This document shows, piece by piece, positions 1 through 64,000 of a stretch of DNA of 64,000 nt. The translations under genes and the position numbers were made by a program. Position 1 is the stretch's first letter. Each line of letters starts with the position of its first letter. This DNA is from Thermoplasmata archaeon (GTDB lineage Archaea > Thermoplasmatota > Thermoplasmata > Thermoplasmatales > Thermoplasmataceae), in contig WAQW01000003.1 in assembly GCA_015520045.1 (NCBI GenBank), positions 42,101 to 106,100 of the forward strand, read 5' to 3'. The notes beneath the pieces were generated by a model. The model saw only the letters and a program-made list of their open reading frames with translations, had not been told where the DNA came from and ran no database searches.

Positions 1-574
1 CGGATATTTCGAGAAGATGTTTTCTTCTTTCAAGGCTCATGGTGCGTCCCGACGGATTCTGGAAAGTAGGTATCACATATATGAATTTAGGAGGCTTTCC
101 GGAATTCTTCAGCGATCTTATCTCATCCTCAACCTTCTCCGTCATTATGCCATCATCATCCATCTCAACACCATGAATGTCGACCTTGTTTGCATTATAT
201 GCACTCAGAGCTCCAATATATGTTGGCATTTCAGTGATGACCGGATCAAAGGGATCACAAAGAACCTTGGCGGATGCATACAGTCCCTGCTGAGATCCGG
301 ATGTCACTATTATGTTGTTCTCAGACACTTTGATTTTCTCAGTTTCCGAAAGCATTTTTGATATCTCTTTCCGCAATGTTACGATTCCGGCGGTGGATCC
401 GTACTGAAACACATCTTTACCGTGATTTTCGATCAAATAATCTATTATCTCCTTAAGATCGTCAATGGCAAATGCCTGAGGATTCGGCATTCCCCCTCCG
501 AAAGATATCACATCATCAGAGGAGGCGTACTTCAAAAGCTCCCGAATCTCAGATTGCTTCATTTCCGATAACAT
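1..574 (-). CDS. PLP-dependent aminotransferase, class I/II (LysN/AraT-like), truncated at window start
   Basis: Minus-strand reading MLSEMKQSEIRELLKYASSDDVISFGGGMPNPQAFAIDDLK...VFQYGSTAGIVTLRKEISKML...ENNIIVTSGSQQGLYASAKVLCDP; not in the ORF track because it runs off the window. Confidence 0.85.
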   Translation of the reverse strand, partial: MLSEMKQSEIRELLKYASSDDVISFGGGMPNPQAFAIDDLKEIIDYLIENHGKDVFQYGSTAGIVTLRKEISKMLSETEKIKVSENNIIVTSGSQQGLYASAKVLCDPFDPVITEMPTYIGALSAYNANKVDIHGVEMDDDGIMTEKVEDEIRSLKNSGKPPKFIYVIPTFQNPSGRTMSLERRKHLLEIS

Positions 575-666
575 ATTTGAATATCGATAATCCATAACAA
601 TCCAGATGATATTGCTAAAAAACATATAAACAGTACCACATCCCACCGGTAAGAAAGTATTTTATA

Positions 667-1218
667 ATGTGTAAAATAAAGTGTTGCGTGAATCCTACAT
701 ACGTTGCATGGAAAGTTACGGTCATCGGTGAAAGATCTTCGGGAAAGACCTGCCTTATATCGAAGATCTGCTATGATAGCTTTGACAGTAATGGATGTAA
801 GAACCCTTTCAGAACTCTGATCAAGAAATCGGTGAAGCTTGACAATGATGGCGTGTCTAGCAAAGCAGATATATTTTTTCATGAGATCAACGAACTGAAT
901 AAACCCGAAAGATACGTAATCGGTTCAAGCGCCATCATCGTTACCTTGGACGTTACGAACTCAGACGCCTTCAGGAATACAGACTTGTTGTTGAAATACT
1001 TGAAAACGTTCAAGAAGAACAAACTGCAGATTCTCGTGGCCACAAAGATAGATAGAAAATATGAAGCAAAAATCTGGGATGAAGAACTAACGGAGCTCTC
1101 CCAGAAATATGATATCGCATACATCAAGACCAGTTCCAAAACAGGAGAGGGGATTGACGAGCTGTTGCAGGAAATTTCCAGCACTCTAACCAGAAGGATA
1201 ACCTTAAATGAAAGATGA
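667..1218 (+). CDS. Ras/Rab-like small GTP-binding protein
   Basis: P-loop GERSSGKT, ATKID (G4-like), TSSKTGEGIDEL (G5-like); true start may be a downstream GTG. Confidence 0.75.
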   Translation: MCKIKCCVNPTYVAWKVTVIGERSSGKTCLISKICYDSFDSNGCKNPFRTLIKKSVKLDNDGVSSKADIFFHEINELNKPERYVIGSSAIIVTLDVTNSDAFRNTDLLLKYLKTFKKNKLQILVATKIDRKYEAKIWDEELTELSQKYDIAYIKTSSKTGEGIDELLQEISSTLTRRITLNER

Positions 1219-2158
1219 AGTGTTCTGTCCACCGTACAGGTTCAGGACGTTGCGTGTCAGCTATTCATCCCTTATGAACAGGTACAGACTGGGTAGGGTT
1301 CTCGATCAGAAACTTTACGTGACGCCTCTGGAGTGTGCCTTTCTGCTCTCGAGGAAAAAAATTATTCCTGCTATTCCAGAGAAAAAGGACGAGATAGAGA
1401 AATTTTTAAGCGGACTTCCTGACTTTAATATCAGATTTCCTGCTTACTTCCTTCTTAAGAAAGCAGGATTTATCGTTAAGAACGACGGGCGTGAGATGAT
1501 CATAAAGAAGAGGAAGAACGGAAAGGAGAAGAGGCTTGAAGTGTTTAGAACAGACGATGAAATCGATCTTTCTTCAGTGAATGACGATTCTGATTTTCTG
1601 CTTTCAGTAGTGGATCAGGATGGTGACGTGACAACATTCACTCTATCACACGAGGAAATGTCCGGTTCTGCGATGATCGAAGCTCCCACCATCCGGAAAC
1701 AAGCGAATAAAATAATGCTGGAAGATGATAAGAGTGTTCCATCATGGATAGGCTTCCGCAAAGGAAACATAAGGTTCCTTACAGATCCGGAACTCTCCTA
1801 TCTCATGCGATCTCACAGATCAGAAGATGCAGTCAGGCAGATCTACAGGGACCTCACAGAAAGAGGATTCATACTGAAATCGGGTTTCAAATACGGAGCT
1901 CTCTTCAGGGCATATCAGAAATCTATTGAAGATCACGCAGAATACCTCATTGCCCATTCTGGGAAAAGTTTGAAGATCCTTGATCTTGTAAGGATCGCAA
2001 GAATATCAAACACAGTGAGGAAAAAGTGTGTTATAGCATTTCCTAGGGAGGGAAAGATTCAATACATCCTGATAAAAAGGGTGAAGGATTACAACCAGCT
2101 ATATACAGATCAGATCTGGGCCTCGAAATCTTCAACCTTCAATTCGAAATCGGAATAG
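1208..2158 (+). CDS. endA: tRNA-intron endonuclease
   Basis: FKYGALFRAYQ, HAEYLIAH and LDLVRIARISNTVRKK carry the Tyr/His/Lys catalytic motifs of archaeal EndA. Confidence 0.85.
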   Translation: MKDEVFCPPYRFRTLRVSYSSLMNRYRLGRVLDQKLYVTPLECAFLLSRKKIIPAIPEKKDEIEKFLSGLPDFNIRFPAYFLLKKAGFIVKNDGREMIIKKRKNGKEKRLEVFRTDDEIDLSSVNDDSDFLLSVVDQDGDVTTFTLSHEEMSGSAMIEAPTIRKQANKIMLEDDKSVPSWIGFRKGNIRFLTDPELSYLMRSHRSEDAVRQIYRDLTERGFILKSGFKYGALFRAYQKSIEDHAEYLIAHSGKSLKILDLVRIARISNTVRKKCVIAFPREGKIQYILIKRVKDYNQLYTDQIWASKSSTFNSKSE

Positions 2159-2715
2159 TCCGGAGCGATCTTCCCTCTGTTCTTTAGAACTTCTCTGGCA
2201 AACAACCAGTAAATAATGGCGAGTGACTTTCTGCCCTTGTTGTTTGTTGGTATGACTAGATCCACAAAGTCCGTTTTATTGTTAGCATCGCACAGTGCGA
2301 TGATTGGTATACCAACCTTTACGGCCTCCTTCATAACTTGTGAATCGGCCATTGGATCAGTAATCACCACGATTTTTGCTTCCATGTAAGAACGCAAACT
2401 GGGATTGGTCAATGTTCCCGGAATAAATCTTCCAACAGATGATTTGCAACCAATGGCATCAGCAAATCTTTTCACAGGTCTGTAGGCATACTGTCGTTGA
2501 GCGACCACGAGTATGTCTTCAGGATCATATCTGGACAGCATTTTACCGGCAGTTATCAGTGCCGCATTGGTCTTCTTTATGTCCAGCAGATAGAGACCAT
2601 CATTTCTAATCTTGTAGATGTATTTGAGCATATTCTTCGACCGCATCTGAGTGCCTATGTGAACACCAGACCGCTGATACTCTTCTTCTGGAACCAGTAG
2701 TTCTTGATCAACCAT
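2110..2715 (-). CDS. rps2: 30S ribosomal protein S2
   Basis: YQRSGVHIGTQMRSKNMLKYIYKIRNDGLYLLDIKKTN; RFIPGTLTNP. Confidence 0.95.
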   Translation of the reverse strand: MVDQELLVPEEEYQRSGVHIGTQMRSKNMLKYIYKIRNDGLYLLDIKKTNAALITAGKMLSRYDPEDILVVAQRQYAYRPVKRFADAIGCKSSVGRFIPGTLTNPSLRSYMEAKIVVITDPMADSQVMKEAVKVGIPIIALCDANNKTDFVDLVIPTNNKGRKSLAIIYWLFAREVLKNRGKIAPDYSDFELKVEDFEAQI

Positions 2716-2839
2716 TTAATCACACTTCAAGTAGCTTGACTGGTAATGGAACGCGATATATAACATTTTTTTGATTTCGATAAGTTAAACAGACCATTTC
2801 TGGTGTATCTCCTTTCACCGATGCGGCCTATCTGATCAC

Positions 2840-3211
2840 CTAATCGACTGTGGTTATCGATTTTATCTTCCTTCGCACATACCTGTAAAATCTGAACTCG
2901 TACCACGACAGAACAAAACCAACAAAAAGGGCGAGAATTATATAATATAGCAGGAACAAGTTCTTCCCACCATAAAAGAGGATCACCGATTCCATGGCAA
3001 TCCTGATGCTTGGAAGAGCATACCATACCTCTGTCAGAAGAAATATATCAAAAACAATGTAAATCAAAATGAGTGAGACCCTGATAAAATCTGTAAAAAT
3101 GTACAGAATTATCTGTTTTCTGGTAGCCTCACCCCGGTCAAATATATCCTCTTCCTCGGAGATCCTTTCCCTTATTGTTTTTTCCCTTACTTCAATTAAC
3201 TTCTTGGCCAT
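2840..3211 (-). CDS. small membrane protein, unknown function
   Basis: Hydrophobic segments; slightly overlaps the 3' end of the OppF gene in the same direction. Confidence 0.55.
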   Translation of the reverse strand: MAKKLIEVREKTIRERISEEEDIFDRGEATRKQIILYIFTDFIRVSLILIYIVFDIFLLTEVWYALPSIRIAMESVILFYGGKNLFLLYYIILALFVGFVLSWYEFRFYRYVRRKIKSITTVD

Positions 3212-4658
3212 ATTCTATTTCTTCTGGTTTGTTCTCGTCGTAGTAGTTATAGTCATAGATAAGGCACGATACGAAGTGCCCCTTTCTGACTTCCTTCAGT
3301 TTCGGAGTGTCCGGTTCAATCATTGTAATTACGATCTTAGAACCATCCTCACTCCTCTCCACGGTATCGATTGCTTTAAAAACAACCCCTTCATCCATGA
3401 GGGATTCCTTCTCAATGAGATCCTTGAAGAGTTTTAGAGTATCCTGATCCACTGTGACGTTTTCTCCGAAATTCACCTCGATGATGTTTTCTGCCTCGTT
3501 AGAGATTATCTCCTCCACCGTATATTTCATATCTGTTACCTCTGGATTCCTCGTCGGATCGAGCATAATCCGCAGCGGTTCCCTTAGATCTCTTGGAGAC
3601 CACCCACAGTTTCTCATGGCGACGGGACATCTTGGATGGAAGTAACATCCCTTGGGAGGATTTGCGGGACTGGGAATCTCACCCTTAAGAATTATCCTGG
3701 TCTTCTTCGATTCTATATCTATGGTGGGTATTGCCGATAGAAGCGCCTTCGTGTAGGGATGGAGCATTTCTTCGAAAATTCTGTCCGTAGAGGCGAGTTC
3801 CACGACCTTACCAAGGTACATCACCGCCACTCGATCAGACATAATTCTTATCACGTTGAGGTGATGGCTTATAAACAGATATGATAGGCCCATTTTAAAC
3901 TGAAGATCCTTCAGTATGTTAAGGATCTGTGCCTGAACAGAAACATCCAAAGCCGAGGTGGGCTCATCAAGAACCAGTAGCTTGGGCTCTATCGATATGG
4001 CACGTGCTATACCTATTCTCTGCCTCTGCCCACCGCTGAATTCGTGGGGGAATCGATATAGATGATCGGCGCTCAGACCTATGTCCTTTATGATCTGCAG
4101 AAGCTTATCGGTTATCTCCTCTCGAGATAGATCAGTTAGCAATCTCATTGGTTCTGCTATGATATCCTTCACGAGTTTCCTGGGATCAAGTGAACTCATC
4201 GGATCCTGGAACACGGGCTGCATAAAACGCCTCAGCCCCCTGATTGCCGATTGCTTTTTCCTTGTAAGCGAATTCTTCTTCCTCAACTTGAGAAATTCCT
4301 CAAATTCACCTTTGAGATCAGCCGGTATCTTTGATTCATCGAAATCAGCCTTCTCGGGATCATAATAGGGTTCAAATTTGCGATCAAGTTCCATTATCCT
4401 GGACATTTCTTCGGCTGGAAGATTAAAATAAACATCCCCAGATGTGGCGGGAATGAGACTCAGCACAGCCCTACCAAGTGTGGTCTTTCCACAACCGGTC
4501 TCTCCCACGATGCCCAGAGTTTCTCCTTCGAGAAGTGCGAAGGAGACATCATCCAGAGCTCTAATTTCGGTTCTCAGTGCCTTGAAAACACTTGACTGTT
4601 TGAAGTACTTCCTGAGGTGCGATACAAACAAAAGTACATGTTCTCCACTTGTTATCAT
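3192..4658 (-). CDS. peptide ABC transporter ATP-binding protein (OppF-like)
   Basis: Walker A GETGCGKTT, signature FSGGQRQRIGIARA, LLVLDEPTSALD, CxxxxFHPRCP C-terminal Opp motif. Confidence 0.92.
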   Translation of the reverse strand: MITSGEHVLLFVSHLRKYFKQSSVFKALRTEIRALDDVSFALLEGETLGIVGETGCGKTTLGRAVLSLIPATSGDVYFNLPAEEMSRIMELDRKFEPYYDPEKADFDESKIPADLKGEFEEFLKLRKKNSLTRKKQSAIRGLRRFMQPVFQDPMSSLDPRKLVKDIIAEPMRLLTDLSREEITDKLLQIIKDIGLSADHLYRFPHEFSGGQRQRIGIARAISIEPKLLVLDEPTSALDVSVQAQILNILKDLQFKMGLSYLFISHHLNVIRIMSDRVAVMYLGKVVELASTDRIFEEMLHPYTKALLSAIPTIDIESKKTRIILKGEIPSPANPPKGCYFHPRCPVAMRNCGWSPRDLREPLRIMLDPTRNPEVTDMKYTVEEIISNEAENIIEVNFGENVTVDQDTLKLFKDLIEKESLMDEGVVFKAIDTVERSEDGSKIVITMIEPDTPKLKEVRKGHFVSCLIYDYNYYDENKPEEIEYGQEVN

Positions 4659-4670
4659 ATTATCCCTCCA

Positions 4671-6377
4671 TCATTCTTCCAGTTCAACGGATTCCTCCAC
4701 CTCGTCTGAATACAAGAAGCAGGCAACTTTGTGTTCTGGTTCTATTTCGACAAGAGCAGGCTTCTTCTCAGAACAGATATCCATCCTGAACTTGCATCTG
4801 GGATGGAATCTGCATCCCGTGGGCGGATCGATCAGGTTCGGAACACTACCCGGTATAGATTCCAACCTTGCGGCCTTGTCAACCTTCACGTCGTGCCTCG
4901 GGATTGAATTCATGAGCCCGATTGTGTAGGGGTGCTTGGCATTTTTGAACAGCTTCTCCAGAGGTGCCTCCTCCACGAGGTTTCCTCCGTACATAACACC
5001 GACCCTATCACACATCTCAGCGATAACAGCAAGATCGTGCGTTATGAACAAAACCGATTGACCCCGCCTTTTATCTATGACTCTGTTAATAAGGTTAAGG
5101 ATCTGCGCCTGGGTAGTAACATCCAGCGCTGTGGTCGGCTCATCAGCAATCAGAACCTTTGGTGATGATGAAAGAGCCATTGCAATCATTGATCTTTGCA
5201 ACATACCGCCACTGAGCTCGTGTGGGTATGAATTCATGATTGCCTCTGGGGCGGGGATGTTTACCAGTTCCAGGAATTCTATAGCCCTCTTCTCTGCCGC
5301 CATCCGAATATTCTTATCTCTAACCCTCTTACTCAAAATTCTCTTGAAGTAGAGAGCAGGATACACCCTCCTCATCTGCTCTTTTGCCCTTTTGATCTCT
5401 TCCTTAATCTGAAGGGTCTCCTTCTCCGACTGACTCGTCCTCGTATCCAGGTAATTGCGCATCTTGCGGAGCTCATCGCTTCCGGCGGGGGAGCTAGCGC
5501 TTAATTCCTGAATCCTCCTACGTATTCTCTTTATCTCACCCTCGATGGATACGAGCTTAAGCTGAAGATCATCGACCCTATCGCTCAACCTGAAGTAATC
5601 CCTCATCCGGGCGTACTTTTCAACTTTCAGGCCCAGCTTAGCAGTCTGTGCGATGTTAACGAATTCGGTCGCCATCTGCTCAGGATCAGATATGTTCTCA
5701 GCTGTCTGCTTTATGTATTTCTTGACGGAATAGAGAGAATAATCAAGAATGAACTGATCAACGATATTGGACCTTTTCTGATAATCAGGTTCTCCAAGAA
5801 TAGCCTCTGCAACCTTCAAAGCATTCTTCTTCGAAAAGGTTTCAAGCCTGACCAAAGAGGATATCAGATCAGTAAGGTTGTGAAGGAGTATGGGTTCTGT
5901 CAGCTGGAAACCTATGGTCAGTACCGGGTTCATAGACAAGAACGGTTCCTGGAAGATCATAGACACCCATTTCCCACGGATAGAGGAAAGAATCTTGTTG
6001 TGTCTTCGAAGCGCTGTTTTGTAGTGCTTTACCTTCACATTTGTTGGAGACTTTATTTTGACCCTGACCAATTTGTCCAGATCGGAATAGATGTTGAATC
6101 CATTTATGTACACATCTCCGTCTAGAACTCTTCCTGGAGGATCCGGAATCAAGTCAATTATGGATGTGGCTGTGACGCTTTTACCGCTCCCACTCTCACC
6201 GACGAGCCCGTAGACCTCACCTCGCCTTATGGAGAGGGATAGGTTTTCAATAGCCCGTACTATTCCTTTCGATGTGAAGAAATAGGTCTTGAGATTTTTT
6301 ACCACCACGTTATTTTCCTGTATCTCCTTGGCCAGCTCATCGTGCTGTTCAGATTTTGATAATTCTGCTTCAACCAT
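4671..6377 (-). CDS. peptide ABC transporter ATP-binding protein (OppD-like) with long internal insertion
   Basis: Walker A GESGSGKS, LSGGMLQRSMIAMAL, VLIADEPTTALD, CRFHPRC. Confidence 0.92.
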   Translation of the reverse strand: MVEAELSKSEQHDELAKEIQENNVVVKNLKTYFFTSKGIVRAIENLSLSIRRGEVYGLVGESGSGKSVTATSIIDLIPDPPGRVLDGDVYINGFNIYSDLDKLVRVKIKSPTNVKVKHYKTALRRHNKILSSIRGKWVSMIFQEPFLSMNPVLTIGFQLTEPILLHNLTDLISSLVRLETFSKKNALKVAEAILGEPDYQKRSNIVDQFILDYSLYSVKKYIKQTAENISDPEQMATEFVNIAQTAKLGLKVEKYARMRDYFRLSDRVDDLQLKLVSIEGEIKRIRRRIQELSASSPAGSDELRKMRNYLDTRTSQSEKETLQIKEEIKRAKEQMRRVYPALYFKRILSKRVRDKNIRMAAEKRAIEFLELVNIPAPEAIMNSYPHELSGGMLQRSMIAMALSSSPKVLIADEPTTALDVTTQAQILNLINRVIDKRRGQSVLFITHDLAVIAEMCDRVGVMYGGNLVEEAPLEKLFKNAKHPYTIGLMNSIPRHDVKVDKAARLESIPGSVPNLIDPPTGCRFHPRCKFRMDICSEKKPALVEIEPEHKVACFLYSDEVEESVELEE

Positions 6378-6379
6378 AT

Positions 6380-7474
6380 TTATCTCCTCAATTTGGGATC
6401 AAGGACATCTCTAAGACCATCACCAAGCAGGTTAACGGCGATCGTGAAAATGACCAGAAACAGAGCCGGTATCAAGAAAGGCCACCAGTTCATAGGTGTA
6501 GCAAACAGATATCTGGTCTGATCACCCCACGTTATCATGTTTCCGAGTTCTGGCAGATAGATGCTCGTATAGTGGAAACCCAAGAAATCAAGAGTGGCAA
6601 AAAGAGCTATCACTGTTCCTAGATCTAGAGATATCTGCACGAACACAGGAGCAAGGACGTTTGGAAGGATATGTACGAACATTGTCCGGATCCTTGAGGA
6701 GCCGGACGCGGTGGCAGCCTCCACAAACTTATTCGACTTGACGCTAAGTGCCTGTCCCCTTGTTAACCTTGCATATATTGGCCACCATATGATTATAAGT
6801 GCCAGAAGTACGTTGTTAATACTAACGCCCATAACGTACAGGATTGCCATGGCCAGAACCAGAAACGGAATACTGAAGAATATGTCTGTAACCCTCATGA
6901 TGGCTTCATCCGTTGCACCACCATAGAATCCTGCGAAGGTCCCGACTATTGTGCCTATGGCAGCCCCAATAAGAACGATTACAACAGTGTATGTAAGATC
7001 CCACTTAAGAGATGCGAGCATGACAGGAAATATGGGCAGATTGTATGCCGTGGAACCGAATATCCACCACCATCCCGGAGTGTTTGTGGGACCATGAAGA
7101 GTGGGAGGTATCAGAGTGATTATGGCACCAGATCCGTAGGGCGGAACACCATATGATACACCTATCGTAAAAGGTATCAAACTGCCCGTTATGGGACTGG
7201 GATATAATATTGGTTTACCGAGATACGTGCTCATGTGGAAGGTGACGAGAGCGTCAGAAAGATCAAAACCGCTTTTGATGCCTAGATATGCAGGATAGAC
7301 CCAATCCAGGATCGCAATGATTGCGTAGATCACAACAATTATCAATCCTGCAAGAGCGATCCTGTTCTTGACGAACACCTTTAATGTTGAGATGAAATCC
7401 TCCGCTCTCGGATGCTTCTTTGAAACGATTTCTGATTCCAGAGTTGCTTCTACTGTTAAGTCCATAATAACCAC
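6380..7474 (-). CDS. peptide ABC transporter permease (OppC-like)
   Basis: BPD permease: EAATASGSSRIRTMFVHILPNVLAP; C-terminal LLGDGLRDVLDPKLRR. Confidence 0.92.
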   Translation of the reverse strand: MVIMDLTVEATLESEIVSKKHPRAEDFISTLKVFVKNRIALAGLIIVVIYAIIAILDWVYPAYLGIKSGFDLSDALVTFHMSTYLGKPILYPSPITGSLIPFTIGVSYGVPPYGSGAIITLIPPTLHGPTNTPGWWWIFGSTAYNLPIFPVMLASLKWDLTYTVVIVLIGAAIGTIVGTFAGFYGGATDEAIMRVTDIFFSIPFLVLAMAILYVMGVSINNVLLALIIIWWPIYARLTRGQALSVKSNKFVEAATASGSSRIRTMFVHILPNVLAPVFVQISLDLGTVIALFATLDFLGFHYTSIYLPELGNMITWGDQTRYLFATPMNWWPFLIPALFLVIFTIAVNLLGDGLRDVLDPKLRR

Positions 7475-8584
7475 CTAATACCTAATTCTCGGATCCAGGA
7501 GTGCGTATATAACATCAACCACCAGATTTGCTATAACGATTATAATACCGAAAAAGAATGTTGTACTCAGCACACCATATGGTGCGAAGTCAAGCACTGA
7601 GTTCAGTGCAAGCAAACCCATACCATGGTAGCTGAATATATCTTCTACAACCACCACACCGCCCAGAAGGGTCGCAAATGCCAGCACCATAACGGTGATC
7701 GCTGGTATCATAGCGTTTCTTCTGACATGCGTCCGTATTACCCACGATTCGGGAACGCCTTTAGATCTTGCGGTCTTCACATACTCCTGCGACAGGCTAT
7801 CGACCATTCCAGATCTTATAAATCTCAACAGCCCTGCGAGGAGACCATAGGTTATCGTGAGCACAGGAAGTATCACGTAGATAAATGCTCCCCATGAGAA
7901 TGAGAAATCACCATTGAGCATCCCATCAAGAATCGGTATATGCGTGGGATACGTTGTCCCGGCTCTGAACCATGATGGGGGTGACGTGAATGTGGGCATA
8001 GTCCCACCAATGGGAAGCCCGGTTACCCCTATGAGCCTGGGTACAACCCCGGCTCTGGAAAACAAAAGCTGAAGTAGAATTCCCAGAACAAAGACAGGAA
8101 ATGCATATCCCACCAGGGAAAACACTCTTCCCACGTTATCAGATACCGAGTTTGGTCTTGCCCCTATATATGTTCCAATTGGAATTGAAAGGATAACAGA
8201 TAGCAGGGTAGCAAAAAAAGCCAGCTGAACGGTATTGGGTAGGGACTTTTCAATACCCTCTAAAACCGGCAGACCACCAAACATGGGGAACTGCGTTGGA
8301 AAGAAACCCCACGTTCCGTTGACAAGGCGTTCAAGGAAGAGAATGTACTGCTGTGGGAAGGAGAGATTCAGGCCAAGTGCAATCTTTGCCTTTCTCAGCT
8401 GTGCTGCTATGTCTTTTGAGTGAGGATTGATGTACTGAGATACCAGCTGAGTTTCATGTGTTAGTTCCAATGAGTACAACAAAACGAAGGTGAAAAGCGT
8501 CAGACCAATAAGTGTTGGTACCATCAGAACAAGCCTGCGTATTATGAAATAACGTATCTTCATCTTATTGAGTAGCGATTTCAC
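7475..8584 (-). CDS. peptide ABC transporter permease (OppB-like)
   Basis: YVKTARSKGVPESWVIRTHVRRNAMIPAIT; C-terminal DVIYALLDPRIRY. Confidence 0.92.
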   Translation of the reverse strand: MKSLLNKMKIRYFIIRRLVLMVPTLIGLTLFTFVLLYSLELTHETQLVSQYINPHSKDIAAQLRKAKIALGLNLSFPQQYILFLERLVNGTWGFFPTQFPMFGGLPVLEGIEKSLPNTVQLAFFATLLSVILSIPIGTYIGARPNSVSDNVGRVFSLVGYAFPVFVLGILLQLLFSRAGVVPRLIGVTGLPIGGTMPTFTSPPSWFRAGTTYPTHIPILDGMLNGDFSFSWGAFIYVILPVLTITYGLLAGLLRFIRSGMVDSLSQEYVKTARSKGVPESWVIRTHVRRNAMIPAITVMVLAFATLLGGVVVVEDIFSYHGMGLLALNSVLDFAPYGVLSTTFFFGIIIVIANLVVDVIYALLDPRIRY

Positions 8585-8772
8585 ATACTAAATATTTTCT
8601 TTTATAAAAGGCGGTGTGTTTTCAAATCCCATACAGACCGGCGCTGACAGGATTCAAGGAACAGGACTACCTATATCCCCGGAGTCTAAAACCTGATGAA
8701 CAGATATCATTCCCCTCCAAGGATCTGATTTCAGTTTGCAAAAGCATATAGGGTGTGAGGACAAATATAACT

Positions 8773-9861
8773 TTACATTACGTTTTCGTCCATCTGCGAG
8801 GATAGGCTGACATTGTAGACCCGTGAATTACTCTGTAATTTGAGTCTCGGGGAAAGTACGCTGTCCTTTATTTCACAGCTCTTGCCAATCTCTGTTCCAT
8901 CCATTATCACTGAGTTAACAATATGGCTGTTCTCACCTATCTGAACGGAGTTAAGAATCAGAGAGTTCTCAATTTCCACACCACCCTCTATCACAGCATT
9001 ATCGTATATGGCGGATGAATTTATTCTGCTGCCATCACCCACCGCCACGTTCCTCCCGATGAACGTTCTTCCCATCAGGGTGCCCCGTATTTTTCTGGGA
9101 GAGGTTTTTATTATCATTCTTCCCGTGATGTTGTGGTTGGAGTACTTCTTTCCATACTTTTCAGTCATTGTCTGGTTGGCACGGATCATATCCCTCGGCC
9201 TTCCTGTATCGATCCAGGTACCTTTGCCAACGTATCCGAATATCTCCTCACCGTCGGCAATAAGCTCGGGGAACAGCTGCTTTCCGAAGTCGTAGGGAGT
9301 TCCATAGGGAATTCTCTCTATTATCTCTGGTTCTATAACATAAATTCCGGCATTCACAACATTGCTGGATGTTTCTCCGGGAGATGGCTTTTCCACGAAC
9401 CTCGTTATCCTGTTATCTTCAAGCTCCACCACTCCAAGCTGTGAGGTGTCTTCCACCTCACTCAGCACTATTGTTAATTTAGAATTATTCTTTTTGTGAA
9501 AAGCTATGATATCTGCTATATCAAAATCAGCCAGTATATCACCACTTCCAACAATGATTGTATCATTGATGAATTCTTCAACGAGCTTTATTCCACCAGC
9601 GGTGCCCGCAGGAGCCTTTTCCACCGAGAAGAGTATGTTCTGATCCTCATGCTTCAGGTCAAGAACGCCGGATATAAGTGAGTCAAATTTATAGCCGGTG
9701 GTTATTATGAGATTCTTCACACCAGCCTTATAGAAAGATTCTATGGTGTACTCGATACAGGGCGTGCCTGCGATGGGTATCAATGGTTTTGGAATGGAAT
9801 ACGTTATTGGCCTGAGCCGTGTTCCCTTTCCTCCGGCCATAACAATTCCCGTAATCACCAT
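8773..9861 (-). CDS. sugar-phosphate nucleotidyltransferase with left-handed beta-helix C-terminus
   Basis: VMAGGKGTRLRPITYSIPKPLIPIAGTPCIEYTIE; hexapeptide repeats at the C-terminus. Confidence 0.92.
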   Translation of the reverse strand: MVITGIVMAGGKGTRLRPITYSIPKPLIPIAGTPCIEYTIESFYKAGVKNLIITTGYKFDSLISGVLDLKHEDQNILFSVEKAPAGTAGGIKLVEEFINDTIIVGSGDILADFDIADIIAFHKKNNSKLTIVLSEVEDTSQLGVVELEDNRITRFVEKPSPGETSSNVVNAGIYVIEPEIIERIPYGTPYDFGKQLFPELIADGEEIFGYVGKGTWIDTGRPRDMIRANQTMTEKYGKKYSNHNITGRMIIKTSPRKIRGTLMGRTFIGRNVAVGDGSRINSSAIYDNAVIEGGVEIENSLILNSVQIGENSHIVNSVIMDGTEIGKSCEIKDSVLSPRLKLQSNSRVYNVSLSSQMDENVM

Positions 9862-10264
9862 ATTCCTGTATTTTTATAATTTATTAATAGTTTGGGATAA
9901 TTTACTTATGGACCAGACTGCGTTTCTGGTTATCACCGGTTGACCGATAAGTAGTATTCTCAATATCTGATTCGCTCTTTGCTGGTTACATTTAAAACTG
10001 CATGATCTGGTGATGCAGGCTGTACTTGGGTAACTCAGAACACATAACACTGAAACTCGAAAACCAATTCTTTTATAAATGTTGAAAACCCAGTAATAGC
10101 GTGGATAATTGATTGCTTATGCCAGATTGGGATAATTGTTTTTGATTTTAGATGTTACGCAAATATGAGTTATTTTACAGTATTATCGGTTGTTCTATCA
10201 GTATACACATAATATTTCTCATTTTTATACAATAGGATAACCATTTTTACATGCATTTTGCTGA

Positions 10265-10924
10265 ATGATCATAATGTCCTATCTAAGGATCTCAATATCT
10301 CCGGAACTGGATATCAGAGACCTTATAGAACTTATCAGGGAGCTTCACGAATCCTTCGAGATCATTCGTATTTTGGTTTCTGATGGGTTTACACTCGATA
10401 TAAGAGTCTTGAAAAAAGAGAGATATATAGCATTTCAAAGGGTTCTCAACCCTCACCAGCTTGGAAAGATCCTCATGGATACGGGAAGGGAGCCCCACAT
10501 AATAATCCTCAGATCTGAGATAGTAGATTCTTGGGATATCATAGATGTCCAGGCGCTCTATGACATATTGAGAATCAAAAGTTATGGATCATACTGCCAG
10601 GTATATCTCAACATCGTGGGAGAGGGAGGTGTTTTTGAACAGTATCTTGGTGGGACCATAAACAGAATACAAAGGAGAATGGAGGTGAGTAAAGTGGGAA
10701 GAACGGTACCAACAGTCAGGCAGGCCATAGATGATATGGTATCCAAATACAGAAAACTGGGAGAGCTTATGGGCGCTTCTGATAGAGAATTGCTCGAGAG
10801 CCTCCTGATTAGTGGAAAAAGACATTCTACCGATATAGCACTCTCCGGTGTGGATTACGAGACAGGATTCATCCTGTCAATAATGTTCGAGATGATGAAA
10901 ATAATAAAAAACAATAACAGGTGA
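10265..10924 (+). CDS. uncharacterised protein translationally coupled to a B-family polymerase
   Basis: 219-aa ORF whose stop overlaps the GTG start of the next ORF (GTGA); no family recognised. Confidence 0.7.
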   Translation: MIIMSYLRISISPELDIRDLIELIRELHESFEIIRILVSDGFTLDIRVLKKERYIAFQRVLNPHQLGKILMDTGREPHIIILRSEIVDSWDIIDVQALYDILRIKSYGSYCQVYLNIVGEGGVFEQYLGGTINRIQRRMEVSKVGRTVPTVRQAIDDMVSKYRKLGELMGASDRELLESLLISGKRHSTDIALSGVDYETGFILSIMFEMMKIIKNNNR

Positions 10925-12969
10925 GTTTTTTGCAAAAGGATGGGAGGATACTGATCAATGCAACGGGTGTGGATACCGTTAAATTGTGGTTCTTTCGATA
11001 TGGAAAGATTGAATACGAACATCACAGAAACCACACCTGGATCTTTGTGACAGGTACAGACTTTGATATAGATTTCCTCGAATCACAGCTAGATCTCGTA
11101 TCCGATATTCATCTTGAGAGATCGATAATGCATGATATTTATGGGCAGAGGAAGGGATTGAAGATCCACCTCAGACCATCGAGAATAAGAGATATGATCC
11201 ACGCTGTGAACACGATCGGTTTTGGGAGGAAATTTCAGATGTACAATTCAGGCATAGATCCGATCCTCAGGTACATCTCCACGAATGATCTTGAATTCTT
11301 CAGCATAGACAACCTCAGGGATCTTGAGCCAGAGATCCAGTCGATTAAGGTGGTACCTCTCATTCACGGAAACAGGGTAGATGGCTTCACACTCAATGGA
11401 ACACGGTATCCCCTAAATTACGATTCTCTCTCCACTCTTAAGAACCAAATGGAGGAGAGCCATATCATTATATGCAGCAATGAACAAGGTGGTTTCCGGA
11501 AGATCCTAGAAGCCGGAAGTACATATGGCATAGCTTTTCCACCATACAGGGAAACGCCTGGCAGAGCTTATGTGAGTTATAACCATGTCATGTATAGTGA
11601 AGCTTCATTAAAAATTTGGGGAAAAATATGCATACCCATTACCTCTTTTATATACTCAGAGGCTGGTATGTATGGCGTTTATCAGGTCTCGCGGATATCA
11701 TCTCTTCCGCCGGAAACGGTTGCGAAGATAACCCCGGGAACAGCTGTATCGGCACTCGAGATATCTCATGCACTGAAGAACAATATTCTGATACCGCACC
11801 ACAAACGAGATTATGAGGGTGAAAAATCTATTGGAGAGCTGTTTGAACTTGACCGGGGAGGGCTCGTCTTGCAACCCGCCCCGGGCATCTACGAGAATGT
11901 GTATGAACTGGATTTCTCCTCGATGTATCCCAGCATTATAGTGAGGTACAATCTATCCCCGGAAACCTTATCAAAGGTACATGGGAAGAAAATACCGGGA
12001 ACTCCTTATTTTGTGCTCACAGTGAGAAGAGGATTCTTACCGGAATCTCTCTCAGAGCTTTTGGGCATGAGACTATTTTACAAACATATAAGAGCGGAAC
12101 ACCCAGCGTATGAGGCAAGAAACATTGCGTTGAAATGGTTACTGCTGACCTCTTTCGGGTATACAGGATACAAAAATGCTAAATTCGGTAAAATAGAAAT
12201 CCACGAAGCCATAACTTCTATCGGCAGATGGGCACTCTCAAAATCCATCAAAATGGCACAGGATCGCGGTTTTAAGGTGATCCATGGAATTGTTGATTCC
12301 CTATGGTTGCAGGGTGATGGTGATGTTGCCTCTCTCGTAAGGGACATAGAGAAGGAGACATCCCTTGAAATAACCGTTGAGGGGCATTACCGGTGGGTAA
12401 TTTTCTTTCCCACGATGGATGGTCTCGGAGCTACCAACAGATATGTGGGGCTGAAAGATGATCGAACGTACAAAGTCAGAGGCATAGAGCTGAGAAGATC
12501 AGATATACCACCCATAGCGAAGAGATTTCAGATAGAAGCGCTCGAACTGTTGAAAACCTGTAACACATCGGAAGAGATACTCAGAAAAAAGATGGGCATT
12601 GAGAGGTTAAAGGATCGATATCTAAAAAAACTGCTGAGACCGGATCCTGAAGACCTGTACGTGAAATTAAAGGTTTCCAAAAGGCTCTCAGATTACAGGG
12701 TGAACAATCTCCAGAGAAGGACGCTCCTGGAATTCAGAAGGAAGGGTGTTGAACTTCAACCCGGGCAGTCCGTTAGCGTTGTTGTAAAACCAGAGGGGAT
12801 GGAAAAAATCACAGATGATCACGATGATGGGTTCAACAGAGAGTATTACAGGCGCATTCTCAGAAGAGCGTTCAAGATGTTTGACTTCATCTTTTCTCTG
12901 GACAGAACTGTCAAAGATCTCAGCTCATACGATCAAGAACTTCCTCAACCTTCTTCTCAAGAACCCTGA
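10921..12969 (+). CDS. family B DNA polymerase, PolB2-like
   Basis: Motif A ELDFSSMYPSIIVRYNLSPET; motif B-like KWLLLTSFGYTGYKNAKFG; motif C-like HGIVDSLWL (canonical YGDTDS). Confidence 0.85.
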   Translation: MSFLQKDGRILINATGVDTVKLWFFRYGKIEYEHHRNHTWIFVTGTDFDIDFLESQLDLVSDIHLERSIMHDIYGQRKGLKIHLRPSRIRDMIHAVNTIGFGRKFQMYNSGIDPILRYISTNDLEFFSIDNLRDLEPEIQSIKVVPLIHGNRVDGFTLNGTRYPLNYDSLSTLKNQMEESHIIICSNEQGGFRKILEAGSTYGIAFPPYRETPGRAYVSYNHVMYSEASLKIWGKICIPITSFIYSEAGMYGVYQVSRISSLPPETVAKITPGTAVSALEISHALKNNILIPHHKRDYEGEKSIGELFELDRGGLVLQPAPGIYENVYELDFSSMYPSIIVRYNLSPETLSKVHGKKIPGTPYFVLTVRRGFLPESLSELLGMRLFYKHIRAEHPAYEARNIALKWLLLTSFGYTGYKNAKFGKIEIHEAITSIGRWALSKSIKMAQDRGFKVIHGIVDSLWLQGDGDVASLVRDIEKETSLEITVEGHYRWVIFFPTMDGLGATNRYVGLKDDRTYKVRGIELRRSDIPPIAKRFQIEALELLKTCNTSEEILRKKMGIERLKDRYLKKLLRPDPEDLYVKLKVSKRLSDYRVNNLQRRTLLEFRRKGVELQPGQSVSVVVKPEGMEKITDDHDDGFNREYYRRILRRAFKMFDFIFSLDRTVKDLSSYDQELPQPSSQEP

Positions 12970-14035
12970 CAGGGGTATCGTTTATCATTATACTCTTGGA
13001 TACCCCTTTCCTACTACCATGACCCTCAATGACGCTCTCTATCATTCCCAAATCTTCCAGTTTGCGTACTATCCGGTAGATCATCGACATGGTGGGACTC
13101 CGTCTAAGCCTGCTCTCCATGAGGATCTCCGTGTTCATAACGATACAGGGAATGTCTGTCTTTGTGAACCTGTACAGGCATCTGCAGGTGGCGAGAAGAA
13201 CTATCAGCTCCTCCTCACTAAGCTGTACCAACTTACTCTCCGTGATGTAGGGGTTTATCAGGGCGTTAGCGGCTCTCACATCATCACTCCCTATTATACC
13301 AGAAGAAACGTAATCAGCGATATACGAGGATTTCTGGAGAAGCTCGATTGCCAATCTCGCACTCCCATACTGAGACGATACCTTGGCGATCATTCTCAGG
13401 ATCTCAGGGCTGTATGTTCCATCATAGAGGGCATCCCTGGCTCTCCTCATTATGATTCCATAAAGTTCACTGAATGAATACCTGGAGAATCTCAAGGTTG
13501 AAATTGGGAGCGGTGAGATCTTTCGAGAACCCCTCAGAAATGTACCGGGATCATCCACGGAAATGAGCACGGTGGACAGTGTCAGATTGTACGCCTCGGA
13601 GGATCGGAGAAGCATCTGCAGCCCGGCCAGATCATTTCTGAGCAGGTTTGATGCTTCATCTATTATCAGAAGGATGTTCATTCCCTTCTGCTTCTGCCAG
13701 TTCGATATCTGCCGAAAAATCTCTGTTGTCGATGGCCTCGCAACACCGGAATTTCTGAGCTTTAACATAACGTCTGCCAGTATGGATCTTGTGGTGGGGT
13801 GTGAAAGAGCGTTAAAATAGAAAGATCTGAATTCCGTGTGATTCAGTAAGGTGAATTTTGACGTTGTCGTTTTACCGACCCCGGGAGAGCCGTAAATAAA
13901 CAGTGTGGTGGATATTCCATCTCTGAGAGGTTTCACAACGAGCTCTTCAAGCCTCTGAATCTCCCTCTCCCGGAAGGGTAGTTCCGAGGGTATATAGACC
14001 GGATCGAGAACCTCGGCGTTTTTAATGATAGTCAT
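12920..14035 (-). CDS. Orc1/Cdc6 family AAA+ protein (paralog 1)
   Basis: IPSELPFREREIQRLEELVVKPL; IYGSPGVGKTTTSKF; LLIIDEASNLL; C-terminal winged-helix-like region. Confidence 0.85.
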   Translation of the reverse strand: MTIIKNAEVLDPVYIPSELPFREREIQRLEELVVKPLRDGISTTLFIYGSPGVGKTTTSKFTLLNHTEFRSFYFNALSHPTTRSILADVMLKLRNSGVARPSTTEIFRQISNWQKQKGMNILLIIDEASNLLRNDLAGLQMLLRSSEAYNLTLSTVLISVDDPGTFLRGSRKISPLPISTLRFSRYSFSELYGIIMRRARDALYDGTYSPEILRMIAKVSSQYGSARLAIELLQKSSYIADYVSSGIIGSDDVRAANALINPYITESKLVQLSEEELIVLLATCRCLYRFTKTDIPCIVMNTEILMESRLRRSPTMSMIYRIVRKLEDLGMIESVIEGHGSRKGVSKSIMINDTPVRVLEKKVEEVLDRMS

Positions 14036-14258
14036 CCTGCTCGTTCAGTTATTGAAATGAGCATATAAGAATCACACATTGCCATTCAATTGCAAACTTT
14101 ATTCAGAGTCAGCCTATTTTCCCCTTGCTTTCTAAGAGCCATACAGGTCACGTTGCGAATGAACCATCTTTACACGCCGGTGATCACACTCAAAAAATGG
14201 CAGGAAATTCACGCCGGGAAAGATCAGCAGGGTATTATTTATACGTGCAAATAATGAC

Positions 14259-14891
14259 ATGATTGATATGGATATTGGTTCTGGACGAAAAATAGTGGTA
14301 ATGGCATCCGGTCGAGGAACCACCTTCGAGGCCATCGCACGGGCAACCTTAAGCGGTAAAATAAATGCGGAAATCGGTGCACTCATATGCAACAACCCGA
14401 CTGCCGGAGCGATCGATATTGCCAAAAATCTCGGAATTAGATATCATATTATTCCTCGCGGCGGAAAGAGAATGAATCAGAAGCTGGAAAAGTTGCTAGA
14501 TCAGCTATCACCAGATCTCGTGGTTCTGGCAGGTTTCCTTAAGATTATTCCTCCGCACATAATAGAAAGATACAGAGAAAAGATCATAAACACACACCCA
14601 TCTCTCCTTCCATGTTTTGGTGGCATGGGATTCTACGGAATAAAGGTGCATGAAAGCGTGATTGCCAGTGGAGCGAAATTCAGCGGTTGTACCGTTCACT
14701 TTGTTTCTGATGACGTGGATGGTGGACCGATCATCTCCCAGGAGGTAGTACCGGTATCGGGCAACGATGATGCTCAGAGCCTGGAGAGGAAGGTGCATGA
14801 AAAGGAACTGGATCTCATAGTTCGCACGATAAGGGACCTTCTTGGAAGGAAATACAGGATCGTTGGCAAAAGAGTCATATTCTATCAGTAG
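14259..14891 (+). CDS. purN: phosphoribosylglycinamide formyltransferase
   Basis: VVMASGRGTTFEAI; LAGFLKIIPPHIIERYREKIINTHPSLLPCFGG; SGCTVHFVSDDVDGGPII. Confidence 0.93.
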   Translation: MIDMDIGSGRKIVVMASGRGTTFEAIARATLSGKINAEIGALICNNPTAGAIDIAKNLGIRYHIIPRGGKRMNQKLEKLLDQLSPDLVVLAGFLKIIPPHIIERYREKIINTHPSLLPCFGGMGFYGIKVHESVIASGAKFSGCTVHFVSDDVDGGPIISQEVVPVSGNDDAQSLERKVHEKELDLIVRTIRDLLGRKYRIVGKRVIFYQ

Positions 14892-15825
14892 GGCTACGCA
14901 CATCCACAGTATGTCCACGGTAAGAATAACGGATTAGAAGTATAATACCGGCAACGCCTGTCACGAACATAATAAGGTAAAAAGGAATAAGCAGTGGAAA
15001 CGAAGCTCTGTATACTTCAAAGAGGCCTGATGGGCCATTCATTAACCAGTGCATTAGTATATCAAGGTATGGCCCAAATTTGAGATATGCGAAACCGAGA
15101 GCTATACCGGCGATCGCGACGGGAAGTATTTTCCCGAGATCCCAGACTCCAAAATAGACATGTGCATATGCCCATATTGCACTCGTGATAATCACCAGTA
15201 TCAGATCCCATCGATTTAGCTTCAGCCCATACCTCTCCCGGTAAAAACCTGGAGCAAAGAACGATAGCGCGGAATCCCTCAGATTTCCCGTTTTCATATA
15301 GATCATGAGGAAAATAAATATTCCCAGAGGAAGGATTCTGAAACCGAATTCCTCCACGAAAGGAGCATATATAAGGGAGTTGTATAACATATAGGGGTTA
15401 GTTCTCAGGAGTTTTTCCAGGGGAGCCCCTCCCAGGCTAACACCGAAGGCCTGCTCGATTAAAACGGACACAATACTTAGGAGGAAGATTGCCGGCGTGA
15501 CGACTGCAAAGTATCCGGCTGGGGAGTCGATGAGCCTCTTTTTCTGTGTGGTGGATTTGAAGAACAGTACTGTAAACAGTCCGAAATACAGGATAACCAT
15601 GATCTCCGTTAAGATCAGCACCGGAACATTTCCCAATGTTACGGGCAAAATCATAATGAAGAGGTAAACAGGAACAGAAAGAGAATAATATCGTATGTTT
15701 CCGGCGTTAAAGAGATAAAACAGGGATGCCACAAAAACTGCAAAAGATATGGAAACCATGCCTAGAGCGTACAGACTGGATATTCTGAATCCAACATGAT
15801 CATCGCCGGGTGGTGTGTCGACCAT
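14875..15825 (-). CDS. CPBP-family intramembrane metalloprotease (CAAX protease/Abi)
   Basis: APFVEEFGFRILPLG (EExxxR), WAYAHVYFG, LMHWLMNG. Confidence 0.75.
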   Translation of the reverse strand: MVDTPPGDDHVGFRISSLYALGMVSISFAVFVASLFYLFNAGNIRYYSLSVPVYLFIMILPVTLGNVPVLILTEIMVILYFGLFTVLFFKSTTQKKRLIDSPAGYFAVVTPAIFLLSIVSVLIEQAFGVSLGGAPLEKLLRTNPYMLYNSLIYAPFVEEFGFRILPLGIFIFLMIYMKTGNLRDSALSFFAPGFYRERYGLKLNRWDLILVIITSAIWAYAHVYFGVWDLGKILPVAIAGIALGFAYLKFGPYLDILMHWLMNGPSGLFEVYRASFPLLIPFYLIMFVTGVAGIILLIRYSYRGHTVDVRSPTDRI

Positions 15826-16162
15826 AAATTCATAGTGATTATATTTTAATCATATAAATAATGTTGTTTTTCCTTATGGAACCAACACCACTGGATTAAG
15901 CCTCCCCGGGCAAGCTTTAATGATACTGTTAAGACCGACGGTAGAAGAGATCAGGATATTGAAAAATGGATACCAGCACCTGATGCTGGAAGATCCTGAA
16001 TCTGATCATGGAAAAATAATCTGTTTCTTTTTAAAATAAGCATAAAATTAATCTAAAAATGATGGAGATATCTGAGATAAATTGTTCAACTTATCTACAC
16101 ATCATTTTTTGTATGATTCCCAATCCGTAAGAGAACATGAAAATTAGTAGGGTAGAATAATC

Positions 16163-16570
16163 TCAGGACAGATCTACAGCAAATTTATAGCCATACTGGA
16201 TTATTCCCCCGGGCCCATCCTCGTGGATTCTCCTGAACACACTGTGCACTCTTTTACCGATCTCGATCTGGTCAAGTGGAGTGTCAACAATCTGTGCTGT
16301 GATGGTTGGACCCTCATCCAGATCTATCAGGGCGAGTACATACGGTCTCTGCCTCTTGAATGCCCTTGGAGAATCATGAACCACAGTGAAGCTGGATATT
16401 GTTCCCTTTCCGCTGAGTTCCACCTCTCGCATCTTTCCTATTGAGTCTCTGTGGCAAATCGGGCAGACGTCTCTCGGTGGAAAGAATATTCTCTTGCAGT
16501 TCCCACACTCATGCGCCACAAGCCTGTACCTGTGATCCGATTCTCTCCAGATACGTGATAATTCTCCCAT
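16163..16570 (-). CDS. DUF35 Zn-ribbon/OB-fold protein (acyl-CoA associated)
   Basis: CGNCKRIFFPPRDVCPIC; next to thiolase and HMG-CoA synthase. Confidence 0.88.
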   Translation of the reverse strand: MGELSRIWRESDHRYRLVAHECGNCKRIFFPPRDVCPICHRDSIGKMREVELSGKGTISSFTVVHDSPRAFKRQRPYVLALIDLDEGPTITAQIVDTPLDQIEIGKRVHSVFRRIHEDGPGGIIQYGYKFAVDLS

Positions 16571-17746
16571 TTAAGCACCTCCCAGTATGTGAACTATGGA
16601 AGTGGATCCACTTCCACCCATGTTATGCAGCATAGCATACTCCAGACCCTTGATCTGCCTTTCACCGGCTCTGTTCTTGAACTGAAGGTAGGCCTCAACG
16701 GCCTGACCAACGCCTGTCGCACCAAAGGGATTGCCCTTTGCCTTCAATCCTCCAGAGGGATTCACGGGAATGCGCCCATCGAGCTTGATATCCGCTTCAA
16801 CGAGATCTTTGGCCTTTCCCTTCTCCGCAAAACCGAGATCCTCGAGAGCGATCAGACCGTAGATGCTGTAGGAATTGTGCAGTTCAACCATCCCTATCTG
16901 ATCATTTCTGATGCCAGCCTTCTCAAGAGCCTTACGTGCGGCGATCACTGTGGAATCCAACCTATAAATACTTTCTCTGCTGTGCAGTGCAAGAAAATCC
17001 TGAGCAATGGATGATGCTATTATCCTCACACCATCGATCTTGTTTTTTTTCACAAATTCCTCAGACGCCAGCAACAGTGCTGCAGCCCCGTCGCCAATGG
17101 GACTGCAATCCATTATATTAAGTGGTTCAGCCACCGGTAAAGAATTCAGGGCGGTCTCCACAGATATACGATTTCTGAACTGAGCATCTGGATTCTTTGA
17201 AGCATTCTCGTGATCGTTCACTGAAATTCTGGCCAGAACCTCCTTGGAGACGTTAAAATCTTTCATGTATTTTCTTGCAGTCAGAGCGGCAACTGCAGCC
17301 GGTGTTGCACCGAAGAACGCTTCCCACTCACTGTCAAGCAGGGTGCTCGTTTTATCCAGAATCTCAGATCCATAGATGTCAGTGAGTTTTTCAACCCCTC
17401 CGATCATTGCAACGTTGTATTCTCCTGATCTGATGGATAGGTAAGCTTCCCTTATTGCTGCAGCTCCCGATGCCGTGGACGCTTCTACCCTCAGAGCCGG
17501 AATGTGATCAGCAGCTATGCCCGAAAAATCAGAGATGAGTGATCCTATATCGTTCTGATAACTGATACCGGCTCCCAGGGTGTTACTTCCATAGAGGATG
17601 TCAATATCTTTGGTGTACACACCTGCGTCCTCCACGGCCTTGAGGCCTGCCTCAACAGCAAGCTCCCTCAGTGATTTATCCCACAACTCTCCAAACTTTG
17701 TTTCTCCTGCCCCAATAATATACACATCATTCAAGGTTACCACCAA
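16571..17746 (-). CDS. thiolase-family acetyl-CoA acetyltransferase
   Basis: [41 protein letters not shown]. Confidence 0.9.
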
Positions 17747-18782
17747 ACACTATTTTCTTCTTAAATTTAGCATAGATGGAATAGTCTACATACTCAACAT
17801 TGTTGAGGAACTGTTTGATTGTGGATGCAGATTCTCTCTCCATATCATCTATGTGCTCCGTGACGGTTATATCGAATGCATCTGAACCGGCACCAGAGCC
17901 AAATGACACAGCGAGAATTCTATCACCCGGAGAAGCTTCATCAAGAACTGCCGAAAGGCCGGTCATCATTGATCCAGAATAGGTGTTTCCAATGTAAGGA
18001 GTCAACAGACCAGTTTTGAACTGTTCTTCTGTGAAACCGAGCTTTTTTGCGGCTCTTGATGGAAATTTACCGTTTGGTTGATGAAAAACAGCATACCTGT
18101 AATCCCCAGGCTCGGAGTTTGCCCGCTCCATGAGCAGTTTCGCTGCGCTCATTACATGCTTGAAATAGGCAGGTTCTCCCGTGAATCTTTCACCATGCGT
18201 GGGATAGGGTTGCCCCTCCCTTCTCCAGAAATCTGGTGTATCCGATGTCACCGAGAGAGTGTGGTTTATCTCCGCTATAACGTTGTCTTTTCCTATTATT
18301 ATGGCAGTTCCACCGGCAGAAGCTGAATACTCAAGGGCATCGCCCGGTGCTCCCTGCGAAGTATCAGATCCTATGGCCATCCCCAGTTTAATGTATCCTG
18401 CATCAACCATAGCCTTGGCGTTTTGTATCGCCGCAGTACCAGCCTTACAGGCAAATTCATAATCCGCAGAAAACAGAGAAAAATCGACGCCAAGAGCCGA
18501 AGCCACTATGGTGGCTGTCGGTTTGACCGCATACGGGTGAGATTCGGAACCGACGAATATAGCACCAATATCCTTTACATTTATACGACCTCTCTTAACA
18601 GCATTTCTGGCTGCCTCGACCGCAATGGTGGCAGTATCCTCATCAGGCGCCGGCACCGACTTGCTCAGAATATAAAGCCCCTTCTTTATATGCTCAGGAT
18701 TCTCACCCCATATTCTGGCGATCTCCTCCGGCTTGATCCGGTACTTTGGAATGTACGAACCATAACTAACTATCCCAGACAT
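17727..18782 (-). CDS. hydroxymethylglutaryl-CoA synthase
   Basis: [31 protein letters not shown]-type active site ([15 protein letters not shown]); FHQPNGKFP. Confidence 0.93.
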
Positions 18783-18863
18783 GTTTATCGTCGGGATAAC
18801 TGGTAAGTATATTTAATACTGACGAATAGAGAATCGCTAATTGACGAACTAAAAAGAAAGGAT

Positions 18864-19058
18864 CTAAAAATTGTAGTGACGTCCCTGCTCGCTCTCTTCA
18901 GATCCCATGGAAAGAGCAGAAACGATAATGGAGCTGGAAATCCAGATGACCGCTATCATGAGAAGAAGGGCATTGGGAGCTATCCACACCGCTATGATGA
19001 ATATCATAGCAGGAAGAAGATATTTGATAACTCCCCAGAAGTAGGCGTAGTAATCCAT
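18864..19058 (-). CDS. small two-TM protein, unknown
   Basis: 64-aa hydrophobic ORF directly downstream of L12. Confidence 0.45.
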   Translation of the reverse strand: MDYYAYFWGVIKYLLPAMIFIIAVWIAPNALLLMIAVIWISSSIIVSALSMGSEESEQGRHYNF

Positions 19059-19065
19059 ACTATGC

Positions 19066-19383
19066 TTATCCGAACAGTGAGCTCAGTCCCTCTATAGCGT
19101 CTTCTTCTGCGGCCTCTTCATTTTTTTCCTCTTCTTTGCTCTCAGCTTTTTCCGCAGGTTTCTCAGCTGGAGCCTGAGGAGCAGGCTGCGCAACCTGAGC
19201 ACTCGCAGCGTTCTTTAGAACCTCATCTATATTAACATCCTTCAGACTTGCCACGAGCGCCTTGAGCCTCGCTTCATCCGGTTTTATACCGGCTCCCTCA
19301 AGCACCTTTTTCAGCTTATCCTCATCTATTTCGCTTCCCGCGGAATGCAAAAGAAGCGCACCATATACGTATTCCATCTTCAT
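19066..19383 (-). CDS. rpl12: 50S ribosomal protein L12/P1
   Basis: [37 protein letters not shown]; Ala/Glu-rich hinge; GLSSLFG end. Confidence 0.95.
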
Positions 19384-19394
19384 ACCTCCTTAAT

Positions 19395-20345
19395 CTATCC
19401 GAAGAGTTGCCCTAGGCTCGATTCTACATCGTCGGAATCGTTCTCCGTGGGCTCTTCCTCTTTCTCATCCATGCCACTTTCCCTGGTTTCTGACTTTTCA
19501 TCACCACCACCGATAGTGGCACTGAGTGTGAGTGCTTCCCTAATCGCTTTCAGTATAAATATTTGTATGTTGCTCTCATCGATGACACCAGAATTTAGTG
19601 CCAGAGCCTCAGCCTCTATTCTCCCCCTGACCAGAAGCTGCGGGAGAATCTCTGGCGTGAAGAACAGAGAATTCAGGGCAACACTCCTGGCGTGTGCATA
19701 CGCAGAGAGTACATCTACAAGAACCTTCTCCGGGGTTATGGACATTACACCCTTATCGAAGTATACTCCATCCATCAGAGAGCCCCGGGCTGTGAGACCT
19801 ACTGTGAATGGTTTAATGTTGAGTTTCTGAAGGATGGAAGCTTTTTCCTTTGAAATGACCTCTCCCTTTTTTACGAAGACACTCTCTTTCTTAATGGCAA
19901 TAGTCCCCTTCTCTATTCTTGCCTGAAGACCTGCCTTTTGAAACACCGATATCATGGGGCCCGGTGGAAATCCGGTATCCATGGGTTCTATGACAATATC
20001 GTCTGTGGCCGTCTCACCACCCCTGGGAGGAGTGGGCTGTTTGTTCGCTTCCAGAATGGCATAGAGATTGCTTGGTTCGAGATCTGTCGTGACCAGGGCA
20101 ATCTGGCCACCCATTATATCCTTGAGCTTCTCTCCTTTCTTTATGCTAGCGCCATCAAGAGCCTTCTCGAGAAGTGTGTTCTTCACAACCCTGATCTGTG
20201 CCTTGTCACGCAAGATCCTTCTCAGATTCTGGAAATTCCTGGCATCAAGACCTGCGAAATCAACAAGAGCGATGGTTCTGCTCGACTCCATCTGCTTCCT
20301 CAGAAGTTGTACTTCCTCAACCTTATTCTTGGACGGTTCTCTCAT
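19395..20345 (-). CDS. rpl10: 50S ribosomal protein L10/P0
   Basis: Sequence typical of archaeal P0, with C-terminal SSLGQLFG. Confidence 0.94.
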   Translation of the reverse strand: MREPSKNKVEEVQLLRKQMESSRTIALVDFAGLDARNFQNLRRILRDKAQIRVVKNTLLEKALDGASIKKGEKLKDIMGGQIALVTTDLEPSNLYAILEANKQPTPPRGGETATDDIVIEPMDTGFPPGPMISVFQKAGLQARIEKGTIAIKKESVFVKKGEVISKEKASILQKLNIKPFTVGLTARGSLMDGVYFDKGVMSITPEKVLVDVLSAYAHARSVALNSLFFTPEILPQLLVRGRIEAEALALNSGVIDESNIQIFILKAIREALTLSATIGGGDEKSETRESGMDEKEEEPTENDSDDVESSLGQLFG

Positions 20346-20995
20346 GATAGTGATTCACCCCTCAGCTTCACTGGCTTCCCCATTGTTGTCTTCACGTAAA
20401 CCGAAGAAATGTTGCCAGAACCTTTCTCGAGTCTCTCCATTACCCTCTTCAGAATTGCCATGATATTCTCTGCGAGTTCCCTGTTATCCATCTCTTTCGT
20501 TCCAACCGGAACATGAAAGGTAATCTTGTCTCTGGTACGTATTCTCACACTCTTACGCAGAGTGGATATCAATCCCTCAACATCCTGACCGGGTGTAAGG
20601 GGCTTTGGCATTTTTCCTCGAGGGCCGAGAACCTGACCAAGCCTGCGACCAACTATGGGCATCAAAGATGTATCTGCGATAAAATAATCAATCTGGTTGA
20701 CGATCTTCTTGAAGCTCTTCTTGTCATCACCGAATTTGTTCAGTTCCTCAGGACCAAAGACAAAATCCACCTTGTCCTTAACCTTGAATCTTGTCTCCTC
20801 CGATCCAATGACACAGACCTTGATGGGTTTTCCCCTGCCATGGGGGAGTGCGACCTCCTCGGTTATTCTATTCTTTGGATCAGACAGATCAACTTCTTTC
20901 AGATTGATGGCAAGCTCCATGCTTTCCAAAAACTTTCTCTCTTTCGATTCTTCTTTTGCGACCTTAACCGCTTCAACTATCAGATCTTCCTTCAT
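20342..20995 (-). CDS. rpl1: 50S ribosomal protein L1
   Basis: VGRRLGQVLGPRGKMPKPL. Confidence 0.95.
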   Translation of the reverse strand: MKEDLIVEAVKVAKEESKERKFLESMELAINLKEVDLSDPKNRITEEVALPHGRGKPIKVCVIGSEETRFKVKDKVDFVFGPEELNKFGDDKKSFKKIVNQIDYFIADTSLMPIVGRRLGQVLGPRGKMPKPLTPGQDVEGLISTLRKSVRIRTRDKITFHVPVGTKEMDNRELAENIMAILKRVMERLEKGSGNISSVYVKTTMGKPVKLRGESLS

Positions 20996-21039
20996 ACCAC
21001 ACCCCCGTAGTGATCACGAGTGTAACACTCTTCTACAGG

Positions 21040-21513
21040 TTAGCTTACCTTTATACTTCCACTCTTTATTAATCTCTGCATCTCTCTAGGATCCTTTCCC
21101 TCCACCGTTATGCCCATGGAGACACAGGTTCCCAGAACCTCCAGGACACCTGATTCCAGGGTTTCGGAGAGCATCATGCCGGATTTCTGCTTCGCGACCT
21201 TCTTGATCTGGTCCAGAGTAGCATCAGCAACCGTCTTCTCCTTCCTTTTCGAGGCTCCCTTCTCAATTTTGAGCTCTTTCTTCAGAAGGGCCACCGTCGG
21301 AGGAATTCCTATGGTTATCTCATAGCTCTTGGAGACGGGATCTGTCACGGTAACTGTGACGGGCACCTGCATTCCCAAAAAATCCTTCGTCTTCTCGTTG
21401 ATATCTTTTATTATCTGACCGAGATTCAGACCCAGAGGGCCCAGAGCGGGACCGAGCGGAGGACCGGTAGTAGCTTTGCCCCCTTCAACCATAGTCTTAA
21501 CAGTCTGCACCAT
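21040..21513 (-). CDS. rpl11: 50S ribosomal protein L11
   Basis: TTGPPLGPALGPLGLNLGQIIKDINEKT. Confidence 0.95.
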   Translation of the reverse strand: MVQTVKTMVEGGKATTGPPLGPALGPLGLNLGQIIKDINEKTKDFLGMQVPVTVTVTDPVSKSYEITIGIPPTVALLKKELKIEKGASKRKEKTVADATLDQIKKVAKQKSGMMLSETLESGVLEVLGTCVSMGITVEGKDPREMQRLIKSGSIKVS

Positions 21514-21711
21514 TTCTAACCACTGAATTGCACTCCCTTATTGCTGCCATCTCTTAAACCTTTTGCAGTTTAGCCCGCTCCCTCATCTTCAGATTGTAGA
21601 TATTTCCTGCCTGAATGGTTTTTCAGTTCTCCAACGTGGAATCTGAGCTGATTTATTATATCGGGTAGATTAATATGCTACTTCCCAATCGGGTGAACCA
21701 GCCTGATTTAC

Positions 21712-22359
21712 ATGAACATCTATGAAGTATCTGGTAGGACTGAAGCAGAGAGAGTCTCGGGAACCGCCATTCTCGTAGATATATTCAGAGCAACAACAAC
21801 AGTATCGGTGGCCCTGAAGAAAGGGGTACAATATGTGGTGCCATTCCTCAGGATACGGGATGCAAAAAGATTCTCAAGGGAGAATGGTAACGTTGTAACC
21901 ATAGGAGAAAGATTCGGCATAAAAATACCTGGTTTTGATTTCAACAATTCACCCTCAGATCTCATGGCTGCAGATTTAGAGGGAAAAATTGCAGCTCTCA
22001 CGACGACCAATGGAACAAGAGCGCTCAACAATTTAAAAACCGAGAAGATCTTGGCATCATCTTTTTTGAACCACTCCGCTACACTGAATGTGATCAAGGA
22101 TGAGGAGGAGGTCTGGATCGTGCGATCAGATAGACCGGACGGCCCGGCTGAAGAGGATCGTATCTACGCTGAATTCCTCCGGGAATCTCTTAAAGGAAAT
22201 GGGCCCAGCATCGAGGAGTATGCGGAAAGGATAAGAATGTGCAAGGGGGCCCGATCTCTATCCCTTCTTGGATACTCCAGGGACGTTGACTTTTCACTGA
22301 AACTCGATCTGGTCGATTTTCCCATATACTACAGAGAGAATAAATTTATTAGAGGATAA
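21712..22359 (+). CDS. 2-phosphosulfolactate phosphatase family (ComB)
   Basis: AILVDIFRATTTVSVAL; LTTTNGTRAL. Confidence 0.85.
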   Translation: MNIYEVSGRTEAERVSGTAILVDIFRATTTVSVALKKGVQYVVPFLRIRDAKRFSRENGNVVTIGERFGIKIPGFDFNNSPSDLMAADLEGKIAALTTTNGTRALNNLKTEKILASSFLNHSATLNVIKDEEEVWIVRSDRPDGPAEEDRIYAEFLRESLKGNGPSIEEYAERIRMCKGARSLSLLGYSRDVDFSLKLDLVDFPIYYRENKFIRG

Positions 22360-23023
22360 TTATATTGTTTTCTCCGTACAGCCTGCTTCTCCTCCTTCGA
22401 AGATCGGTAATGAGGTGACGTGCAACCCCGAGTTTTCTCATTTTAATACGCGCCAGAGATTCACTATCTTCCATGACATTGGCCCAGTCGAAACCTACAA
22501 GCGTTATACGGGAAGAGCCCAGAAAATCAGCGAGGAAAACCGCTCTGTCACCATCCGTGAATCCCCCGAAATTCAGCAGATTCTTTTCCGGTTTGCACTG
22601 GCACGTTCCGAACACCCTGTATCCTCGTTTTATCTTCAACGAAGATATTGCGTCGATGTTGTCACCGTGAGCGTGAATGAAAACCACGGACGAATTTTCC
22701 ATTGATGTGAGGGAGAGGCCCCCGTCCCCATCCAGATCTGTGACCAGTATGTCTGGGTATCCAAATCTCCTGAAATACGGAACGATTGCAGAGCCAGCGA
22801 CGATGTGAATGGTATCCTCAACCAGGTCGAGTTTCTCATCCACATCAGGCGAGTTACCTATCACCATCACCGGTTTCCCACGAAACTCATCAAGCACTGA
22901 TAAATCGGGCTCAGAGGGGATCTTCGAGGAAAGAATCCTGCAGGAAACCATATCGTCAGACTCACTGAAACCAAATTTCTTGACAATCTCCCTGTAGATA
23001 GGATACCAATCCGTGAATTCCAT
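22349..23023 (-). CDS. 6-hydroxymethylpterin diphosphokinase MptE-like (DUF115)
   Basis: VMVIGNSPDVDEKL; ILVTDLDGD; VFIHAHGDN. Confidence 0.85.
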   Translation of the reverse strand: MEFTDWYPIYREIVKKFGFSESDDMVSCRILSSKIPSEPDLSVLDEFRGKPVMVIGNSPDVDEKLDLVEDTIHIVAGSAIVPYFRRFGYPDILVTDLDGDGGLSLTSMENSSVVFIHAHGDNIDAISSLKIKRGYRVFGTCQCKPEKNLLNFGGFTDGDRAVFLADFLGSSRITLVGFDWANVMEDSESLARIKMRKLGVARHLITDLRRRRSRLYGENNIIIL

Positions 23024-23034
23024 GGTGGTTCCCT

Positions 23035-24183
23035 CTACTTCTCATCGAATATGGATCGTTCCAGTGGCGTCATTTTGTCCTCATTGCCATTGTCGGAGTA
23101 GTAACGATGCACAATGGAAGAGGCCACGGCTATTATTATACCTGAAATCAGAATTATGACATTGCTGGCTGCGAACGAGAAGGGGGCATATCCCAGCTCA
23201 TACCTTATATAGTTGAGCATACCAAAGATCACCATCGCGACCGCCAGTGAAAAGGCAAGACCATAGATTATCCTCTTTACTCCGGTTCTGTTGGTAAGCA
23301 ACATCTCAACAGCGTTGCCGCTTTCAATGGCAAAAACTGCGGCATACAACCACCAGACAAAATAGGAAAAGAATACCAGAACGGCATCAAGAGGCACGGA
23401 AAAGTACTGTGTGGTACCAACATAACTTGCTGTTATGCCTGAAAGAACGAGAGATGCAGCTACGACGTATGATATAAAGGATACTCTGGTCTCTTCCGCA
23501 TACTTTTTAAAGGAGCTTAGAAGCTGTAGCATACGGTTTCCAAGATTAAAACCTCTCTCCACGAAGTAACCTCCTAGCACTATGGTCACAAAGGTTACGG
23601 CACCGCTGCTGGACGGTATCGCCTTGCTTCCCGTGACAAGCATGGACAGGATGAGAAGAATCAGTGAGACTATCCCGTAGGTCAGAAAAACAAGACCGAA
23701 GGGGATAATTATCTTGTTGACAAGTTTCTTATCCTTCAGAGCACGGACGATGTAGTAATAAACAGATTCAATATTCTCATTGTGTCTCACAATGATGTGC
23801 TTGACATACCTTATCTTAACCCTTGAAACTATGAGAGGTATGATGTAATCGTCCTCGGCCCCATCGGTTACCAGAACAACGTCACTGAACTCACCGGAGC
23901 TGAGAACCTCATCAAGTTGGTGAGAGATCACCTCATCTGAGCGCTCTCCAACATCCTCATCTCCTGTAATAAGAGCGATCTCGACATCCTCACCTCTGCT
24001 CTTCAGAGTTTCGTAATGATGAACCGCTCCAAAGAGTGCGTTGGCATCGGATTCCTCGGGATCGGTGCTGATCATTTTCATGGCCGCGTTGTAACATTCA
24101 GCATATCCAATAACGGGACCGGTAACATTTACCTTGATACCGTAATCGTTATCTCTGTCAACGTTCAGGATGAGGGTTTTCAT
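23035..24183 (-). CDS. DUF373 family membrane protein
   Basis: LNVDRDNDYGIKVNVTGPVIGYAE...DPEESDANALFGAV...ALITGDEDVG. Confidence 0.85.
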   Translation of the reverse strand: MKTLILNVDRDNDYGIKVNVTGPVIGYAECYNAAMKMISTDPEESDANALFGAVHHYETLKSRGEDVEIALITGDEDVGERSDEVISHQLDEVLSSGEFSDVVLVTDGAEDDYIIPLIVSRVKIRYVKHIIVRHNENIESVYYYIVRALKDKKLVNKIIIPFGLVFLTYGIVSLILLILSMLVTGSKAIPSSSGAVTFVTIVLGGYFVERGFNLGNRMLQLLSSFKKYAEETRVSFISYVVAASLVLSGITASYVGTTQYFSVPLDAVLVFFSYFVWWLYAAVFAIESGNAVEMLLTNRTGVKRIIYGLAFSLAVAMVIFGMLNYIRYELGYAPFSFAASNVIILISGIIIAVASSIVHRYYSDNGNEDKMTPLERSIFDEK

Positions 24184-24265
24184 CTACTTTCTCTTCATAG
24201 CCATAACAAAAAATTGGTATAATTATTTTTAGCAAAATTTGTGATCCCGAGATCGATTTCTTCCA

Positions 24266-24721
24266 TCATATCAATGAGAGGTTCTTGAGATCCTGAAGAA
24301 CCTCCTCTGCATGCTCACTCGCTTTCACCTTTGGGTAGACACGGAGAACCTTCCCATCCCTACCGATTATGAAGGTAACCCTCTTTGCTGACGAGGCACC
24401 CATGGCACCATAAGCACGGGCAATCGTCTTGGATGAATCAGATATAAGTGTGAAGTTAAGGCCATACTTTTCAGCAAATTTCCTGTGAGAATCCACTGAA
24501 TTCACACTTACACCAAGCACAACAACATTCTTGTCCTCATAATCACGGTGCAGATCCCTGAAACCGCAAGCCTCTTTTGTGCAGCCAGGAGTGTTGTCCC
24601 GCGGATAGAAGTAGAGTACAACAACTCTACCCCGGAAATCGCTCAGATGAATTATTTTACCATTCTGATCGAGAGCCTCGAAATCCGGCGCAATCGCACC
24701 CACATTAATCAATTCAGCCAT
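24266..24721 (-). CDS. peroxiredoxin (Bcp/PrxQ-like)
   Basis: VVVLYFYPRDNTPGCTKEACGFRD; likely start MAELINVGAIAPDF, shorter than the listed ORF. Confidence 0.92.
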   Translation of the reverse strand: MAELINVGAIAPDFEALDQNGKIIHLSDFRGRVVVLYFYPRDNTPGCTKEACGFRDLHRDYEDKNVVVLGVSVNSVDSHRKFAEKYGLNFTLISDSSKTIARAYGAMGASSAKRVTFIIGRDGKVLRVYPKVKASEHAEEVLQDLKNLSLI

Positions 24722-24873
24722 ATCTATTGAATCAGATGTAGTTGATAACCCTTTTGGTAGAGGATCCACTACACACCGTGATTCATATCGATCTGTAAGT
24801 ATCTGCTTTCGTGATCGGATGTTACATCTTGAGGAACGGTGATACATTAAAACGATCTATGGTGGAAGTTTAC

Positions 24874-25335
24874 TTATACAAACTCTCTCATGATTCTGTC
24901 ATTCAGATAATGCAGGGTACGAATACCCGTACCCGTGGAGTTTGAAAGCAGTTTTTCAGAAGGTTCAGATGCGACTCCCACGGCTATGAAAGTCCCTTTC
25001 TGATTTCTCACATACACCATATCTCCTGGAACAATGTCAGGATCAGCTTCTGTGATTCCCCGGATAAATATATCAGAACCTTTTATGATATGGGGAACTG
25101 CTCCGTCATCAACCGTAACCCGTTTACCGTTTGGATTAACCGCATTCAGGAGGAAGAGTGTGGGAATCAAACGTTCTGCCTCAAAGAAAAATGGTCTCTT
25201 TTCAAAATAGTATATGGTCATCCTGCCGCGCGATTCCACCTCGAGTCTTGTTATATCCGTGAAATCGATGTGCAGCGATTCTACCCTGGGTCTAATCTTC
25301 TTAAGATCCCGCTTTGAAATAAAATGCCTGCTCAT
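24874..25335 (-). CDS. PUA-domain RNA-binding protein
   Basis: MSRHFISKRDLKKI...GKRVTVDDGAVPHIIKGSDIFIRGITEADPDIVPGDMVYV. Confidence 0.8.
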   Translation of the reverse strand: MSRHFISKRDLKKIRPRVESLHIDFTDITRLEVESRGRMTIYYFEKRPFFFEAERLIPTLFLLNAVNPNGKRVTVDDGAVPHIIKGSDIFIRGITEADPDIVPGDMVYVRNQKGTFIAVGVASEPSEKLLSNSTGTGIRTLHYLNDRIMREFV

Positions 25336-25337
25336 AC

Positions 25338-26750
25338 CTACACCACATAAATTCTGAGAGTTTTCCATACCTCCCCCAGATTTTCCGTCCTTCCCTCTAT
25401 GATCTCCTTTACGTAGGGGAATATCTTCCGGCCGAGACCCTTTTCGGTATCATTGAAAAGCCAGTCTTTACTGCTTGCAGAGCCGGTTGCGAGGAGATAA
25501 GAATACAGAATGCCCTTTCTTGTCATATTTACAGCATTTTCTTCTGCCCATCTGAAAAGCTCATCCGGTTCCTTTGACATGTGTTTTCTCAGCAGATCTA
25601 AAAGATATGCAGAATCGGGGGACCAGGGTTCAACGCCAAGCAGGTTCTCCTTCTCTTCGTAGCTGAGGTACCTCCTTATGCTGGATAGGTAATGCAGTGG
25701 ATCTCCGGTGTACTTGAGGCTTATACGGGATAGATCCACACCGGGAAAATACAGCTCGGCAATGCGATCACCGAATTTGGGCCATAGAATTTCCAAGAGC
25801 TTCCTGAAACTGGCGTTATCCAGATATATGCCCTCATCCATCTCCTGAAGCAGAGGTAGAACCAGAGATGGATCGAAGGTCTGATCCTCGAATGCAGATA
25901 GGAATTCCACAGGATCACCAAACGTTTTATCCTCAATAAAGTAGAGACCTCTTTTCAGGGCTACGTCTCGCTTTATGTCTATGACCTTCCTGATGAAATC
26001 CCTGCTGGGGAGACTGCCGGAAAAGTAATCCATCAGAATCTCGCTGGGAATTTCATCGGTGATCTCACGAAGATAATTGACCGTGATACTAAAATCCTTA
26101 ACCGGATCCTGGACGAGGATATGGCGCAGCAATACAGGCATAACGTTGAGTTTGGTGTCGTCGTGAATTCTTATGGTTACATCCCGCAAAAAGGTGATAT
26201 CCATATGGAATTGGGAGGAACCTATCTCTATAACATCAGTCACTCTGTGAGCTATATTGTGCTCATTCAGCACGTCTGAAAAGAAATTCAGACCCGGCGA
26301 GTGCCCCTTACAGGAGGCAATGTACTGCTTTTTGCTGGAATAGATCCTGACTCCCTTGGTTTTGACCAGAAATGTGAATGCAAGCATTCTCCAGGTCTCG
26401 TTATCATAATTCTGTATACCGGCAAGAACGAGTTCATCGGTTTTCCCCCTTTTGGCGTATTCCACTGTGCCATATGGCGTCTTTATGACTCCGAGAACAG
26501 GTGCAGATTTGGAAACGAGTACCTTATGAGTCTCACCGAATCCACTGAGAAACTGGTCAGATGATCCTGAATACTTGTCAAACTTTCCAGAAGAGGCGAT
26601 CAGTGAGATCTTCCTCTGATACTGCTGGAAGGGGCAAAACATCCCCTTGTCCATACAGTCTGGTATTACGATAAGTGGTTCTTCAAACAACCTTTCAAGA
26701 TGTTTTATGAATTTCTCCTGTTTCTCTTTAGATTTGTACTTTAACTTCAT
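25338..26750 (-). CDS. conserved hypothetical protein in apparent operon with PUA-domain protein
   Basis: Long ORF abutting the PUA ORF and spt5; no family recognised with confidence. Confidence 0.65.
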   Translation of the reverse strand: MKLKYKSKEKQEKFIKHLERLFEEPLIVIPDCMDKGMFCPFQQYQRKISLIASSGKFDKYSGSSDQFLSGFGETHKVLVSKSAPVLGVIKTPYGTVEYAKRGKTDELVLAGIQNYDNETWRMLAFTFLVKTKGVRIYSSKKQYIASCKGHSPGLNFFSDVLNEHNIAHRVTDVIEIGSSQFHMDITFLRDVTIRIHDDTKLNVMPVLLRHILVQDPVKDFSITVNYLREITDEIPSEILMDYFSGSLPSRDFIRKVIDIKRDVALKRGLYFIEDKTFGDPVEFLSAFEDQTFDPSLVLPLLQEMDEGIYLDNASFRKLLEILWPKFGDRIAELYFPGVDLSRISLKYTGDPLHYLSSIRRYLSYEEKENLLGVEPWSPDSAYLLDLLRKHMSKEPDELFRWAEENAVNMTRKGILYSYLLATGSASSKDWLFNDTEKGLGRKIFPYVKEIIEGRTENLGEVWKTLRIYVV

Positions 26751-26752
26751 CT

Positions 26753-27631
26753 TTATATTTTTTCAAGCATCCTTATGGCCTCAGCCTTAACGGTAACCGG
26801 TATGGGAACCATGCTCTCAACGAGCTGAACCGTAACCTCTTCCTTGGCAGCATCGATAGACATAACCTTGGCTCTTTCGCCCTTGAAGGGCCCATCCACA
26901 AGTTCAACCAGAGCTCCGAGCTCGATCCCGGAGACCGCCGGTTTGGGTGTGAGATAGTGCTCTATCTCCTTTATGGAAATATCTCCCTTGACTTCTCCCT
27001 TGTAACCGCGAATTCCCTTTGCAAGATATCCAACTCTGTCCGGATGCATGGCCTCCACAAAAATGTAGCCCTTGACCTCCCGCGGAGACATAATGGAGAG
27101 AACCTCATTTATTATTCCCCTGGAGCTCCCACCCCTCTCCTCATAATCCCGCTCACTCTTCAGAGAGAGATCTCTGGCAACCTGGATCTCCTTCCCAACC
27201 ATCGTTTTGAGAGCGATAATCACCGGAACGAGCGTTATCTTGAAAGATTTTCTGAAGGAGTGAATACCGTCCTCTGATCGTATCTCCAGGGTAAAGACCA
27301 CAGAGTCACCCTTATAACCACCTTTTGGCGTTTTTATTGAGATTGATACATCCTTCGATCTCCCCCCCTCGATCTCAACTTCAGCCTCCAAAGGCTCACC
27401 AGTTTGGGGTGAGAGGGAGAATTCCTCAATCCTCCCGGTGTTCAGGGTTAACGACCACTCTATCATCTCATCCCGCTCAGAAAAATTCGACGTGATAGAA
27501 ATCTCAAATTTCCTCTTTCCCTTCTGGACATTATGAATCTCAAGAGAAACATCAACCGTTCTGTCACATCCTATCTCAACATCATCAGCCTTGACATTAA
27601 TCCAATCAGGAAGATTTCCGTTTTCCGTCAT
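26753..27631 (-). CDS. spt5: transcription elongation factor Spt5 (NusG-like NGN + KOW) with N-terminal extension
   Basis: C-terminal half: GYIFVEAMHPDRVGYLAKGIRGYKGEV; PGSxVELVDGPFKGERAKV KOW. Confidence 0.88.
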   Translation of the reverse strand: MTENGNLPDWINVKADDVEIGCDRTVDVSLEIHNVQKGKRKFEISITSNFSERDEMIEWSLTLNTGRIEEFSLSPQTGEPLEAEVEIEGGRSKDVSISIKTPKGGYKGDSVVFTLEIRSEDGIHSFRKSFKITLVPVIIALKTMVGKEIQVARDLSLKSERDYEERGGSSRGIINEVLSIMSPREVKGYIFVEAMHPDRVGYLAKGIRGYKGEVKGDISIKEIEHYLTPKPAVSGIELGALVELVDGPFKGERAKVMSIDAAKEEVTVQLVESMVPIPVTVKAEAIRMLEKI

Positions 27632-27649
27632 ATCAATTTATCTCCACAT

Positions 27650-27886
27650 TTAAGGTATCTTAACATAAACACCCAGAATCAGATATATTGCAAATCCCAG
27701 AATACCCAGTATCGTAATGCCAAGACCCGTGATAAAGAGAACCCTGAGAAACTCATCTCTTCCAGGCTTCCTGGCCATCTTGATTATTCTGGAGTACTTG
27801 CCCTTGCCGATATTCGAAAATTTCTTCTCTATCTTACCCTGAATTTCCTTCGCGATATCATCAATACTCATAGTGTGTATCTCCAC
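27650..27886 (-). CDS. secE: protein translocase subunit SecE/Sss1
   Basis: ARKPGRDEFLRVLFITGLGITILGILGFAIYLI next to spt5. Confidence 0.88.
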   Translation of the reverse strand: MEIHTMSIDDIAKEIQGKIEKKFSNIGKGKYSRIIKMARKPGRDEFLRVLFITGLGITILGILGFAIYLILGVYVKIP

Positions 27887-27971
27887 ATTCTATGAATGTG
27901 CATAAATATTTCCCAAATAAAATGTCAGTTATGTTTAAAAATGTGAGAGTTTGTGCCCATGGCCCGACTTA

Positions 27972-29446
<1,475 letters not shown>

Positions 29447-29642
29447 TAATTCCTGTCGCATATTATTATAATTAGTGGGCCATGGTTTGCACCATCTCAC
29501 ATATCAGAAGTGAGTGCCTACTCACAACCTCATATTTCCCAGCCTTGGATTCACGGGATCACACCTGGCCTCTGCCTGGTCACCTGTGTCGCCACAATGC
29601 TGAGCACTGTTGCACCTTTTGTGCGTAGAGACCACAATACTA

Positions 29643-29657
29643 GTGAAATATATAACC
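29643..29657 (-). promoter_or_regulatory. TATA box of 16S rRNA gene (candidate)
   Basis: Minus strand GGTTATATATTTCAC about 200 bp upstream of the 16S 5' end. Confidence 0.5.
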
Positions 29658-30164
29658 ATTTTGCACTGAGACTCGCTGACTCACTCTGGTGGTTCGAGTA
29701 TCAGGATTTTTGGATCTTGTATAATGTTTATAGCCAGATGTGGTTGAACATCTGATAGAGAATACGAGGTTTGGATCTTGAGGTAACATATCCTCGTTGA
29801 AGAGCATGCGCCCTCCTTCCCCTGTCCGGTACCCGGATGGAGGGCTCCTCAAGATACTGTGGGTATATTTTTAATCCACGAGCATCATGGAGATGGGATG
29901 TTTTAAATCCGGCTTTCACACTTTATATTGGAATTCCCCTGTAAAGCGATGTTATGTACTTGAGATCGTTTGTTTGATTATTTTCTGCACCATCTTTTGA
30001 GAACACTCTTACCCACACGATCCTGAAGGGAACCGTATTTTTCCTCCAAAATCACGATATGATGATTTCTGCCTATAAGAAATAGGCCAATGCACAATTT
30101 CGTCGAAGAATGATGTTACGGAATCTGAGAATGTCGGACGTTACGGCCTCTCACCGAAAAATGA

Positions 30165-31157
30165 TCAATCGCTCTCGCTGCCAATCTTCACTATTCTGGC
30201 TATGAGAGCATCGAGCTGTATATTATCGGAACCACCCATAACAATCCTGTACTCTGTTTCAGCCAGAGCAAGAATCAGATCTATCTTCTTTCTTGGTATT
30301 ATTGGATACTTTCTGATGGACGCGTGAATTCCCTTTATGATGTCAATACCAGAGAGACCCTCTTCTATCAACAATCGGTCAAGTCTTTCCCTGGCTTCAT
30401 CGAAGAGCCCATGCTCAAGCGCTGCAGATACAAGCGACTTGAAGTGCTCAGGAGAGGAACTCCCAAATATTTCATAAACCTTCTTCTCCGTGATCTCACC
30501 AGAAGCACTCACAGTCTGAAGAACGTTTATCGCTCGCCTCATATCACCCTCACTCATCTCTGCAATGGCATCGAGGACATCCTCTCCAACATCAAGATTT
30601 TCCTGGCTGATTATGTACTTCAGCCTTTTTTTGATATCCTCAGGCGAGATAGGGCTGAATTTAAGAATAACACATCTTGACTGTATGGGGGGAATTATCT
30701 GGGTCGAATAGTTACAGGATAATATGAACCTGGTGGATGAGGAATATATTTCCATGGTACGCCTCAGGGCTGCCTGGGCCTCTGGTGTCAGCTGATCTGC
30801 CTCATCGAGAAAAACAATCTTAAAACCAAGAGGCGTTGAAGGTTTCAGCCGTGCATAATCCTTAACACTCACCATAGATGAGGATGAAGATCTGTCTTCG
30901 TGTCCCCTCATAACATCTATGCCTCTGTTGCTCGAAGCATTTAGCTCGAGGAAATTCTGTTTCCAGTCCTCTCCAAACAGCTCTATGGCGATAGAAACCG
31001 CAGCGGATGTCTTACCCGTTCCCGCAGGACCAGAGAAGATGAGATGCGGAAGATCACCTCGCTCAATGAATGATTTTAACTTGGAAACGTTGTTCTCCTG
31101 ACCGACGATGTCATCTAACTTTTTCGCCCTGTACTTTTCGATCCATATTTCCTTCAT
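30165..31157 (-). CDS. rfcS: replication factor C small subunit
   Basis: WIEKYRAKKLDDIVGQENNVSKLKSFIERGDLPHLIFSGPAGTGKTSAA; FLDEADQLTPEAQAALRRTMEIYS; SCNYSTQIIPPIQSRC. Confidence 0.96.
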   Translation of the reverse strand: MKEIWIEKYRAKKLDDIVGQENNVSKLKSFIERGDLPHLIFSGPAGTGKTSAAVSIAIELFGEDWKQNFLELNASSNRGIDVMRGHEDRSSSSSMVSVKDYARLKPSTPLGFKIVFLDEADQLTPEAQAALRRTMEIYSSSTRFILSCNYSTQIIPPIQSRCVILKFSPISPEDIKKRLKYIISQENLDVGEDVLDAIAEMSEGDMRRAINVLQTVSASGEITEKKVYEIFGSSSPEHFKSLVSAALEHGLFDEARERLDRLLIEEGLSGIDIIKGIHASIRKYPIIPRKKIDLILALAETEYRIVMGGSDNIQLDALIARIVKIGSESD

Positions 31158-31316
31158 TTTCGTCTACCCGATCTCAGCAATACTATATTACTGTGGGTTA
31201 ATTATTTTTCCCTAGTTTGGTCTGCAGATTTCCCATAAAAAGGGATCCTGTGCGCGTAGACCTGCTGAGAAAGGGCATATAAAAGAAATAGGAAATGCAA
31301 ATAAGGGGATGATAAA

Positions 31317-32285
31317 ATGGTCAGTAAAAAGATCCTGAGGATCGCGCGTGGGGAATATACTGATAATGCAGCATGGTTTATGCGCCAAGCAGGGAGATAT
31401 CTTCCGGATTACAGGAAAATAAGAGCGAAAGTGAGTTTTAATAATATCCTTAGAGATAGAGATCTGATCAAAAAGATAACCCTTGCTCCCCTGAACTATT
31501 TTCCAACAGACGGGCTTGTTATTTTTACAGATATTCTGGTTCCTCTCTTCAATCTGGGCTACGAGGTTACCTATGAGAAGGGAATAGAGATAACAAAGCG
31601 CAGGGAACGGGAATTTGATTATTACGATGAGCTAAAGCACGCCATCGCATCCATCTCAACCGAAAAACAGGATCTGACGATCATTGGTGTTGTTGGCGGA
31701 CCGTTCACTACATTTTCCTACGTAAACGATGGGGGCCGTACCGGATATCCTGTTACCAAGGCCAGAATTGTTGATCGTGACACTGACGAACTGAATGCCC
31801 TTGTAGACGAGATCCTTCTGTTTGCCAGATCCCAGATCGATGCAGGAGTCGATGTTATTCAGGTATTCGAGAGCTGGATAGGCAGCGTGTCTGAGAACTT
31901 TTACTCAGAACATCTCAGATCAATGGAGGAGGAGTTTCTCGAAAATCTTTCTTCACTTGGTGTTCCCATCATCTTCTTTGCGGAGGGTGCTACTCACCTC
32001 TACGGTGAACTCTGCAGACTTCCAGTTGATGTCTTCTCTCTAGACTGGAGAATGCAACTCAAGAGGTTCAACAAATATTGCAGTGGCTCTGTTGTTCAGG
32101 GAAATCTCGATCCCTACCTTCTCAAATCTTCAGATGACTATATCGCAAAAGAGGTTAGGGAAATCATGAAACAGGGAAAGGCCTACAGGGGCCATATCTT
32201 CAATCTGGGTCACGGAGTTCCCCCCTGGGCAGATCCAAGAAAACTGAGATTCATAACGGAAGAGGTTCATGCCTATGAAGAATGA
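31317..32285 (+). CDS. hemE: uroporphyrinogen decarboxylase
   Basis: NAAWFMRQAGRYLPDYRKIRAKVSF; ILVPLFNLGYEVTYEKG; VQGNLDPYLL; FNLGHGVPP. Confidence 0.95.
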   Translation: MVSKKILRIARGEYTDNAAWFMRQAGRYLPDYRKIRAKVSFNNILRDRDLIKKITLAPLNYFPTDGLVIFTDILVPLFNLGYEVTYEKGIEITKRREREFDYYDELKHAIASISTEKQDLTIIGVVGGPFTTFSYVNDGGRTGYPVTKARIVDRDTDELNALVDEILLFARSQIDAGVDVIQVFESWIGSVSENFYSEHLRSMEEEFLENLSSLGVPIIFFAEGATHLYGELCRLPVDVFSLDWRMQLKRFNKYCSGSVVQGNLDPYLLKSSDDYIAKEVREIMKQGKAYRGHIFNLGHGVPPWADPRKLRFITEEVHAYEE

Positions 32286-33123
32286 AGCCATTGTAATCAG
32301 CTACTACGGATTTCCCTCCAGTAAGAAGGATATTCCAGATTACCTCAGACACATTCTTCACGGTGCGGATCCTCCGCCATCGCTCATCAAGGAGAATCTC
32401 AGAAAGCTGGAGGTGATTGGTGGTGAATCCCCATCCACGTCAATTGTTGAGTCAATCAAAAGGAAACTCCAGAAAAGGCTGGAGGACCTGAACATAAACG
32501 TATACGCCTTATCAAAACATGGCAGACCAAACCTCTCAGATGCGTCCAGAATCATAAAGGAAAAGACCATCTATGAGGTTCCATTATTTCCTATTTACTC
32601 CAAGCAGATTTTTGACAGCTATTTTGTTCCGTTTGAAGAGAACATGGGGGACAGAAAGAATATCAGAATTATCAATCTAGGTTTTGACCAGCATATTATT
32701 TCTCATTTTAGCAGATACATTGACAGAAACGATAGACATCTTCTCGTCTTTTCCGCTCACAGCATTCCCCTCAAGGGGTATGATCCATATCCACTTGGTG
32801 TCAGGAGACTTTCAGACATGATCTCCGGTAGGAGAAGGTACACAATCGTCTACCACAGCCAGGGCCATTTCCCTTCAAGATGGTTGGGTCCAACCCCGGA
32901 ATATGCACTTGACCTCGCTGAGAAACTTGGCTATTCCGGAATTAAGGTTATCCCGGTGGGATTTCTGTATGACCATGTGGAGGTTCTGTATGATCTCGAT
33001 TACGATTTTAAGAACTTCATCACGTCGAGAGGGGTATCCTATGAGAGGGTACCCCTGCCCAATGACTCTGATTGTATCATAGATGCCATCCTTGAGCGTG
33101 TGGCAGAAAAGGAACAGCAGTAA
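32269..33123 (+). CDS. hemH: ferrochelatase
   Basis: LLVFSAHSIPLKGYDPYP; YHSQGHFPSRWLGPTPEYAL; VIPVGFLYDHVEVLYDLDYD. Confidence 0.9.
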   Translation: MPMKNEAIVISYYGFPSSKKDIPDYLRHILHGADPPPSLIKENLRKLEVIGGESPSTSIVESIKRKLQKRLEDLNINVYALSKHGRPNLSDASRIIKEKTIYEVPLFPIYSKQIFDSYFVPFEENMGDRKNIRIINLGFDQHIISHFSRYIDRNDRHLLVFSAHSIPLKGYDPYPLGVRRLSDMISGRRRYTIVYHSQGHFPSRWLGPTPEYALDLAEKLGYSGIKVIPVGFLYDHVEVLYDLDYDFKNFITSRGVSYERVPLPNDSDCIIDAILERVAEKEQQ

Positions 33124-33410
33124 TGGGAGATGGTAAAGTTTTCCAGTGCAATGAGATCACCAAGTGTTTTATTGCATTCCTGAGTTCCTGCAACCGGCGT
33201 TTTATCGGGTAAAATGAAGAAACATCCCCCTCCTTTTAAAAGGACAGGTGGTGGATATGATGATGTTTCACTCCTCGCAACTTTCAGAGCCCTGGATACT
33301 AAGAGACGTGCCACTCTGGTATCATGCATCGCATGAAATATACTTCATCAGATGCCCAGCTCAGAGTCGCTTTATTTTTATATTGGTGAGTATTTCACAC
33401 CGGATAAGAA

Positions 33411-33941
33411 ATGTCAACTAAACCTGCGAGGATGTACACGAAGCTTGAGGGACCTGCCTACACCAGAAGAAAATTCATGGGAGGAGTTCCATACCCCAAG
33501 ATAACCACCTTCGTTCATGGTAATCGTCACAGAGATTTTGATGTAGAACTACACCTTATCGCGGAGGAGTCGTGTCAGATAAGACACAACGCCCTCGAAG
33601 CTGCCAGAATTTCTATGAACAGAAAGTTAACGGCGGCTCTCGGAACAGAAAATTTCTATTTTCAGATACGCCCTTATCCTCACCACGTCCTGAGAGAGCA
33701 TAAGATGGCCACGGGAGCTGGTGCTGATAGGATATCTAGCGGTATGAAGCTTGCCTTTGGCAAACCAGTGGGGACAGCAGCAAGGGTTCATTCGGGTGAT
33801 ATTATCGTAGTAGCGAAAGCAAATGGTTCCGGTGCAAAGGTTTTAAAGCGAACGCTCAAAAAAGCATCCATTAAGCTACCGACACCGTGCAAAATTCGAG
33901 TGATTAAGGGAAAGCAGATTCTGGATCGGCTTGGAGTTTAG
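33411..33941 (+). CDS. rpl10e: 50S ribosomal protein L10e (L16 family)
   Basis: KPARMYTKLEGPAYTRRKFMGGVPYPKI; RIRPYPHHVLREHKMATGAGADRISSGMKLAFGKPVGTAARV. Confidence 0.96.
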   Translation: MSTKPARMYTKLEGPAYTRRKFMGGVPYPKITTFVHGNRHRDFDVELHLIAEESCQIRHNALEAARISMNRKLTAALGTENFYFQIRPYPHHVLREHKMATGAGADRISSGMKLAFGKPVGTAARVHSGDIIVVAKANGSGAKVLKRTLKKASIKLPTPCKIRVIKGKQILDRLGV

Positions 33942-34055
33942 ATTCATTTCGAGATATCATACAGAAAGCATCGGCTAAGACATACCCAGATTGCTTTTTT
34001 CCCGCGAACTGTTTGAACCAATTTGTTAAAATACGCATTTACAATGGTCAGGTGA

Positions 34056-35213
34056 GTGATGGGTTTCTCTAGATTTTATCTTGCTCTCTCTAAGGTGATA
34101 CTGGTTCTGGGTAGTGGGATGTCCATTGGTGTGTACCTTTACTACAGCATCCTGGCAATTTCGAGACCAGGAATGAGTATCGAGAACTATATTCCCTATG
34201 GAAACTACCTACATCTCAGCGCTTTTCTGAGCAGATCGTTGTTCTCAGCCGTTTCAGCTTCCATCCTTTTAGCTTCAGTGATCAGCCTGGGACTCTTCCT
34301 GACGAACACATCACGCTGGAATGCCTCTACAGGAGAACATAATGGCGGCAACCAGAAAATGAGAAGTTACCCTCTGTTTGCAGTCGTTTTCATCGCCATC
34401 ATGATCATCATAGGATTCATAGTTGAATCTCTCGTTCCGATCACTCCAATCAGTGATGTGTTTCATTTTTCATTCGGAGAAGAAATAGCCATGTCACTGT
34501 TCACCATACTGCTTCAGATCATCCCTTTCTCTATTTTCAGAATCCTATCCCTCAGGAGATCGAAATTTTCACCGGTTGGAGAAAGGGAGTATTCACGCAG
34601 CGACAAAGCGATCATTGTAGCTGGGATCGCAGGTTACGATATTCTGCTGATATATTTTCTCAGTGGAACGGTTGGGATGATATCGCTTGTCATATTTTTT
34701 ATTCTCTCTGACATTATATACTTGGAATTTGGTATTTCGCGTACATTTCTGTTTAATTTTACCTACGCTGGGCTTACCATAATTAGCTACGCGGTTCTGA
34801 AAAGTTTTGCACTTTCAGCCGCTTTTGAGATATTCATGCTCATCTGGATACTGACTGGTTTCCTCATAATATCGAATGCAACAGTAAGCTCGTACATCAG
34901 AAAGGTAACGGCTCGGAATAAAGCCATAAATAGCAACACACCCTTCTCAGATCAAATAAGCCGCTCGGCAAAAGAAATGCAGATCCGCAGCATACCGCCA
35001 TCCAGCGGAGAACCTCAGAAAATGTGGATTCAAGGGACCTGTCCTGTGTGCGGGAATTTCGAATTTAATGTGGATCAGAATGCCGTAATAACGTGCACCA
35101 GATGTGGAAATGAGATAAGCCCAGATGAAAGTCATCCCCATAACATCGTGCTGGTGAATGGAAATCCGGTTGTCATTCCAACGAGAACTTCCGACGCAGA
35201 AGACCGTACATGA
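34056..35213 (+). CDS. multi-TM protein with C-terminal zinc ribbon, unknown function
   Basis: Several hydrophobic segments, then GTCPVCGNFEFNVDQNAVITCTRCGNEI. Confidence 0.65.
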   Translation: MMGFSRFYLALSKVILVLGSGMSIGVYLYYSILAISRPGMSIENYIPYGNYLHLSAFLSRSLFSAVSASILLASVISLGLFLTNTSRWNASTGEHNGGNQKMRSYPLFAVVFIAIMIIIGFIVESLVPITPISDVFHFSFGEEIAMSLFTILLQIIPFSIFRILSLRRSKFSPVGEREYSRSDKAIIVAGIAGYDILLIYFLSGTVGMISLVIFFILSDIIYLEFGISRTFLFNFTYAGLTIISYAVLKSFALSAAFEIFMLIWILTGFLIISNATVSSYIRKVTARNKAINSNTPFSDQISRSAKEMQIRSIPPSSGEPQKMWIQGTCPVCGNFEFNVDQNAVITCTRCGNEISPDESHPHNIVLVNGNPVVIPTRTSDAEDRT

Positions 35214-36249
35214 GGAAAAACAAATAGAGCAGAGGAACGGCGAAAACCACGGCTGCGGTCAGGTATCCGAGTGGTCCTGAGATCATTCCGCCCACACCCG
35301 AACCGGCGGAATAACCAAGAGCAAGAAAGAGCTCATAATAAAATATGCCCTGTACAGGTTTCTCTGTTCTGATAGCGTATGAAAGAATTTTGGAGAAAGC
35401 AATGGCTATCCCCACTCCCGCTCCAATAAGCACCAAGAGAATCAGAAGAGGATTGATGCTTATGGCTATCAAACCAGGAAGGGCCATCAGCACAGATGCT
35501 ATCATCGATAGGGAGACTATTTTACTGTACCTTACGAAACTCAGAATCACTGTAGTGATTGCCATGGAACCCCCTATTGCAGAGCCGAAAATTCCCAGAG
35601 TCTGATAAGAGTACGATGATCCTTTCAGAAGAGGCAACAGAACGTAGGCGAAGAATCCAAACGTCATACCAGCCGAGAAAAGAGGGAAGATGTAAAGCGG
35701 TCTAAAGGATGTACCATTACCGGGGTGTCTTTCAATCTTGATATCCTGAACGAAGAGAACAGAAATAAAAAGCAGTGCTCCTGAGAGAGCGGCAGCGAGC
35801 TTGAACTGGTGGATCTGAAGAAGATATCCAGCAACAAAGGGGGAGATGAAGTTGGGAACGCCCCACGCAGCTGTGTATCTCTCTGCTATTCTGTCATCAC
35901 GAATGGATGTCATCGAGATTTCAGCTGTTATCCAGAATATGGACTGAAGAAATCCGGTGGCAACCAGAAGCCATATGAACAGAGACTTCTGTTCTATCAT
36001 GAACATCAGGCTTAGAACAGAGATCAGTATGCCATTTACAATCAGGATTCCCCTTGTGTGTGTCACCTTTGTCCGGAGATATAGGAAGGCGACCAGCGGA
36101 AAGGGAAGTGAGACCGCGAAACCGAAGAACCCGATCTCGTTGGCATTGAATCCGAATGCTCTAGCCTCAAGGGGAAAAGTAAAACTTATGGTAAACCATC
36201 CAATGGCAAAGAAGAAGGTAGATGCTATCAGTCTGTTTCCGGATGGCAT
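35173..36249 (-). CDS. MFS-type transporter
   Basis: Multi-TM protein with MFS-like features (ITAEISMTSIRDDRIAERYTAAWGVPNFISPFVAGYLLQ). Confidence 0.7.
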   Translation of the reverse strand: MPSGNRLIASTFFFAIGWFTISFTFPLEARAFGFNANEIGFFGFAVSLPFPLVAFLYLRTKVTHTRGILIVNGILISVLSLMFMIEQKSLFIWLLVATGFLQSIFWITAEISMTSIRDDRIAERYTAAWGVPNFISPFVAGYLLQIHQFKLAAALSGALLFISVLFVQDIKIERHPGNGTSFRPLYIFPLFSAGMTFGFFAYVLLPLLKGSSYSYQTLGIFGSAIGGSMAITTVILSFVRYSKIVSLSMIASVLMALPGLIAISINPLLILLVLIGAGVGIAIAFSKILSYAIRTEKPVQGIFYYELFLALGYSAGSGVGGMISGPLGYLTAAVVFAVPLLYLFFLMYGLLRRKFSLE

Positions 36250-36284
36250 TTAGCCCCGTATCATTGAAACAGATTAATAGCCAC

Positions 36285-36536
36285 CTATTTCAGAAGTTCA
36301 ATGAGAATCCCTCCCTCTGTCTTGTAAAATGCGATTATGCTTCCATCCTTCACATTAAGCATTGAACTTACCTTCTTCGGCAGGGTTATGCGAGAAGACG
36401 TGCCTTTGGCAGAGACATGGGTGACGTCGATAAGTTTCTTTCCGTTTTCAGCTGACATGATTACAACAATTGCAATTAAGGTAATAAAGATACTTTTTCT
36501 ATTATTCCAGCTCTGCGAATTAGTACATAAAATCAC
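36285..36536 (-). CDS. AbrB/SpoVT-type DNA-binding protein
   Basis: VTHVSAKGTSSRITLPKKVSSMLNVKDGSIIAFYK; true start probably internal (MSAENGKKL). Confidence 0.8.
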   Translation of the reverse strand: MILCTNSQSWNNRKSIFITLIAIVVIMSAENGKKLIDVTHVSAKGTSSRITLPKKVSSMLNVKDGSIIAFYKTEGGILIELLK

Positions 36537-36731
36537 GCTAAGGAGGTTTGAATCTTAAACGCTGGAAACGCAAAATCGATTTGAGTTCGATCGATAAATT
36601 CGTGTCCGAAGCTATGCCTTCTCCACTGCATATGTTACATGTATCTGATCGTAGTGGAGGTCGCACCAATACTTTTGAGAGGAGTGGAGTTATTGAATAT
36701 GTGAGGACCAAAAATAGAGGCCAACTACAGC

Positions 36732-37748
36732 TCAGTACTTAATCCTGGGATCCAGGATAATATTCACAACATCGGAGATGAAATTCAAAACCAGAACCAT
36801 AATCCCCAGGATGAAGAAACAGGTTGCCAGTCCGTTAAAGAAAAAGTATTCCGTCGAATCAATGAGCAGGGTTCCTATCCCGGGATATCCGAAGATAACT
36901 TCTGTGACCACAATCCAGCCAATCAGCCCACCGAAAACGAAGCCTATGGCTGATAGTGTGGGACCATAGGACACTCTCCGGATGTGGAGTTTTACGATCC
37001 GTGCTTCCGGGTATCCCAAAGACCTGGCAAACTGTACACTGGGTGCATTTCGGTGCTCGAACATTGTTGAAGTTAAATATCTTGAAAGGGCGGATGAGGT
37101 CCAGAGTATCAGAACGGCAGATGGCATAACGAGGTGTTCAAAGGAGGAAAGGGCGAACGCAAAGTTTCCGTTAACAATTCCATCAACGATGGGTACATGT
37201 GTGGGGTATGTCACACCATAATGCACGAAATTTAGCGGCTTCAACCCTATGGTGAAGGCTCCCGTATCTGGAAGGCCTGTGTGAAACAACCCTCCCCGTG
37301 CAAACATCATCTGAATTATGAAGGAGGTTACGATTATGGGAGTACTGTAGAAAAAGAAAGCGAAAACCCTCAGAGCCACATCTATTGTAGAGTTACTCCT
37401 TCGTATCGCAATTGTGGATTCCATTATGGCCAGTGGGATGGAGAATATCATCGTGACGAATATCAGTTGAACCGAATCAGGCAAAAGCAGAGTTATAACA
37501 AATGAAAGTGGAAACGCCTTGAACTCTGGAAATGCCTCAGGTACCAGGCCAAGATTTCCAGTGAAAAGATCTGAGATGTACCTGAGATAGATTGAAAGAA
37601 TTGAGGTGTTGGCACCAAACTCTATCTTTATCTGCTGAGGTTCTTTCATGAGACCAGCATACACGAGCAGAAATGCTATAAAGGTGATAATAAAGAGAGC
37701 CAGAACTGAAGTGATAGCTCTTCTCAGAATAAAGAATCTCAGTCTCAA
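36732..37748 (-). CDS. ABC transporter permease (OppB-like), orphan
   Basis: QFARSLGYPEARIVKLHIRRVSYGPTLSAIGF; ends FISDVVNIILDPRIKY; no other ABC subunit adjacent. Confidence 0.85.
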   Translation of the reverse strand: MRLRFFILRRAITSVLALFIITFIAFLLVYAGLMKEPQQIKIEFGANTSILSIYLRYISDLFTGNLGLVPEAFPEFKAFPLSFVITLLLPDSVQLIFVTMIFSIPLAIMESTIAIRRSNSTIDVALRVFAFFFYSTPIIVTSFIIQMMFARGGLFHTGLPDTGAFTIGLKPLNFVHYGVTYPTHVPIVDGIVNGNFAFALSSFEHLVMPSAVLILWTSSALSRYLTSTMFEHRNAPSVQFARSLGYPEARIVKLHIRRVSYGPTLSAIGFVFGGLIGWIVVTEVIFGYPGIGTLLIDSTEYFFFNGLATCFFILGIMVLVLNFISDVVNIILDPRIKY

Positions 37749-37943
37749 CGCAAAGTGAAGGTCAACGAGCGATTTAATTTTTCCCGATAACAGAGAACGC
37801 CAGAACCTATATCTTCAGCCGGGTGCGGTTCAACCTCCTGTGATGGTAAACCCGAATCTATCAATAGGAAGGGATCCCCGAATAGAGATGAGAGGGAGAC
37901 AAAGAAGTAAATATAAGCTTAGTATTAGTTTGCTCTGAAAAAC

Positions 37944-38333
37944 ATGAGCTGGAGAGATGTTGAAGTTAGAGAATTAAGAGTTGGAAAATACATCATGATC
38001 GATGATATCCCCTGTAAGATTGTTGAGTACACCACCAGCAAACCAGGTAAGCACGGCGAGGCAAAAGTTCGGCTGGTGGCAATTGGTGTGTTTGACAATC
38101 AGAAAAAGAGTGTGATCTATCCTGTAAAACACAAGGTGAAGGTCCCAATAATAGAGAAGAAAAATGCCCAGGTTCTTTCCCTGACCGACAAGGAGGTTCA
38201 ACTGATGGATAGCGAAACATTCGAAACCTTTGTCTTGCCCATAAATGAAGAGGAGAAGGAGAAACTTGTTCCCGGAAAGGAGGTACCTTACTGGGAAGTC
38301 ATGGGTAGGAGGAGGATTGTATTCCAAAATTAG
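37944..38333 (+). CDS. translation initiation factor 5A
   Basis: [42 protein letters not shown] (hypusination loop SKPGKHG). Confidence 0.96.
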
Positions 38334-39199
38334 GAGATATCTTTCGCAAGCTCCATTTTCCGGATGCAACCGCTGAATACGAAGAAGCTAAATATGTTAT
38401 AATGGGGGTTCCCTTCGACGGTACCTCCTCTTTCAGACGGGGTTCGTCTCTAGCTCCAGACCAGATTAGGGCAGTCTATGAGAACCTGGAATCGTTCGAT
38501 CCGTATTACGCCGTTGATTTTACCGATATCCCGATCACTGACTTAGGGAACCTCGAAGTAAACTCAGACGTTAGGGAAGTTATATCACTCGTTGATCTCA
38601 GTGTTTCCACCATCCGTGGTGATGGTAAAATTCCTATAATGATGGGTGGTGAGCATTCAATTACCATTGGTGCTATAAAGAATTACACTGACGCTGATCT
38701 GATTATTATTGATGCACACTCTGACTTCCGCGAATCCTATGGGGGATCTGCTTACTCGCATGCCTGTGTGACCAGGAGATGTCTTGACATTCTCGGCGAT
38801 GGACGAATAACATCAATAGGAACTCGTTCGATTTCAAGGGAAGAGTACGAATCGAAGGATATTAACCGTGTTTCCTTCATCAGTTCTGCCGAAGTCAGAA
38901 AATCGGGGATAGAACTCATCGTTGATGAGGTCGAAAAAAGCATCCGCGGTGATGTATACCTATCAATTGACATGGATGGTTTTGATCCCTCATTCGCACC
39001 AGCTGTTGGCACCCCAGAACCGTACGGGCTTACTCCCTGGGACGCAAGGTACCTTATGAACAGGCTTGGCAAAAGAATAATCGGATTCGATATTGTGGAG
39101 TTTTCGCCCATTTATGATAATGGCAACACTGCTATGCTTGCCGCGAAGCTGATTCAGGATTTTATCGGTTCCAGAGAAACATCTAAGGTGTTTCACTGA
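38321..39199 (+). CDS. agmatinase/ureohydrolase
   Basis: [45 protein letters not shown]; family-like N-terminus ([34 protein letters not shown]) extends upstream of the first ATG at 38402. Confidence 0.9.
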
Positions 39200-39778
39200 G
39201 CTTCACTCTTTAGATGTTACTCCACGCTGCTGACGTTCTTTATTCCATGTTGCAGAACTCATCCTGAATTCCTTTGCTTGGATATATGTGTCATAACGGA
39301 AGAGATTAAGCCTTCCTCAGGCTTTCTTTATTTAGATCATGAAGCTTAGACGCAGGTGTGGACCGAAAGCGAAGGAACCCTGATCCTGAGCGGAAATCTA
39401 TGTGGATATCGATTCTATTTTTTGGTTGATCAAAATCTATTGATGTGACATACCCTGCGGAGCTGAAAGATTAAGGGCCATCTGGAACAGTTTCTTATCG
39501 TTCATAAAGAAAGAAATGTGAGGATTTATTTAAATTACCCACGCGATCTTCCTACGGTGCCCTAGAGGAAATAAAAGGCAAAAAGATTGCCTTCATTCCA
39601 CTGTGGAAATGGATAGATACTTCGGGTGTGAGATTCTGACACACGAATCAGAGCTTTTTTCTCTTGTTTTCTTCAAGGATAACAGACATAACAATGCCAG
39701 AGATACAGAGAGATGGATCTCCAGATCTCTGAAGAAGTAATACATTGCAATATCCTCAGAAGCATGTTTCTGAGAAGA

Positions 39779-39798
39779 TATCCTTTATAAATACACAA
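39779..39798. repeat. 20-bp exact repeat TATCCTTTATAAATACACAA, copy 1
   Basis: Identical to 63971-63990; similarity extends upstream as ATGTTTC-N8. Confidence 0.8.
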
Positions 39799-40074
39799 CG
39801 TTTGGAACGCTGCGTTGGGTGCCGCTGGAGGGTATGAAATCAGAGAGCCTGATACCTTATCCTTGTTCTAAAAACATTAACATAAATATGCTCTTCGTGG
39901 AGCTTGTTGGCCAAAATAAGATTACCCGGCTATCTGCCAGAAAGGGCGTATATCACCCCATGGCGCTACTTCCCTTTGGATACGGTGAGTCCACTGATAA
40001 GTACGGGAACATCTATGGTATGGATTCATTGCATTTTCCAATAGAAATTGCACCTGAGAAAAAAACAGAAGGAA

Positions 40075-40159
40075 TGCGGAGGGCCGGATTCGAACCGGCG
40101 AATCCCTGCGGAAACAGATCTTGAGTCTGTCGCCTTTGACCTGGCTCGGCGACCTCCGC
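40075..40159 (-). tRNA. tRNA-Leu (CAA)
   Basis: Minus GCGGAGG...CCTCCGC acceptor stem; anticodon loop CTCAAGA in ACAGA/TCTGT stem; GGTTCGAATCC T-arm; long variable arm. Confidence 0.92.
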
Positions 40160-40190
40160 TCAGTTATAGGGAAAGTATAATCTTTCCTGA

Positions 40191-40439
40191 ATGGATATGC
40201 GAACTACAATGGGAAGTACCATAGGGATCAACATATTCATTCAGCGAGATTATATTCCCGACCCCTCAGTGCTGTGGGCCATTACTCCTGATAATAATGA
40301 GGATATTAAAATTTTCAACAATAAGGATGGCTACGCAATAGAATTGAAAAATATAAAACTGAATTCAATCTCAAGCCTTGTGCTGGATATCCTTAACGCT
40401 ATAGATTTAGCAAAAAAAGTGTGGGTTGAAGATCTTTAA
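40191..40439 (+). CDS. KEOPS complex subunit Pcc1-like small protein
   Basis: Size and pattern (WAITPDNN...GYAIELKNIKLNSISSLVLDILNAIDLAKKV) resemble archaeal Pcc1. Confidence 0.5.
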   Translation: MDMRTTMGSTIGINIFIQRDYIPDPSVLWAITPDNNEDIKIFNNKDGYAIELKNIKLNSISSLVLDILNAIDLAKKVWVEDL

Positions 40440-40441
40440 CA

Positions 40442-41401
40442 TCACACTATGTTCTCGACATCCAGGTTCAACTTTTCAGTGAGCTCCTTATATCTGTTCC
40501 TTATGGTAACTTCAGTAACACCGGCAACCTCCGCTACCGATCTCTGAGTTCTCCTCTCACCTGTCATGAGAGAAGCAATGTATATGGCAGCGGCTGCCAC
40601 TCCTGTGGGTCCCTTTCCGGATGTGAGATCGTAGTCTCTGGCAAGCTTCAGTATATCATTTGATTTCCTTCTTGCCTCGGCTGAGAGTTTCAGTTTACTG
40701 CAAAACCTGTTGACATAATCATCAGGCTTCGACGGAAGGATATTCAGTTTGAGGTACCTGCTCATTATTCTGTAGGTTCGCCCTATCTCCTTTTTCTTAA
40801 CCCTAGTAACAGATGCAATCTCATCAAGTGTCCTTGGCACGTTTGTAAGCCTACACGCTGCATAGATGGCCCCTGCAACCACACCTTCAATACTCCTGCC
40901 ACGGATCATGTTCTGCTTCACGGCCTTTCTGTATATTACAGCAGCACTCTCTCTCACATCATTTGGTATGCCGAGGTTGGATGCCATCCTCTCGAGCTCT
41001 TGCAAAGCCTGTGACAGGTTGCGCTCAGCAGCATTTGAAACTTTTATCCTTTTCTGCCATTTCCGCAATCTGTACAGTTGCGCCCTGTTCCTTGTGGGAA
41101 TGGACTTCCCATACGAGTCTTTGTTCTTCCAGGAGATATCGGTTGAAAGACCTTTATCATGGATCGTGTAGGTCATCGGCGATCCTGTTCTTGCCCTGGA
41201 TTCGTTCTGTTCGGAGTCAAATGCCCTCCACTCAGGTCCCTGGTCGATGTAACTATCATCAATAACAAGACCGCACTTATTGCAGATTAGCTCTCCACGC
41301 TCGTAATCCCTGATCAATTGAGTGGACCCACACTCCGGACATTTAGTTATATCTTCAATTCCCTTCTTTTTCTTATCATCCTTTCCCGCCATTGTGACCA
41401 C
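40442..41401 (-). CDS. tfb: transcription initiation factor TFB
   Basis: [35 protein letters not shown]; two cyclin-like repeats. Confidence 0.96.
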
Positions 41402-41633
41402 CTTTAACCTCTACAGAATCAAAAACATGTCCCTGCTCAATGCCTGGCAGCAATCTAACAACCCCAAGGGGATGATTTACAGGCCCCAGTATACGCACTA
41501 TTCTACCTATCTGGTTGTTGTTCAGATCGTATACCTTCTTGAAAAGATAGTGTTCGGAAGCGGGACTTATAACAAGCTCACGGCCGATCTTGTATAAAAC
41601 CCGGGACATATTTTTAGTCATTCTAAATGTCAA
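41376..41633 (-). CDS. H/ACA RNP protein Gar1-like
   Basis: [20 protein letters not shown]; adjacent to tfb as in other archaea. Confidence 0.8.
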
Positions 41634-41962
41634 TCAAATCTACGTATTTAAACATTTCGCAATATGTTTTATTCTTTTGATTCCTTCTTCCACGAAAGGA
41701 AAATTCTGGGAAGAAAAAATTTAATATTTTTCCTGAAGCTTGGTTCTCTGAAAGAACTGTCCAGACCAGGGGCTGCGGGTCGATCATTTTCATCGCTGCG
41801 TGATAGGGAGCGATTGCATTCGATTGCAGAATTGCCGTACCATTATCTGTTAGGATTCGCCCATTCGAGTTTGCGTGTGCTGAATGCCATAGAGTTTTTT
41901 TCCAACATAGTGGTCAAAATCAATTTCCTTAAGTATAATTACCCATTCAAAATACAGTTAAG

Positions 41963-43240
41963 GTGCCTGACCTCGATTTCCTGTATGAACTAAAACGAGA
42001 AGGAATAAAACTTGACCTTGAGACCATACGTTCATTCCTGAAAACAATAGGAGATCCACAGAATAATTTTAAAAGTGTCCACGTGGCCGGAACAAATGGA
42101 AAAGGTAGCGTTTCATGCATGCTGTACAATATACTCAAACAGAAGTTCAGGGTGGGACTGTACACCTCACCTCACCTGGTCAGGTTCAACGAGAGGATAA
42201 TACTCAAAGACGAATTCATACCCGATTCATATATCGACGGGTTTATGAGCAGATACAAACCACTGATTGTGAACCTCGCCAGGGAGAACAGAAATCCAAC
42301 ATTTTACGAAACTACAACCGCCATGGCCTTCAATTTTTTTTCAGAAGGTGGAGCTGACTTCGCATCTGTTGAGGTGGGATTAGGGGGCAGACTGGATGCC
42401 ACGAATGTTATCATTCCTGAAGTTTCTGTTATCACCTCCATCGGCTATGAACACTCTGACCGGCTCGGTACATCCCTTGAGCAGATATCCATAGAGAAGG
42501 GTGGAATAATAAAGGAGCATGTTCCTGTTGTTCTCGGAGAGAGAAATGCTAACGTAGTGAAACAGATACGAAAACTGGCAACAATCAGGGAAAGTGAGTT
42601 CATTGCGATCTCTCGTGATGCCATTATCCGGAACCTGCACACAGATGCTCATGGAACAGAGTTCAAACTGCTCACTAAAAAAAGGGAATACAGAATAAAA
42701 ACCAGACTTCTGGGTGATTACCAGGTCCGAAATATAGCAACATCTGTTCTAGCAGCTGAGATTCTAGAGCCCTACGGTATCGAGCGGGGAGACATAGAAC
42801 GCGGCATATCGCACACCATAGTACCGGGCAGGATGGAAATCATATCTTCAGAGCCACTGGTGGTGCTGGATTCTGCTCATAATCCCCAGGCCATGCGTTC
42901 TCTGGTAACCTCATTCAAAAAAATCCTCCCTGAGAAACCACACCTGGTCATAGGTATGCTCTCCGATAAGAACCACTATGGTTTTCTCCGTGCGGCATCG
43001 TCTCTGAGCGATTCTGTAACATTCACAACCCCGGACGAACCCGTAAGGGCAGAGAGCCCGAACAAACTCCTGCAAAAATCGAAGGGTATGTTCAGGAGGG
43101 CCAGAGTTATAGCAGATCCGGTGGAAGCATACAGGAGAGCAAGAGAGGAGTTTGAATCCGTTCTCGTGACGGGCTCCATATATTTAACGGGAATTATAAA
43201 AAAAATCGAGGGGTCCTCCCTGAAACCGTTTATAAGTTAG
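41963..43240 (+). CDS. folC: dihydrofolate synthase/folylpolyglutamate synthase
   Basis: VHVAGTNGKGSVSCML; ASVEVGLGGRLDATNVI; LDSAHNPQAM; GTG start. Confidence 0.92.
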   Translation: MPDLDFLYELKREGIKLDLETIRSFLKTIGDPQNNFKSVHVAGTNGKGSVSCMLYNILKQKFRVGLYTSPHLVRFNERIILKDEFIPDSYIDGFMSRYKPLIVNLARENRNPTFYETTTAMAFNFFSEGGADFASVEVGLGGRLDATNVIIPEVSVITSIGYEHSDRLGTSLEQISIEKGGIIKEHVPVVLGERNANVVKQIRKLATIRESEFIAISRDAIIRNLHTDAHGTEFKLLTKKREYRIKTRLLGDYQVRNIATSVLAAEILEPYGIERGDIERGISHTIVPGRMEIISSEPLVVLDSAHNPQAMRSLVTSFKKILPEKPHLVIGMLSDKNHYGFLRAASSLSDSVTFTTPDEPVRAESPNKLLQKSKGMFRRARVIADPVEAYRRAREEFESVLVTGSIYLTGIIKKIEGSSLKPFIS

Positions 43241-43321
43241 TATTTAAACCATACTATATGATCAGATATGGTTAAAAAAAGGTTTAGTATAGAATGACCA
43301 TGATCAACAACCGCGATTACT

Positions 43322-44626
43322 ATGAGCACTTATAACCCCTTTGAAAATATGGAGCAGAAGGTCGAAGCTGCATTTGAAGGGTTAAATGTTTTATCCAGTT
43401 CATATGTACCAGAGTACTTTCCCCATCGCGAGCAACAGATTGAAAGTATGGTCAAGGCCCTGGGAGTGATTCTTAAGAATAACCGTGCCTCCAACCTCAT
43501 ACTGTACGGAAAAAGCGGGACTGGAAAGACCTCTGTGACAAAATACATAACAAACATGCTGAGGGAGGCTACCTCGAACAAGGTTCGGGTAATTTATATC
43601 AACTGCCAGGTTTATGATTCTCCCTACTCCATCATGGTCACCATTGTGAATTCAATCACGGATGATGTGAACTCACAGATACCATCTCTCGGCTGGCCAC
43701 TTGACAAGATCTATCAGGAGTTTCTTAACAGAATGAACGGTTCAAACAAATATGTTCTTGTGGTTCTGGATGAGATAGATAAGCTGGTAGAGAAGAACGG
43801 CGGTGATTCCCTGTATGTTATCCTCAAGGCGGTCGATGAAGAGCTCATAGGGTCTCGCATCTCAATAATAGGAATAACCAACTACACATCCTTTGCTGAG
43901 AAACTCGATGCGAGGGTGAGAAGCAGGTTGAATCAGGAGAGCATAATTTTTCAGCCGTATGATGCCACTCAGCTAAGAGATATACTGGCTGAGAGACTCA
44001 AGTCTCTGAATGGCAAGGGTGTCATTGAGGATTCGGCCATAAACCTGTGTGCTGCCATAGCCGCAAGAGAACACGGAGATGCCAGAAAGGCCATTGATCT
44101 CATGAGGATCTCAATAGAAATGGCTATACGTGAACACAGTGACAAGGTCACGGAACGCGAAGTATACCGTGCCAGAAACAAGTTTGAACTTGATGTCCTG
44201 CACGAGAGTGTGCGATCACTCCCCCTTCACACCAAAATAGTACTTCTAAGTGTCGTTCTGACACAGAGGGTTGCGAACCGCCCTATCTACACCGGTGAGG
44301 TGTACGAAAATTACAGAAGAATATGTGAGGAGTTATCCATGCAGGCCCTTACATCAAGAAGGGTGAGCGATCTTCTTGCCGATCTCGATGATATTGGTCT
44401 GATTGTATCTCTCAACAAGAGTCTTGGTAGGGCTGGAAGAAGCAGGTTTTTGAGGGTCCCAGACCATCTAGATCTTATAGAGGAGTACGTCCTCGAGGAT
44501 GAGCAGCTCTCAACGTTTAAGGGTGTGAAGCTCTCCAAACAACAGCGGCTTAGAGGCATAACGGAAGATGATGAGAGGGACTTGAGAGATCTTCTGAATG
44601 CCCGGATTGACAGACATCAGGGGTGA
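43322..44626 (+). CDS. Orc1/Cdc6 replication initiator (paralog 2)
   Basis: EYFPHREQQIESM; ILYGKSGTGKTSVTKYI; VVLDEIDKL; GDARKAIDLMRISIEMA. Confidence 0.95.
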   Translation: MSTYNPFENMEQKVEAAFEGLNVLSSSYVPEYFPHREQQIESMVKALGVILKNNRASNLILYGKSGTGKTSVTKYITNMLREATSNKVRVIYINCQVYDSPYSIMVTIVNSITDDVNSQIPSLGWPLDKIYQEFLNRMNGSNKYVLVVLDEIDKLVEKNGGDSLYVILKAVDEELIGSRISIIGITNYTSFAEKLDARVRSRLNQESIIFQPYDATQLRDILAERLKSLNGKGVIEDSAINLCAAIAAREHGDARKAIDLMRISIEMAIREHSDKVTEREVYRARNKFELDVLHESVRSLPLHTKIVLLSVVLTQRVANRPIYTGEVYENYRRICEELSMQALTSRRVSDLLADLDDIGLIVSLNKSLGRAGRSRFLRVPDHLDLIEEYVLEDEQLSTFKGVKLSKQQRLRGITEDDERDLRDLLNARIDRHQG

Positions 44627-45276
44627 ATATAGCACATATCATCCACTATCCTGTTCGTAACATAACCATACTTCATTGCAAAATCGTTAGTGGCATTAGT
44701 CCAGTCACAGTTATCAAGGAGCATTAAAAATCTATCCTTCATGGCGCCTCTCGCTGTCTCGAGCTCAAATGTGACGTGATCATAGGAATGATCGGAATCG
44801 TGGAGGAAGATGTCCGGAGGGCCGAGTGATCCTATGTTGGCGGGAAGGGTATCCCTCGTATTGCCTAACACAATCTTCCATCTCTTTTTCAGCTCAGCGG
44901 GAACCACAAACCCGATTGGTCTGGACGGAACATTTTCTCCGTAGTCTACTCCAAGATCGAAACTGAGCAATCTTCCACCACTCGATTCGAGAGCGGACAG
45001 GATGGAATAGCTGGTGGTACCCGGACCCACACCGGTCTCCACTACGATCTCTGGCTTCATCGATGCCACCACAGCATAAATGAAGGACAGTTCAGATTCA
45101 GATACCTGCCAGTAGTTAAGTCCTCCAGTTTTCTGCCTCACATAATCAACGATTTTCCTGGACCGGCTAAGATTCTCCCTGAAATGGGATGCCTCTATGG
45201 ACAGAAAGGACAGTAGCTCACTGTAGTTTCCTGCCTGTAGAGTCAAACTTAACTTCCTCTTCAACGCCCAGCACAA
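44617..45276 (-). CDS. class I SAM-dependent methyltransferase (Methyltransf_24-like)
   Basis: VVETGVGPGTTSYSILSALESSGGRLLSFDLG; IFLHDSDHSYDHV. Confidence 0.75.
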   Translation of the reverse strand: MCWALKRKLSLTLQAGNYSELLSFLSIEASHFRENLSRSRKIVDYVRQKTGGLNYWQVSESELSFIYAVVASMKPEIVVETGVGPGTTSYSILSALESSGGRLLSFDLGVDYGENVPSRPIGFVVPAELKKRWKIVLGNTRDTLPANIGSLGPPDIFLHDSDHSYDHVTFELETARGAMKDRFLMLLDNCDWTNATNDFAMKYGYVTNRIVDDMCYIHP

Positions 45277-45925
45277 TGGCCATCTGACCGTTACCCTCGA
45301 GCTTTCTCTTGAATTCCTGTGGGTCTGTGTGGATCAGATCGAAGGTGTTGTAGTGCATGGGAATAATGTATCTGGAACCCAGGAGTCTGGAAGCGTAAAG
45401 GGCCTCGGGAATACCCATTGTGAAATAACCACCTATGGGAAGAAGTGAGATCTCAGGTCTGTACATCTCCTTTATCAGACTCATATCCCCAAACAGACCG
45501 GTATCGCCAGCATGATATAGAGTGAGGTCATCTTCGATAACAACTCCCATGGGAGGACCGGCATATTTACCGTTGTAAGTGGAAGAGTGTATGGCGAAAA
45601 CTGATTTGAAGGTAACACCGTCAATCTCAACGCCCCCGCCGTAGTTGATACCATGGAACTCTATGTCATCGTTCTCTTCCTGGAGCATCCATGCCAGCTC
45701 CACCATTGTGACAATTGGAGCATTATTTTTTCTAGCGATATCAACAGCATCTCCGAGATGATCGGAGTGCGCATGTGTAACAACCACAATATCTGCCTTC
45801 AATTCGTCCTTCGAGACTTTCGCAGAGGGATTCCCCGTTATGAAGGGATCTATGAGAATCTTCTTCGTCTTGCCGACCGTAAAGGATGCGTGCCCATGCC
45901 ACCTGACCCTGAACTCATCTACCAT
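45218..45925 (-). CDS. metal-dependent hydrolase, UPF0173/beta-lactamase superfamily
   Basis: RWHGHASFTV; VVTHAHSDHLGDA; LYHAGDTGLF. Confidence 0.9.
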   Translation of the reverse strand: MVDEFRVRWHGHASFTVGKTKKILIDPFITGNPSAKVSKDELKADIVVVTHAHSDHLGDAVDIARKNNAPIVTMVELAWMLQEENDDIEFHGINYGGGVEIDGVTFKSVFAIHSSTYNGKYAGPPMGVVIEDDLTLYHAGDTGLFGDMSLIKEMYRPEISLLPIGGYFTMGIPEALYASRLLGSRYIIPMHYNTFDLIHTDPQEFKRKLEGNGQMAIVLGVEEEVKFDSTGRKLQ

Positions 45926-46058
45926 ACTCTCACATTATTTTTTGGTATTTTGTTTTTACCCTGCATCGCATTCCGGGATAAACACACCAACTTTCAGAGA
46001 ATTTTCAGGATACGGTAAAAAAGTAAAATTTGGAGTGCCCTGTGAATGCACTCCTGCA

Positions 46059-46985
46059 TCAATAAATTTTCTTATCTCGAAAGGTTTCAACAGGATCGAC
46101 TACTGTCGTTCCGTCATCTAAGGATACAACCTGAGTTGCCGGCGGGTTTTCCATATATCCACTCACATATTCAGAGATTCTCCTGGGAAGTCCGGGCATA
46201 GTGCGGTTCTCAAAGAATATTCCCGTTGGAATCCTCTCGCCGAACTCCAGAGCACGGACATAGGCCTTCTCAAATTTGGCGGACAACTCATCTTCATCAC
46301 CGGGATTCACCACGGGATCCCATGAGGGGTCATCTTCAAGCTTGTAAACATTTTTTCTATAGACCTCCATAGTATTGATGTTGTTGTAGGTGGGACATGG
46401 CTGGAGAATATCTATGACGGCAGATCCCTCGTGGAGTATACCTTTCTTAATGATCTCCTTCAGCTGCACGGTATCGAAGGAGAAGCCACGGGCAACAAAC
46501 GTGTAGCCAGATGATAGAGCGAGCGTGACAGGATTTATCCTGTTGAGTATATTTGGCCGAAACAACCCTTTCGTCTTCATTCCCATAGGCATGGTGGGAG
46601 AGCTCTGCCCCTTTGTCAGGCCGTATACCTGATTGTCAAATACAAGAATCGTTAGACCAGAATTTCTTCTTCCCTCACCGACAAAGTGACCGGCGCCAAT
46701 GCCTAGCAGATCACCATCTCCCCCGGTGACTATAACATTCAGGGCAGGATTTGCAAGCTTTATACCTGCAGCGAAGGGGATGCCCCTTCCATGCAGAGTA
46801 TGCATTCCAGCAACGTTCACATAGTGGGGAGTCTTTCCAGAGCAACCGATACCAGAAACCAGAGCAACCTGCTCGGGATCAAATTTAAGCTCAGAAAGGG
46901 CCATTGTGAGGGCCCTCAGTATTCCAAAATTCCCACATCCGGGACACCAATCCACAGTGAGATCTGTGGTAAACTTATGCACCAT
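46059..46985 (-). CDS. 2-oxoacid:ferredoxin oxidoreductase beta subunit
   Basis: DWCPGCGNFGILRAL; TGGDGDLLGIGAGHFV. Confidence 0.93.
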   Translation of the reverse strand: MVHKFTTDLTVDWCPGCGNFGILRALTMALSELKFDPEQVALVSGIGCSGKTPHYVNVAGMHTLHGRGIPFAAGIKLANPALNVIVTGGDGDLLGIGAGHFVGEGRRNSGLTILVFDNQVYGLTKGQSSPTMPMGMKTKGLFRPNILNRINPVTLALSSGYTFVARGFSFDTVQLKEIIKKGILHEGSAVIDILQPCPTYNNINTMEVYRKNVYKLEDDPSWDPVVNPGDEDELSAKFEKAYVRALEFGERIPTGIFFENRTMPGLPRRISEYVSGYMENPPATQVVSLDDGTTVVDPVETFRDKKIY

Positions 46986-48873
46986 TTCTCAACACCACCT
47001 TTTTCTCAGCACCAGAAAGAATCTTCTTAACCGCGTCAAGAAGTTCCTCCTCGGTTATGTGCCTGCCATTGTATTTCAGGATATTGTTCTCAATTTTGAA
47101 GCTCGTTCTCTGCTCAATCACCATAGCAGCCTGTGACACCATATTGCTTTCCACCGCTATAACGGTCTTCGACTTCTTCAGAGCAGTGTATACAAAATCG
47201 ACAGGAAACGGCTCAAACATTTTCAGGAATAACATCTTTGCGGAGATCCCTTCCTCCCTGAGATCATCGATAACATCAAGAACAACACCTTTCTGGCTTC
47301 CCCACGTTACAATGGTTACGGGAGCGTTTTCATCTCCGAACAGTTCGACGCGGTCCCTAACGGGAATCTCGGCCTCAATGGTCTCTTCTTTTCTCATCCT
47401 CTTTTCCATCTGCTTCTCTCTCATAACGGAATCCTCCGTCACATGGCCGAGTTCGTCGTGCTCATCGCCCGTCATCCAGAAAATGTTTTTGCCAAAGTAT
47501 CCGATGGGGGATATTCCATTGTTTGTGTCGGTGGTATATCTCTTAATTATACCACCTTCCTCCGAGATAAGAGGCTTTACTATCTTCACCCTCTTTGTGT
47601 CAATCTCATTGAGAACCTCCACGGTGTTTGCCAGATATTTATCTATGAGGTGAATGACCGGAACCTGGTATCGCTGGGCATAATTGATCGCTCTTATGGA
47701 ATCATAAATGCAATCCTCAACATCCCCAGATGATATCACCACACGCGGAAATTCACCGTGACCTGTGTTGAGAGCAAAGAGAAGATCGGCCTGCTGGTTC
47801 CTTGTTGGAAGACCAGTGCTTGGCCCACCCCTCTGGTAGAGAGTTATCACAACGGGAATCTCAACCATTCCAGCAAAGGAAATTGCTTCGGCCATGAGGG
47901 CGAAACCAGGCCCGCTTGTGGCGGTTGACGTAACAGCGCCAGTGAGGGAGGCCCCACTGGCCATTGCTATGGCGGCTATCTCGTCCTCTGTCTGTATAAC
48001 TGTGACCCCTTCCTTCTCAAGGGTATTCTTTTCGTTCTCCAGAAGATGCAGGGAGTCATGCTCCTCAAGCACAGTGCTCTCATCGCTTGCGGGCGTTATC
48101 GGGTAATAAGACTGGAACCTGAGCCCCCCCATAACCTTACCTATGGCTGCGGCATCGTTTCCGGTAAGCATTAGCTTGGGCGGTTCTCCATTCCTTGGAA
48201 GATTGGTGACTCTCAGTTTTTTGCTCTCACAGTACTCGTAAGCGGCTGAGGCAACCTTTAGATTCGGCTCAATAACGTGCTTTTTTGTGGAGAAGGCTGC
48301 TTTTATGGCTTCCTCTGTATACTTAAGATCAACACCCAGAATGGCCAAAGTTATCGCAGCTCCAAAGGTGTTGAAGTATCTCGTTGCCGGTCCCTCAGGA
48401 ACAGCATCGAGTATGATCTCAGAAAATGGTATTGCAATGGATGTTGCTCCCCTTCTCTCCATGAGGGTGATCATCCCCTTGACATTCTCCGGAAGCGATT
48501 CTTTCTGTAGGGTTTCCCTTATTCTCCTGACGGTATCGCGCATGATCATTCTGGATCTGTCCAGTTCGGACCCCTCAAAGGAGGAATCGTAGATTACTCG
48601 AGTTCCCTTTCCAACGTTGATGAGATGTTCGAACACAGTATCCGGGTCCAGCGCAGTGAGAACGTCGACCGGATATTTCAGCGATCTGGGCTTCACCTCC
48701 TTTACACGCAGATGCATGTAGCTGTGACGCCCCTTTATATTGGAGTGGTATTCTCTCGTAGACAGTACCGGATAGCCGGCGTAGGCAAATGCCCTGCTTA
48801 CCATTGTGGAGGATGTGTCAATACCTCCACCCTGCGGTCCCCCCAGAAGTATGTTTATATCTATTTTTGACAT
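46975..48873 (-). CDS. 2-oxoacid:ferredoxin oxidoreductase alpha subunit (gamma-alpha fusion)
   Basis: GGPQGGGIDTSSTMVSRAFAYAGYPVLSTREYHSNIKG; YYPITPASDESTVLE; TSTATSGPGFALMAE. Confidence 0.93.
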   Translation of the reverse strand: MSKIDINILLGGPQGGGIDTSSTMVSRAFAYAGYPVLSTREYHSNIKGRHSYMHLRVKEVKPRSLKYPVDVLTALDPDTVFEHLINVGKGTRVIYDSSFEGSELDRSRMIMRDTVRRIRETLQKESLPENVKGMITLMERRGATSIAIPFSEIILDAVPEGPATRYFNTFGAAITLAILGVDLKYTEEAIKAAFSTKKHVIEPNLKVASAAYEYCESKKLRVTNLPRNGEPPKLMLTGNDAAAIGKVMGGLRFQSYYPITPASDESTVLEEHDSLHLLENEKNTLEKEGVTVIQTEDEIAAIAMASGASLTGAVTSTATSGPGFALMAEAISFAGMVEIPVVITLYQRGGPSTGLPTRNQQADLLFALNTGHGEFPRVVISSGDVEDCIYDSIRAINYAQRYQVPVIHLIDKYLANTVEVLNEIDTKRVKIVKPLISEEGGIIKRYTTDTNNGISPIGYFGKNIFWMTGDEHDELGHVTEDSVMREKQMEKRMRKEETIEAEIPVRDRVELFGDENAPVTIVTWGSQKGVVLDVIDDLREEGISAKMLFLKMFEPFPVDFVYTALKKSKTVIAVESNMVSQAAMVIEQRTSFKIENNILKYNGRHITEEELLDAVKKILSGAEKKVVLRNGA

Positions 48874-49305
48874 TTTGAGGAAGGTATCACTGACCTATTA
48901 AAATAGTTAAGCAATGAGTTTTATCCTATTTAAATCACACGTCTGTTGGCAGATATCCCGCGGATCGACATTTCTGTGGTGAGATCTGGCAGCATAAGAG
49001 AAAATCATTTTGGAGACTACCATACCACAACTCCCCGGTGATCCATATTCACCATTTTTAGTAATTCCGTTAATTATCAGGATAAAATATATGCAATATT
49101 CTGCCTCTCAATTTCAGGTGTGAAAAAAGATCTTTAGGTCGAGGCATATATCTGGAAACATAGCAGATTTTATCATTTTGTTCCTTTCATCTTCTGTGGT
49201 TCATGATTCCTGGTGGCTATTTCATGACCAGGCTATCCATGATACAGGCTTGCTGAAAAAAGGGTGGTTTGATAATTTTATACCTTCCCAGACATTACGG
49301 TTTCT

Positions 49306-49599
49306 ATGTATACAGTATTGCATTTCGAAAGCGGGGGTGAGGAGGTGTACCGGAAGCTGATCTCCGATGATGAGATTGGCCGGCAAACCATAATATTGCG
49401 GGATGCCTCCAAAGTCTCCTCCAAGCTCAAAGGTTCAATCGTAATCGTTGAGGGTAATGACAGCATTGTTGAGAAGGCGATCGAACTTGCGGGTGGCGGT
49501 GCACACAAACTCAAAGAGGACCTCTCGGAGAAGATATACAGGAAGATAAAAGAGGAAGAGGAACAAGCAGACCAGGGGGTTGGGTTTCTTTTTGACTAA
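49306..49599 (+). CDS. small conserved hypothetical protein
   Basis: 97-aa ORF whose 3' end overlaps the UPF0200 kinase-like gene. Confidence 0.55.
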   Translation: MYTVLHFESGGEEVYRKLISDDEIGRQTIILRDASKVSSKLKGSIVIVEGNDSIVEKAIELAGGGAHKLKEDLSEKIYRKIKEEEEQADQGVGFLFD

Positions 49600-50140
49600 T
49601 CCATCGGTTATTGTAACGGGAATGCCCGGTGCGGGAAAAGACGAATTTATCAAGGTTGCTCTGGAAAGAGGTTATAAAGAATATCACATGGGTGACGTTG
49701 TGCGATACCACGCAAGGAAAAGCAACATCCCGGTTTCTGACGAATCCATTGGAAAATTTGCAACCGATGAGCGAAAACGATACGGGATGCACATATGGGC
49801 AGCTCGCACGGTTGCACAGATGAAAGGAAAAGAGAAGGTCGTTATAGATGGGTTGCGGAACATGGAGGAGCTTGATTACTTCCGCAAAAACCTCAGGTGC
49901 CTTTATGTGGTTGCTATTTTTGCCAGCAGAAAAGATCGTTTGGAGAGAATACTCAGAAGGGGCAGGGAGGACGATGTTAAGAGTGAGGAAGGTCTCATCA
50001 GAAGAGATAGCAGGGAGCTTTCCTGGGGAATAGGAGAGGTGATTGCCCTTGCCGACTACACGCTGGTAAATGATGGAACACTTGGCGACTTCAAGCAGAA
50101 AGCAGGTCGCCTTCTCGACAAACTATCAGTTAAAAAGTGA
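49580..50140 (+). CDS. P-loop nucleotide kinase-like protein (UPF0200)
   Basis: VIVTGMPGAGKDEFIKVALERGY; VVIDGLRNMEELDYFR. Confidence 0.85.
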   Translation: MGFFLTNPSVIVTGMPGAGKDEFIKVALERGYKEYHMGDVVRYHARKSNIPVSDESIGKFATDERKRYGMHIWAARTVAQMKGKEKVVIDGLRNMEELDYFRKNLRCLYVVAIFASRKDRLERILRRGREDDVKSEEGLIRRDSRELSWGIGEVIALADYTLVNDGTLGDFKQKAGRLLDKLSVKK

Positions 50141-50941
50141 TCACATTCTCCTTGATGCATAATTTACGAGAGCATCGAAGAATGCTTTGCCAGTGGGCCT
50201 GTCAACATCACTTTTTTCCGCTTCGAAACCGAAATATATTCTCTCAGGGTGCGGCATGAGCCCAATTATATTCCCGCCCTCATTGCTGATGGCCGCCACA
50301 TTCCCTTCAGAACCATTTGGATTCCACGGATATCCTGCCTCATTTCCCAGAGGGTCTGTGTACCGGAAAACAACCTGTCCACTGCCAAGTATCTCATCCC
50401 TCAAGGACGTGGACGAATATACTATACGCCCCTCAAGATGGGCAACCGGAACCTCCCATGATTTTCTGGTGGAAAAGATATCCCCAAAGATGGGGTTTCT
50501 CCCCGAGTACCTCACGAAGGTGGTCCGGCTCTCAAAACGGTTGCTCATGTTAAGCGTCAGGGCGATGCCTCCTTTCATGTCATGCGACGTGGGAAGAAGC
50601 TTCATTTCCGTAAGGACCTGGAAACCGTTGCAAACCCCTATAATGGGTATCCGCTCCTCATCCAGAAAAATGAGGTCTTCCAGCGCAGCGTGTTTTAACC
50701 TGAACGCCATTATGGCACCGGCCCTCACATAATCACCGGCAGAGAAGCCCCCGGGAATAAAAACAATATGATAATCGCGAAGGGATGTGGTACCTCTTTC
50801 CAGCTCCTTTATGTGAACAAACTCTGGTCTGGCCCCACTTCTCTTAAGGGCATGAAACGCTTCGTCCTCGTTGTTGGTACCCTCCATCCGCAGAACCGCA
50901 GCTCTGGGGGGATCATCCGCTCTAATCCTATCACTGACCAC
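50141..50941 (-). CDS. purQ: phosphoribosylformylglycinamidine synthase subunit PurQ
   Basis: [52 protein letters not shown] start. Confidence 0.93.
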
Positions 50942-51080
50942 GCCTGCTCTCCTTGGATTTCATGCGCAGACCTGTGTAGCCACACTTTCTACACCTGGTC
51001 GCGTTGGGAGGATTTCTCGCATAGCATTTCATACATATCTTCTTGTTGAGTCTTCTCTCAATAGCTTCTGCAAATGGCAT
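50931..51080 (-). CDS. rpl40e: 50S ribosomal protein L40e
   Basis: Hand translation [49 protein letters not shown] (two CxxC); absent from the ORF track, whose shortest entries are 60 aa. Confidence 0.92.
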
Positions 51081-51157
51081 TTCAAGCACCGTAAAGTGAT
51101 CTCCATTGTGGATATGACCTTAATATAAATACCTGTGTGATCCTTTCTTTCAGTACA

Positions 51158-52720
51158 TCATGATATTCTGGGACCTATTATCATATAAAAGAAGAGGAAA
51201 ACCACCAACATGGTAAGGGAATTGGAGATCAACGTCACTAGCCTTTCATCTCTGAGAGATTTGAAAATTCTGTGCCGCGACGCAATCTTGAAGGTATCCT
51301 TGAAGAACTGGCCTCCATCAAGAATGGCAGCGGGAAGGGTGTTAAGGAGTGCAAGGAGAAGATTTATGTAGAACAGCCAGTAGAGTGTGTTCACAGAACC
51401 CCAGAAGAACCACCCCGAACCAGGGACCGTGAAGAGATTGGTAAGATATGAAGGCACTGGAGATAGCCCCTGAAATGGTAGAGACAGCATCTGAAATATT
51501 CCAACGGGAAAATCTGACACAGCAGAGTAGCCAAATATGATGGGTTTCATCTGCCCAATGGGAATTCCGGTCATTCCCATGTAGCTTATGGCTATTCCTA
51601 TAAAGCTCTCGCCCCTGTAATTTGCGCTGTTAGCCGATGGCTCGTACTTCTGATAGAAACTATACTTGGAAACTGTCTGAAGCGTGTAGTTTCGGAAATG
51701 CTCTCCAGAAAAATGCCCTCCAGAATAGGATATGACAGTTAAATTCACGAAAGATAGGGGCTTAACCGAATCAAGATAGGACGACAGAGAGGTCAGGTTC
51801 TTTATCACGACACCATCAAGGGCATACACAATTGACCCGGGGGGAACCCCTGCCTTCGCAGCGGGAAAGCCCGGATACAATCCATCGATCACCACTCCGG
51901 CTGGAACTGTCAGATTACTCACCCTGTGATCACTGTAGATCTGTACCGAAACCTTTTTACCAGGAGTGAACTGCGAATCGAGATAAAGAGATCCCAGCTG
52001 TTCTCCCGAAACACCACCTATGGAGAGTACCTCAACATGGGCAGTGAGGCTGCTATTCTGACTGAATGCACTATCAACAGAGCTGACGTAGAAGCCGCTG
52101 TGAGTTGGCTGGGCCGCTGGCATGAATGCCCCGACTATTAGCAAAAACGATACCAGGGTAATGATTATATTTATTCCAGCTCCAGATGCAAAAATCCTTC
52201 TTCTTACAACCGGATCTGCCTTCGAAATCTCATCCTGATCTGGTTCCACAAAGGCGCCAAGCGGAACGATGAAAAAGAGTCCTCCCACCGATTTGACATT
52301 TATACCGTGCTTTCTGGCAACCACACCGTGCATCATTTCATGTAGAACGACGGCGATGAAGAGAGCTACGGTTCCATATATCACCGGTATTGCAGGGTTT
52401 ATTCCAGGAATGGCCAAATATTCATTGAGAGGCGGGGAGGTGGCTACGTGAACCTGAGATATCAGGTATGCCTCATATATCAGAAATGCGAGCGACAGAA
52501 TTCCCCAGATCAGAAACATTGCAACGGACAGTTTTGAAAATCCTACAGCGGGAAATCTGCTGGCAATCCTATCCAGGATGTTTCTGTTCTTTGATGTCTT
52601 CACCATGAGTGCCGGACCATAAAGAGAGAAGTGTTTGCTTCTCCTTATTCGGTTAGCCATTGCATATATTCCGATCAACCAAAACACGACGGCCAGCAGA
52701 GCCAGGATGATGTTGTTCAT
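51158..52720 (-). CDS. M50-family (site-2 protease) membrane metalloprotease with PDZ-like domain
   Basis: AVVLHEMMHGVVARKHGI (HExxH); LPAAILDGGQFFKD; GVPPGSIVYALDGV. Confidence 0.88.
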   Translation of the reverse strand: MNNIILALLAVVFWLIGIYAMANRIRRSKHFSLYGPALMVKTSKNRNILDRIASRFPAVGFSKLSVAMFLIWGILSLAFLIYEAYLISQVHVATSPPLNEYLAIPGINPAIPVIYGTVALFIAVVLHEMMHGVVARKHGINVKSVGGLFFIVPLGAFVEPDQDEISKADPVVRRRIFASGAGINIIITLVSFLLIVGAFMPAAQPTHSGFYVSSVDSAFSQNSSLTAHVEVLSIGGVSGEQLGSLYLDSQFTPGKKVSVQIYSDHRVSNLTVPAGVVIDGLYPGFPAAKAGVPPGSIVYALDGVVIKNLTSLSSYLDSVKPLSFVNLTVISYSGGHFSGEHFRNYTLQTVSKYSFYQKYEPSANSANYRGESFIGIAISYMGMTGIPIGQMKPIIFGYSAVSDFPVGIFQMLSLPFQGLSPVPSYLTNLFTVPGSGWFFWGSVNTLYWLFYINLLLALLNTLPAAILDGGQFFKDTFKIASRHRIFKSLRDERLVTLISNSLTMLVVFLFFYMIIGPRIS

Positions 52721-52920
52721 GATGTGAAGTCAGCAACCATTATTAATATAAATAACTTTACGCAGAGGGTATACGGCATGCCTGTTTTACATTTGAAAAA
52801 GAGACTGTAGCATTTAAGCACTTATTGCACTCATCGTAGATTGAAGAAGCTGAGTGAAAGACATACCTCGTGAATGAAACAAACCATGTGGTTTCAAATT
52901 AGATAGGGAGTCTTCCCTTC

Positions 52921-53337
52921 GATATTTTTGCCTTTGAGGTTTTGAATGTAACGGGCATAAAGAAAGAGGGATCGGATATTCAACCACAAATCGTTTACGG
53001 TCTACCTTTCAGTTGGGGCACTTCACTGAATATGAAGCTAGAGATGTGACCGAGAGAGCAATTTATTTTGATCTAAATATACATCACGGATGTGTTCAAA
53101 ATGTGGATACAGGAATAACAACAACAGAAATGGATTTTAAATAGGCTGCAAACATTGCAATTTCGAACCTCTTCTGATCTTAATGCCCCAGGAACCGTCG
53201 AGGTACCCGGTAAATCCATATACTTCAGGATGCGATCAAGCAACCAATCGTTGCTTTCCATGAGCGCATACCTATGGGCACGTTGGTAGCAACAGGCTCC
53301 AACCCTTCAGGCGGAGTGGTTGACAAGTTTAAATAAA
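52921..53337 (+). pseudogene. TnpB (IS200/IS605-type) C-terminal remnant
   Basis: Frame-by-frame: VTGIKKEG...; FQLGHFTEYEARDVTERAIYFD; YTSRMCSKCGYRNNNNRNGF*IGCKHCNFE; SDLNA in another frame; several frameshifts and an in-frame TAA at 53138. Confidence 0.8.
53328..53337 (+). promoter_or_regulatory. TATA box of tRNA-Arg (candidate)
   Basis: TTTAAATAAA about 25-30 bp upstream of the mature tRNA 5' end. Confidence 0.45.
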
Positions 53338-53359
53338 TCGCTGCTCTTCACTGAATTAT

Positions 53360-53434
53360 GGGCGCGTGGCCAAGCCAGGATATGGCAACAGCCTCCTAAG
53401 CTGTAGATCGAGGGTTCGAATCCCTCCGCGCCCG
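53360..53434 (+). tRNA. tRNA-Arg (CCT)
   Basis: GGGCGCG/CGCGCCC acceptor stem; anticodon stem-loop ACAGC-CTCCTAA-GCTGT; GGGTTCGAATCCC T-arm. Confidence 0.92.
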
Positions 53435-53550
53435 TGATAGCTTTTCCCTTTTTGAAGGAAATGCAGAAATTTTCAGTGTGTTACATTGTAAGATGCCCTC
53501 TTGCCGGATGATACAGAAAGGGTTAAAAGCGCTACCCTCATAAGTAGAGC

Positions 53551-54021
53551 ATGAAGTGGGTGACAAGAGAAAGGGCGAAGGTTGATAGGATTGCGTGCCC
53601 GTGGCTGATCAGCAGGTTTGTTGATCCTGACGCAGAGTTCCTGTTTGTTCCTGAGGGAAAGGTGCTTGAGGTTGCAAAATCTGAGGACGCCATACCATTT
53701 GATATGCCAGGCGCTTAATTGTACCACTATCAGGAAAACTGAGAGTATAGATGCGCATTTGATGCCATAATAAGAAAGTACGGGCTCACCGATCCAGCGC
53801 TACTGGATCTCGCGGAGATCGTGAGGACTGCGGACACAAATCAAGCAGTTCCAAGGCCAGAGGGTGCTGGACTTGAGGCCATGGCGCTGGGTTTCAGAGA
53901 AAAAGCCAGAGGTTACCTGGATAATATGAGAATGCAATTTCCCGCATATGATGCATTCTATGAATATTGCAAGCTAAAGGTGGAAGATAAGGGGAAACTT
54001 GAGCACAGCGTTTCCGGATAA
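53551..54021 (+). pseudogene. chromate resistance protein ChrB C-terminal-like, interrupted by two in-frame stops
   Basis: Single frame MKWVTRERAKVDRIACPWLISRFVDPDAEFLFVP...IPFDMPGA*LYHYQEN*EYRCAFDAIIRKYGLTDPALLDLAEIVRTADT... Confidence 0.85.
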
Positions 54022-54313
54022 AGGTTCCACTCAGAACACTGATTTTTCTTTGTTGGTTGGCTTCCGGTACAGATCACGAATGATCCGGTGTTATCTCCAT
54101 GGAAACCGCCCTCCTCAAGATGTTCCATCTGTTTAAGAGAAAAATCGTCTCATTCCATAATGAATGAACCTCTGGATTCTAACAGTGTGTTAGCAATAAG
54201 ATGATAGACAGAACCTGAGTTTACCTATAATGTGCATAGAACTCCTCAATAGATGAAGAAGTTACATCCTTAAAAGACCATACGGGGAGTGAATAGGTTC
54301 CATGGAAATGTAC

Positions 54314-55054
54314 CTACTCTGCTCTGGGCGCCAGCAGAAACTCCCCTGTCATGTTCCCATCCTGCCCAAATTCAAAGGAGATGACAAGAGGATAATCATT
54401 CTTAAAACTCAACTTTATCTCTTCTGCTGTAGACAGTGATTTTATCAACTTCAACAGATATTCGAGAGGATATGAACAGCTCACCTCCTCGGCACAACTG
54501 ATATCACTTATCATATCCTTCTGAAGAACGAGTTCAGATTCCTCGGAATCTGATAGTGATCTGGCACTGAACTGGTCCGGTTTGAGTGTGAGTCTGATTG
54601 AATCAGAAACATCCTCAGCGGCCTTCAAACCCATCTCAAAATACTGTTTTCTGATCACAACATAACTTTCAGATGAGATCTGCGGAACCTTCGGAACGGA
54701 TATGGCCCCATCATCAAGCAACGTTATCTTCTTATTTACGGTGCCTATCTCAAATTCCAGCTTGTCTTTATGTCGTATCGCTGAAATGTGAGTACCTGCT
54801 GTAACGAGACGCATTACCTTCTTCACCCTGTCGAGATCAATGGCCATCTGTTCCTCACCGCTGATCTGATAGTCATTGAAGGCTTCTCGTGGTACTTCAA
54901 GATTAACCATCGCCACGTGAGCCGGATCAACTGCCTTAACCCGCAGACCATTTTGTTCAAAAACGAATTTTGCCTCTGTCACGACCGTTCCCAACAAATC
55001 TATGATCTCCTTCAGGTTCTTTACTGATATATTAAATGACGTCATGCTAATCAC
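54314..55054 (-). CDS. pcn: DNA polymerase sliding clamp (PCNA)
   Basis: NGLRVKAVDPAHVAMVNLEVP; C-terminal FEFGQDGNMTGEFLLAPR. Confidence 0.95.
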   Translation of the reverse strand: MISMTSFNISVKNLKEIIDLLGTVVTEAKFVFEQNGLRVKAVDPAHVAMVNLEVPREAFNDYQISGEEQMAIDLDRVKKVMRLVTAGTHISAIRHKDKLEFEIGTVNKKITLLDDGAISVPKVPQISSESYVVIRKQYFEMGLKAAEDVSDSIRLTLKPDQFSARSLSDSEESELVLQKDMISDISCAEEVSCSYPLEYLLKLIKSLSTAEEIKLSFKNDYPLVISFEFGQDGNMTGEFLLAPRAE

Positions 55055-55364
55055 TCGGGAATGGATGATCGGCTGAAACCTAAATAAGCCTTTTGATCGT
55101 CTCGGCCGATATCCTTCCCGGGAAATTCATCAGGTTGTGCATCGATAGCGATTAAGACCATATGTGTTTCTCAGCATAGCACAGAAACAGGTACAGCACC
55201 GAACTTATGATCATCTGTTTGCCCGGGAATGTTTCACTGATCATTTCTATGGGTTGATTAGCCTTGTGCCCCTGCAGAAGTAAGGCGCACCAGGAAAGAG
55301 TAACGTTTCAGAAACATGTTTAGGGGTTTTATAAATGTATAGAAAAAATAAGAAAATTAGGGCT

Positions 55365-57569
55365 TTAGAGTGATCCGTAATAATCTTCGTTGTATGGTTC
55401 CGGCTTCAGCCCCTTTCTCTTTCGTATTTCTCTTACAACCTCAGGCTGAAGTTCAGGGGGCACCTTGACATAACCAGCGTTCTCAGAACTCCAGAGAACT
55501 TTTCCTGCCGTAGCGCTCCGTATAGCTGATGCAAAACCAAACATACCAGCCACCGGGACTCTGGCTGTCAGTACAACCTCTTCCCCCTCCTGCTTCATGT
55601 CCTCGATAACACCCCTTCTCTGCTGAATTTCATTGGTTACTGAACCCATGATCTCTTGAGGAACGTTCACGAAGACTTTCTGGATGGGTTCCATAAGAAT
55701 TCTCTTGGCCTGGCACATTGCTCCATAGATAGAGTTACGGCCAGCGGGAATAACCTGAGCTGGTCCTCTGTGAATGCTATCCTCGTGCAACTTGGCATCC
55801 GAGAGTTTCACCTTTACTCCATAGACCTTTTCATTTGCAAGGGGTCCTCTGTTCATAACCTCCACAAATGAATCTATGAGAAGCTCCATTGTTTCATCGA
55901 GATACTGAATTCCCTTTGTTACATCAAAGAAGATGTTCATACCCTCTACAGCCTCAAGACCTTTGGCCTCATCTCTGGGAATACCACTCTTCACCAGCTT
56001 CTCAACGATCGTCTTCTTATCTTTGAATCTTCGGCCCTGAGGGACCTCTCCATTTTTAATCAGATCTATAACGCCCTGTTCCAGAGGTTCCACCTCGAAG
56101 TAAAACCTGTTATGCTTGTTAGGAGACTTCCCCTCGAAAGGCCCACCATGGTGGGATACGGTTTCGCGATAAACGACCAGAGGTTTACTCGAACTTACTT
56201 CAACCTTGTAATCGTGCTCGATCCTGTAGAGGGTGATTTCCAGATGCAGTTCACCCATCCCTGAGATAAGATGTTCACCTGTTTCCTGATTTATTTCAAC
56301 CTGTATTGAAGGATCGGCTTTCGAAATGCTACGGAGCACATCTATCAGTTTTGGAAGATCAGAAGTATGTTTGGCCTCAATTGCGAGAGTTACCACAGGA
56401 TCTGTATAGTGAACCATGGGCTCGAATGGCTCCATATTGGGCACCTCGGACACCGTGGAACCTGCCTTGGCGGCTTTCAGTCCTATGATGGCTGCAATGT
56501 TACCGGCAGAGATTTCACCTATCTGGATCCTGTCGGGACCAACCATCATTGATAGAACCTGCACTTTGTATTTATTGCTTCCCTGGTCGGAGATGTACAC
56601 CTCGCTACCCTTTCTAAGCGTTCCACTGAAAACTCTGCCAACAGCGATCTCCCCGGCATGGCTGTCGATGATGATTTTTGTAACCATGAGAGTTGCAGGG
56701 CCATTGTGATCGCAGGCCAGCATGGCCTTCCCCACATCGGTCGAAAGATCGCCTCTCCATATCTGAGGGATTCTGTAACTCTGAGCAGTCTTGGGATCTG
56801 GAAGGTGCTTCACAACCATATCCAGCACGATGCGATGCAACTGCGCTTTCCTGGAAAGTTCTTTCTGCTTTCCATTCTTGACATACTCAACAATATCCCT
56901 GAAATTCATCTTGCTGTGCTGCATGGCCGGAATTGATATCGCCCAGTTGTTATATGCAGAACCAAATGCAACACGGCCATCTTGAACGGATACAAGCCAC
57001 TCCTTAGCGAATTCCTTTGGAGCATATTTCGAAACAAGCTTGTTCACATCAACGATGACTTTCTGAAATCTGGACTGCATCTCTTCCGGGTTCAGCCTCA
57101 ACTCATTGATGAGCCTGTCCACCTTATTTATGAACAGAACCGGTTTCACCCGCTCCTTGAGAGCCTGCCTTATGACGGTTTCTGTTTGAGGCATGACACC
57201 CTCAACGGAATCCACAACAACAACAACACCGTCAACGGCCCTCATTGCCCGGGTGACATCTCCTCCAAAGTCAACGTGCCCGGGGGTATCTATCAGATTT
57301 ATCAGATAATGATCGTCATCAAATGGATGCACCATGGATGCTACAGCAGAATTTATGGTGATCCCCCTGGCCTGCTCCTGCTCATCATAATCTAGGAGGA
57401 GTTGTTTGCCAGCAAGTTCTTCACTCATCATTCCGGCTCCGGCGATAAGGTTGTCCGAAAGGGTTGTTTTACCGTGATCAATGTGCGCGGCAATACCGAT
57501 GTTTCTTATCTTATCCGGGTTATTTATAATACTCTTCGCTTTCTCGATGTTATCTTCTTTTCTGCCCAT
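55365..57569 (-). CDS. fusA: translation elongation factor EF-2
   Basis: IRNIGIAAHIDHGKTTLSDNLIAGAG; RGITINSAVASM; LIDTPGHVDFGGDVTRAMRAVDG. Confidence 0.97.
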   Translation of the reverse strand: MGRKEDNIEKAKSIINNPDKIRNIGIAAHIDHGKTTLSDNLIAGAGMMSEELAGKQLLLDYDEQEQARGITINSAVASMVHPFDDDHYLINLIDTPGHVDFGGDVTRAMRAVDGVVVVVDSVEGVMPQTETVIRQALKERVKPVLFINKVDRLINELRLNPEEMQSRFQKVIVDVNKLVSKYAPKEFAKEWLVSVQDGRVAFGSAYNNWAISIPAMQHSKMNFRDIVEYVKNGKQKELSRKAQLHRIVLDMVVKHLPDPKTAQSYRIPQIWRGDLSTDVGKAMLACDHNGPATLMVTKIIIDSHAGEIAVGRVFSGTLRKGSEVYISDQGSNKYKVQVLSMMVGPDRIQIGEISAGNIAAIIGLKAAKAGSTVSEVPNMEPFEPMVHYTDPVVTLAIEAKHTSDLPKLIDVLRSISKADPSIQVEINQETGEHLISGMGELHLEITLYRIEHDYKVEVSSSKPLVVYRETVSHHGGPFEGKSPNKHNRFYFEVEPLEQGVIDLIKNGEVPQGRRFKDKKTIVEKLVKSGIPRDEAKGLEAVEGMNIFFDVTKGIQYLDETMELLIDSFVEVMNRGPLANEKVYGVKVKLSDAKLHEDSIHRGPAQVIPAGRNSIYGAMCQAKRILMEPIQKVFVNVPQEIMGSVTNEIQQRRGVIEDMKQEGEEVVLTARVPVAGMFGFASAIRSATAGKVLWSSENAGYVKVPPELQPEVVREIRKRKGLKPEPYNEDYYGSL

Positions 57570-57590
57570 AATATTTCCTCTTTGCAGGGC

Positions 57591-57905
57591 TTAGCTTCGT
57601 ATCTGAATCTCTATCTGTACACCATCTGGTATTGGAATACGCATGAGCTGTCTGAGGGTCCTTTCATCAGCGTCAACATCTATGAGGCGTTTGTGTATTC
57701 TCATCTCCCATCTATCCCAGGTGGATGAGCCCTCTCCATCAGGGCTCTTTCTTACTGGAACAACGAGCTTCTTCGTTGGGAGTGGAACCGGCCCGTGAAT
57801 CTCAACGCCGGTTCTGCCTGCGATCTCTTTGATTTCATGACATACCTCGTCGACTATGCTATGTTCTCTGCCACTCAGTGAGATCCTTGCCCTGTATGAA
57901 GCCAT
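57591..57905 (-). CDS. rps10: 30S ribosomal protein S10
   Basis: [54 protein letters not shown]. Confidence 0.96.
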
Positions 57906-57914
57906 TGTTTCACC

Positions 57915-59189
57915 TTACTTCTTTTCGAGATCAATACAGGTTCCTGCTGCAACAGTTTGCCCCATATCTCTGATGGCAAATTTACCCATCTGTGGAATTT
58001 CCGATACCTTCTCAATCACCACGGGTCTGTCGGGCACAACCTTAACGACTGCAACGTTCCCCTTTTCTATGTAGGCGGGATTTTCCTCCAGTACGGTTCC
58101 ATCCCTCGGATTTATCTTCTTGAGAATCTTTTCAAACCTGCAGGCTATCTGTGCCGTGTGAATGTGAAACACAGGTTTGTAACCGTTGGCTATGGCACTG
58201 GGATGGTTGAGAACAACTATCTGTGCTGTAAAGGATTTTACAACAGTAGGAGGAGATGAGACACTTCCACACACATCTCCCCTCTTTATCTCATTCCTTG
58301 CTATTCCCCGTACATTGAATCCTATGTTGTCACCCGGCTCGGCTTTCGTCATGCTCTCGTGGTGCATTTCAATAGATTTTACCTCACCAGACTTATCTGC
58401 AGGCTGGAAGACCACCTTATCCCCCACCTTGAGCACTCCCGTTTCGATCCTGCCAACTGGCACAGTTCCAATACCGGTTATTGAATAGACGTCCTGAATT
58501 GGGAGTCTAAGGGGCTTATCAATAGGCTTTTCAGGAACCTTCAGACTGTTAAGGGCTTCCAGAACAGTGGGACCCTTATACCAGGGCATATTCGGGCTGT
58601 TCTTTGTTACGTTATCGCCTTTATAACCGCTGGTTGGGATAATTGGGGTGTCTTTATATCCAAGAGCGCCCAGGAACTTTACAACTTCCGCCTTTACCTC
58701 ATTGAACCGCTTCTCACTGTATGGTGGCTGGGTAGAATCCATCTTGTTGGCAAGAACAATAAGTTGCCTGACCCCGAGGATACGTGCGAGGTTTGCATGC
58801 TCCCTTGTCTGGGCCATAATGCCCTCTCCCTCCTTGAAAGAAATAACAAGAAGGGCGGCATCTGCCTGGCTGGTTCCGGTTATCATGTTCTTGACAAAAT
58901 CTCTGTGACCAGGAGCATCTATTATAGTGAAGTAATATTTATCTGTCTCAAATTTTCTATGAGCTACATCTATTGTAACTCCACGCTCCCTCTCTTCCTT
59001 AAGGCGATCCATTACCCAGGCAAACTCAAAGGTTGCCTTTCCCTTTTCTGTTGCCTGTTTTCTGTACTCCTCAATAATATGAGGCGGGATCTCCCCATGC
59101 TCAAACATCAACCGTCCTACGAACGTTGACTTGCCGTGATCCACGTGTCCGATTACTACCAGATTAATGTGTGGTTTTTGACTTGCCAT
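57915..59189 (-). CDS. tuf: translation elongation factor EF-1 alpha
   Basis: [58 protein letters not shown]. Confidence 0.97.
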
Positions 59190-59609
59190 AGTATCACCAT
59201 CAATAGCTATCCCACATGGTAACCTTATATAAGGATTTTCTCAAATAAGATCGGGTAACAGAAACAGCATTTCGGAGATGGGGCGTTTCTATTATTCCTT
59301 ACCAGTATGTATGCGCATATAACATTTCGGCATTCGGACGTTATTGCTTTCCTTTAGACCACCAGTAATTAGACCTGCAAAATCTCCTTCGCTGATAATA
59401 GAGAGGAATGCTATTAAGATATGTTGATACTTTACCGGATGAATTCCTGACACGCTGCAAACCATTTACTTTTTTCATGTATGCTGTTTAATCCAATGAA
59501 TTAGCACCTCATCTTCAATTTAGCCTGAAAAGGTCCCTGCATGAAGACACTGAGGGCTGAAAAAACATTTAAGGTGATAACCCGGAAAAAGTGAAATTGA
59601 GTTGTCAAA

Positions 59610-60422
59610 ATGAGATACAAATTTAATCGATCAAGTGTATCCTCACCTATGGTCTTGAAAGGTGTGTATGTTATTCCCCATGGAGATGAGATTATTGACC
59701 TTCCCAGTGATGGAAGCAGAAAGATACGGAAGGAGATAGAGAGGATAGCAAGGGAGGATAGTTCGGAGACGTTGATCATCATCAGCCCCCATGGTCTCCG
59801 GTTGAGAAGATATATTTCTCTAATAAACACCGAACGTCTGTTTTCAGTTGTGAAGACAGAAAAATATGAACTGAAAAATATCTACGAAACAGACAGGAAA
59901 CTTGCCTCCGCCATACTGGACGAAGAGAAAGATTATGTAGAGGAGGTTCAGTTCGTAACATCCAGTGGTGATCTTTCATCCTTTCCCGTAGATTTCGGAA
60001 CAGCTATTCCCTTGGTTTTCTTCGGAAAAAGAAAAGTGATCGCGATGGGTCAGCTGAGAACCAACAACAGAACCTTTCTGGAGAGATTTGGGGAGAATCT
60101 CGCAAAGTTGGCTCAGAACTATCCTGGCGACATCAGCATTATATTGAGTGCTGATCAAGCTCATGCCCACAGCACAGATGGCCCTTATGGGTACTCAGAA
60201 AAAGCCAAAGAGTATGATTCCATCATCGCAGATATTATTGAAACTTCACGTTATGATCGTTTAAGCATCATATCAGACGAGTTTATAGCTGATGCCAAGC
60301 CCGATAGCTACTGGAATATGCTAATCCTGAAAGGGATCGTTGAACAGACAAACATAAAGATGAAACTTTTGTATTACTACGTTGAGCGGTATTTTGGAAT
60401 GCTTGCAGCGAGAAATGATTGA
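59610..60422 (+). CDS. LigB/class III extradiol dioxygenase-like protein
   Basis: IIISPHGLRL; VDFGTAIPLVFFG; IILSADQAHAHSTDGPYGYS. Confidence 0.75.
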   Translation: MRYKFNRSSVSSPMVLKGVYVIPHGDEIIDLPSDGSRKIRKEIERIAREDSSETLIIISPHGLRLRRYISLINTERLFSVVKTEKYELKNIYETDRKLASAILDEEKDYVEEVQFVTSSGDLSSFPVDFGTAIPLVFFGKRKVIAMGQLRTNNRTFLERFGENLAKLAQNYPGDISIILSADQAHAHSTDGPYGYSEKAKEYDSIIADIIETSRYDRLSIISDEFIADAKPDSYWNMLILKGIVEQTNIKMKLLYYYVERYFGMLAARND

Positions 60423-60427
60423 TTCAA

Positions 60428-61390
60428 TCATTTCCTGTAATCGTAGAATCCAATACCCACCTTCTTTCCCAGCCTTCCTGCATCTACGAGTTTTTTGAGT
60501 AAGACTGATGGTCGGTATTTCTGATCGCCGTAATCATTCATAAGAATGTTCTGAACGTTAAGAACTATATCTAGACCAACCATGTCTGAAAGCTCAAGTG
60601 GGCCCATGGGAAAACCGGCACCGAATTTCATAGCTTTGTCAATATCTTCTTTCGAAGCGATCCCCTCATCCAGGATTTGAATGGCCTCATTCATCACAGG
60701 AACAAGGATCCTGTTTACAACGAACCCGGGAACCTCCTTTACCTTTATGGGAACCATGCTTCCCCTATGATTCTTCAGTCCTGAGATGAATGCGTAAGTT
60801 TCTTCCACCGTTTTGTCAGAAGTCTGCAGGGCAGGGACTATTTCCACCAGCGGTAGGGTATATGGCGGGTTAAAAAAGTGTGTAACTATCACATTTTCAG
60901 GATGTTTCGCGTTGACTGCAAGTGAAGTTATACTCAGTGATGATGTGTTCGAAGCAAGGATAGCCTCATCATCCAAGAATTCGGATACAGACTTGAAGGT
61001 CTCCTTCTTTATGGCCTCATTTTCAAATACAGCCTCGATGACGATGTCGCATCCATTAAAATCAGACCATTTATCCGTCTGAGTAATGTGAGATAATGTG
61101 GTTTCAACTTCAGAAGTTGGAAACGTTGGTGCCAGAGTCTTTTTAATAACATTTTTCTGCTCCTCGGTGAGTTTCACTCCAAGTTTCTCAATTCGGGAAA
61201 TTTCCTTTTCGGCTCTCTTCTCCTGATAGCCAGCATTCTGCTCCAGTATACGCCTTATTCTTTCCACTCCTTTTGCTGTAACGTTAAGGTTGATATCTTT
61301 GATAACTACATCAAGACCATTAAAGGCCAAAACCTCTGCAATAGCGGCACCCATATTACCTGCTCCAATAACACCAGCTTTCTTTATCAT
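60428..61390 (-). CDS. 3-hydroxyacyl-CoA dehydrogenase
   Basis: KKAGVIGAGNMGAAIAEVLAFNGLDVVIKDIN; VTHFFNPPYTLPLVEIVP; FGAGFPMGPLELSDMVGLD. Confidence 0.95.
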   Translation of the reverse strand: MIKKAGVIGAGNMGAAIAEVLAFNGLDVVIKDINLNVTAKGVERIRRILEQNAGYQEKRAEKEISRIEKLGVKLTEEQKNVIKKTLAPTFPTSEVETTLSHITQTDKWSDFNGCDIVIEAVFENEAIKKETFKSVSEFLDDEAILASNTSSLSITSLAVNAKHPENVIVTHFFNPPYTLPLVEIVPALQTSDKTVEETYAFISGLKNHRGSMVPIKVKEVPGFVVNRILVPVMNEAIQILDEGIASKEDIDKAMKFGAGFPMGPLELSDMVGLDIVLNVQNILMNDYGDQKYRPSVLLKKLVDAGRLGKKVGIGFYDYRK

Positions 61391-61912
61391 AACAGATCAT
61401 TTCAAATCCGCTAATTTAGTTTTGGGACACTGTTAAATGTTAGCGATGATGGGAAGAGGATTTGTGTCAACGATAATAGCTTGGAATTTAAATTCAAATT
61501 TTCGATACGACTTATACTTGAGCAGACACTCCCCCTGTAGTGGTGTGTCTATAGAAAGTAACTTTTCTAGAACATTTTCTGACCATCCTGGCATTTATAA
61601 CATCCTCTTAAATCTGTCAGAGACGATTTCTCATTAGCCTCCGCTACTCTCAGGCATATTCCTCGTGACACTCTTCTGACTCTCACCACCACTAAACTCG
61701 GATGTTATAATCTTAAGTTATAATGTCGATATTATGGATGTGTAAAGGTAAATGAGGCTTACGTGGAGAAGGTTTTCCAGATTACGGAGGTATTCCTATA
61801 AAACCAAACATTCATCGGATGAGAAACATTTAAAATTCCCGTGGATCATATCGCTCGCTATCCCTACGCGAGATGCTTGGAATCATCATTCTTTGGAGAT
61901 CTGGCAAAATAA

Positions 61913-62314
61913 TTAGTTTTTTTTGTTAGCTGAACTATATGCCAAATAATTCGTAAAGAAAATTACAGCACTCACTACTAACAAAACAATTAAAACCTTC
62001 GTTATTACTGGATGTCTCACCCCAAACACTGGCTTCACTTTCAATACAATAAAATACACGTATACTGAAACTAAATAAAGCGCTCCTCCCACCACAACAC
62101 CTATGCTAACCAAATGATATGCAAAACTAAATAAAAGACTATAAGTATGTGAGGAATTGGAATATATTATACTCTGCATCATAAACCCGAATAATCCTAA
62201 AATCGTAGAAAAGATAAACACTTTAGTTGCTTTCCAGGTCTCTTCTTCATAATAACTTCTACTGGTTGCAATACTCATCGCTTCCTCTTCCGTAAGATGC
62301 CATCTTTCAAACAT
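61913..62314 (-). CDS. AT-rich four-TM-like membrane protein, unknown
   Basis: 133-aa hydrophobic ORF of visibly lower GC than its neighbours. Confidence 0.5.
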   Translation of the reverse strand: MFERWHLTEEEAMSIATSRSYYEEETWKATKVFIFSTILGLFGFMMQSIIYSNSSHTYSLLFSFAYHLVSIGVVVGGALYLVSVYVYFIVLKVKPVFGVRHPVITKVLIVLLVVSAVIFFTNYLAYSSANKKN

Positions 62315-62556
62315 CTATTCCCCACCTTTTTCATTTTTCTTTATAAGTCCCTATGCCCTTACTTTAATTTATCTATGAAATATAAAACCTCAGTCATGGA
62401 AAATAAATAAAATTCGCTCTCGTGTATTCCAAACCATCTCAGAATAAATACCCCACACATCTTTTCATTGGAAGGGATTATTAAAGGTTTTAATATGTCA
62501 TGAAAAAAGTTCTTTTGACCACGTTGACATGGTGATTATTGCAAGATATACGGAGA

Positions 62557-62607
62557 GGTGGTCGAACCATTTCCTGACCCGAGAGGTCGCCAATGAGATT
62601 GACCACC
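62557..62607 (+). ncRNA. candidate guide-loop hairpin of an IS110 bridge RNA
   Basis: GGTGGTC(62557-62563)/GACCACC(62601-62607) outer stem, inner TGACC/GGTCG stem, about 11-nt loop strands on each side; lies upstream of the IS110 transposase. Confidence 0.4.
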
Positions 62608-62711
62608 CTTCGCCTTTTCATGGTAGAATGAAACAGGGGTGAATAGAAGAATGTCGAGTTATCTCTGACTTTAAACTCTCACACACCACACAGGAGGTGG
62701 TTGTAATATAT

Positions 62712-63872
62712 ATGGGAATGGTGGCATGAGAATGGCGTATACATAACGGAACTGGAAGATAATGGAGATGTGAAGGTACATCATGAGATTGAGAATGATG
62801 AATCTGCATGGACAGAGTTCAGGGATCATTATCTTTCCCTGAAACCTGAGATTTCCCTGGAGGTATCAACATCTGGAAAATACATTGCAGGAATGTTGAG
62901 GGACATGGGATTCTCCATCCACATGGCAGATCCTTCCAGACTCTCCCTTATATTCATTCTGCAATGGAAAATGATAGGGAGGATTCATACAGGTTAGCAA
63001 AACTTCTCAGATTGGGAGAATTACCGGAGGTGTATCTTCCTTCCCGGTATTCCGATGATCTCAGATCCGTAAGGTACAGGAAATCACCTGGGGAGGAAAT
63101 AACAATGCTCAAGAACAGGGTTCTTGCGATACTCTCCTCTGCAGGTATCAGGATCAATGCAACAGACATATTCGGGAAGAGGGGAATGGTAGCCATATTC
63201 AGATCTGCAAATAATCTTTCCACCTCACAGAGGGTTGTCCTTAATGATCTGATGGATAGGATTACCTATCTCATGAGAAAAGAATCAACAGTGGAGGATG
63301 AGATATCCAGATCTGCCATGAATGACAGGAATGTGGATCTCCTCATGACAATTCCGGGTATTGGCATATATTCTGCTGCTGCCATAACATCAGAGATAGA
63401 TGACATATCAAGATTCAAAACAAAGGAGAAACTTGCTTCCTATGCAGGATTGGTACCGAAACAGAATCAGTCCGGTACTGTGGATATAAGGGGACATATA
63501 ACCAAACGTGGACCATCAATGCTGAGATTTATCCTCGTGAATGCAACACATACGGTTATAAAATATTCAAAGAGGATGAAGAAGAAATACCTCAGTCTTG
63601 TAAGGAGGTTGGGAAAGAACCGTGCAATAGTTGCAATTGCCCGCATCCTCATAGAAACAATACATGTAATGCTTTCAAGGGGCATGGAATACATAGATCA
63701 GATGGATTCCCTTACTGAGAGAAAGAGGATTGCCATGAGCGTAAGGGCAAGAAGGCCTTTCCAGAGTATATCCATCGAGGATCAAATTAAAAATCTGATG
63801 GATGTCCGGAAGGAAAGACAGAGAAGAGCAAGAAATATGGAAAAGATAAATAACCCGGAGATGATCATATGA
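62712..63872 (+). pseudogene. IS110-family (DEDD) transposase, frameshifted N-terminal domain
   Basis: ITELEDNGDVKVHHEIEN...LEVSTSGKYIAGMLRDMGFSIHMADPSRLSLIF, then frame change to MENDREDSYRLAKLLRLGELPEVYLPS...; Transposase_20 core MTIPGIGIYSAAAITSEIDDISRFKTKEKLASYAGLVPKQNQSG. Confidence 0.85.
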
Positions 63873-63970
63873 CTGTCATAGAACTTTTTTCATAGAAGAA
63901 GTGGTCTCCAAGAACATTAAGGGGATATTATAAATGCAAGGATGAGATAGAGGAAATGTTTCAGGAGAGG

Positions 63971-63990
63971 TATCCTTTATAAATACACAA
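63971..63990. repeat. 20-bp exact repeat TATCCTTTATAAATACACAA, copy 2
   Basis: Identical to 39779-39798. Confidence 0.8.
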
Positions 63991-64000
63991 AATATGGGAC

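What the first reader, a model, noticed from the sequence alone, without database searches (positions are those of the whole stretch)
62557..62607. Candidate IS110 bridge-RNA guide loop upstream of the transposase
Seen: GGTGGTC - GAACCATTTCC - TGACC CGAGA GGTCG - CCAATGAGATT - GACCACC. That is a 7-bp outer stem, an internal loop of about 11+11 nt and a 5-bp capped inner stem (one G-U). Known: IS110 bridge RNAs are encoded in non-coding ends and use internal loops with left and right guide strands. A second loop is less clear; partial hairpins occur at TTTCAT-GGTAGA-ATGAAA (about 62617-62633) and GAGTT...AACTC.
Basis: partly seen in the sequence, partly recalled or inferred. Interest (0 to 1): 0.65.

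Follow-up and report, generated by a model that had tools for sequence, protein, structure and literature searches.

The report
Archaeal transposon's RNA targeting guide
The hairpin is the target-recognition loop of a guide RNA carried by a jumping gene of acid-loving archaea; in relatives its variable loop letters match the DNA on either side of each insertion, although this particular copy's own enzyme gene is broken.

Summary
The hairpin is real, at exactly the stated coordinates, and folds better than all 200 shuffles (z -3.6). It is the target-binding loop of a bridge RNA (seekRNA) of an IS110/IS1111-superfamily element (62495-63898) in a Thermoplasmata MAG.

A covariance model finds the RNA in 40 of 117 genomes of the order. 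The stems covary (17 of 40 pairs change on both sides), while the two loop strands are the most variable part.

Across 60 copies the 3' loop strand matches the left flank; across 26 copies the 5' strand is complementary to the right flank (0 of 20,000 shuffles for either).

The window's copy is a relic: its transposase lacks the first catalytic Asp and is frameshifted. Its 5' strand still pairs with the adjacent right flank.

By ends and guide order the family is IS1111-like (11-14-bp subterminal repeats, 7/3 termini, top-strand guide first), yet the RNA lies upstream of the transposase, as in IS110. One sublineage has its ends swapped relative to RNA and gene. Expression was not tested.

The parts
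62495..63898 (+). IS110/IS1111-superfamily element, left-end bases to right-hand core AG (relic copy)
   Evidence: End comparison among copies in the same genome and relatives
62500..62513 (+). Left subterminal inverted repeat ATGAAAAAAGTTCT
   Evidence: Exact 14-bp reverse complement at 63880-63893
63880..63893 (+). Right subterminal inverted repeat AGAACTTTTTTCAT
   Evidence: As above
62495..62499 (+). Left-end bases ATGTC, read by the right donor guide in relatives
   Evidence: Covaries with RDG across copies
63894..63898 (+). Right-end bases AGA and core AG
   Evidence: Match LDG ATAGAAG; right boundary from other copies and from empty sites
62516..62672 (+). Bridge RNA (seekRNA) homology region
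   Evidence: Covariance model R1, 127.8 bits; copy was in the training set
62520..62545 (+). 5' stem-loop, degenerate in this copy
   Evidence: Helix 1 of A1, 86% of cells paired in the family; not folded in this copy
62551..62612 (+).
   Evidence: Folds z -3.6; helices 2 and 3 covary
62564..62574 (+). Right target guide (RTG), pairs with the top strand right of the core
   Evidence: 7 of 8 non-core positions pair with 63899-63906, one G-U; family statistics
62590..62597 (+). Left target guide (LTG) CCAATG plus core AG
   Evidence: AATGAG matches the empty site ATAAATGAG|AAGTGGTCTC in L010; family statistics
62614..62658 (+). Donor-binding loop, partly decayed in this copy
   Evidence: Helices 4 and 5 of A1; inner stem mostly unpaired here
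62617..62621 (+). Right donor guide (RDG) TTCAT; family form GACAT
   Evidence: 3 of 5 match to left-end ATGTC in this copy, 5 of 5 in most relatives
62642..62649 (+). Left donor guide (LDG) AATAGAAG, equals right end plus core
   Evidence: Matches ATAGAAG at 63892-63898; covaries in relatives
62697..63872 (+). IS110-family transposase pseudogene
   Evidence: Stop 62727-62729, first catalytic Asp segment lost, frame change near 62950
63899..64000 (+). Right flank: 3' end of a Mutator-type transposase gene, the insertion target
   Evidence: Uninterrupted copies L008-L011; Pfam Transposase_mut

Best explanation
The hairpin is the target-binding loop of a bridge RNA encoded just inside the left end of an IS110/IS1111-superfamily element of Thermoplasmatales archaea. 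In intact relatives the RNA would be transcribed and bound by the DEDD-Ser transposase (inferred). The 5' loop strand pairs with the top strand to the right of an AG core in the target, and the 3' loop strand with the bottom strand to its left (shown by covariation). A second loop pairs in the same order with the element's own joined ends: its 5' strand with the left-end ATGTC, its 3' strand with the right-end ATAGA-AG (shown by covariation). The transposase then exchanges strands at the shared AG core, so the element leaves as a circle and enters a site matching its target loop (inferred from IS621 and ISEc11). The window's copy sits at the 3' end of a Mutator-type transposase gene and is now a relic.
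For: Compensatory stem changes: 17 of 40 pairs two-sided, 90.4% of cells paired, 0 of 500 shuffles as high. RNA found in 40 of 117 genomes of the order. Loop strands are the most variable columns, p about 1e-9. Left guide against left flank 3.15 versus 2.03 of 6, right guide against right flank 4.65 versus 3.04, each 0 of 20,000 shuffles. A scan without preset columns puts RNA 80/79/78 with left -1/-2/-3 and RNA 57 with right +1 on top. Donor loop covaries with both ends. Window copy: 7 of 8 pairing with its right flank, reached by 128 of 28,786 sites. Transposase belongs to IS110 and is a sequence relative of IS621 and ISCro4.
Against: No transcript or binding data. Related copies are not independent, so shuffle counts overstate certainty. 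The right-guide match needs offsets of -1 to +2 and is weak within subfamily B (310 of 5,000 shuffles). The window's present left flank does not match its guide and lacks AG. The window's RDG matches its left end at only 3 of 5 bases.
Confidence: 0.93

Rival explanations
1. The hairpin is a cis-acting mRNA leader (attenuator or ribosome-binding-site control) of the transposase and has nothing to do with target choice.
For: It lies between the element's end and the transposase start, close to the GGAGGTG signal; upstream RNA structure regulating IS110 transposases is known from other elements (reference list of PMC11208160: ISPpu9).
Against: A leader does not explain hypervariable loop strands that match each copy's own insertion flanks, or a second loop that covaries with both ends.
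Confidence: 0.03
2. The loop strands resemble the flanks because the element copied target letters into the RNA after insertion, or because related copies sit in related sites; the RNA does not guide anything.
For: Some copies share both guide and flank by descent or by targeting the same conserved site (L115, L117). Matches are partial in many copies.
Against: The same RNA is found at different sites in one genome (L069, L086, L087, identical guides, different flanks), which suits a guide with tolerance and not copying. Strand sense and core overlap are those of known bridge RNAs. Both loops show the pattern, and no copying mechanism is known.
Confidence: 0.03
3. The hairpin is a chance inverted repeat in a decayed sequence.
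For: This copy is decayed, and its 5' stem-loop and donor loop do not fold as in the family.
Against: 0 of 200 shuffles fold as well; the hairpin is conserved with compensatory changes in relatives.
Confidence: 0.005

Closest known systems
IS1111-group elements with seekRNA (ISEc11, ISPa11, ISKpn4; PMC11187229)
   Same: Subterminal inverted repeats of IS1111 length, 7 bp/3 bp outside the repeats, top-strand target guide 5' of the bottom-strand guide, DEDD-Ser transposase
   Different: There the non-coding region is downstream of the transposase; here it is upstream, and the downstream region is 1-24 nt in most copies. Archaeal, about 24-26% identical to the IS4321-type transposase
IS621 and IS110-group bridge RNA (PMC11208160, PMC11208158)
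   Same: RNA upstream of the recombinase; 5' stem-loop, then target loop, then donor loop; left and right guides in internal loops with a shared core dinucleotide; related recombinase
   Different: IS621 has 2-3-bp subterminal repeats, core CT and the left target guide first (order as stated for ISEc21 in PMC11187229); here the repeats are 11-14 bp, the core is AG and the right guide comes first
ISMtsp17, ISHvo10 and ISAcp5 (exceptions named in PMC11187229)
   Same: IS1111-type elements whose long non-coding region is upstream or on both sides; a Haloarcula relative fetched here (L216) has both, 198 and 211 nt
   Different: Those are single listed exceptions, with no guide assignment for them in the passages I read; here a whole archaeal clade has the upstream layout, with both target and donor guides assigned

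Membership tests
IS110/IS1111 superfamily (bridge-RNA recombinases) | Transposase with DEDD_Tnp_IS110 and Transposase_20 domains, DEDD residues and catalytic Ser | tested here: met
   Both Pfam domains and NCBIfam transpos_IS110 in relatives; invariant D5, E52, D90, D93, S272 in A3. The window copy itself has lost the first Asp
IS110/IS1111 superfamily (bridge-RNA recombinases) | Structured non-coding RNA in one element end, with internal loops | tested here: met
   Covariation, model search
IS110/IS1111 superfamily (bridge-RNA recombinases) | Loop strands complementary to target and donor around a shared core | tested here: met
IS110/IS1111 superfamily (bridge-RNA recombinases) | RNA expressed, bound by the transposase and required for movement | not testable with these tools
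   No transcript or biochemical data available
IS1111 group | Subterminal inverted repeats of 7-17 bp | tested here: met
   14 bp in the window, 11-14 bp exact in most relatives; some relatives have repeats with mismatches
IS1111 group | 7 bp left and 3 bp right outside the repeats, one core copy included | tested here: met
   AG-ATGTC on the left and AGA on the right in subfamily A; swapped in subfamily C
IS1111 group | Top-strand target match 5' of the bottom-strand match | tested here: met
   RTG 5', LTG 3'
IS1111 group | Long non-coding region downstream of the transposase | tested here: not met
   About 208 nt upstream, 1-24 nt downstream in most copies. The source calls this usual, with exceptions
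IS1111 group | Transposase grouping with IS1111 transposases in phylogeny | tested here: inconclusive
   Tree without an IS621-type reference and with long branches; the archaeal clade is supported, its place is not
IS110 group (strict) | Non-coding region upstream of the transposase | tested here: met
IS110 group (strict) | Subterminal repeats absent or short, bottom-strand guide 5' of top-strand guide | tested here: not met
   Repeats of 11-14 bp; reverse guide order

The most novel reading that the evidence does not exclude
The Thermoplasmatales elements form a distinct layout of bridge-RNA elements: IS1111-type ends and guide order with the RNA upstream. In one sublineage everything between the subterminal repeats has been inverted relative to the end bases, yet the RNA still matches the swapped ends. 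Because end identity is read by RNA and the repeats are symmetric, element interiors could flip and remain functional. This would suggest one way in which bridge RNAs changed position during evolution.
Probability: 0.5. Interest if true: 0.6.

Novelty: new variant of a known kind. Interest (0 to 1): 0.47.

Why it matters
It gives sequence-based, multi-lineage evidence that bridge-RNA recognition of both target and donor operates in archaea and in elements with long IS1111-type repeats, whereas the published experiments use bacterial elements and, for IS1111 donor recognition, the published evidence I read is inspection of a few elements. The mixed layout and the swapped-end lineage bear on how IS110 and IS1111 diverged. 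Intact copies in relatives (for example three near-identical copies in the single-contig genome G105) are candidates for testing recombinases from a new branch. The window's own copy is a relic.

Tried and rejected
Rfam scan: only rRNA and tRNA. RNAalifold without a supplied structure gave a fold pairing the 5' stem-loop with the inner donor stem; the supplied five-helix structure has 17 pairs with two-sided changes against 11 there, and was used. Viral contigs: no relative found. Search for short non-autonomous derivatives between left and right ends in fetched loci: only matches inside the gene itself. Looking for predicted right ends in copies without a detected right end (L125, L129 and others): none found in the available sequence, which neither supports nor refutes. 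A transposase tree to decide between IS110 and IS1111 was inconclusive. The window's left junction as target was rejected: no AG core and no guide match.

Full report
OBSERVATION. Folded as RNA, 62550-62640 gives the described hairpin as both minimum-energy and centroid structure, -36.5 kcal/mol against -24.7 (sd 3.3) for dinucleotide shuffles, z -3.6, none of 200 as good. The outer stem is longer than reported: CGGAG/CTTCG at 62551-62555 and 62608-62612, around a bulged A. No Rfam family matches there.

SETTING. The window carries an archaeal 16S gene and reaches the end of contig C3 of a draft genome about 76% complete. Named relatives found with the same transposase are Thermoplasmata MAGs, E-plasma, clone ASS_A1 and Acidiplasma aeolicum. 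Downstream of the hairpin lies an IS110-family transposase gene (Pfam Transposase_20, E 3.7e-26). In this copy it is broken: reading from the GTG that fits the family's start, at 62697, a stop falls at 62727-62729. The segment that in relatives encodes the GLDVHK motif with the first catalytic Asp is replaced, and a further frame change occurs near 62950. Intact relatives keep all DEDD residues and the serine (positions 5, 52, 90, 93 and 272 of A3, all invariant). That these residues are catalytic rests on the known IS110 chemistry.

ENDS. Copies of the left and right ends in the same genome and in relatives diverge at sharp points. Outside the subterminal repeat, the left end is ATGTC preceded by AG in nearly all copies, and the right end is AGA followed by AG. 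I take AG as the core dinucleotide. The repeats ATGAAAAAAGTTCT and AGAACTTTTTTCAT are exact over 14 bp in the window. The layout of 7 bp (core included) on the left and 3 bp on the right is the one PMC11187229 gives for IS1111 elements. In many relatives the transposase stop codon lies within the right terminus, so the right non-coding end is 1-24 nt in most copies, while the left is about 208 nt.

RNA FAMILY. Twenty-eight homologous left ends were aligned. A structure with a 5' stem-loop, a target loop (outer and inner stem) and a donor loop (outer and inner stem) has 90.4% of cells paired, 17 of 40 pairs with changes on both sides and 69 such cells, against 85.4%, 9.1 and 23.2 in shuffles (0 of 500 as high). 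Slid versions fall to 33-43% paired. A covariance model finds the RNA in 40 of 117 genomes of the order and, in a sample of 400 genomes of the class, in only one genome outside the order. The window copy scores 127.8 bits, but it was a training sequence.

TARGET GUIDES. The columns of the two loop strands are the most variable of the RNA (1.66 against 0.55 bits, p about 1e-9), while the AG at the end of the 3' strand is nearly fixed. Flanks were extracted for 60 distinct copies on the left and 26 on the right. The 3' strand reads like the top strand of the left flank: 3.15 of 6 non-core positions match against 2.03 in shuffles within subfamily (sd 0.14; 0 of 20,000). The 5' strand is the reverse complement of the right flank: local score 4.65 against 3.04 (sd 0.25; 0 of 20,000), allowing offsets of -1 to +2. 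By subfamily, the left guide is significant in A, B and C; the right guide is strong in A (0 of 5,000), weak in B (310 of 5,000) and moderate in C (171 of 5,000). Without choosing columns in advance, a scan of all RNA columns against ten flank positions ranks RNA 80/79/78 with left -1/-2/-3 first (same letter, hence bottom-strand pairing) and RNA 57 with right +1 first (complement, hence top-strand pairing). Good single cases: L110 AGCCATCAT in guide and flank; L134 AGGTATTG; L047 GCACACAAG, 9 of 9 in end-based orientation; L133 GCTAAAG; L143 CATAAAG; and L130, whose flank core is AA and whose guide also calls for AA.

THE WINDOW'S OWN TARGET. The 5' strand pairs with the adjacent right flank at 7 of 8 non-core positions including one G-U; 128 of 28,786 comparable sites in the window do as well. 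The right flank is the 3' end of a Mutator-type transposase gene, whose uninterrupted copy in contig C28 reads ATAAATGAG|AAGTGGTCTC (L010). Its left half matches the window's 3' strand CCAATGAG over AATGAG; both halves together are reached by 15 of 28,786 sites. The left flank now present in the window does not match and lacks AG. A rearranged or misassembled left junction is plausible in this multi-copy, short-contig draft, but I could not decide this.

DONOR GUIDES. In the second loop the five bases on the 5' side are the reverse complement of the five bases between core and left repeat: GACAT with ATGTC (20 copies), GATTT with AAATC (15), GACAC with GTGTC (7), GACCT with AGGTC (1), GATAT with ATATC (1). 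Over 20 distinct pairs the match is 3.65 of 5 against 2.78 shuffled (0 of 5,000). On the 3' side, ATAGAAG, ATAGGAG or ATAGTAG equals the right end plus core in 24 of 27 copies. These are few independent events, partly fixed by subfamily. AGGTC/GACCT is informative because it breaks a pair of the RNA's own stem and restores pairing with the DNA end, as a guide predicts. In the window copy the right donor guide is TTCAT (3 of 5) and the left donor guide is intact.

MECHANISM. Shown by sequence: two loops whose strands match target and own ends, with defined strand sense and a shared AG core. Inferred from IS621 and ISEc11 (PMC11208160, PMC11208158, PMC11187229): transcription, binding by the transposase, circle formation, and strand exchange at the core.

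THE COPY TODAY. The transposase is broken, the 5' stem-loop and donor loop are degenerate, and none of the four RNA copies in the draft (C3, C48, C33, C56) has an intact transposase beside it. I put the chance that this copy is inactive on its own at about 0.95; whether an intact copy elsewhere in the missing quarter of the genome could move it is open.

CLASSIFICATION. Ends, 7/3 asymmetry and guide order are those of the IS1111 group; the RNA's position is that of the IS110 group. PMC11187229 mentions a few IS1111-type elements with upstream or two-sided non-coding regions, so the combination is not without precedent. Here a whole archaeal clade has it (tree). In the sister clade my repeat search places the region downstream (L237, L249), by one heuristic only. 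I call it a new variant of a known kind, not a new mechanism.

SWAPPED ENDS. In subfamily C (L042, L043, L045, L047, L100) the end next to the RNA is CTACT-ATGAAAG and the far end is CTTTCAT-GACAC-CT: the reverse complements of the right-type and left-type ends of subfamily A. Donor guides (GACAC; ATAGTAG) and target guides fit when the element is read from its ends rather than from its gene. An inversion between the symmetric repeats would produce exactly this. Five copies support it, so I treat it as a well-founded lead.

Noticed in passing
L042, L043, L045, L047, L100: A sublineage of the family has its two termini swapped relative to the RNA and transposase, while donor and target guides still fit in end-based orientation.
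   Followed up: partly
L082 and L083, left flank: Two copies with almost the same target guides (…GTATTCG / ACTTTAAG) sit about 15-20 nt downstream of tRNA-Ser and tRNA-Val genes; two further copies with this guide pair (L115, L117) share another left flank.
   Followed up: no
L113, L114, L162: A subfamily-A element is inserted exactly at the end of a subfamily-C element; its left guide CTCAGTAG shares the AGTAG of that end.
   Followed up: partly
L237, L243, L249, L250: Related Thermoplasmatota elements in which the repeat search places the long non-coding region downstream of the transposase, so its position seems to have switched within this archaeal group.
   Followed up: partly
L005, L013, L014, L105: The draft genome holds solitary left or right element ends beside unrelated sequence, suggesting further decayed or truncated copies.
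   Followed up: no
window 27975-29446: An archaeal 16S rRNA gene; no 23S or 5S match was reported anywhere in the window at gathering thresholds, so the rRNA genes appear unlinked here.
   Followed up: no
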